A stretch of 40,090 bases of DNA, from NCBI GenBank assembly GCA_003650425.1, contig QMPP01000002.1, positions 1 through 40,090 on the forward strand. Reading direction: 5' to 3'. The DNA comes from Bacteroidota bacterium. Its GTDB lineage: Bacteria > Bacteroidota > Bacteroidia > Bacteroidales > F082. How positions within the stretch are numbered: the stretch's first letter is position 1; each line of letters opens with the position of its first letter. Positions 1 to 40,090 of the stretch are shown here, in pieces. Made by a program: the position numbers and the translations under genes. The notes under the pieces are model-generated. The model saw nothing but the letters and a program-made list of their open reading frames with translations. It was not told the origin of the DNA and searched no databases.

Positions 1-2572
1 TACCTGCTTCATGCTCAACCGGAATCAAATCACTCTCGGTCAACCGAATAGTTTTAAAGTTATCAATACGCAACAGGTTCCACATCACATTCTCAAAATT
101 GTTATCGGTATCTTTTACCTTTTCAAATTGAAATCCATTTTCAAACGTCAAGCTATTGGTAGTTGGCAAACATCTCAAAAACCGCTTGTCGTAATCAGCC
201 AGCGCTTTTACAAAAAACAGGGTTATGTCAAAACCGTTAAAACCAAACCGGTCGGGCTCAGTATTAAAACTATTTTTATAATCGGCAACAAACTGTTTTG
301 TGGAGGAAAGGTTATAGTTTACAAAATCGCTGGCAAAATAGGTAAGATTTAAATTATTAAGCAACGCATAATCCATCCGCTTAATTTGCTCCCATAACGG
401 TACCCCCACAATATTAATATTAAATGTATCGCGTACACGATTTAACTTGTTTACTACATCCATGATATAAGGCTTATCGTTGCCGTAAATAATGACCAGG
501 TTATTTCGAATAACGGATGCATTATCAAGAAACGGGTGCAGGCTGTCCACCATATAATTAATCAGTATCGGCTTATTATCGAAGGCAGTACTATCGTACA
601 GATAGGCATCAACAACAGCAGGGTCAACAGGTACTCCTTCAATATTAAAATAAAGCGAAACGGGTTCTCCCTCTTCATCGAGCCTGTTGGCTACCTCAAC
701 GGCAACGTTGTTAATATCAACATTGGAGAGGCTAACCGTTTCAGGGATTTTTTCCTCCATGGCGGTTATCAACGAATGCACCAAATCAGCATCTTTATAG
801 GGCGTTTGGGTGATGATGAAAATTTTATCGTGCGCGTAACGATTTTTGATGAGCTCGACCAGCAACGGTATCTGCGAAGCTTCACCCGGTTTAACCTTGA
901 TAACATTATCATACTTTCCCAAAATTTCACTTCTAAAAGTGAAAGGATTCACCACGGGAATATGAAAATTTTCGGCAAACAGGGCTACCTGATTAAAACT
1001 TTTACTATAAAAAGGGCCAATTATCAAATCCATATCACGCAACTCATGACGCTGAAGGGTTTTAGCCGTTTTGGTAATTTTGTTATCCACATCATACACG
1101 TTCAACTCGATGTTGTATCCCATCCGCTTTAGCGAATCAATTGCAAGGTAAGCCCCTTCCAAAAACTCAACAAAAGTAAAAGGCTTAAACCCAGGTTGAA
1201 AAGTTTTCAGAAATTCAGCAGAATTTATACTATCCATCTCTTCCAGATACAAGGGAACCATCAGCGCCACCTTCATCTCTTTCCCACGGTATGGTTTAGG
1301 CTTACACTGTTGCTGACCATTTTTCTTCTCAACGTTGGTGCTACTCGTTGGCTCTTTCACCGGTTCCGTGTCAATAAGAACAGCATGCTCACCTCCGGGA
1401 ACTTTTACCGTTTGCCCAGCATAAACCCTCTTTTTTAAGCCCCGATTGGCCGCTTTCAGTTCCATGTAACTTATTTTAAAAAGTCGTGCAATTTTTTTGA
1501 GTTTGGTTTTACGAGGCACCTGATAATAGATAAAGTGCGGTTTCTTTTCCAGTTTGGGAATAACAAGCACCTGACCTGAACGCAAGTATGACCCGCTTAA
1601 TGAAGGATTAAGCCTGAACAACGTTTCAGTAGCCACACCAAATTTACGGGCGATGGTGTAAATATTTTCCCCGTTTTGAACCGTGTACCTGAAACTGGTT
1701 TTTGCTTTACCTGGCTGTTTTGACGGTGTTTCTTTTTGTGGGTTAGTATCAATAATACGAGGTTGCTTCCTGCTGCGTTGTTTAACCCCGGGAATAACCG
1801 CATAAGCAGGAATCCGCAATCGATCACCCTGGACAACAGTCTGTAGTCCAGGATTTACACTTTTCAAGTCAATTTCCGAAATCTGATACTTTTCAGCAAT
1901 ACTCTTCAATGTTTCTCCCCGCACAACCACATGGCGATAGTTCTCCATCACTTTAATGTTTGGGTTAAAGCTCACGGCATTCACTTTCTCATGTTTCGGC
2001 TTTTGCTGGATAGTACGAACGTTTTCATTTTCCATCGAAACATTGGGAGCAGGCACATCGGCAAGCTGAGGAGTTTTATAGGGTTTGGTTTGTTTTCCAT
2101 CCAAAATAGAAAACGAAGCCTCCACCGGAACCTTAATATACTCTCCCTCTTTTAGTGGCTCCGACAAGTCAGGGTTGGCAAGCCGCACATACCTTTCAGG
2201 AATATTGTAAAGTTGAGCAATATGCGAAAAGTGTTCGTTGGCATCAACAATGTGATAAAAAAAATCAAATTTTGCCGACGACACCTCAGCGTTAACCTCG
2301 GTTTCTTTATTCACGGTAGGAATCCACAGTTGCTGACCAATCTGTAAACCGTATTTGGCATCGGGGTTTTCGAAATAAATTTCATCGATGGTTACATCGT
2401 AAGCTTTGGAAATTGAATACACCGTTTGTCCTTTTTGAACCGTGTGAACATAAAACTGTTTACCATTTCTCTCCTGTATGTCATTGCTTTTAGGAATGTA
2501 AACCCCCTGCGCCAACAGGCTAAAGTTTACCAGTACAAAAGCCAGCAACAAAACAATGTTTTTACTTTTCAT
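1..2572 (-). CDS. LysM-repeat protein with C-terminal type-1 periplasmic-binding (ABC substrate-binding-like) domain; 3' end lies outside the window
   Basis: Minus-strand frame is open from ATG at 2572 (MKSKNIVLLLAFVLVNFSLLAQGVYIPKSND...) to the window edge. About five LysM-like units (e.g. YTVQNGENIYTIARKFGVATETLFRLNPSL, HVVVRGETLKSIAEKYQISEIDLKSVNPGL), then a Leu/Ile-binding-protein-like region (KVALMVPLYLEEMDS...DLIIGPFYSKSFNQVALFAENFHIPVVNPFTF). Absent from the ORF track because it runs off the edge. Confidence 0.88.
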   Translation of the reverse strand, partial: MKSKNIVLLLAFVLVNFSLLAQGVYIPKSNDIQERNGKQFYVHTVQKGQTVYSISKAYDVTIDEIYFENPDAKYGLQIGQQLWIPTVNKETEVNAEVSSAKFDFFYHIVDANEHFSHIAQLYNIPERYVRLANPDLSEPLKEGEYIKVPVEASFSILDGKQTKPYKTPQLADVPAPNVSMENENVRTIQQKPKHEKVNAVSFNPNIKVMENYRHVVVRGETLKSIAEKYQISEIDLKSVNPGLQTVVQGDRLRIPAYAVIPGVKQRSRKQPRIIDTNPQKETPSKQPGKAKTSFRYTVQNGENIYTIARKFGVATETLFRLNPSLSGSYLRSGQVLVIPKLEKKPHFIYYQVPRKTKLKKIARLFKISYMELKAANRGLKKRVYAGQTVKVPGGEHAVLIDTEPVKEPTSSTNVEKKNGQQQCKPKPYRGKEMKVALMVPLYLEEMDSINSAEFLKTFQPGFKPFTFVEFLEGAYLAIDSLKRMGYNIELNVYDVDNKITKTAKTLQRHELRDMDLIIGPFYSKSFNQVALFAENFHIPVVNPFTFRSEILGKYDNVIKVKPGEASQIPLLVELIKNRYAHDKIFIITQTPYKDADLVHSLITAMEEKIPETVSLSNVDINNVAVEVANRLDEEGEPVSLYFNIEGVPVDPAVVDAYLYDSTAFDNKPILINYMVDSLHPFLDNASVIRNNLVIIYGNDKPYIMDVVNKLNRVRDTFNINIVGVPLWEQIKRMDYALLNNLNLTYFASDFVNYNLSSTKQFVADYKNSFNTEPDRFGFNGFDITLFFVKALADYDKRFLRCLPTTNSLTFENGFQFEKVKDTDNNFENVMWNLLRIDNFKTIRLTESDLIPVEHEAG

Positions 2573-2627
2573 AAATGATGATTGAAAGAATTTTCCAAAT
2601 ATAAAACAATCTCAAAAACAACGTTGA

Positions 2628-4157
2628 TTATTCCCATTCTATTGTGGCAGGAGGCTTGGAACTGATGTCGTACACCACGCGATTAACCCCTTTTACCCTA
2701 TTGATGATATCGTTTGAAACTTTCGAGAGGAACTCGTAAGGCAACTTCGACCAGTCGGCGGTCATGCCATCGGTTGACTCAACGGCTCTTAATGCTACCA
2801 CGTTTTCGTAAGTTCGTTCATCACCCATCACACCTACCGAGTTTACCGGCAGCAAAATAGCAGCAGCCTGCCAGACTTTATTATACAAGTTCCATTCGCG
2901 TAAACCACTAATAAAAATGGCATCAACCTCCTGAAGTATCTTTACCCGTTCAGGGGTTATCGGTCCTAATATCCGAATACCCAACCCCGGCCCGGGAAAC
3001 GGGTGTCGCTCCAGCAGATGAGCCGGCATTTGCAAAGCTTTGCCAATCCGGCGCACTTCATCTTTAAAAAGTGTATTAAGCGGCTCAACCACTTTTAGCT
3101 TCATATAATCGGGCAGCCCACCCACGTTATGGTGCGATTTAATGGTAGCTGACGGCCCTTTTACCGAAACCGACTCAATAACGTCGGGATAAATGGTACC
3201 CTGTGCCAGCCATTTTACATTCTCAATCAGATGGGCTTCCTGGTCGAAAACATCAATAAAGGTTTTACCGATGGCTTTTCTTTTTCCTTCCGGCTCCGAA
3301 ATACCGGCCAGGGCTTTGTAAAACAAACCGGCAGCATCAACACCTTTTACATTAAGCCCCATATCCTTGTAGGAGTGAAGCACCTCTTCAAACTCATTTT
3401 TACGCAACAACCCGTTATCAACAAAAATACAGTAAAGATTTTTGCCAATGGCCTTGTGCAACAGCACGGCCGCCACCGACGAATCAACGCCACCCGAAAG
3501 CCCGAGTACCACTTTATCATCCGCTAACTTTTCTTTCAGGGCTGTCACGGTTGTCTCAACAAACGAATCGGGGGTCCAGTCCTGTGAACATCCGCACACA
3601 TCAACCACAAAATTTTTCAACAGCTGCGTTCCTTCGGTAGAGTGATAAACTTCAGGATGAAACTGAATACCAAAAGTCTCCTCCCCCGCCACTTTAAAAC
3701 CTGCCACCTCTACACTTCCGGTACTGCTGATAATATTAAAATTTTCGGGAAGTTTTAAAATAGTATCGCCATGCGACATCCACACCTGGCTACCATCCGA
3801 AATACTTTTCATCAATTTACATTCTCTGTCAATATAACCCAGGTTGGCACGGCCATATTCACGAATCCTGGAAGGCAGAACCTCTCCCCCGTCATGCTGC
3901 GCCAGAAACTGTGCCCCATAACAAACACCCAATAGCGGCAATCTGCCTCTGATGTCTGACAAGTCAGGGACAGGAGCTTCGTTATCTCGTACCGAAAAGG
4001 GGCTTCCCGAAAGGATAACACCTTTTATATCTTCACTAATTTCGGGAACTTTGTTAAAGGGATGAATCTCGCAATAAACATTTAGCTCACGCACCCTGCG
4101 GGCGATTAACTGGGTATATTGCGAACCAAAATCTAGGATAAGGATGGTTTCTTTCAC
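2628..4157 (-). CDS. guaA: GMP synthase (glutamine-hydrolysing)
   Basis: [71 protein letters not shown]-terminal [14 protein letters not shown]; full length 509 aa. Confidence 0.98.
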
Positions 4158-4200
4158 AGGTACTGTTTTTTAGGTTGATACCGATTGAACAATTCAGTGG

Positions 4201-4208
4201 CAAAGATA
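4201..4208 (-). promoter_or_regulatory. Bacteroidota -7 box (TATCTTTG on minus strand) for guaA
   Basis: caaagata on + strand; matches TAnnTTTG, about 43 nt upstream of guaA ATG. Confidence 0.5.
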
Positions 4209-4256
4209 GGCTTTTCAATAATATTGTCCTGACTGAAAACGAGAAGATGATTAGCT

Positions 4257-4264
4257 TATCTTTG
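4257..4264 (+). promoter_or_regulatory. Bacteroidota -7 box TATCTTTG, 2 nt before the ATG at 4267
   Basis: ttaTATCTTTGccATG context (actual: gcTTATCTTTGCCATG); matches TAnnTTTG. Confidence 0.45.
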
Positions 4265-4266
4265 CC

Positions 4267-7200
4267 ATGAAAAAGTTGAATCCGGTTATGAGATTTTTTG
4301 CAAAAATAATACTTGTATTACCCTTGTTAACGGGGTTAATGTTTACTTGTTCGTGCAATCAGGGTAACGCTAGCAGGAATCAGAAAATGAGCTGTGGTGC
4401 CGAAAAACTCTCGAAAGACAAAACCAGCTTTTTAGCCGATAACCATCAGGGATACCTGTTTAGCAGCGGAATTACTCAAACAAACCACGAAGCCCATTCG
4501 GGAAATTTTTCGGTTTTAGCCACCAAAAAACACCCCTATGTTTTTTCGATTACCCTAAAAAATATTGGCCCCGATCAATATTACAAAGTATCGGTCTGGA
4601 AAAAATCAAGTCCTGATAAAGGAGCATTGGTAGTATCGGATAAAACAGCGAAAAGATTGTATCTTATCACCAACAAACCCAAAACAAAAGATGCCAAAGG
4701 GTGGGAAAAACTTGAAATTGATTTTTTTACACCCCCCAATTTTGCAGCAGAAGAGTTAAAAATATATTGCTGGAGCATTCATGGCGATTCCGTTTACTTT
4801 GATGACCTTACAATTGTTAACACCGAAAAAAAATATCCTGTTTATAAGGAAGACCCTCTGATAGTTGTTTTAGACACCTCCAATTACAAAAAATTCATCA
4901 CCAAGCGTATCAAAGCCTTTAACGCCGGTGTATTACAAACCGAACAAAGCGACTGGGTAAAAGGCATCCTTTTCAGCAACAACAAAATGATGAAAGCCAA
5001 ACTACGTTTAAAAGGTGATTGGCTTGACCATCTTGTGGGCGACAAATGGTCGTTTAGGATTAAAATGCGAAAGAATTATGTATGGAAAAGACTTCGGGTG
5101 TTTTCCATTCAAACCCCTTTTGCCCGGGGATTTCTATACGAATGGTATTCGCATGTTTTGTACAGCAGTCAGGATATTTTAACGACCCGTTACGGTTTTA
5201 CACCCTTGATAATGGGTAATAAGTCAAAAGGACTTTATGCCTGGGAAGAGCATTTTACCAAACAGCTTGTAGAATATCGTCAAAGACGTGAGGGGCCCAT
5301 TTTAAAATTTTCGGAAGAGGCTTTTTGGCAGATACAGCGTATTGCTAAAGAAACCTGTCGCTGGCCCGATTTCCCAGCTTACAACTGTTCGGTTATCGAA
5401 CCGTTTTCACAAAATAAAACAGTAAAAAACCGGGTACTTTATCGTGAATTTTTAATTGGTGCTCAATTAATGAACCAGTACAAATACAATATCGGTAAAC
5501 CTGCCGATATTTTCGACCTGCCCCGCCTGGCCAAATATTATGCCATGCTTGACATCACCCACGCACGGCATGGTATGGCATGGCACAATCAGCGTTTTTA
5601 CTACAACCCCGTTATCTGCAAACTCGAGCCCATTGCTTACGATGGGTTTACCGACCATTTAAGTTTTGATTTCACCATAAACGATAATATGGCCTGGCAG
5701 GTACTTAGCGGAAAAAAAACAATTCCGGAAAACTACAACTTTTATTACCTGTTTGAAGATTCAACTTTTGTAACTCTTTATCTAAATTATCTTAAAAAAT
5801 TTAGTCGTGCCGGTTTTACTGACTCCATGAAAAACTTATTTAAAAAGGATGCCGTTTATTACGATTCGCTTATCAGGCTGGAATTTCCTTTAGAAAGATT
5901 TGATACCGGATTTTTAACCAAAAGCGCCAGGGGTGTCCGGGAGTATTTGCCAAAACTGGAAGATTTCTTAAAAACCCAAATAGCCGGCAACTCCCTTCAT
6001 GCTCATATCATTCCCGAAGATAATACAGATTCGGTTACGCTCTTCAAAGCCCCCTCATTTTATGTTACGGCCTACCTCGAAAGCAGTAATCCGGATAGCA
6101 TTGTGATTGAGGTTCACAACTTCTTCGGCAAAAAAATCAAGCTTCTCGGAACAGGCTCGAAGAAAAGATATATTCAAACCTTTTTTACTAAACCGGTTTT
6201 TGTAGCTCCTTACAAAAAAGGGAATCACGGAGTTGTAAAACGTGTTGTTTCGGAACCGGGAAGCAGTTTCCTGTTTTTTCAGGTGGAAGGAACAGAAGAA
6301 CTTTACACGGCATTTATAAACCCCTGGCCTTATCCCAAAGGTATAACGCCCCAACAAGAGCTGGCGGCAAAGGCATCTATAAAAAACGCCATGCTTGTGG
6401 ATACCATTATCAACCATAAAATATACATCAAAAAAGGAAACACCACCCTTAATTCAAAGTTTGTTATTCCAAAAGGTTATCAGGTGTTTTTTGAACCCGG
6501 AACCCATATCGACCTGGTAAGCAAGGCATTGATCCTTTCCTATTCTCCGGTATTTATTAATGGTACCGGTAACAACCCTGTTATTATCTCTTCATCGGAC
6601 GGAACCGGAAACGGTTTCACGGTGTTACAAGCGAATAAGCGTTCGAAAATAGAATATGTTAAATTTGAAAAAATGAACACCCTCAATTATAAAGGATGGA
6701 CTTTGTCAGGTTCGGTTACTTTTTACGAGTCGGATGTTGATATCAATCATGCTGAATTTAACAACAACGGTTGCGAAGATGCACTCAACATCGTACGTTC
6801 TGATTTCAACCTTCGAAACAGCCGGTTTTCCAATACCTGGGGCGATGCATTCGACTCAGATTTTAGTAGAGGGCTGGTCGACAGCGTTTTGTTTACCAAC
6901 ATCGGAAACGATGCCATCGACTTTTCAGGAAGCCGTATTAAAATTACTAACAGCACCATTAACGGAGCTAAAGACAAAGGCGTTAGCGGAGGCGAAGATT
7001 CGCATCTAATGGTTGAAAACACAAGTATTTCCAATGCCAACATTGGCCTGGCTTCAAAAGACCTGTCCACACTTGATGTTACAGATTCAAAGATTAAGAA
7101 TTGCCAGTACGGACTGGTTCTGCTACAAAAGAAGCCTGAATATGGCCCGGCAAGTATGAAACTTAATAAGGTTACTATTCAAAAATCAAAAGTCCGGATG

Positions 7201-7284
7201 CTTATCGAAAAAGGCTCGAAAGTTATTTTTAACGGCAAAACAATCAAAGGCGACAAAAAAAAGGTTGCCGAAATGTTTTACTAG
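4267..7284 (+). CDS. Lipoprotein with CBM-like jelly-roll, CotH-kinase-like domain and C-terminal right-handed parallel beta-helix
   Basis: Signal/lipobox MRFFAKIILVLPLLTGLMFTCSCNQ. Jelly-roll pattern HSGNFSVLATKKHPYVFSITLKNIGPDQYYKVSVWKK...GWEKLEIDF...VYFDDLTIV. CotH-like MKAKLRLKGDWLDHLVGDKWSFRIKM...GLYAWEEHFTKQLVEYRQRREGPILKFSEE...HNQRFYYNPVICKLEPIAYDG. Beta-helix rungs SDVDINHAEFNNNGCEDALNIVRSDFNLRNSRFSNTWGDAFDSDFS... Confidence 0.7.
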   Translation: MKKLNPVMRFFAKIILVLPLLTGLMFTCSCNQGNASRNQKMSCGAEKLSKDKTSFLADNHQGYLFSSGITQTNHEAHSGNFSVLATKKHPYVFSITLKNIGPDQYYKVSVWKKSSPDKGALVVSDKTAKRLYLITNKPKTKDAKGWEKLEIDFFTPPNFAAEELKIYCWSIHGDSVYFDDLTIVNTEKKYPVYKEDPLIVVLDTSNYKKFITKRIKAFNAGVLQTEQSDWVKGILFSNNKMMKAKLRLKGDWLDHLVGDKWSFRIKMRKNYVWKRLRVFSIQTPFARGFLYEWYSHVLYSSQDILTTRYGFTPLIMGNKSKGLYAWEEHFTKQLVEYRQRREGPILKFSEEAFWQIQRIAKETCRWPDFPAYNCSVIEPFSQNKTVKNRVLYREFLIGAQLMNQYKYNIGKPADIFDLPRLAKYYAMLDITHARHGMAWHNQRFYYNPVICKLEPIAYDGFTDHLSFDFTINDNMAWQVLSGKKTIPENYNFYYLFEDSTFVTLYLNYLKKFSRAGFTDSMKNLFKKDAVYYDSLIRLEFPLERFDTGFLTKSARGVREYLPKLEDFLKTQIAGNSLHAHIIPEDNTDSVTLFKAPSFYVTAYLESSNPDSIVIEVHNFFGKKIKLLGTGSKKRYIQTFFTKPVFVAPYKKGNHGVVKRVVSEPGSSFLFFQVEGTEELYTAFINPWPYPKGITPQQELAAKASIKNAMLVDTIINHKIYIKKGNTTLNSKFVIPKGYQVFFEPGTHIDLVSKALILSYSPVFINGTGNNPVIISSSDGTGNGFTVLQANKRSKIEYVKFEKMNTLNYKGWTLSGSVTFYESDVDINHAEFNNNGCEDALNIVRSDFNLRNSRFSNTWGDAFDSDFSRGLVDSVLFTNIGNDAIDFSGSRIKITNSTINGAKDKGVSGGEDSHLMVENTSISNANIGLASKDLSTLDVTDSKIKNCQYGLVLLQKKPEYGPASMKLNKVTIQKSKVRMLIEKGSKVIFNGKTIKGDKKKVAEMFY

Positions 7285-7333
7285 TTTTATCTACTTTTCT
7301 CCATATTTACCATCCTCAATCCGGCAGATTAAA

Positions 7334-7341
7334 TAAATTTG
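7334..7341 (+). promoter_or_regulatory. Candidate -7 box TAAATTTG for mobA
   Basis: gattaaaTAAATTTGccacgcATG; 6 nt before the ATG. Confidence 0.35.
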
Positions 7342-7347
7342 CCACGC

Positions 7348-7959
7348 ATGATTATCAAAGATGAATTAACAGGCATTATTCTGGCAGGCGGCAAAAGCAG
7401 CCGCATGGGAAAAGACAAAGGGCTTTGCGAGTTTAACGGCAAAGCACTGGTTTCGTATGCCCTCGAAACCTTAAAGCCGTTGTGTGGAAAAATGATAATC
7501 AGTGCCAACCATTTTCCGGAAAAATACAAACAGTTTGGCGTACCTGTAATAAGCGATGAGATAAAAAACATTGGCCCTATGGGTGGAATATACACCTGTT
7601 TAAAACACTCAACCACCCGGCATAATCTTGTATTGTCGTGCGACACACCCTTCGTGGGAATCATTTTGCTTAAGCATCTTTTAGATCATGTTCAAAATGA
7701 ACAGGTGGTTGCCCCGGCTCATCATACCTTTTTAATAGAGCCTCTTAGTGCCTATTATGCCACCAACGTATTAGATGCCATAAAACAGTCCATCAACAAC
7801 AACGACTACAAACTCATTAATCTTTTTAAAGGCGTTCGGTTTAAATCGGTTTTAATGGATACGCTACAACCATTTAATGCCGATCAGTCATTTTTAAACA
7901 TCAACAAGCCTGAAGATTTGGAAACAGCAGAAAAAATAATTTCAAAAATCAATGAGTAA
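7348..7959 (+). CDS. mobA: Molybdenum cofactor guanylyltransferase-like nucleotidyltransferase
   Basis: GIILAGGKSSRMGKDKGLCEFNGKALVSYALE, GPMGGIYTCLK, LVLSCDTPFV, NINKPEDLETAE. ATG at 7348 preferred over the track's TTG at 7339, which overlaps a TAAATTTG promoter box. Confidence 0.88.
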   Translation: MIIKDELTGIILAGGKSSRMGKDKGLCEFNGKALVSYALETLKPLCGKMIISANHFPEKYKQFGVPVISDEIKNIGPMGGIYTCLKHSTTRHNLVLSCDTPFVGIILLKHLLDHVQNEQVVAPAHHTFLIEPLSAYYATNVLDAIKQSINNNDYKLINLFKGVRFKSVLMDTLQPFNADQSFLNINKPEDLETAEKIISKINE

Positions 7960-9130
7960 CAAACAAAACGATATTTGGTTAAAAGCCTCGGTGGTTGGCG
8001 GGCTTTGGGCTTCCATGGAGATTATCGTGGGTAGCTTTTTACATAACACGCGGTTGCCTTTTGCCGGATCAATCCTCGCTTTCGCGGGAACCATTTTACT
8101 CATAGGATTCTACCAGCTTTGGCCTCAACGAGGTTTAATAATCCGTGCGGGACTTATCACGGCCATTATGAAATCAGTGTCGCCCAGTGCCATTATTTTA
8201 GGTCCCATGACTGGTATTATCACCGAGGCAGCCCTGATTGAGTTAGTCATTATCCTGTTAGGCAATAATTTTCCTTCGGTGGCCTTTGCAGGAGTGCTTA
8301 GTTTATCAAGTGCCCTATTTCATAAAATAATAAGCGTTATTATCCTGTATGGATTTAACGTAATTACCATTTATGTTAACGTAATCAATTTTGCACTAAA
8401 GCAATTTGATATTAAAGAAGCTGCCCCTAAAGAGATACTTTTTGCATTGCTTGTCGTTTATGTTGTTACAGGCATTATTGCAGGCGTTGCCGGCTTGTTT
8501 CTTGGTAAAAAAGCCCTTAAGCTGCGTTCTGAAATTCCTCAAGAGATATTTGAAAAAGGCATAAAAGAGAAAGAATTTTTTGATCTTTCGGGAAAACAAA
8601 AAACCAAAGAACTTTTGCTCTGGATTCATATTATTGCCATTCCAACAGGACTATTTCTATTCAATTTTAAAGGATTGTTGACAGGAGGTATTTACTCGAT
8701 GGTTTATGTATTGTTGTTTGGCTACTACTACCGTAATTCAATGCGACGCTTACGAAAGCCCATCTTTTGGTTACAGTTAATCCTTATAATTTTACTATCG
8801 GCGTTTTTTTGGAACACACATAGCACCGACGGCGTTTCATTAAGTATGGAAGGCTTTTGGGCAGGTCTCGAAATGATGATTAGAGCCATCTTTATCGTGG
8901 TTGCTTTTTCGGCATTAAGCGTAGAGTTACGAAACAAGAAAGTTAGAAATTTCCTGTTTAAGGTGGGTGTTGGTAAGTTTTATCAATCGGTGGGAATGGC
9001 CTTTGGGGCACTTCCTCAAATGATTGTGCTGTTACCTACTGCCAAAGAGATTATTAAAAAACCGGTAGCCTCACTACTCAAACCATTGATTTATGCTGAC
9101 AGTTGGCTGAAAATTTTTAAAAAACAGTAA
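7952..9130 (+). CDS. Polytopic membrane protein; possible fused ECF-transporter substrate-binding (S) + transmembrane (T) subunit
   Basis: About 10 hydrophobic segments; N-half S-component-like (RLPFAGSILAFAGTILLIGFYQLWPQRGLIIRAGLITAIMKSVSPSAIILGPMTGIITEAALIELVIILLG); C-half EcfT-like (GLEMMIRAIFIVVAFSALSVELRNKKVRNFLFKVGVGKFYQSVGMAFGALPQMIVLLP). Start overlaps the mobA stop (ATGAGTAA). Confidence 0.55.
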   Translation: MSNKQNDIWLKASVVGGLWASMEIIVGSFLHNTRLPFAGSILAFAGTILLIGFYQLWPQRGLIIRAGLITAIMKSVSPSAIILGPMTGIITEAALIELVIILLGNNFPSVAFAGVLSLSSALFHKIISVIILYGFNVITIYVNVINFALKQFDIKEAAPKEILFALLVVYVVTGIIAGVAGLFLGKKALKLRSEIPQEIFEKGIKEKEFFDLSGKQKTKELLLWIHIIAIPTGLFLFNFKGLLTGGIYSMVYVLLFGYYYRNSMRRLRKPIFWLQLILIILLSAFFWNTHSTDGVSLSMEGFWAGLEMMIRAIFIVVAFSALSVELRNKKVRNFLFKVGVGKFYQSVGMAFGALPQMIVLLPTAKEIIKKPVASLLKPLIYADSWLKIFKKQ

Positions 9131-9151
9131 ATACATCCTAGCAATAATCCG

Positions 9152-10027
9152 ATGAAACATTTACTACTTTTACTGCTGGCAGCCATTATTTGGGGTTTTG
9201 CTTTCGTGGCACAAAAGGTTGGCATGGAGTTTATCGGGCCATTTGCGTTTAACGGTATCCGGTTTACCCTGGGAGCAATTTCACTGTTACCGTTGCTCTT
9301 TTTTCAAAAACAACTGTTTGGTACTTCAACCAATCAAACCGATATCAGATTTACCGTTAGAGGAGGCATTATTTTGGGAGGCGTTCTGTTCGTTGCCGCT
9401 TCGCTTCAGCAAGTTGGCATCATAAAATCAACGGCCGGCAATGCAGGATTTATCACCAGTTTGTACATTGTTATTGTTCCCTTTCTCGGTATCTTTTTAA
9501 AACACAAAATCACCATAGAGGTCTGGGTTGGCGCCATGCTGGCCGTTGTCGGGCTCTATTTCCTCTCCATCAATCAACAATTCCAAATGGCTCCCGGCGA
9601 TGGACTGGTACTCATCAGCGCCTTTTTTTGGGCACTTCATATTATCCTCATCGGTTACTATGCACCCAAAACTAATGTGTTGCTACTATCGGTTATACAA
9701 TTTGCCGTAAGTGCTTTGCTAAATCTTGTCGTTGCTTTTATTTTTGAAGAAGTCCGTTGGACGATGATTTCAAACGCGCTCTACCCCATTCTTTATGGAG
9801 GCATCCTTTCGATTGGCGTGGCTTACACCTTGCAGGTGGTGGGACAGCGAAACGTTGCTCCTTCTAAAGCCGCTATTGTTTTAAGTCTTGAAGCCGTTTT
9901 TGCCGTGCTGGGCGGCTGGTTGCTGCTAAGTGAAACCCTTCCGTTTAGAAAAGGGATGGGCGCACTAATCATGTTAATAGGTTTGATTATCTCCCAATTG
10001 AAATTTACGAAGTCAGTTAGTAATTAG
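9152..10027 (+). CDS. EamA/DMT-family transporter
   Basis: MKHLLLLLLAAIIWGFAFVAQKVGMEFIGPFAFNGIRFTLGAI...; two EamA-like repeats; second repeat ends ...SLEAVFAVLGGWLLLSETLPFRKGMGALIMLIGLIISQ. Confidence 0.9.
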   Translation: MKHLLLLLLAAIIWGFAFVAQKVGMEFIGPFAFNGIRFTLGAISLLPLLFFQKQLFGTSTNQTDIRFTVRGGIILGGVLFVAASLQQVGIIKSTAGNAGFITSLYIVIVPFLGIFLKHKITIEVWVGAMLAVVGLYFLSINQQFQMAPGDGLVLISAFFWALHIILIGYYAPKTNVLLLSVIQFAVSALLNLVVAFIFEEVRWTMISNALYPILYGGILSIGVAYTLQVVGQRNVAPSKAAIVLSLEAVFAVLGGWLLLSETLPFRKGMGALIMLIGLIISQLKFTKSVSN

Positions 10028-10041
10028 CCATGCTAATTTGG

Positions 10042-10049
10042 TATCTTTG
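10042..10049 (+). promoter_or_regulatory. -7 box TATCTTTG for the epimerase gene
   Basis: TATCTTTG followed 9 nt later by ATG at 10059. Confidence 0.5.
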
Positions 10050-10058
10050 TAACACATT

Positions 10059-11078
10059 ATGAAAAAAGTATTGCTAACGGGAGCATCAGGAAGCGTAGGC
10101 TATCAGGTTTTAAAACAACTCATCCAAAAGGATGATGTTAAGCTAACTGTTTTTAATAAGAAATCACTTCAAAATAAAAAACTTTTTAAACCTTATAAGG
10201 AAAAAATCAACATCATTTATGGCGACATCAGAAACCGTGAAGATTTGGAACCAGCCGTTAAAAGACAAGATTATATTATACACCTGGCGGCCATTATACC
10301 GCCCCTGGCCGATGACGACCCTGAGCTGGCCAAAGCAGTTAATGTGCAAGGAACCGGCAACCTTTTAAAAGCTGCCAGACGATTTTCGCCCCGGGCACTC
10401 TTTTTATACAGCTCTTCCGTTTCGGTGTATGGCGACAGGTTAAAAAACCCAAACATCAAGGTTGGCGACCCGTTAAAGCCAAGTCAGGGTGATGAATACG
10501 CGGTTACCAAACTGACAGCCGAAAAGTTAATAATGGAAAGCAGGTTGGACTGGACCATCTTCAGGATCACGGCAATTATGTGGAACGACAACCACAAAAT
10601 CAGCAAGTTGATGTTTCACATGCCCCTGGACACACCTATCGAAATTGCAACTCCCGAAGATACTGCCCGTGCCTTTGTCAATGCCCTTTATCACCGAAAA
10701 CAACTTAGCCGCAAGATTTTTAATTTAGGAGGAGGAAACCCATGCCGGACAACTTACCGGGAGATGCTGGAAACGGTTTTTGATATTGTAGGACTTAAAA
10801 AACTCAATTTCCCCGAGCATGCTTTTGCCGACACCAACTTCCATTGTGGCTATTACGCCGATGGCGATGTGTTGGAAAAGATTCTTCACTTCAGAAAACA
10901 AACCCTTGAGGACTTTTACAACGCCTACCGAAAGGCAACCACCCCTTTTATGAAAAAAACCACCTCCTTGTTAAGCTTTATGATAAAACGTAAACTGTTA
11001 AAACATTCGGAGCCTTATCAGGCATACCGAGAAAAGGATGACCTGCTTATGAAGCGGTTTTTTGGAAAAACAGATTGA
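10059..11078 (+). CDS. NAD-dependent epimerase/dehydratase (extended SDR)
   Basis: MKKVLLTGASGSVGYQVLKQL Rossmann start, HLAAIIPP, SSSVSVYGD, YAVTKLTAEKLIM. Confidence 0.9.
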   Translation: MKKVLLTGASGSVGYQVLKQLIQKDDVKLTVFNKKSLQNKKLFKPYKEKINIIYGDIRNREDLEPAVKRQDYIIHLAAIIPPLADDDPELAKAVNVQGTGNLLKAARRFSPRALFLYSSSVSVYGDRLKNPNIKVGDPLKPSQGDEYAVTKLTAEKLIMESRLDWTIFRITAIMWNDNHKISKLMFHMPLDTPIEIATPEDTARAFVNALYHRKQLSRKIFNLGGGNPCRTTYREMLETVFDIVGLKKLNFPEHAFADTNFHCGYYADGDVLEKILHFRKQTLEDFYNAYRKATTPFMKKTTSLLSFMIKRKLLKHSEPYQAYREKDDLLMKRFFGKTD

Positions 11079-11136
11079 TTGAAAAATACTAATTGAAAAT
11101 AGAAAAAGTATTGATGGCCAAAGATATCAAAACAAA

Positions 11137-11176
11137 AAACCGCCATCCTTTCAGAAAGCGGTTTAGGTTTTTTACT
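11137..11176 (+). terminator. Rho-independent-like terminator after the epimerase gene
   Basis: AAACCGC...CTTTcagAAAGCGGTTT stem followed by a T-rich stretch (aggtttttt). Confidence 0.55.
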
Positions 11177-11186
11177 GATTCTTTGA

Positions 11187-11363
11187 TCAGTTTAGCAGAA
11201 CATTGGTATTCCCGATTTTAGTTTTAAAAACCGAAAGGGCTGCAGCATAAGCCATGATAAACGAAATAGTTTCGTCGGATGGCTGGTATAAACTAATGCC
11301 TTTTCTAACTTTTTTGTGAGCGGGTCTGTTCTGAAATTTTTTAAGCGTAAAGGATTTGTGCAT
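11187..11363 (-). CDS. Small conserved-looking hypothetical protein (58 aa from ATG)
   Basis: MHKSFTLKKFQNRPAHKKVRKGISLYQPSDETISFIMAYAAALSVFKTKIGNTNVLLN. Same strand as, and downstream of, the sigma factor gene. Basic N-terminus plus hydrophobic/amphipathic helix near the C-terminus. Confidence 0.5.
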   Translation of the reverse strand: MHKSFTLKKFQNRPAHKKVRKGISLYQPSDETISFIMAYAAALSVFKTKIGNTNVLLN

Positions 11364-11482
11364 AGGCAAAAATTAAATTAATAAAACTCTTTTAAAAATA
11401 AACGGTCATATAGCCTCAAATATTATACGACCGCTCAAAAAAATTTCATCATCAAAATTTACCAGAACTTATTTCCAATATT

Positions 11483-12073
11483 TTAAGTTGTTAAAACCAG
11501 ATTTTTTTCATCAATCATTTTTCTAATATTAATGAGTGCATAACGCATCCTGCCCAACGCTGTATTGATGCTTACATCGGTTTGATCGGCAATCTCTTTA
11601 AAGCTCAGTCCCGCATAACACCGAAGATAAAGTACTTCACGCTGATCATCCGCCAGGTTGTTCATTAGATTTTTTACATCCTGATAAATCTGACTCCTCA
11701 CCATTTTATCCTCCACCGATTGGTCTGCGATAAAAAGATTATCAAACACATCCGACTCATCGTAACGGTTATTAACATAAGAAACTTTTTTCGATTTACG
11801 AAAATGGTCAATCACCAGATTGTGAGCTATCCGCATGATCCATTGAATGAATTTCCCTTCATCGTTGTAGCGCCCGCTTTTCAGGGTATTAATTACTTTA
11901 ATAAAAGTTTCCTGAAAAATGTCATCGGCCAACGGCTTATCTTTTACAAGCATGAAAATGTAAGAAAACAGCCGGTTTTCGTGTTTCTTAATTAATTTTT
12001 GGAGGCTTGACAGGTTACCTTCAAGATAACTTCTGATCAATTCCTTTTCCAAGGTTGAATCAGTATTTTTCAT
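11483..12073 (-). CDS. RNA polymerase sigma factor, sigma-70 family (ECF type)
   Basis: LADDIFQETFIKVINTLKSGRYNDEGKFIQWIMRIAHNLVIDHFRKSKK (sigma2) and DDQREVLYLRCYAGLSFKEIADQTDVSINTALGRMRYALINIRKMI (sigma4). Confidence 0.95.
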   Translation of the reverse strand: MKNTDSTLEKELIRSYLEGNLSSLQKLIKKHENRLFSYIFMLVKDKPLADDIFQETFIKVINTLKSGRYNDEGKFIQWIMRIAHNLVIDHFRKSKKVSYVNNRYDESDVFDNLFIADQSVEDKMVRSQIYQDVKNLMNNLADDQREVLYLRCYAGLSFKEIADQTDVSINTALGRMRYALINIRKMIDEKNLVLTT

Positions 12074-12208
12074 ATCGTACTATGTTAATGATTGGTTACA
12101 AAGTAGATATTCTCTCGATAGGTGTCCTCCTTATTTTATTGGTTGGATTAAAATGATTGTTTAACAATGCAAATATATGTTAAAATTATTCTGATGCAAA
12201 TATATTTC

Positions 12209-12216
12209 TAATTTTG
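12209..12216 (+). promoter_or_regulatory. Candidate -7 box TAATTTTG for uvrA
   Basis: TAnnTTTG match 20 nt upstream of ATG 12237. Confidence 0.4.
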
Positions 12217-12236
12217 TTCCATATTTTTTAACATAC

Positions 12237-15068
12237 ATGATCTACAACCTAAACGGGGTAAGCCCCAAAAATTACATTATCATAAATAAGGCCCGGGTAA
12301 ACAACCTCAAAAATCTATCCGTTGCCATACCCAAAAAAAAACTGGTTGTTATTACCGGATTATCGGGTTCGGGAAAGTCATCGCTAGCTTTCGATACCCT
12401 TTATGCCGAAGGCCAACGGCGCTATGTTGAGAGTCTAAGCTCTTACGCACGACAGTTTCTCGGACGAATGGATAAGCCTGAGGTTGATTCCATCACGGGC
12501 ATTGCCCCGGCCATTGCCATCGAGCAAAAGGTAAAGACACACAACCCGCGTTCAACCGTTGGTACTTCCACCGAAATTTACGAGTACATCAAATTGCTCT
12601 TTGCCCGAATTGGTAAAACCTATTCCCCGGTTTCGAACCGGATAGTAAAACGCGATACGGTTACCGATGTTACCGGGTTCATCATGGCATTACCCGACGA
12701 CACCGCAGTATTAATCTACTCCCCTTTGTTGGAATCGCAGGAGCGCGATGTAAAACAACAACTTCAAATACTGCTCCAGCAGGGATTTAGCAGAGCAAAA
12801 TACAAAAACGACTTTTATCGAATTGAAGAGCTTATAGAAAAAAAGGGCAAGCTGGCGACCAAGCATTGTCATCTGATTATCGACCGTATCAGGGTTGACC
12901 ACGAGGATCACGATTTACAAGCGCGTGTTGGCGATTCGCTACAAACCGCTTTTTACGAGGGAAACGGGTACTGCTTTGTGGGCTACATTGTTAATGGCAA
13001 AGAAAAAGTTGTCGAATTTTCAAACAAGTTTGAACTAGACGACATTCAGTTTGAAGAACCCACCGTAAATATGTTCACCTTTAACAACCCTTACGGCGCT
13101 TGCAAAACCTGTGGCGGTTTCGGGATGGTAATCGGCATCGACGAGAATCAGGTCATCCCCGATAAGAGCCTCTCGGTTTTCGAGGGCGCGGTAGCCTGCT
13201 GGAAAGGTGAAAAAATGAGTGAGTACAAAAACCACCTCGTCAATGTTGCCTATCAATTCGATTTTCCCATCCATAAACCCTATCAGGATTTAACCGAAGA
13301 ACAAAGAGAGCTGCTCTGGAGTGGCAACCAATATTTTAAAGGTATCAACGATTTTTTTAAAATGGTTGAAGAAAACAGCTATAAAATACAGTACCGTGTA
13401 ATGATGTCGCGCTATCGCGGCAAAACCAAATGTCCCGAGTGCAAAGGCACCCGGCTGCGCAAAGATGCCACCTACGTTAAGGTTGCCGGCAAATCCATTA
13501 CCGAAATTGTAACAATGGAGATTGATCAGGCGTTGGCATTTTTTAAAAATATCGAACTCAACGAGCACGATTACAAAGTAGCCAAAAGACTGCTTTTAGA
13601 GATCACCAACCGGCTTCAGTTTTTGCAGGATGTAGGCCTTGGCTACCTGACCATGAACCGGCTTTCCAATACCCTTTCGGGCGGTGAATCACAACGTATC
13701 AACCTAGCTACATCACTGGGGAGTAGCCTGGTAGGCTCTATGTATATTTTAGATGAGCCCAGTATCGGGCTACATCCTAAAGACACTACCCGACTCATTG
13801 CTGTATTAAAAAGACTTCGGGATATCGGCAACTCGGTTATTGTGGTGGAACACGATGAAGATATTATCAAAGCTTCGGATGAAATTATTGACATCGGTCC
13901 TGATGCCGGAGAATACGGTGGCGAACTTATTTTTCAGGGTACTTTTGATGAGCTGAAGAACTCTACCGAAAGCTATACTGCCAAATACCTTACCAACAAG
14001 CTTTCCATTCCGGTGCCTACCCATCGCAGAAGCTGGCACAACTACATCGAAATAAAACGGGCTTCGGAACACAATCTCAAAAACATTGATGTTAAAATTC
14101 CCTTGAACGTATTAACTGTTATCACGGGCGTAAGCGGATCGGGCAAATCAACGTTAGTAAAAGATATTCTGTTTCCTGCCCTTAAAAAAAGGCTGGGAGG
14201 TTATGCCGATAAAGCAGGAAGCTATAATGAAATTAAGGGCGACCTTAGCGCAGTTAAAGCGTTGGAATACATCGACCAAAACCCCATTGGTCGCTCATCA
14301 AGGTCAAACCCCGCCACCTACTTAAAGGCTTACGATGATATTCGACAGCTGTTTGCCACCCAATCGCTGGCCAGATTGCGAGGTTATAAAGCAGGAACCT
14401 TTTCGTTTAACATTCCCGGGGGCCGTTGCGAAAAGTGCGAAGGCGAAGGCGTTATTAAGGTCGAGATGCAGTTTATGGCCGATATTTATTTAAAATGCGA
14501 TGTCTGCCACGGCAAACGTTTTAAAGAGGAGGTGTTGGAGATAAAATACAAAAACAAAAGCATTGCCGATATTTTAGAGATGTCGGTAACCGAAGCTTTA
14601 CAATTCTTTAGCAAAGGCAAACCATCCTCCACCGAAAAGAAAATTATTAGTAAGCTGGAACCCCTGGAAGAGACAGGGCTAGGCTATTTACGATTGGGAC
14701 AACCATCAAACACCTTGTCGGGCGGAGAAGCGCAGCGCGTAAAACTGGCCTTCTTTTTGTCGAAGGGACAAGCTGAAAAGCGAACCCTCTTTATTTTTGA
14801 CGAACCCACTACGGGTCTGCATGTCCACGATATCCACAAATTGTTACATGCACTCAACGCGCTGATTGAGAAAGGTCACAGCGTGATTGTTATCGAACAC
14901 AACAGCGACATTATTAAAGCCGCCGACTGGATTATCGATTTGGGTCCCGAGGGAGGTAAAAAAGGTGGTTACATCATGTTTGAAGGAACGCCGGAAGAGA
15001 TTATTGAATGTAACAAATCGATTACCGGAAGCTATTTAAAAGAAAAAATCAAACATAAAACATACTAA
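12237..15068 (+). CDS. uvrA: Excinuclease ABC subunit A
   Basis: [44 protein letters not shown]; zinc motifs [41 protein letters not shown] and [12 protein letters not shown] signatures. Confidence 0.98.
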
Positions 15069-15178
15069 AAACCAGTTAAACGAGTTTCCAATTCTGTAAC
15101 TGCAATGAAAATCTGTTTACTTTTTAATAATTAACACAACCATTCCATTTTTCGACTGTCTGTTACTTTAAAACCCAC

Positions 15179-17677
15179 TTGAAAATAACATTAAAACATA
15201 TTGGATTCTATTTTTTGCTTGTCACATCAATGCTTGTAAAACACGCTGATTTACACGCCCAAAACGAACCAGGTGCAACCAAAGCCGAAGGTTATGTAAT
15301 CGATGATAAATCAGGAAAACCACTTCCGTTTGTCAACATCTTTTTTTTAAACACCACGGTGGGTACCACATCAGGGTTGGATGGTAAGTTTAAAATAAAA
15401 AACCGAAAACATTACGACACGCTGGTATTTTCGATGATGGGCTATCACCCTTCCAAAGTTTTTACGAAACCGGGAAAAAAATATCATTTAATAATCCGCC
15501 TGAAAGAAGACACCCAGATACTGGATGAGGTAGTTATAAAACCGGCAGAAAATCCTGCTCATATTATTTTGCGGAAAATTATTAAAAACAAACACCGAAA
15601 CAATCCCGAAAAGTTTAAACAATTCAACTGCCAAACTTATACGGTGTTAAGTGCCACGCTTACCAACGTTACTAAAGACAATCTGAAACTTGTAATTCCA
15701 CCTCCCCTGATTAAAACGTTACCCCTTACAACCGATTCACTCAATAGGCCTGTTCTGCCTTTTTACCTGTCTGAAAAAATAGCCGATAACTATATCAATA
15801 AAATTCATGATACATCTCAAACGGTTGTCATCGCGAAAAAAGTAAAAGGTGTGGTAGGTCTGGAAGATTTTGATATCGAAGGATACGACAATTCGCTTAG
15901 TGACGAAATGAATTTTTACAAAAACTACGTTGACCTGTTCGGACACACATTTTTAAGTCCCTTGGCAAAAAACGGATTACTGTTTTACAGATACTACCTT
16001 GAAGACAGTACCCAACGCAACGGCAGAAAGTATTATACCATCAAATTTGTGCCGAGAAGTAAAAAAGACCTGACCTTCTCAGGAAGTTTTGATGTAATAA
16101 AAGATTTATGGGCTATTACCCGTATTGATGCCACTTTACCCAAATCGGCCAATATCAATTACCTGAACCATTTAAACGTAAAATTTAATTTTGATTTTGT
16201 TAATGACACTACCCTCTTTTTTAATAAAAACAGCATTACTGCCTCGTTCCACTATTTTAAGGTAAAAAATGAAGCCAAAAACGCCATGATTGAGGTAAAA
16301 AAAACAACGATCTATTCAAATATTTTATTGGGTAATAGGGCTCACCCGCTCCACGACACCCTTCATAATATCCATGGCATAACTAACGACACGTCATTTA
16401 TTGCCTACCGTAACCAAACCGACAGCCAACATTTTAATAAAACATCTCAAATAATTGATTCTACCAACAATTTATGGTGGATGAAAGGAGCCGAAAAAAT
16501 AACCAATATGTTTATTTCGGGCTATTTTAACGTTGGCAAAATCGATCTGGGTCCGTACCTGGGCACTTTTAAACGCAACAGTATTGAAGGAACAAGATTT
16601 AACCTCGGGGTGCGCACCTCCGAAGATTTTAATCCCCGCTACAGTTTGGGAGGAAGTGCCGGTTACGGTTTTAAAGATAAAGAGTGGAAATATTCAATTT
16701 ACGGACAATATAAATTCAACACGAAACACCGCACCATAATTGGAGGCGGGTATATTAAAGATATGTACCTGTTTGGCGTTTTTGGCCACATCAGGCTTAT
16801 TAAAGAAAACATGTTAAACACGGGAGAAGATAGTTTTGCTGCCGATTTTTTTAAACGATTTAACAGCGACAGGAGAAGTATGTTGTATCGAATTAACCTT
16901 TACCACGAAAAAGAATGGCGAAAAGGAGTATCCACTTGGTTAAGTTTTAACAGCGATAAATTGCGGCAAGGTTTATACACTCCCTTTATCCATAATGGCG
17001 AACAGGTAAAATATATTTACAACAATTCATTAAGTTTACGTCTTCGATTGTCGTGGAAGCAAAAAATTTCCGACCGGTTTTTACGAAGATATTATCTTAC
17101 CACATTTTATCCCATTATAAACATCGTTGGCACCATAGGTCGTTACAGGGTAGCCTCCATAAATAGTAAATATTTCAAACTTCACATTACAATTAAACAG
17201 CAGGTTCCCATGGGATTCATGCGTTTTAAATATGTTTTTGAAGCAGGATATATTTGGGGAAAGGTTCCTTATCCAATGTTGGAAATCATTCGTGGTAACG
17301 ACACTTACGGCGATTCCAAATACAGGTTTAACCTTTTGAACAGCGCCACGGCAGCCACCGATAAATATTTTAGTTTAATGGCAGAACATCATTTTAACGG
17401 GCTAATCCTTAACAAGGTGCCACTTATAAAAAAGTTTAATATCCGTATGGTAGTTTCGGCTAAATATTTGTTAGGCTCTCTAAGCAACAAACATCAGGAT
17501 ATACTACAATACCCTTGGAATATGGATATTCCCGGCAAACATTATCTCGAGCTGGGTGCCGGTTTTGAGAACATTCTTCAAATGATTCGAGTTGAAGGTA
17601 TCTGGCGGCTTATGCCGGTGAACTACCCGGGAATGCCTTACTATGGAATTCGAATTAGATTTGATTTTTCAATGTAG
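15179..17677 (+). CDS. DUF5686/carboxypeptidase-regulatory-like-domain outer membrane protein (probable TTG start)
   Basis: Signal peptide MKITLKHIGFYFLLVTSMLVKHADLHAQ; CarboxypepD_reg-like AEGYVIDDKSGKPLPFVNIFFLNTTVGTTSGLDGKFKI; then a long beta-rich region with alternating barrel strands to the C-terminal aromatic (RFDFSM). Confidence 0.78.
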   Translation: MKITLKHIGFYFLLVTSMLVKHADLHAQNEPGATKAEGYVIDDKSGKPLPFVNIFFLNTTVGTTSGLDGKFKIKNRKHYDTLVFSMMGYHPSKVFTKPGKKYHLIIRLKEDTQILDEVVIKPAENPAHIILRKIIKNKHRNNPEKFKQFNCQTYTVLSATLTNVTKDNLKLVIPPPLIKTLPLTTDSLNRPVLPFYLSEKIADNYINKIHDTSQTVVIAKKVKGVVGLEDFDIEGYDNSLSDEMNFYKNYVDLFGHTFLSPLAKNGLLFYRYYLEDSTQRNGRKYYTIKFVPRSKKDLTFSGSFDVIKDLWAITRIDATLPKSANINYLNHLNVKFNFDFVNDTTLFFNKNSITASFHYFKVKNEAKNAMIEVKKTTIYSNILLGNRAHPLHDTLHNIHGITNDTSFIAYRNQTDSQHFNKTSQIIDSTNNLWWMKGAEKITNMFISGYFNVGKIDLGPYLGTFKRNSIEGTRFNLGVRTSEDFNPRYSLGGSAGYGFKDKEWKYSIYGQYKFNTKHRTIIGGGYIKDMYLFGVFGHIRLIKENMLNTGEDSFAADFFKRFNSDRRSMLYRINLYHEKEWRKGVSTWLSFNSDKLRQGLYTPFIHNGEQVKYIYNNSLSLRLRLSWKQKISDRFLRRYYLTTFYPIINIVGTIGRYRVASINSKYFKLHITIKQQVPMGFMRFKYVFEAGYIWGKVPYPMLEIIRGNDTYGDSKYRFNLLNSATAATDKYFSLMAEHHFNGLILNKVPLIKKFNIRMVVSAKYLLGSLSNKHQDILQYPWNMDIPGKHYLELGAGFENILQMIRVEGIWRLMPVNYPGMPYYGIRIRFDFSM

Positions 17678-17781
17678 CATATTATCATCTTTATTGCCGA
17701 ATCTTTAAGTAATTTGCAATCTCAATGTTTTAAATATCCTTAAAAAAACCTTTTCAAAAAAACAAAGCAAGTGAAAAATAT

Positions 17782-17789
17782 TACCTTTG
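17782..17789 (+). promoter_or_regulatory. Candidate -7 box TACCTTTG for the DUF1573 gene
   Basis: TACCTTTG 29 nt upstream of ATG 17819; lies inside the track's N-terminal extension. Confidence 0.45.
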
Positions 17790-17818
17790 CTTCATCTAAA
17801 TTTAAAATTTTAATCATT

Positions 17819-18286
17819 ATGAAAAAGATTTTTTTACTTTCAGTATTATTTTTATCAGTACTGATTGTTTCGGCGCAAACTGAAAAAAAAGAACCACAAG
17901 TGGCAAAAAAACAAAACGGCCCCGAAATTACTTTTAAAACCTTAACCCATAATTACGGAGAAATCTATTATGGTGCCGACGGTAATTATAACTTTGAATT
18001 TACCAACACCGGCAATGAGCCTTTGATATTAACCAAACCTCGTTCGTCATGCGGTTGCACGGTTCCTCACTGGCCAAAAGAGCCCATATTACCCGGTGAA
18101 ACAAATGCCATTAAGGTAACCTATAACACCCATAAAAACGGTGCTTTTAATAAAACCGTTACGGTATATTCAAACTCGGTAACCCACAAAACCGTAGTTT
18201 TACGCATCAAAGGAAAAGTAATTCCCAAACCAAAGGAAGAACTGCCTGCCAAGCCAAAATCGAGCGTAGCTCCTTCCAATAAGTAA
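17819..18286 (+). CDS. DUF1573-family secreted protein
   Basis: MKKIFLLSVLFLSVLIVSAQ signal peptide; ITFKTLTHNYGEIYYGADGNYNFEFTNTGNEPLILTKPRSSCGCTVPHWPKEPILPGETNAIKVTYNT is the DUF1573 pattern. Confidence 0.9.
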   Translation: MKKIFLLSVLFLSVLIVSAQTEKKEPQVAKKQNGPEITFKTLTHNYGEIYYGADGNYNFEFTNTGNEPLILTKPRSSCGCTVPHWPKEPILPGETNAIKVTYNTHKNGAFNKTVTVYSNSVTHKTVVLRIKGKVIPKPKEELPAKPKSSVAPSNK

Positions 18287-18307
18287 TAGATATAAAACAA
18301 TAGTTAT

Positions 18308-18356
18308 ACTGGCTATTAATCGATGGGTTGCCATCGATTAATAGTCAGTTTTTTTA
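18308..18356 (+). terminator. Strong intrinsic terminator after the DUF1573 gene
   Basis: ACTGGCTATTAATCGATGG-gttg-CCATCGATTAATAGTCAGT, a 19-bp stem with one G.T position and 4-nt loop, followed by TTTTTTT. Confidence 0.85.
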
Positions 18357-18367
18357 ATTTCAACGCC

Positions 18368-19564
18368 ATGCCACAATTATCAAAAAAGGGGCAAATGATG
18401 CCCGAGTCACCCATTCGTAAATTGGTGCCTTATGCCGAGGAAGCCAAAGCTAGAGGGACAAAGGTGTATCACCTTAACATTGGCCAGCCCGATATCGAAA
18501 CACCCGAAGTTGCCTTGAATGCCGTAAAAAATTATGACCCGAAAGTAATTGCTTACAGCCACTCTGCCGGTATGCTTTCGTTAAGGCAAAAACTTACCGA
18601 GTATTACAAATCTGTTGATATCGATGTAACTGCCGACGAGATTATTGTTGGCGCCGGAGCCTCCGAAGCTTTGTTGTTTGCTTTTCAGTCTATTATGGAT
18701 CCCGACGATGAAGTAATCATACCGGAACCTTTTTACGCCAACTACAATGGGTTTGCCACCAATGCGGGTATCAAGGTAAAACCCATCTTTTCTGATATTG
18801 AAACGGGATTTGCCCTGCCTCCCATCGAAGAGTTTGAAAAAAATATTACCGAAAAAACCAAGGCTATCCTGGTTTGTAACCCCAACAATCCCACGGGCTA
18901 CCTGTACTCGAAAGAGGAGCTGGAAACCTTGCGTGATATTGTAAAAAAACACGACCTTTTCCTGATTGCCGATGAAGTGTATCGTGAGTTTGTTTACGAT
19001 AACCATACACATTTTACGGCCATGCATCTTAAAGGTATCGAAAACAACGTAATTTTAATTGATTCGGTTTCTAAGCGTTACAGCGCCTGCGGTGTGCGTA
19101 TCGGTTGGATGATTTCAAAAAACAAAGCGGTGATAGCCACGGCACTCAAGTTTGCCCAGGCACGGTTGAGCCCGCCAACTTTCGGACAAGTAGCTGCCGA
19201 AGCAGCTGTTGATACTCCAGACGAGTATTTTGAAGCCGTGATGAAAGAGTACGTCGCACGTAGGAACGCGGTGGTTGAAGGAATCAACAAAATAGAAGGT
19301 GCTTATTGCCCCAATCCGGCAGGTGCCTTTTACGTGGTGGCTCGCCTACCCATTGATGACTCCGATAAATTTTGCAAGTGGCTGCTGGAAAATTTCTCCT
19401 TTGAAAATCAAACGGTGATGCTGGCACCGGCAACAGGCTTTTATTCAACACCCGGAAAAGGAACAGATGAAGTACGTATTAGTTACGTACTCAACGTTGA
19501 TGATTTAAAAAGCTCGGTAAAAGTTTTGGGCGAAGCCTTAAAAGTTTACCCGGGAAAAAAATAG
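18368..19564 (+). CDS. Pyridoxal-phosphate-dependent aminotransferase class I/II
   Basis: HLNIGQPDIETPEVAL, NPNNPTGYLYSKEELE, DEVYREFVYD, SVSKRYSACGVRIGW; start set at 18368 because the track's 18323 ATG lies in the terminator hairpin. Confidence 0.93.
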   Translation: MPQLSKKGQMMPESPIRKLVPYAEEAKARGTKVYHLNIGQPDIETPEVALNAVKNYDPKVIAYSHSAGMLSLRQKLTEYYKSVDIDVTADEIIVGAGASEALLFAFQSIMDPDDEVIIPEPFYANYNGFATNAGIKVKPIFSDIETGFALPPIEEFEKNITEKTKAILVCNPNNPTGYLYSKEELETLRDIVKKHDLFLIADEVYREFVYDNHTHFTAMHLKGIENNVILIDSVSKRYSACGVRIGWMISKNKAVIATALKFAQARLSPPTFGQVAAEAAVDTPDEYFEAVMKEYVARRNAVVEGINKIEGAYCPNPAGAFYVVARLPIDDSDKFCKWLLENFSFENQTVMLAPATGFYSTPGKGTDEVRISYVLNVDDLKSSVKVLGEALKVYPGKK

Positions 19565-19589
19565 CACTTCTGTCATTTAATAATTCTAT

Positions 19590-19597
19590 TATCTTTG
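19590..19597 (+). promoter_or_regulatory. -7 box TATCTTTG for the lipoprotein gene
   Basis: TAnnTTTG match 37 nt upstream of ATG 19635. Confidence 0.45.
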
Positions 19598-19634
19598 AAA
19601 ACTTAATTTATTTTTTAACCAAACACTTTTTTTT

Positions 19635-20183
19635 ATGAACAAATTCAAATTTTTATCTGTTATCATTATCGGAGCTTTATTAGTTACTTTTTCATCGTGT
19701 GATAAAGTTACCGATTTGGCTGACATTACCTTTGATACCTCCCTTAGCTCCAATATTAGTGCTACATCAGCAGGTGAAACAAGAGCCGACACTACTTATG
19801 CCTTTAGCGGCTCTGCCATTGTTGACCCCACGTCAGATTCAACCATCAACAAATATTGGGATAATCTTAAAAGTTGGAATATCCAAAAAGTTACCCTGAA
19901 AGTTAAAACCATTTCGCAAGATGCCACCATGACAGAAGGCCATCTAATTGTTAAAGACAACAACACGGAAGATGTGCTTTTTACCGCTGATGCCACCGGA
20001 TTTCCGTTAACAGCAGGAACCGTTATTATGGAAGTTACCAGTGGCGACTGGGTCGGTACCGAAGCAGCATTAATGGCACAGCATTCGCTTTTTATTTCCA
20101 TTGATGGCGCTTTAGACCAGCCAAACGTTGACGTTACTTTTACCGTTGTAGTCGATTCAAAGGTTACTGCCAACCCGTTGTAA
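19635..20183 (+). CDS. Putative lipoprotein, beta-sandwich-like, unknown function
   Basis: MNKFKFLSVIIIGALLVTFSSCDKVTDLADITFD with lipobox TFSSC. Confidence 0.65.
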   Translation: MNKFKFLSVIIIGALLVTFSSCDKVTDLADITFDTSLSSNISATSAGETRADTTYAFSGSAIVDPTSDSTINKYWDNLKSWNIQKVTLKVKTISQDATMTEGHLIVKDNNTEDVLFTADATGFPLTAGTVIMEVTSGDWVGTEAALMAQHSLFISIDGALDQPNVDVTFTVVVDSKVTANPL

Positions 20184-20199
20184 TACCGAAACGCTATTA

Positions 20200-20264
20200 G
20201 AAGTTGTTTAAAGTTAACTTAATGGTTACAAAAGGTAAAACGTTTAAAATCAGAAAACAACTTC
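20200..20264 (+). repeat. Interspersed intergenic repeat, copy 1 (10-bp terminal inverted repeats)
   Basis: GAAGTTGTTTAAAGTTAACTTAATGGTTACAAAAGGTAAAACGTTTAAAATCAGAAAACAACTTC; nearly identical to 38865-38921; ends GAAGTTGTTT/AAACAACTTC are inverted. Confidence 0.85.
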
Positions 20265-20267
20265 ATT

Positions 20268-20307
20268 AAAAAAACCACGGCCATCACATTTTGACCGTGG
20301 TTTTTTT
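20268..20307. terminator. Bidirectional intrinsic terminator between convergent genes
   Basis: AAAAAAACCACGG ... CCGTGGTTTTTTT; stem with A-run and T-run on either side. Confidence 0.8.
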
Positions 20308-20312
20308 ATGTT

Positions 20313-22418
20313 CTATTGTATCACGACCTTACCCAGCCGGTTTCCCCCGGAGGAGCACACCTTTACCAGATAGATACCGCTTTGCAACGATGACACATCA
20401 AGATTACAAGATGCTGCTTTATTTAAGCTCTCCTTTTCAATTACCTTTTGTCCTGCCATATTATAGACCTCGAGTGAAAATAGTTTTTCTGATTTATTGA
20501 GCAGGGATATCGTTACAATATCTACTGCCGGATTTGGCGAAATAGCCAAAACATCCTCATTGCTTCCATCAGTCTCGTCGATACCCAAGAACGAATACCA
20601 GGCAACCAAACCCGTATTTCCGGCCAGCCATCCCTGATACTCATTAAGAAAATAAAGATCGTTAAGATAGACATCAAAATAGGATGCAAAATTCCAGGTA
20701 GCACCACCATCAACAGTATGCCAAACTGTTTTTTGCGACAAGTACCAACCCTCCTGATCGCTTACAAAATAAACTTTCCCCGAATAGGCTTCCTCGTCAA
20801 AAGTATATGACTTTTCCCAAGAGATGCCGCCATCGGCTGATTTAAACAAAACGCCCTCTTTTGTTGAAGCATACCCTTCATTTTCGTTTAAAAAGAAAAT
20901 ATCCAGTGGTTGATAAATTACCCCGCCGTCATCCAACGTTGACAGCTGCCATTCGTTACCGCCATCAACTGTTCGTAAAATTTGCTTTCCATCGTAATCA
21001 ATTATCCAACCTCTGTTCTCATTTAGAAAAAAGAGGTTTGTGAAATCATAATCCTGGGTAAAGCTCACCTGATTCCAGGAGATGCCGCCGTCCATTGTTT
21101 TAACCAGCACGCTACTATCGTCGCACAAGTAACCAACCTGACTATTTACAAATTGCATATCAACATATCTTACGGAAATATCAGGTACGTCACTATTCGA
21201 CCAGGAAACACCCGCATCAACGCTTTTCATCATTTGCCCATCGGTACTTAAGAAAAAACAGGTATTCGCATCAAGTACTTGCATTTTATAAATACGGGTA
21301 AAAGCATTCAGGGTATCCAGACTCCAGGAAACGCCTTGATTCAACGTGTGCATTATCCCTCCGGTTGCCACCGTAAAGTTAGTAATGGCAAAGCCTTCCG
21401 CATCATTAAAAAAGCCGATTTGCTTAACATTTTGTGTAAGCCCTTTACTCATCTTCTCCCATGTTTGGCCTCCGTCAATAGATTTAATAATCAACCCGTC
21501 AAAACCAACTGCCACCAAATGATTATCGGCACCACTGGCAAAGGCACGTAATGTAGAAAGATAACTATTACCGATATCAATGGGGTCTCCCCACGTTTCA
21601 CCGCCATCATCAGTTTGGATTACCGCTCCTCTCGATAGCACAACCCCTCTTTGATGATCGAAAAAATGTACCCCTTTATAGCTGGCATAACCAATATCAT
21701 GATGTGTCCAGCTATAACCACCATCAGTAGTTTTAAGCAACTCCCCGTCTTCTCCGCAAACCCAGCCTGTATCGGCATCTAAAAAAGTAATTTTGCTATA
21801 ATTTGAATTTTCTTCGGGCGTAGTTTCCGTCCAGGTTAACCCCCCATCATCGGTAACCATGATATAGCCATTGTCGTTACCAACTAATGCGCCCCCGACC
21901 GCACAGCCATGAAGCTCATCGGTAAAAGCAACGCTATTAAACCCGTTATTCTGATTTATGTTGCTCATAATTCTATTCCAGTGTTCGCCGCCATCGGTCG
22001 TTTTAAAAATGATTTTATAGGTTCCCACTATCCAGCCAGTATCATGATTGATAAAATAAACATCGGTCATATCGCCCAGCCAATTAGGTTTTACCTGTTT
22101 TTCCCATTTTTGACCAGCATCAGTAGTGTGATAAATATCACTCCAGCCAACAGCCCACCCCTCATTTTCATCGATAAAAAAGATGCTCCACATAGATTCG
22201 GTATTGTTGCTGTGCTGTAAATCCCAATGAGCACCGCCATCGACAGTATGCAAGATAGTGCCGTTGAATCCGACAACCCAACCTACCTGATCGGAGAGGA
22301 AAAAATCTCCCTTCAGATTATTGGTGGTTGGAAAGGGACTTCGTATTTCCCACTCCATCTGACCATACGCTACCACCGTAAAAGAAAGCAAAAAGAAAAC
22401 TACCATTAATTTTTTCAT
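20313..22418 (-). CDS. Secreted Ycf48-like/BNR beta-propeller protein with type IX secretion (Por) C-terminal sorting domain
   Basis: MKKLMVVFFLLSFTVVAYGQ signal; repeated TxDGGxxW units (TVDGGAHWDL, TTDGGEHWNRI, TTDGGYSWTHH...); C-term AISPNPAVDIVTISLLNKSEKLFSLEVYNMAGQKVIEK...GIYLVKVCSSGGNRLGKVVIQ. Confidence 0.88.
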   Translation of the reverse strand: MKKLMVVFFLLSFTVVAYGQMEWEIRSPFPTTNNLKGDFFLSDQVGWVVGFNGTILHTVDGGAHWDLQHSNNTESMWSIFFIDENEGWAVGWSDIYHTTDAGQKWEKQVKPNWLGDMTDVYFINHDTGWIVGTYKIIFKTTDGGEHWNRIMSNINQNNGFNSVAFTDELHGCAVGGALVGNDNGYIMVTDDGGLTWTETTPEENSNYSKITFLDADTGWVCGEDGELLKTTDGGYSWTHHDIGYASYKGVHFFDHQRGVVLSRGAVIQTDDGGETWGDPIDIGNSYLSTLRAFASGADNHLVAVGFDGLIIKSIDGGQTWEKMSKGLTQNVKQIGFFNDAEGFAITNFTVATGGIMHTLNQGVSWSLDTLNAFTRIYKMQVLDANTCFFLSTDGQMMKSVDAGVSWSNSDVPDISVRYVDMQFVNSQVGYLCDDSSVLVKTMDGGISWNQVSFTQDYDFTNLFFLNENRGWIIDYDGKQILRTVDGGNEWQLSTLDDGGVIYQPLDIFFLNENEGYASTKEGVLFKSADGGISWEKSYTFDEEAYSGKVYFVSDQEGWYLSQKTVWHTVDGGATWNFASYFDVYLNDLYFLNEYQGWLAGNTGLVAWYSFLGIDETDGSNEDVLAISPNPAVDIVTISLLNKSEKLFSLEVYNMAGQKVIEKESLNKAASCNLDVSSLQSGIYLVKVCSSGGNRLGKVVIQ

Positions 22419-22532
22419 AATATATTGGTTTAGATAAGTTAGAATCGAAAAAAAGATATTCGGAATTATTTTACATAAATCCATTTATTGCTATCATTTT
22501 TTAATAACGCGACAATCTTTCGTAATCGCAGC

Positions 22533-24641
22533 TTATTGCACAATAAATTTAGCCAGTTTTTCTCCAAGCGAAGAAGTCACTTTAACCACATAGGTTCCTT
22601 TAGATAACGACGATACATCGAAATTAGTATGACCGATAGCATGGCCTTTACTCGAATGCAGCACCACCTGTCCCATCATATTATAAATCTCAACCGAGTT
22701 TATCTTCTCCGAGTTATTCGAAAGTTCAACCCTGATATATTTTGATGCCGGATTAGGATATACCAGCAAGGCAGATGTATTTTTATCCAACTCGGCCACC
22801 CCGACATGCGACAGATGCAAAGCTATTAGCCCGTTAAACCCACAGAGCCAGCCATACCCATTATTAAAAAAGAAATAGTTTGTTATGCCTCCGTCCAAAT
22901 TAAAATACTGGCTGTCAACCCACGTTTCTCCTCCATCAAGGGTGTGAAACACTCGAGAATCCTTAAAATACCATCCTTCCTCTGTATTTATAAAATGTAT
23001 TTTTGACCTGAAGGAACCGCTAAATACAAAAAACTGTTGCCAGGAATCTCCACCATCGGTAGTTTTAAAAAGCACCCCCTCCTTTGTAGATGCATACCCT
23101 GTATCGGCATTGATAAAACTGATAGCTTGCGGCTCAAACACAAAGCCATCTTCGGTTAACTGTGAATAATACCAGTCGTTTCCACCCGACCTTGTCCGCA
23201 GAATGGTTTTGCTGTTTAGGTCGATAAGCCAGCCAAGATGTTCATCAAGAAAAAATAACGATGTAAAATTGTAATCATCTGTAAAGTTAACCTGTTGCCA
23301 GGTAGTACCACCATCAGTAGTTTTTACCAATACGCTATGGTTACCACACATATAGCCATTATCCTGATCTAAAAACTGTAGATCGTAATAGGTGGTAATC
23401 GTATCAGGAACATCAGTTAATATCCAGCTGTCGCCATTATCAACCGACTTCATCATTTGTGAATTTTCATTTAGCAAAAACCAATCTCCATTCTCTGAAA
23501 ATATCCTGTAAAAAGGGCCATTGTCAATAATAGTATCTTCTACCCATGTGTAGCCACCATCGTGTGTACGCATCATTTTACCATGCCAAAAGCCCGTAGT
23601 GGCAATCCCTTCTAACGCGTTGAAAAACCCTAAACTATAGAATGATAAATCCTGCCCCTTGCTCAATTTTTGCCATGTAATACCCCCATCAACCGTTTTT
23701 GCTATAGTCCCCTCAGAGCCAACCGCAACCAGTTGATTATAAGCGCCACAGGAAAAAGATGTTAACAACGTATTGCTACCAAGACCAATTTGAGCCACCG
23801 AGTCCCAGGTTTCTCCTCCGTCAAATGTTAAACGCACCATATCATAGTCTTCCACCAAAAGTACCCCTCGTTGTTCATCAAAAAAGTAAATATCATTGTA
23901 GTGCTCGTAGGCAACCAAATTATGTTCCGTCCAAGAGTTACCACCGTCAACCGTTTTATACAGCTGTCCGTTTCCTGAAACCCAGGCGGTATTGGCATTA
24001 ATATATGTTACTTTATTAAGACTTTTTGCATCCGGAGGCGTTTTATCAGTCCAGGTAAGCCCCCCATCGTTTGTTACCATCAGCAACCCCGGGCTCTCGC
24101 TTGAGAGACCGCCACCCACGGCACATCCATCAAGTGAATCGCCAAAGCAAACGCTGAAAAAATGTAAGTCGTGATGTGAGTCACTTATTATCCTGTTCCA
24201 ATGTTCGCCGCCATCGGTTGTTCGCAAAATTATTTTATAATACCCTACAATCCATCCGGTATCATGGTTGATAAAAAAGACATCATTCAGGTCGCCAGGC
24301 CAGCTTGGTTTAACCTGGGTTTCCCAGCTTTCACCCCCATCGGTTGTATGATAAATTTTACTCCAGCCCACAGTCCAGCCCTCAAGCGTATCAATAAAGA
24401 AAACGCCACTTAACAGCCCGCCATCACTACTCTCATGCCTCGTGTCCCAGGTAATTCCCCCATCGGAAGTATGCATTACAATCTCCATGTTACCTACCGC
24501 CCAGCCATTCTGAGCAGTGGGAAAAGAGACACTATTAAGTGTTTGGATGGTAGGCGTTGGGCTTAATTGTTGCCAGTCGTTTTGAGCAACTGCCAGTAAA
24601 ACCATCAAAATAAAGGAAAATAGAAATAAAGTTTTTTTCAT
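22533..24641 (-). CDS. Paralogous secreted Ycf48-like/BNR beta-propeller protein with type IX sorting domain
   Basis: MKKTLFLFSFILMVLLAVAQNDWQQLSP; TSDGGITWDT, TTDGGESWETQVKPSWPGDLNDVFFINHDTGWIVG (cf. neighbour TTDAGQKWEKQVKPNWLGDMTDVYFINHDTGWIVG); C-term VYPNPASKYIRVELSNNSEKINSVEIYNMMGQVV...GTYVVKVTSSLGEKLAKFIVQ. Confidence 0.88.
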   Translation of the reverse strand: MKKTLFLFSFILMVLLAVAQNDWQQLSPTPTIQTLNSVSFPTAQNGWAVGNMEIVMHTSDGGITWDTRHESSDGGLLSGVFFIDTLEGWTVGWSKIYHTTDGGESWETQVKPSWPGDLNDVFFINHDTGWIVGYYKIILRTTDGGEHWNRIISDSHHDLHFFSVCFGDSLDGCAVGGGLSSESPGLLMVTNDGGLTWTDKTPPDAKSLNKVTYINANTAWVSGNGQLYKTVDGGNSWTEHNLVAYEHYNDIYFFDEQRGVLLVEDYDMVRLTFDGGETWDSVAQIGLGSNTLLTSFSCGAYNQLVAVGSEGTIAKTVDGGITWQKLSKGQDLSFYSLGFFNALEGIATTGFWHGKMMRTHDGGYTWVEDTIIDNGPFYRIFSENGDWFLLNENSQMMKSVDNGDSWILTDVPDTITTYYDLQFLDQDNGYMCGNHSVLVKTTDGGTTWQQVNFTDDYNFTSLFFLDEHLGWLIDLNSKTILRTRSGGNDWYYSQLTEDGFVFEPQAISFINADTGYASTKEGVLFKTTDGGDSWQQFFVFSGSFRSKIHFINTEEGWYFKDSRVFHTLDGGETWVDSQYFNLDGGITNYFFFNNGYGWLCGFNGLIALHLSHVGVAELDKNTSALLVYPNPASKYIRVELSNNSEKINSVEIYNMMGQVVLHSSKGHAIGHTNFDVSSLSKGTYVVKVTSSLGEKLAKFIVQ

Positions 24642-24668
24642 AATCTTTTGGTTTAGACAAGTTAAGGT

Positions 24669-24676
24669 CAAAGGTA
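24669..24676 (-). promoter_or_regulatory. -7 box TACCTTTG for the 24641 propeller gene
   Basis: caaaggta on +; 27 nt upstream of ATG 24641 and overlapping the track's extended start at 24671. Confidence 0.45.
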
Positions 24677-24814
24677 ATAATAATCAAACAAAATCTACCA
24701 TCCATCCTGCTTAATTATTCCTTACTGTTCCGGTAAACTCACCGCTGCCTCTTTTCAGCATACCAACCAGCAAGAGCAACATTCTTTTTTCCTATCATAA
24801 CAAAATGGTTTTAA

Positions 24815-25483
24815 TCACTTCTTGCGAATGTTCGAATAGGTAAAGTCGATGGTTATTTTTCCTTCGTAAACCCTTGAGCTTTCAACATCATCGTACAACG
24901 CTACCGGATTCAGCAAAATATTCTGTTCGTGAGGCAATGTATAGTTAAAGGTATAGAACAACCTTGAAGGAAGCAAATCGGTGCCGGATTGATAGGAGTA
25001 ATGATAAACAAATTCACTCCCGTCTTTTTCGGAAACAAAAACCCTTCGCACCATGTAGGTTTCAACATCAACCCAGATAGTGTATTGCGAAACCAAAGTG
25101 GTGGTATCGTAAGGATGCAACTCCACCACCTTGCATTGATGATGGTTCACCATTTCGACACCCCGGTCGATGGTTTTAAAATTGGCTCGGAGTAAAAATC
25201 GTGTTACCGGCGTAAGCTTCTGTTTTGGCAACACCGTGAATTGATAGGTAGAAATTGAATAGTGCGCCGGCCACTTAAAAAACATCTTCCCGCGAGTAAC
25301 GGGTATCTTTAGCAAAGGGATTTCGGAATTGACGGTAAAAACCGCTTGATAGTTTTTAATGCTATCGAGCCTGTGATTATAATTCTCGACATACGAAAAG
25401 GCGTCGCCGGCTTGTGAAAATGCCTGAAATGAAAATATCAAGCTGGTAATGAATAATGCCGTACATAACAGGTTTCTTTTCAT
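24815..25483 (-). CDS. Periplasmic protein, LolA-like (outer-membrane lipoprotein carrier-like) fold
   Basis: Signal MKRNLLCTALFITSLIFSFQAFSQ; YQAVFTVNSEIPLLKIPVTRGKMFFKWPAHY...CKVVELHPYDTTTLVSQYTIWVDVETYMVRRVFV pattern. Confidence 0.5.
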   Translation of the reverse strand: MKRNLLCTALFITSLIFSFQAFSQAGDAFSYVENYNHRLDSIKNYQAVFTVNSEIPLLKIPVTRGKMFFKWPAHYSISTYQFTVLPKQKLTPVTRFLLRANFKTIDRGVEMVNHHQCKVVELHPYDTTTLVSQYTIWVDVETYMVRRVFVSEKDGSEFVYHYSYQSGTDLLPSRLFYTFNYTLPHEQNILLNPVALYDDVESSRVYEGKITIDFTYSNIRKK

Positions 25484-25617
25484 GTGTTTATCCTTTTTTT
25501 ACTGAATAGACAATATTACAACTAAAATCGTACACGCGTACACACACGTTATACAAAATCAATTGTTATAATGCCTAATGACTTACATTTTTCTTGTTTT
25601 GTCATGAATATTTCTTT

Positions 25618-26448
25618 TTAATCCAGTATCTCCTGTTTACTGAAAATCATAACCGAGGCGGTGTAAAATATCAAAATGTGAACCACCAGCACAATGGCAT
25701 CGAAGGTTAATTTCATCCAGTCGATGGGAGTGGTAAAAAACTGCGACCACGAAGTGAAATAGGAGGTAAATAAAAAGGGTTTTACACTATCGAACAACGA
25801 AAAATCAAGGCTCGATACAAAATATAAAATCACAATCACCGAAACCGTTGATAAAATTGCCTTGGTACTGTTTTTGTAAAGAACCGAAAAGAGCAAAGAA
25901 AGTGAAACAACCGTTAGCAGCATCAGAAAATAAAAAAGGTAAGCTAGTGCAAAGCTAAGTAACGCCTGATTGGAGGTTAACACGAAAAATTTACCATTGT
26001 CGAAGGCCAGCAGTTCGCCACTTCCAAAAATTATCAATCCGCCGCCGAGGCTTAGCGCTGCCATAAAAAGCACCACGATAAGCACATACAGTTTAGCAGC
26101 CATAAAACGAGCGGTAAAAAATCCGGTTTTAGAAACCTTACGCGAAAGCACCATCCGAAGAGTTCCGCCCGATTTTTCCTCTGAAATCATGCCTCCGGTA
26201 ACAAAAATAACCATCAACCCCACAAAGAGCCACAAGGCATGAAACAACTGAAAAGCGAACAGATTGCCATTGATAAGTTTTCCTTCGAAAGAGACTCCTT
26301 TTCCAAAAGTACTTAACAGCGAATCGTAGTATTCCTGCCCCTCGAAAGCAAAAGCCAAACTAAAAACCAGCATCAAAATAAATATTACCAGCAGCACTAT
26401 TTTAGCATAGGAGCGGGTAAACATTTTATATATTTCTTGTAACATCAT
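25618..26448 (-). CDS. ABC-2 type transporter permease
   Basis: Multiple TM segments; GGMISEEKSGGTLRMVLSRKVSKTGFFTARFMAAKLYVL is characteristic of ABC-2 permeases; adjacent to the ATPase gene. Confidence 0.85.
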   Translation of the reverse strand: MMLQEIYKMFTRSYAKIVLLVIFILMLVFSLAFAFEGQEYYDSLLSTFGKGVSFEGKLINGNLFAFQLFHALWLFVGLMVIFVTGGMISEEKSGGTLRMVLSRKVSKTGFFTARFMAAKLYVLIVVLFMAALSLGGGLIIFGSGELLAFDNGKFFVLTSNQALLSFALAYLFYFLMLLTVVSLSLLFSVLYKNSTKAILSTVSVIVILYFVSSLDFSLFDSVKPFLFTSYFTSWSQFFTTPIDWMKLTFDAIVLVVHILIFYTASVMIFSKQEILD

Positions 26449-26454
26449 GGCAGA

Positions 26455-27366
26455 TTATTCGGTAAAAGTTAGATAATAACTAATAATGGCATCGTCGGGA
26501 CGCAGCATAAACACCTGCACTTCCGACACCATCAAATACTCATTGATAAAGGGAATCACTTTCTTTTCGCAGCTCACTCTTACATGGTCATCTTCAATGA
26601 CTACACTGGCAATAGGAAGGTCACTCTCTTTTATCAATTTCATTGCTTTAGCCGGGTTATCTGTTTCGATGACCAGCCCCACGTTGCTACGACCAAACAG
26701 CTCATCCACATTACCTTCCGAAATTAACCGACCACCCTCCATGAGCACAATGCGATTGATAAAACCCTGTAGTTCGGTAAGCCGTTTGGTAGCCACGAGA
26801 ATGGTGGTTCCCTGATTCCTGTTAATTGATTTTAGCAGACTTTTCATTTCGGCCAGACTCTTTATATCCAACGAGCTAAAAGGCTCATCCAATAAAATCA
26901 GGGGTGGATTGTTATAGATAGCCATGGCAATCGCCAGCTTTTTACGATCGCCTGAAGCGAGCTTATCAACTTTTTCGTCCGACAAATCGTACAAACTTGT
27001 CAGTTTAAGCACGCGATGAATTTCATCGTTATCTTTTTCCAAACCTGAATACTTAGAAAACAGCAGCAGGTTATCAAACAGGGTAAGATGATTGTAAAAT
27101 ACAGGGTCTCCAATAAGAGCTCCTACATTTGACAAGATGGCTGCCCGGTTGGGAATAAGTTTTTTTCCAAAAATCTCAATTTTTCCCTTATCGGGATTGA
27201 TCAGCGCCGTAAGCGCCCTGAGCAACATGGTTTTGCCCGAATCGTTAGGTCCGATTATACCGCAAATGTCGCCCTCAAAAATTTCCATGTTAAAATCAGA
27301 TAACACGGGCATTCCCTTTATCGACTTCGACAAACCGTTAACCTGAAGTATGATATCATTTTTCAA
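26455..27366 (-). CDS. ABC transporter ATP-binding protein
   Basis: GIIGPNDSGKTMLLRALTALINPDKGKIEIFGK (Walker A), LASGDRKKLAIAMAIYNNPPLILLDEPFSSLD (signature/Walker B). Confidence 0.93.
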   Translation of the reverse strand: MKNDIILQVNGLSKSIKGMPVLSDFNMEIFEGDICGIIGPNDSGKTMLLRALTALINPDKGKIEIFGKKLIPNRAAILSNVGALIGDPVFYNHLTLFDNLLLFSKYSGLEKDNDEIHRVLKLTSLYDLSDEKVDKLASGDRKKLAIAMAIYNNPPLILLDEPFSSLDIKSLAEMKSLLKSINRNQGTTILVATKRLTELQGFINRIVLMEGGRLISEGNVDELFGRSNVGLVIETDNPAKAMKLIKESDLPIASVVIEDDHVRVSCEKKVIPFINEYLMVSEVQVFMLRPDDAIISYYLTFTE

Positions 27367-27402
27367 AAAAAGTAATTTTAAATGTCCGCTATAAAATTAA
27401 GT

Positions 27403-27430
27403 AAAAAATCCGTCTTTTAGTCAAAGATGG
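27403..27430 (-). terminator. Probable intrinsic terminator after the dipeptidase gene
   Basis: Minus strand: CCATCTTT-gacta-AAAGACGG-ATTTTTT, one mismatch in the stem. Confidence 0.45.
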
Positions 27431-27448
27431 CTTTTAAATTAAAGATGT

Positions 27449-28822
27449 TTATACGTTGTACTCCTCCTTAAAGAACTGATAAAACCAGGTAATGGTTTCA
27501 ATTCCGTTGTAAAAATTCTCCAGCGGATAGTTTTCGTTGGGAGAGTGAATAGCGTCATCCTCAAGGCCAAATCCCATTAATATTGATTTAATGCCCAGTA
27601 CCTTTTCAAAGGTGGAAATGATGGGAATACTACCGCCACTACGTGTGGGAACAGGCTGTTTACCATAAACTTTCTGATAAGCCTTTTCAGCTGCTTTGTA
27701 AGCCGGCATGTCGATAGGACAAACATAGGCCTGACCGCCATGCAACGTGGTAACCTTAACTTTTACCGACTTAGGGGCTATGCTTGTAAAGTACACTTCA
27801 AACATTTTAGCAATCTTTTCGTGTTGCTGATTAGGAACCAGTCGCGACGACAGTTTTGCGTAAGCTTTTGATGGCAATACCGTTTTAGCGCCTTCGCCGG
27901 TGTAGCCACCCCAGATACCACAAGCATCAAAGCTCGGACGAATACCGGCGCGCTCGATGGTGGTGTACCCTTTTTCACCCAACAGTGCTTCTACCCCAAT
28001 AGCACGTTTGTATTCCTCTTTATCAAACGGAGCCAAATTCAGCAGCCTCCGCTCTTCGGCTGTTGCTTCGAGTACATCGTCGTAAAAACCGGGAATGGTA
28101 ATGTGATTGTTTTCATCGGTAACCTGAGCAATCATTTTTGCCAACACATTTATCGGGTTGGCCACCGCTCCACCAAACAAACCTGAATGCAAATCACGGT
28201 TGGGACCCGTAACTTCCACTTCCCAATAGGCAAGCCCACGCAATCCGGTGGTGATGGACGGGATGTCAGGGGCAATCATGCCTGTATCCGACACCAAAAT
28301 AATATCCGCTTTCAGCATTTCCTTGTTGGCCTCACAAAAAGCACCAAGATTAACCGAGCCTATCTCCTCCTCCCCTTCAATCATAAACTTCACGTTTACC
28401 GGCAGCTTATCGTTGGCCACCAGCGTTTCAAAAGCTTTAACATGCATAAAGCCCTGACCTTTATCATCATCGGCACCACGAGCCCAAATTTTACCCTCAC
28501 GCACCTCCGGTTCAAACGGTGATGAGTCCCATAAATCCACGGGATCAACCGGCATCACGTCGTAATGTGCGTAAACCATAATGGTAGGCAATACAGTGTC
28601 GATGATTTTTTCGGCATACACCACAGGGTTTCCGTTGGTAGGCATCACCTCGGCTTTGTCAACGCCGGCTTTCAGCAGGGCAGCTTTATAAGCTTCGGCA
28701 GTACGAACCATGTCCTCTTTATGCCCGGCCTCCGAGCTGATAGAGGGAATTCTGATAATCTCAAACAGCTCATTTAAAAAGCGTTCTTTATTGTTTTCGA
28801 TGTAATTTTTTACTTTTTCCAT
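27449..28822 (-). CDS. M20-family dipeptidase/metallopeptidase
   Basis: VYAHYDVMPVDPVDLWDSSPFEPEVREGKIWARGADDDKGQ, FMIEGEEEIGS, GPNRDLHSGLFGGAVANPINVLAKMI. Confidence 0.93.
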   Translation of the reverse strand: MEKVKNYIENNKERFLNELFEIIRIPSISSEAGHKEDMVRTAEAYKAALLKAGVDKAEVMPTNGNPVVYAEKIIDTVLPTIMVYAHYDVMPVDPVDLWDSSPFEPEVREGKIWARGADDDKGQGFMHVKAFETLVANDKLPVNVKFMIEGEEEIGSVNLGAFCEANKEMLKADIILVSDTGMIAPDIPSITTGLRGLAYWEVEVTGPNRDLHSGLFGGAVANPINVLAKMIAQVTDENNHITIPGFYDDVLEATAEERRLLNLAPFDKEEYKRAIGVEALLGEKGYTTIERAGIRPSFDACGIWGGYTGEGAKTVLPSKAYAKLSSRLVPNQQHEKIAKMFEVYFTSIAPKSVKVKVTTLHGGQAYVCPIDMPAYKAAEKAYQKVYGKQPVPTRSGGSIPIISTFEKVLGIKSILMGFGLEDDAIHSPNENYPLENFYNGIETITWFYQFFKEEYNV

Positions 28823-28901
28823 ATCAATAATTGATTGATTTTTGATTTTGGGTAAATATACAAAATTCGGATAAAAAGAGAGGGGTTAAGAAGTAATTAA
28901 A

Positions 28902-28935
28902 AACGAACTTGTTTAAAGTTAAATTTAATTATTAA
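28902..28935 (+). repeat. Degraded partial copy of the interspersed repeat (copy 3)
   Basis: AACGAACTTGTTTAAAGTTAAATTTAATTATTAA compared with AACGAAGTTGTTTAAAGTCAACTTAATGATTA at 38862. Confidence 0.45.
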
Positions 28936-28945
28936 CAATAAGATG

Positions 28946-29815
28946 CTACATCTCCACGTTGAACACTTTCTTTACAAGCATTCCTATCCCAAAGGAGAGA
29001 AGAGCCACCCCGAGTGAAATGGCCACCATGCTGGAAAACCGGCGGGAAAACTTTACATTTTTAGCCACCGAAATGTAATACGTATAAACGGCAATAATCA
29101 ATACTGTTATCACCAACATGCCACCAAGAGCCAGATAAGAGTTATCCTGAATAAGATAGGGAAACACTAAAAAGGCAACGGTTACTATATAAGCCACACC
29201 GGTAAATAGGGCTGACTTAACCGGATTGAGGTCATCACGCTCGTCTTCCTGCGAAGACAAATAGCCCGAAGCAGCCATGGAAAGCGATGCGGCAACTCCC
29301 ATCACCAACCCGGTAACACCAATCACCTTATTGTTGCCAAAGGCGAAGGTCAGCCCTGCCAGTGTTCCGGTAAACTCCACCAAAGCATCATTCAAACCAA
29401 GTACGATGGCACCTGCATAGTTAAGCCGTTCATCGTTAAGAATACCTATTAGCTGCTGCTCGTGAAACTCTTCATCTTCTTTAATAGCAAGCACTTCGGG
29501 TAGTTCATCGGCAATACTATCATAAAACCTGCTTGCACCTTCTTCGCCTCTTTCCATCAGCCGTAGTGAAAACGACAGTCCAAACAACTGAGCCAGGCGC
29601 AGGTATTTTTTAACCTGCCGCCTGTTGGGTTTCACCTCAACACCTGTTACCCCTTGCCAAAAATCGTAATGTTTTTTTTCATCCTCCGAAATTTTCAGCA
29701 AAATCTCCTTGTTCTTTTCATCTTTTGACACGGAAGCCAACTCCTGATAGATAAAATATTCGGTTATCTCGTTTTGCTGCTGCTTCAAATACTGAGGATT
29801 GACGGATTGACTCAT
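28946..29815 (-). CDS. Rubrerythrin/ferritin-like + VIT1/CCC1-like membrane fusion protein (MbfA-like)
   Basis: N-term ITEYFIYQELASVSKDEKNKEILLKISEDEKKHYDFW and IKEDEEFHEQQLIG (E...ExxH metal ligands); C-term VLGLNDALVEFTGTLAGLTFAF...GVAASLSMAASGYLSSQEDE (VIT1-like). ATG 29815 follows a TATCTTTG box at 29832-29839. Confidence 0.82.
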   Translation of the reverse strand: MSQSVNPQYLKQQQNEITEYFIYQELASVSKDEKNKEILLKISEDEKKHYDFWQGVTGVEVKPNRRQVKKYLRLAQLFGLSFSLRLMERGEEGASRFYDSIADELPEVLAIKEDEEFHEQQLIGILNDERLNYAGAIVLGLNDALVEFTGTLAGLTFAFGNNKVIGVTGLVMGVAASLSMAASGYLSSQEDERDDLNPVKSALFTGVAYIVTVAFLVFPYLIQDNSYLALGGMLVITVLIIAVYTYYISVAKNVKFSRRFSSMVAISLGVALLSFGIGMLVKKVFNVEM

Positions 29816-29831
29816 GTTTGATATTTTATGG

Positions 29832-29839
29832 CAAAGATA
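29832..29839 (-). promoter_or_regulatory. -7 box TATCTTTG for the VIT1-like gene
   Basis: caaagata on +; 16 nt upstream of ATG 29815. Confidence 0.5.
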
Positions 29840-29899
29840 GAAAGGTTTACACAATGTTATTACTTTTTGCCAACATGCGCCATGAGTACAAGAAAATTA

Positions 29900-31480
29900 C
29901 TACCATCCCACGATGGTGATACCAACCGTCCAGGGATTTAACTCGGGACCCCGGCCATTTTGGAAAAAACGGTTGATACCGTAGGTTGCAAACACGTTAA
30001 GCCACCCGTAGCCAATACTTACTCGTGCATCAAATTTAAAAGGCGGCTGGTAAAAGCTGCTATAGTTTTTTACAATATTTCTACTCTCACGATCGGGTGT
30101 ACGATAAACCTGAAATCCCGGAATACCGGTACCGGGGTCGGTTAAACGATACTCTTTATCGGCTTCGTTAAAATAAATTTTGGTATGAGATGTTACTCTT
30201 ACACCCGCTACACCACCAACTGAAAAGTGAAATCTGTGCATAGGGTTCGTACTTCCTGTTTGAAATTCAAACAACACCGGGACAGTGATGTACATGTTGG
30301 TTAATTTTGTTTTCCTTACCGATACACCTTCCATGTAATAGCCTTCCACGTTTGAGGTTCCATTCATTAGTTTGGTGTTATTACTAAAAAAGTAATTATT
30401 CCACGACATGCCCAACCCCGTTAGCATACCAACGGTACGCTGTTTGTTAAAGGTAATATTTTGTTCCCAAAGGTTAAGATTAACAGCTACAGAATGCTCG
30501 TATTTAAGATTGAGATAATCGTATTCTTTACCCCAGTTGGTGTTAAAATTGGGGGTTACATACCCATTTATTCCCAACTCCACTCCTCCCCAATGGCCGT
30601 TAAACCCGGGTTTTTCAACACGTTTCCACTCAACATTACCATTATCATTTACCTTTAGCTGGTGGCCGCCAATACGCACCGTCACCGTGTCGCCATCCAC
30701 CACTTCCACATCGATGCTCCCTACTTTTACCTTGGTAGTATCCTCGTAGTTATCAGGGCTGGTAACTGCTACTCCGCCATTAGGGCTTGATATCACCCGG
30801 TGGCTACCGTTTTTAGTCGTATCAAGATTCCACTCTTCCGGATCACCTTTAAACTTAACATCTGCTACACCGGTTGTTTTATAATCGATTTTATGGATCA
30901 CATTTACATAAACCGAAGAGGCTCCACTGGCAACAATGAGTGATGTATCTGAAACCAAATCTTTGGCAATGTAATCGGCAGCACCGCTGGCGTTTATTTG
31001 TTGCATACCTGCTTTACCCGATAGTTTTACCGTAGCAGCGCCTGATACGTTTGCCATCACGCTTTTATAATCGAGATTTAAATCTACATCGGCTGCTCCG
31101 CTGGCAACAATTTTAATATTTTCTCCTTCAAAAACCGATCCCTCCGAGGTAACATCGGCAGCTCCCGAAACATGTAGTCTTTTAAGTACAGGAGTAGTAA
31201 CATAAAATTGAAAATCTTCATGACTCTTTAGCTTAATATTACTATAGGTAATCACCAATGTGCCGCCTTTTACCATTACTTTTATGGCATCCTGTACTCT
31301 TTCAGGCGCTTCAACAACAACAATGTAATCATCTCCTTTAATTAAAGTAACGTCCGAAGCACCACTTACTTTTATTCCCGTGAAGGGTTTCAGCATCACT
31401 TTTCTCTTAACAGAAGTGTTTTGCCCGATAGTAAACAGCGAAGCAAGAAGTAAGATAATAACTAAAATACTCTTTTTCAT
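29900..31480 (-). CDS. GIN (DUF2807) domain protein fused to an outer-membrane beta-barrel domain
   Basis: Signal MKKSILVIILLLASLFTIGQ; FTGIKVSGASDVTLIKGDDYIVVVEAPERVQDAIKVMVKGGTLVITYS; recurring SGAADV motifs; C-half MLTGLGMSWNNYFF...FHFSVGGVAGVRVTSHTKIYF...VSIGYGWLNVFATYGINRFFQNGRGPELNPWTVGITIVGW. Confidence 0.82.
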   Translation of the reverse strand: MKKSILVIILLLASLFTIGQNTSVKRKVMLKPFTGIKVSGASDVTLIKGDDYIVVVEAPERVQDAIKVMVKGGTLVITYSNIKLKSHEDFQFYVTTPVLKRLHVSGAADVTSEGSVFEGENIKIVASGAADVDLNLDYKSVMANVSGAATVKLSGKAGMQQINASGAADYIAKDLVSDTSLIVASGASSVYVNVIHKIDYKTTGVADVKFKGDPEEWNLDTTKNGSHRVISSPNGGVAVTSPDNYEDTTKVKVGSIDVEVVDGDTVTVRIGGHQLKVNDNGNVEWKRVEKPGFNGHWGGVELGINGYVTPNFNTNWGKEYDYLNLKYEHSVAVNLNLWEQNITFNKQRTVGMLTGLGMSWNNYFFSNNTKLMNGTSNVEGYYMEGVSVRKTKLTNMYITVPVLFEFQTGSTNPMHRFHFSVGGVAGVRVTSHTKIYFNEADKEYRLTDPGTGIPGFQVYRTPDRESRNIVKNYSSFYQPPFKFDARVSIGYGWLNVFATYGINRFFQNGRGPELNPWTVGITIVGW

Positions 31481-31586
31481 AATGAAGGTCTTTTTGTTTG
31501 TTTAAATCAAATTTCGAGAATATGACGGCGAGAGGTTTTAAAAAGTTACAGAAATAAAGAATAAATCCGGAAATCGAAGTAAATAC

Positions 31587-31603
31587 CTACTATAAGGTAG
31601 TAG
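31587..31603. promoter_or_regulatory. Inverted repeat upstream of feoAB, candidate operator
   Basis: CTACTA-taagg-TAGTAG, 33 nt before the feoAB ATG at 31637. Confidence 0.3.
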
Positions 31604-31636
31604 TAATTAAAAGAAACTTATTTTCTTTGCATTCCA

Positions 31637-34159
31637 ATGACACTAGAATATTTACACAACGGCCAAAAGGCTATCATAACAAAAGTAAGAGGAAGCGGCG
31701 CTTTTCGAAAACGCATCATCGAAATGGGTTTTGTGGTCGGCAAAGAGGTAACCGTCGTTCGGAATGCCCCATTAAAAGATCCTATCGAATACAACATTAT
31801 GGGATATGATGTGTCGTTACGGCGCTCGGAAGCACGTTTGATAGAAGTTGCAAAAAAAGGCAATGGGAATGGCTTAAAACATTTTGACGGCACACTAAAG
31901 GCTACTCAACCCAAGGGCAATGGTCATAATGCACGCTCAAGGATCATCTATGTAGCACTCGTTGGAAATCCTAATTGCGGAAAAACAACCCTCTTTAACT
32001 ACGCTTCCCACTCCAAAGAAAAAACCGGAAATTACGGCGGCGTAACGGTAGGGGCTGCCACGGCCAAGTTCTTTCACCGGGGTTACACGTTTATTTTAAC
32101 CGACTTACCCGGAACCTACTCCATCACCAGCTACACCCCGGAAGAACTCTATGTTCGATCGCATATTATCGAAGAGGTTCCCGACATTATTTTAAATGTA
32201 ATCGACACCTCCAATCTGGAGCGCAACCTCTACCTTACCACACAACTCATCGACATGGATATCAGGGTAGTGGCAGCCTTAAATATGTGGGATGAGTTTT
32301 TGGAGAAGGGTGATAAATTTGATTACGAAAGCCTTTCGAAAATGATTGGTATCCCGCTGATTCCTATTGTAGCATCAAAAGGACGTGGCATCGGAAAACT
32401 GTTTAACCGGATTATTGATGTTTACGAAGGCCGCGACACAGCCATCAGACACATCCACATCAACTACGGAAAATATACTGAACAGATTATTAAGGACTTA
32501 CAGGGGTTAATACGTCAGCCGGGAAATGAAGCGCTGACAACCGTTATCTCTCCCCGGTATATTGCTATTAAGCTGCTGGAGCATGATGAGGAAGAAATTA
32601 AGCGGGTAAAAGACAAATGCTTAAACGCCAATGAAATTCTGGAACTGGCAAAAAAGGAGTCGGAAAAATTATCAAAACTTCGAAATGAACCGGTAGAAAC
32701 GGTGGTTACCGATTCAAAATATGGCTTTATCGAAGGAGCTTTGCGCGAAACCTACAAACCGGCTACCACACGAAAAAAGATTTCACAAAGCCGCATCATC
32801 GACTCCATTATTACCAGTAAATTTTTGAGTTACCCTATCTTTTTGCTGGCCATGTGGATAACGTTTCAAGCCACTTTTTACCTCGGTGATTATCCCATGC
32901 AATGGATACAGGTCGGGGTAGACTGGCTTAGTGCCACTACCAAAACTTTATTGCCGGAAGGAATTATCAGAGATGCCCTGTCAGATGGGGTTATCGAAGG
33001 AGTTGGCGGGGTAATCATCTTTTTACCCAACATCCTTATCCTCTTCTTTTTTATCACCTTGATGGAAGCTTCCGGGTACATGGCTCGCGTGGCATTTATC
33101 GTGGACAAGCTGATGCACCGTGTTGGCCTGCACGGAAAATCGTTTATTCCCATGTTGATGGGCTTTGGCTGCAACGTACCGGCCATCATGGCTACCCGCA
33201 CCATCGAAAGTAAATCGGACAGGATGGTTACCATGCTTATTATCCCTTTTATGTCGTGTAGCGCGAGGTATCCGGTATATATCTTAATCTTATCAGCCTT
33301 TTTTGATGACCATCGCGGAACACTACTGTTTGCAATTTATCTGTTTGGTATCATGTTGGCCGGACTGGTAGCCTGGATGTTAAAGAAAACCATGTTTAAA
33401 GTTAACACCATCCCTTTCGTGATGGAACTTCCCCCCTATCGGATGCCTTCTGTTAAAGCAGTATTAAAACAAACCTGGTTTAAAGGGGAACAGTATTTAC
33501 GAAAAATGGGAACTACCATCTTAATTGCCTCTATTCTTATTTGGGTGCTAGGCTATTTTCCAAGAGGTGAAAAAGTTGCATTAGATGTTCAAAATAAAAT
33601 TGAACAGGTAACTCAAAGCTATCAGCAAAAAGTTGCTTCCCCATCAATAGATAAACAAACCATCATTAATTTGATTGCTGATCGCGATTTCAAAATCGAC
33701 TCCTTACATAAAAGCAAACAGCTAATGATACAGGAGCAATCGATGATTGGACGAATTGGTAAATTTATTGAACCGGTAATTGCCCCTTTGGGATTCGACT
33801 GGAAAATTGGCGTTAGCTTAATAGCAGGCTCAGCTGCCAAAGAGGTGGTGATTAGCACCATGAGCGTACTGTTTCAGGGAGATCCCGACGAGGCAAACAA
33901 TAACGGACTGGTAAAAAGGCTTCAGGATGCCGTGTACGCGAGTGGGCCTAAAAAAGGCCAGCCGATTTTTACCCCGCTGATTGCCCTTTCGTTCATGCTC
34001 TTTATTTTAATCTATTTTCCATGCGTAGCCGTTATCGCCGCCATTAAAAACGAGTCAGGCAAGTGGAAATGGTCACTCTTTTTAGCAGTATACACTACTG
34101 CTATGGCGTGGACAATCTCTTTTTTAGTCTATCAGGGAGGTACATTACTTGGATTTTAA
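31637..34159 (+). CDS. feoB: Ferrous iron transport protein, FeoA-FeoB fusion
   Basis: N-term FeoA-like RGSGAFRKRIIEMGFVVGKEVTVVRNAPLKDPIEYNIMGYDVSLRRSEARLIEV; GNPNCGKTTLFNYASHSKEKTGNYGGVTV, DLPGTYSITSYTPEE, GFGCNVPAIMATRTIES, FMSCSARYPVYILILSAFF. Confidence 0.96.
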   Translation: MTLEYLHNGQKAIITKVRGSGAFRKRIIEMGFVVGKEVTVVRNAPLKDPIEYNIMGYDVSLRRSEARLIEVAKKGNGNGLKHFDGTLKATQPKGNGHNARSRIIYVALVGNPNCGKTTLFNYASHSKEKTGNYGGVTVGAATAKFFHRGYTFILTDLPGTYSITSYTPEELYVRSHIIEEVPDIILNVIDTSNLERNLYLTTQLIDMDIRVVAALNMWDEFLEKGDKFDYESLSKMIGIPLIPIVASKGRGIGKLFNRIIDVYEGRDTAIRHIHINYGKYTEQIIKDLQGLIRQPGNEALTTVISPRYIAIKLLEHDEEEIKRVKDKCLNANEILELAKKESEKLSKLRNEPVETVVTDSKYGFIEGALRETYKPATTRKKISQSRIIDSIITSKFLSYPIFLLAMWITFQATFYLGDYPMQWIQVGVDWLSATTKTLLPEGIIRDALSDGVIEGVGGVIIFLPNILILFFFITLMEASGYMARVAFIVDKLMHRVGLHGKSFIPMLMGFGCNVPAIMATRTIESKSDRMVTMLIIPFMSCSARYPVYILILSAFFDDHRGTLLFAIYLFGIMLAGLVAWMLKKTMFKVNTIPFVMELPPYRMPSVKAVLKQTWFKGEQYLRKMGTTILIASILIWVLGYFPRGEKVALDVQNKIEQVTQSYQQKVASPSIDKQTIINLIADRDFKIDSLHKSKQLMIQEQSMIGRIGKFIEPVIAPLGFDWKIGVSLIAGSAAKEVVISTMSVLFQGDPDEANNNGLVKRLQDAVYASGPKKGQPIFTPLIALSFMLFILIYFPCVAVIAAIKNESGKWKWSLFLAVYTTAMAWTISFLVYQGGTLLGF

Positions 34160-34220
34160 AAGCAGCTGAAAAAAAATTCATATTTTCTCAACAGACGAAT
34201 TCTATTATCAAAAAAAAGTC

Positions 34221-34228
34221 TAATTTTG
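34221..34228 (+). promoter_or_regulatory. -7 box TAATTTTG for the HPt gene
   Basis: TAnnTTTG match 28 nt upstream of ATG 34257. Confidence 0.4.
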
Positions 34229-34256
34229 AATTTTGCTAATTATAAAATCTGTCATC

Positions 34257-34601
34257 ATGATAATCGATAAAGATCAATTTCGGGAAAACTTTGAATTTTT
34301 TGACAAAGAGATAGTAATAGACATCATTAATATGTTTGTTGACGAGTACCCGGAAAGAATGCAAAAAATCAAACAAAATATTGACGACAAGGACTTTGAC
34401 AATTTAAAATTCAACGCCCATAGCCTTAAAGGGGTCGTTTCTAATTTTGTTGCCGAAGAGGCGCGTGCCGCTGCCAAACGGCTTGAAGACAAAGGTACAA
34501 ACAAAGATGATTCAGACCTTGACACGCTGTTTGCCGATCTGCAACAAAAAACAAAACAGGTAATCGACGAATTAAGCGAACTTAAAAAAGAGTTTGTTTA
34601 A
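34257..34601 (+). CDS. Stand-alone HPt (histidine phosphotransfer) domain protein
   Basis: MIIDKDQFRENFEFFDKEIVIDIINMFVDEYPERMQKIKQNIDDKDFDNLKFNAHSLKGVVSNFVAEEARAAAKRLED; HSLKG phosphoacceptor motif. Confidence 0.88.
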   Translation: MIIDKDQFRENFEFFDKEIVIDIINMFVDEYPERMQKIKQNIDDKDFDNLKFNAHSLKGVVSNFVAEEARAAAKRLEDKGTNKDDSDLDTLFADLQQKTKQVIDELSELKKEFV

Positions 34602-35623
34602 CGATTGTTTTCCAGCCGGTTTAGCCCGTCGATAGCCAAAGGATAGTTGGTGGTTAACTTCATGGCTTCACGATATTTTTCGGCTGCCAACGCCTTTTTA
34701 CCCATTACTTCATAGGTTCTTCCCAGGTTATACACCGCTGCCGTGTAATCGGGCTTTATTTCAATAGCCTTATTAAATTCATTGGCCGCCTTTTCAAAAT
34801 CCAGCCACTCCGTAAGATAGATAAATCCCTTGTTAAAATGCGCCTCGGCATTATCAGGATGCAGTGCGATAAGCCTGTTGTAGGTGGCCAGCGCGCTGTC
34901 GTACTTTCCCTGTTTCTGGTAAAACATCCCCAGCGAATAACGTGCTAACGTGTTGTCGGGTTTAAGTTGAATCGATTTCTTAAAATATTCGCCGGCGATG
35001 GTGTCGTTCATCGCATCGAGCACCACGGCAATGTTAAAGTTGGCAGCAAAAAAGGCGGTATCCAAATTGGCAGCTATCTTCATAAAGGTGAGTGCCTTTA
35101 CGCTGTCCTTTTGTTCCAGCGACGAGATAGCTTTAATGTAATAGGCTTCCGGATTATTGGCATTTAGCGCGATAACCTTATCGGCAAAAGCAGTGGCAGA
35201 AGGATACTTTTGAAGAATCAGTTTCACCCGAGCCATTTTTAAATAACCGGCAGGATTATCGGGCTGCAGGTCGATGGCTTTTCTAATACTCGACAAGCTG
35301 TTATCGACCTTGCCGATGGTAAAATAGAGGTCAGACAAGATGATGAACAAATCAGGATCAGTACGGTTTAGCTCCAAAGCGCGGTTAATATCTCTGAAAG
35401 CCACATCCACGTTACCCCGTTTAAGGTAAAGCCGTGCCCTGGTTTTCCAAAGGGTATAATCCGACGAGTCGTGTTCTATTTCATTGGTGATTAAAACAAC
35501 AGAGTCGCTAACGGTAACGGCTTTATCAAATTTCTTTTCCGATTTCGTATTGCTGTTACAAGAAGCCATAATAGCCATCAGCACCCCAAGGGCAAAGCCT
35601 GTTTTTAAAAATCGATATCTCAT
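34598..35623 (-). CDS. TPR-repeat lipoprotein
   Basis: Lipobox MAIMASCNSN; TPR units (NPAGYLKMARVKLILQKYPSATAFADKVIALNANNPEAYYIKA...YDSALATYNRLIALHPDNAEAHFNKGFIYL...). Confidence 0.9.
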   Translation of the reverse strand: MRYRFLKTGFALGVLMAIMASCNSNTKSEKKFDKAVTVSDSVVLITNEIEHDSSDYTLWKTRARLYLKRGNVDVAFRDINRALELNRTDPDLFIILSDLYFTIGKVDNSLSSIRKAIDLQPDNPAGYLKMARVKLILQKYPSATAFADKVIALNANNPEAYYIKAISSLEQKDSVKALTFMKIAANLDTAFFAANFNIAVVLDAMNDTIAGEYFKKSIQLKPDNTLARYSLGMFYQKQGKYDSALATYNRLIALHPDNAEAHFNKGFIYLTEWLDFEKAANEFNKAIEIKPDYTAAVYNLGRTYEVMGKKALAAEKYREAMKLTTNYPLAIDGLNRLENNR

Positions 35624-36507
35624 TTTAAATAACTTACTATTATTTTAATTTTTGTTGCCAATCGTTCCCAAAGCGACATGGTGGGCATTTCCACCTCGCC
35701 ACCAAACGGCTCACCGCGTTTTAAACACTTTTTATTGAAGGTGCTTTGCGCCACGCCCCACTTGTGCAGAAACATATCACGACCGTTGTTGGTACTGATT
35801 CGTTTGGTTGATTTAGAGCCGAAATGGTAAGCCAAACTGGTTCCAACACCTTTAAAATGGCGCACGCCCGCCTCATAAAGCTTTTTGGCAAAGTCGGGGT
35901 CGGAGCCCATGCCGGGACTAAACTCTATGCTCAGTCCACCCACCAAATCCCAGTTATCCAAATGCACCACGTTGGGCGGCCAACTACTGCCACTCCAATC
36001 GTGCATCGTCAATCCCCCGTACTCTTTTAGCAACAATGCCTCGTTAAAATTTTCAAGGTTGGTACCATAATTTTTTACTACCACACTTTTGTTGCCGGTG
36101 TCATAGGGTTCAATCATGGTGGAAGAGAGCATAAAACTCTTTGTGCCAATCCGCGAAATCTCTTTATCAAGTTCCAAATCCCAATTGGGCAGCAGGTACA
36201 TGTCGTCGTTCACGTAAACGATGTACTCTGATTTTACCAGCGATCGGGAAATGTTTAGCGCGAAGCAGATACCGATATTTTTTTCCGAATAGATGTAATC
36301 AAGCTCCTCTTGCCCGGAAACCCAATCTAACGTGCCATCAGTACCCTCGTTTACAATGACAATAATTTGTACTTCGTAGAAGGAGTTCTTACGAATGCTA
36401 TCGACGCAAAGCTTCAGGTAGTCAACATTATTCCACGTGGGAATAAGCAACGTGAACTTGTAGTCCGATTTTGAGGTTCTCTGAAACTTTTTTATCCGGT
36501 CGATCAT
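35620..36507 (-). CDS. Glycosyltransferase family 2
   Basis: YKFTLLIPTWNNVDYLKLCVDSIRKNSFYEVQIIVIVNEGTDGTLDWV; YIVYVNDDMYLLPNWD (DDM metal-binding); ATGA overlap with the TPR gene. Confidence 0.92.
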   Translation of the reverse strand: MIDRIKKFQRTSKSDYKFTLLIPTWNNVDYLKLCVDSIRKNSFYEVQIIVIVNEGTDGTLDWVSGQEELDYIYSEKNIGICFALNISRSLVKSEYIVYVNDDMYLLPNWDLELDKEISRIGTKSFMLSSTMIEPYDTGNKSVVVKNYGTNLENFNEALLLKEYGGLTMHDWSGSSWPPNVVHLDNWDLVGGLSIEFSPGMGSDPDFAKKLYEAGVRHFKGVGTSLAYHFGSKSTKRISTNNGRDMFLHKWGVAQSTFNKKCLKRGEPFGGEVEMPTMSLWERLATKIKIIVSYLK

Positions 36508-36565
36508 AGGTGGTGCGATGGCAATTTAAAGCAGGTGTGCCGGTAAGGGCAATCACCCATGGCAG

Positions 36566-37600
36566 TTAGGATGAGGCTTTGGTGCCGAGAGCAGCAAATA
36601 TCTTATCTTCCAGCTCATCCATCAAATCAGGATTATCTTTAAGAAGCTTCTTAACAGCATCGCGACCCTGACCCAGTTTTGTTTCGCCGTAGCTAAACCA
36701 TGAACCACTTTTTTTAATGATGTTGTTCTCCACCCCAAGGTCGATAATTTCACCCACTTTCGAAATGCCTTCACCAAACATGATGTCAAATTCAGCCTTA
36801 CGGAAAGGAGGTGCCACCTTGTTTTTCACCACCTTAACACGAACCCTGTTTCCGGTAGCGTTTTCGGCATCTTTAATTTGGCTGATGCGACGAATATCCA
36901 ACCGTATCGAAGCGTAAAACTTAAGGGCATTACCTCCCGTGGTGGTTTCAGGGTTACCAAACATAATACCAATCTTTTCGCGTAACTGGTTAATAAAAAT
37001 ACAAATCGTGTTTGTTCGATTGATGTTGGCTGCCAGCTTACGCATAGCCTGCGACATCAAGCGCGCCTGCAAGCCCATTTTCGAATCACCCATTTCGCCT
37101 TCAATCTCGCTTTTGGGCGTCAACGCCGCTACCGAGTCAATCACAATTACATCGATGGCACCCGAGCGAATCAGGTTATCAGTAATTTCCAGTGCCTGCT
37201 CCCCGTTATCAGGTTGCGACACCAACAGGTTTTCGGTATCCACTCCCAGCTTCTCGGCATAAAACCTGTCGAAAGCATGCTCGGCATCAATAAAGGCAGC
37301 AATGCCACCGGCTTTTTGAGCTTCGGCAATAACATGGATGGCCAGCGTGGTTTTTCCCGATGACTCGGGACCATAAATTTCGGTTACCCTGCCTTTGGGC
37401 AAGCCACCAATTCCCAACGCCAAATCGAGGCCGATGGAACCTGTTGAAATAGAAGGAATATTTTCGATGCCTTTTTCGCCCAATTTCATGATAGTGCCCT
37501 TACCAAAGTTTTTTTCAATATTGCCTAACGTGGCTTCAAGGGCTTTTAATTTCTTCTGTTTTTCCTGTTCGGCTTGCGCCTTTGCTTTATCTGTTGTCAT
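36566..37600 (-). CDS. recA: Recombinase A
   Basis: [94 protein letters not shown]. Confidence 0.99.
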
Positions 37601-37606
37601 ATTAAA

Positions 37607-37851
37607 TTATTTTTCGATGATTGAAAGAATTTGAGTGGTATGTTCTTTGGTTTTTACTTTCCTTTATCAAGCCATAGCTTATAATGATCGCGTAAATCGC
37701 AAGCCTCGGCAGTACAGCCCGGGGTGTTGTCTTTCGGGTAAAAATAAAGGATTATCTTTTTTCCCTTAAAATCGTGCAAGGATATCTTGTTTTTGTTTTG
37801 GTCTATTCCGCTGAAACCGGGCGCTTTATCACCCTCTTGTAATGATGTCAT
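37607..37851 (-). pseudogene. bcp: Thioredoxin-dependent thiol peroxidase (bcp) with internal deletion and frameshift
   Basis: N-part 37851-37654: MTSLQEGDKAPGFSGIDQNKNKISLHDFKGKKIILYFYPKDNTPGCTAEACDLRDHYKLWLDKGK*; in another minus frame down to TAA at 37607: VKTKEHTTQILSIIEK*, the typical BCP C-terminus. The roughly 70 aa central part is absent. Confidence 0.82.
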
Positions 37852-37871
37852 ACATTCTGTTTTTGTTACCA

Positions 37872-37879
37872 CAAAGATA
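37872..37879 (-). promoter_or_regulatory. -7 box TATCTTTG upstream of the bcp remnant (and possibly recA)
   Basis: caaagata on +; 20 nt upstream of ATG 37851. Confidence 0.5.
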
Positions 37880-37903
37880 GGCATTTTAGTTTGAATTTTG
37901 TAG

Positions 37904-37911
37904 TAAATTTG
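37904..37911 (+). promoter_or_regulatory. -7 box TAAATTTG for the TolB-like gene
   Basis: TAnnTTTG match 10 nt upstream of ATG 37922. Confidence 0.4.
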
Positions 37912-37921
37912 ACAGCTCAAA

Positions 37922-38827
37922 ATGAAAAGTGTTAAAATTGTATTTTCATTCCTTCTGCTCACGCTGCTATGGCTGGTTTTAATTCCATCGGCTAAAAGCC
38001 AGATGCTTGATACGGCCAATTTGGTCAGAATTAAGCGAACACAAAGTGATGAGCAATTTCCCGCCTGGTCGGAAGATGGCAAGAAGTTGGTTTTTCAGAG
38101 TTCCGGGAAAGGCTATTCTCAACTGTTTTTGTACGACTTTTCCAAAGACACGCTTATTCAAATCACCTTCGATGAAACCAACAAAAGCCACCCGGTATTT
38201 ATTCCTAACCAAAACAAGATTGCTTTTGATGCCACTATTGATAACAAAGTCTATCTCTTTAAACTTAACCTGTCAACGGGATTGCAGCAACCACTTTTCC
38301 AACGAAAGCTGTTTTGCGAAGCCCCTTCTTTTTCCCCTTCGGGGAGATTGGTAATTTTTAAAGGCCACGACCCCAACAACGAAACATGGCAGCTTTTTAG
38401 CTACGATTTTGTTTACGACAACCTGAATCAGCTTACCCATATCAAAAACGCCGAACTCTTTAGGCCCATGCTCTCACCCGATGGTAAAATCATCCTGTTT
38501 GGAACCCGCAATAAAACCGTGCCCTTTAGCCGATCGCTTCACGAAATAAACTGGTATGGCGAAAAAACAGAGGATTTAGATTCGATAGCAGCCTTATCGT
38601 ATGGCTGGCTCGCTAACAGCTACCGGATTGTATACTCAACAAAAGAGCAAAAAAACAACCCCTCTTTTTTCACGATAACAAAAGAAGGTACTTACAAGAT
38701 GCTGTTAAGCCACGACACTCTGCAACGGGTTACCCCTGCCCTGTCGCCGGATGGAAAAAAAATAGCAGTAGCCGTAAAATTTGGCAACAATTTTGATATC
38801 GTTGTGTACAACCTTATTGATGAATAA
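37922..38827 (+). CDS. TolB-like/PD40 beta-propeller protein
   Basis: Signal-like N-terminus; repeated DEQFPAWSEDGKKLVFQSSGKGYSQLFLYDF, APSFSPSGRLVIFKG, FRPMLSPDGKIILFGT, VTPALSPDGKKIAVAV. Confidence 0.85.
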   Translation: MKSVKIVFSFLLLTLLWLVLIPSAKSQMLDTANLVRIKRTQSDEQFPAWSEDGKKLVFQSSGKGYSQLFLYDFSKDTLIQITFDETNKSHPVFIPNQNKIAFDATIDNKVYLFKLNLSTGLQQPLFQRKLFCEAPSFSPSGRLVIFKGHDPNNETWQLFSYDFVYDNLNQLTHIKNAELFRPMLSPDGKIILFGTRNKTVPFSRSLHEINWYGEKTEDLDSIAALSYGWLANSYRIVYSTKEQKNNPSFFTITKEGTYKMLLSHDTLQRVTPALSPDGKKIAVAVKFGNNFDIVVYNLIDE

Positions 38828-38837
38828 GCAAATCTAT

Positions 38838-38845
38838 TATCTTTG
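38838..38845 (+). promoter_or_regulatory. -7 box TATCTTTG not followed by an immediate ORF
   Basis: aatctatTATCTTTGcacc, 11 nt after the TolB-like stop, facing the repeat region and smpB. Confidence 0.4.
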
Positions 38846-38864
38846 CACCACTTATTTTAATAAC

Positions 38865-39040
38865 GAAGTTGTTTAAAGTCAACTTAATGATTACAAAGGT
38901 AAAACGTTTAAAATCAGAAAATAAATATCTTTTTAATTAATCCTCCTTTGTTTTCCCTCCAAAGAAGGAAATAATGGAATTTATTTTCTGATTTACAGTG
39001 TAATATATTTACTTTTGTATATCTAACTTTAAACAACTTC
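38865..39040. repeat. Symmetric nested inverted-repeat element upstream of smpB; left arm is copy 2 of the interspersed repeat
   Basis: Outer arms GAAGTTGTTTAAAGT (38865-38879)/ACTTTAAACAACTTC (39026-39040); inner arms AAATCAGAAAATAAAT (38911-38926)/ATTTATTTTCTGATTT (38979-38994); core TCCTCCTTTG (38941-38950)/CAAAGAAGGA (38960-38969). Confidence 0.85.
39010..39017 (+). promoter_or_regulatory. Candidate -7 box TACTTTTG for smpB, within the right arm
   Basis: TAnnTTTG match 28 nt upstream of ATG 39046. Confidence 0.45.
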
Positions 39041-39045
39041 AAATC

Positions 39046-39495
39046 ATGGCAAACAACATTCGCATAAAAAACAAAAGAGCCTCGCACGAATATTTTTTTT
39101 TGGAGAAATACGTCGCGGGCATCGTGCTAACCGGCACCGAGATAAAGTCGATACGCTCGGGAAAAGCCAGTTTGGTTGATTCCTACTGCAATTTTGAAGA
39201 GGATGAGCTTTTTGTTGTGGGGATGCACATTGCCGAATACACCTACGGAACTTACAACAACCATTTCCCCAAACGGGTACGAAAATTATTGCTCACCGCC
39301 CGGGAGCTTAAAAAATTAAAAAACAAGGTAAAGGACAAAGGGTTAACCATTATTCCCATTACACTTTTTATCAACGACCGTGGCCTTGCCAAAGTAGAAA
39401 TTGCCCTTGCCAAGGGAAAACATTTTTACGACAAACGCGAAGACCTGAAGAAGAAAGACAGTCAGCGGGAGATTGACCGGCAGATGAAACGGTAG
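39046..39495 (+). CDS. smpB: SsrA-binding protein
   Basis: [57 protein letters not shown]...[51 protein letters not shown]. Confidence 0.98.
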
Positions 39496-39595
39496 AGGGG
39501 TGCTGCATGCCGGTTACACTACCACTCGGCATCATTGCTAAACAGCAACGGGATGACTATTTATAAAAGGCTTTTTTATTCTTACAATCTTTATT

Positions 39596-40090
39596 TTACT
39601 CATTTCCCTCATAATAATACGAATAATCAATCCCTTTCATAAACGTTTCACGGTCATTTATTTTATCAGTTAAAGCTTTTTTCAATATGTTTTTTAAAGT
39701 ATTACTGTTTATTGGACTTTGTTTCATTGCGTCCATATAATCTCTTTTGCTTATTTTACTCCAATCGACACATTTTCCCAAACGATTTTTTAAAATCAAA
39801 TCCAACCATATTCGGGTGCTTCGTCCATTACCTTCCATAAAAGGGTGTGCAATGTTCATTTCTACATATTTGTTTACTATTTCGTCAAATGTAGTTTCGG
39901 GCATTGCTTCTATTTGCTTTAATGTATTACCTAAAAAGTGTGATGTAGCAAACTGAAAACCACCTTTTGAAATATTTTTTTGTCTGATTTGTCCGGCAAA
40001 ATCATACAAACCACCGAATAAATAAGCATGAATTTGTTGTAACCCTTTTGCTGTTCCTACTTCTATACTGTTGATAAATGAACTTTCAAA
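39596..40090 (-). CDS. Fic-family protein; 5' end lies outside the window
   Basis: [14 protein letters not shown] Fic motif; the frame continues to the edge ([41 protein letters not shown]...), so the track's start at 40009 (TTG) is internal. Confidence 0.9.

Follow-up and report, generated by a model that had tools for sequence, protein, structure and literature searches.

Why does a large nested palindrome stand directly in front of smpB, closing 5 nt before its start codon? We addressed this question in a 40,090-nt stretch of DNA (the window), part of contig C2 in the 3.1-Mb draft genome of an uncultured Bacteroidales. An earlier note on the sequence had described the palindrome and offered several readings of it: a MITE-like or REP-like element, paired copies of a promoter or leader, or a structured smpB leader coupled to trans-translation.

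The palindrome and its copies

Both perfect arm pairs lie where the earlier note had placed them, an outer pair of 15 nt (38865-38879/39026-39040) and an inner pair of 16 nt (38911-38926/38979-38994) sharing the centre 38952.5. In 400 dinucleotide shuffles of positions 38700-39200, an arm of at least 15 nt never arose, nor did two arms of at least 12 nt on one centre. No direct repeats were found at the palindrome site. The core hairpin described near the centre is also present (38941-38950/38960-38969, 9 of 10 pairs); it excludes a second stem, the family-consensus TTTCCCTC(CAAA)GAGGGAAA at 38952-38959/38964-38971, which carries one substitution in the smpB copy. The spacers had been called diverged stretches of equal length. 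The equal length holds, and they are not recognisable as copies of each other: aligned symmetrically, they match about as well as unrelated AT-rich DNA. The two promoter-like boxes exist as described (Table 1). Their offsets do not match and most copies of the element have no boxes, so that the idea of paired promoter copies finds no support. Because TANNTTTG occurs in the window at near-chance frequency (64 times against 48.7 ± 6.9 expected), and because both boxes are confined among aligned copies to one subfamily of the element, the boxes alone carry little weight.

The earlier note had also suggested looking for further copies of the 176 nt in the host, and dozens were found. A scored DNA search of the same genome returned 40 matches, further copies having 77-97% identity (among them copies at 97%, 94%, 90% and 89% to the whole 176 bp), and most of them end at the same outer-arm positions as the smpB copy. 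At least 47 copies in this genome bear the core, and 137 terminal inverted repeat (TIR) ends were counted at up to one mismatch, compared with none for the reversed pattern. Aligned copies share one plan (TIR, a spacer of about 30 nt, an 84-nt core, a second spacer, TIR); full copies are mostly 174-178 bp, and no ORF of at least 80 aa overlaps the element. A 3-bp target-site duplication (TSD) flanks 20 of 35 full copies, against 4.4 expected from shuffles (maximum 11); at 4 bp, none of the 35 is duplicated. The 35 rows include L009:966-1172, which reads one copy a second time as a nested match. The duplication at smpB is itself imperfect, with one mismatch.

All 28 copies checked are intergenic. 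The pairs of genes around them, called roughly as ORFs of at least 90 aa, are divergent in 8 cases, co-directional in 13 and convergent in 3, with no preference of orientation. Many contigs start or stop inside copies, as expected since repeats of this kind break assemblies. Many more copies are one-ended relics or internally deleted; some 40 stretches of the same genome (L067-L106) are mostly one-ended, with one exact TIR kept and varied internal cut points. Within the window, the 65-bp derivative at 20200-20264 has an apparent joint at an AAACAA microhomology, from core to right TIR, and similar short forms occur in L098 and L105. Separately, at 20313-24671 of the window, two large ORFs on the minus strand contain numerous 36-nt repeats that include a CCNCCATC-type motif; these ORFs probably encode repeat-domain proteins.

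The MITE-like reading is thus the one that stands: copies are dispersed, the TIRs recur in an IS5-family IS, the TSDs span 3 bp, and relatives show the site empty. The element at 38865-39040 is almost certainly a non-autonomous MITE that inserted before smpB. As a MITE insertion it is ordinary, and the evidence for it is firm.

Table 1. Coordinates of the element, its flanks and its relics in the window.
Feature	Position	Strand	Basis
Whole MITE copy, subfamily A, 176 bp	38865..39040	+	Self-match and covariance-model core match 38897-39008
Left target-site duplication AAC, one mismatch to right AAA	38862..38864	.	Family TSD of 3 bp; empty sites in relatives
Left terminal inverted repeat GAAGTTGTTTAAAGTC, one mismatch to family TIR	38865..38880	+	TIR pattern search
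Left subfamily-specific spacer, with outward TACCTTTG box 38894-38901 (minus strand)	38881..38910	+	Alignment
Conserved 84-nt core, inner arms flanking a hairpin-bearing loop	38911..38994	+	Identity, concerted arm changes
Central hairpin region, two mutually exclusive stems	38941..38971	+	Sequence, alignments
Right subfamily-specific spacer, with TACTTTTG box 39010-39017 pointing to smpB	38995..39024	+	Sequence, alignment
Right terminal inverted repeat, exact GAAGTTGTTTAAAGTT on minus strand	39025..39040	-	TIR pattern search
Right target-site duplication AAA	39041..39043	.	Empty sites; family TSD
Native -7-like box TATCTTTG	38838..38845	+	Same-genus comparison
smpB, 149 aa	39046..39495	+	PF01668, 194.8 bits
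Internal-deletion derivative of MITE, 65 bp, both ends retained	20200..20264	+	
One-ended MITE relic, TIR with one mismatch and left spacer; right limit approximate	28905..28945	+	

A conserved core with concerted arms

The core departs from this ordinary picture. Core identity among this genome's subfamilies A, B and C is 0.95, compared with 0.63-0.76 for the spacers, which are unrelated from one subfamily to another, and a shuffled spacer baseline of 0.59. A covariance-model search found the core in 24 of 80 genomes of the host's family and in 7 of its 16 genera. When 85,462 species were scanned by pattern, perfect-arm cores turned up in 45 stretches, all from uncultured MAGs, whose titles read mostly Bacteroidales or Bacteroidetes and in a few cases "Chlorobiota". 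The settings of the core vary: IS5-type TIRs surround it in most genera, G002 has GTAACTAATCAGTGT ends, and others occur elsewhere. In G002 (L050, L058, L063, L159, L163, L173), the same core is housed in an element that is longer, has other ends (GTAACTAATCAGTGT / ACACTGATTAGTTAC) and includes a second inverted GC hairpin unit. Core loops with extra small hairpins inserted were seen in L170 and L174 of G001 (for example, TCCCGACAAAAGTCGGGA in L174) and in L069 of the host genome, and closely spaced inverted core pairs occur in other genera (G042, G048, G054, G069 and G095).

Two further features involve the inner arms. First, the arms vary between copies yet match within each copy, 89.2% of cells being paired. 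Doubly changed cells number 51, against 20.4 when arms are shuffled, and covariation is 0.233, against 0.119 for the shuffles, which ignore relatedness, and 0.04-0.09 for slid controls, which retain it. Unpaired arm events comprise 10 GT and 12 AC and are strand-symmetric; neither strand is therefore favoured, unlike what is expected of RNA selection. Second, the orientation of the core relative to its flanks appears to have switched in at least three lineages, judging by comparison of copies. With core orientation fixed, subfamilies B and C in G000 have exchanged spacers in 52 of 52 pairs (identity 0.74 when swapped and 0.62 on the same side), the halves of subfamily A being too diverged for an orientation call against either. 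One copy in G003 is switched against seven others (7/7) and one in G095 against two (2/2). Spacer exchange was never seen in within-group controls. Among the loci examined, no orthologous insertion carried the core in opposite orientations in two genomes.

Arm homogenisation together with loop inversion, and no wobble bias on one strand, is the signature that template switching would leave. During replication, switching between the inner inverted arms would copy one arm onto the other and occasionally flip the loop, so that the core would stay palindromic at the DNA level. Published work has attributed homogenised arms and inverted spacers to template switching (PMC8604942), a route that also yields compensatory changes (PMC8794818). 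We therefore consider it likely, on balance, that template switching homogenises the core arms and sometimes inverts the loop. Recombination between copies could also swap halves; one copy, L013 (=L006), appears to have two halves of one type. Our literature search found no paper on MITEs together with template switching. Since a single inverted repeat occurs in this family in many natural copies, which show homogenised arms as well as flipped loops, bacterial template switching could be measured on it.

Conservation of the core, its spread over element types and its repeated flips are unusual, and the MITE label alone is insufficient to account for them. Tentatively, and with more doubt than we attach to template switching, the core may be an independent cassette that is handed among mobile elements whose ends are unrelated and that flips via its inner repeats, such that cores evolve in concert genome-wide while their frames turn over.

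There are two other explanations for the behaviour of the core. One is that it is selected as RNA, whether as a terminator, a leader or a small RNA, and that the MITE persists by supplying structure to its neighbours. Both strands have strong predicted folds (z -6.9 and -6.0), the core is conserved where the spacers are not, and arms changing in concert are also expected under selection on a hairpin. We nevertheless regard this explanation as unlikely, given the near-equal GT and AC mismatches and a loop that occurs either way round with respect to its flanks. A known RNA family was rejected, as Rfam gave no match in the window or in the loci of seven relatives, and a terminator role was rejected as well, the neighbour-pair counts lacking a convergent bias and so indicating no terminator-like placement. 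The other explanation is an inverton, in which a recombinase would flip the core between the inner repeats and toggle neighbours such as smpB. Invertible promoters are well known in Bacteroidales, the inner repeats are perfect over 16 bp, and orientation switches recur, with copies within a single assembly differing in orientation. Yet the segment that would flip at smpB contains no TAnnTTTG box, the core lies at dozens of sites, and the inner arms differ between genomes, unlike a fixed recombinase site; an unsystematic look noticed no linked recombinase. An inverton is thus very improbable, less credible still than selection on RNA. Template switching remains the reading that we prefer.

Insertion in front of smpB

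In four same-genus relatives (G001, G002, G003 and G004), the element is absent, and the sequence from promoter box to smpB ATG is uninterrupted, with a TAnCTTTG box about 20-25 nt 5' of the ATG. G002, for example, reads TTACCTTTGCACCACTTTTTTTAAAATC-ATG, whereas the window reads TTATCTTTGCACCACTTATTTTAATAAC-[176 bp]-AAATC-ATG. Of the 30 smpB loci inspected in the host's family, this one alone has the element upstream. Taken with the evidence for a MITE, the empty sites argue that a transposon struck smpB between its native promoter box and the ATG; among the genomes examined, only this species has a copy there. The native box is thus kept, though it now lies some 200 nt away from the smpB ATG.

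This insertion could act in either of two ways: (i) the MITE may place within the 5' UTR a hairpin of 176 nt that ends 5 nt short of the AUG, and in a transcript from the native box the predicted hairpin reaches about -52 kcal/mol with the AUG region mostly open; or (ii) the TACTTTTG box within the MITE may serve as a weak replacement promoter, this box being subfamily-specific and such boxes being close to chance frequency. That the element is a conserved leader of smpB tied to trans-translation, as the stable fold abutting the gene might suggest, is almost certainly wrong, as the element is missing before smpB at the 29 other loci inspected, the remaining copies adjoin many other genes, and no tmRNA gene was found within the window.

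An apparent smpB regulator is in this way recast as a transposon insertion, a warning for the prediction of leader RNAs. Concerted changes in a stem can arise by arm copying at the DNA level instead of through RNA function.

Relation to known elements

A candidate partner for the MITE is an IS5-family IS. The complete homologue, from another genus of the family (L109:1490-2413), is 924 bp long with perfect TIRs and ATT/ATT flanks; its transposase matches NF033580 (transpos_IS5_3, NCBIfam IS5) at 128.1 bits (cut-off 110), as well as Pfam DUF4096 and DDE domains. The host genome carries a truncated IS with the same TIR at the end of contig C22, which scores 82.5 bits against NF033580, below the cut-off because it is partial. 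The host assembly contains no intact IS with these TIRs, only this right end at a contig edge. Several contig ends in G005 (L112, L113, L115, L117, L119 and L121) carry this TIR and the same 38 aa from the C terminus of the transposase, which suggests a collapsed IS or an IS-derived MITE. The IS and the MITE have the same 16-bp TIR and 3-bp TSD; the interior of the MITE is unlike the IS, so that the ends alone are common and the MITE is not recognisable as an IS deletion. With kinship limited to the ends, we infer mobilisation in trans: an IS5-family transposase would recognise the TIR GAAGTTGTTTAAAGTT and move the MITE, producing the 3-bp target duplications.

REP/RAYT systems (PMC3733652, PMC6006769) resemble the present element as small, dispersed, intergenic palindromes. 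REPs, however, measure 20-40 bp and occur alongside Y1 transposases. The element here spans 176 bp, has both TIRs and TSDs and shows no Y1 link, so that the REP-like reading finds no support. Y1/RAYT genes of the genus lack its hairpin motif; a REP/RAYT origin of the GC hairpin was rejected, since Y1 loci of the genus carry other hairpins and 15 of them lack the motif. Several of these genes (L181, L185, L187 and L189) have short flanking palindromes of their own, of the types GTCCC..GGGAC, GGTGC..GCACC and CCCCTACGGGG.

Closer relatives in kind are the IS5-family MITEs of P. gingivalis (MITE239, MITEPgRS/MITE464, MITE700 and BrickBuilt; PMC4596501), which likewise inhabit a Bacteroidales host and are non-coding, intergenic and multi-copy, with TIRs matching the IS5 family. 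Their TIR sequence is unrelated to the one described here. In addition, the present element has a single 84-nt palindromic core and no minisatellite, and this core is common to several genera and present in both orientations. At the level of the proposed mechanism, the nearest parallel is with quasipalindrome mutations caused by template switching (PMC8604942, PMC8794818), where arms are likewise homogenised and spacers inverted. The published inverted spacers span a few nucleotides; here the loop is about 52 nt, and the changes recur in many copies of one element across several genera.
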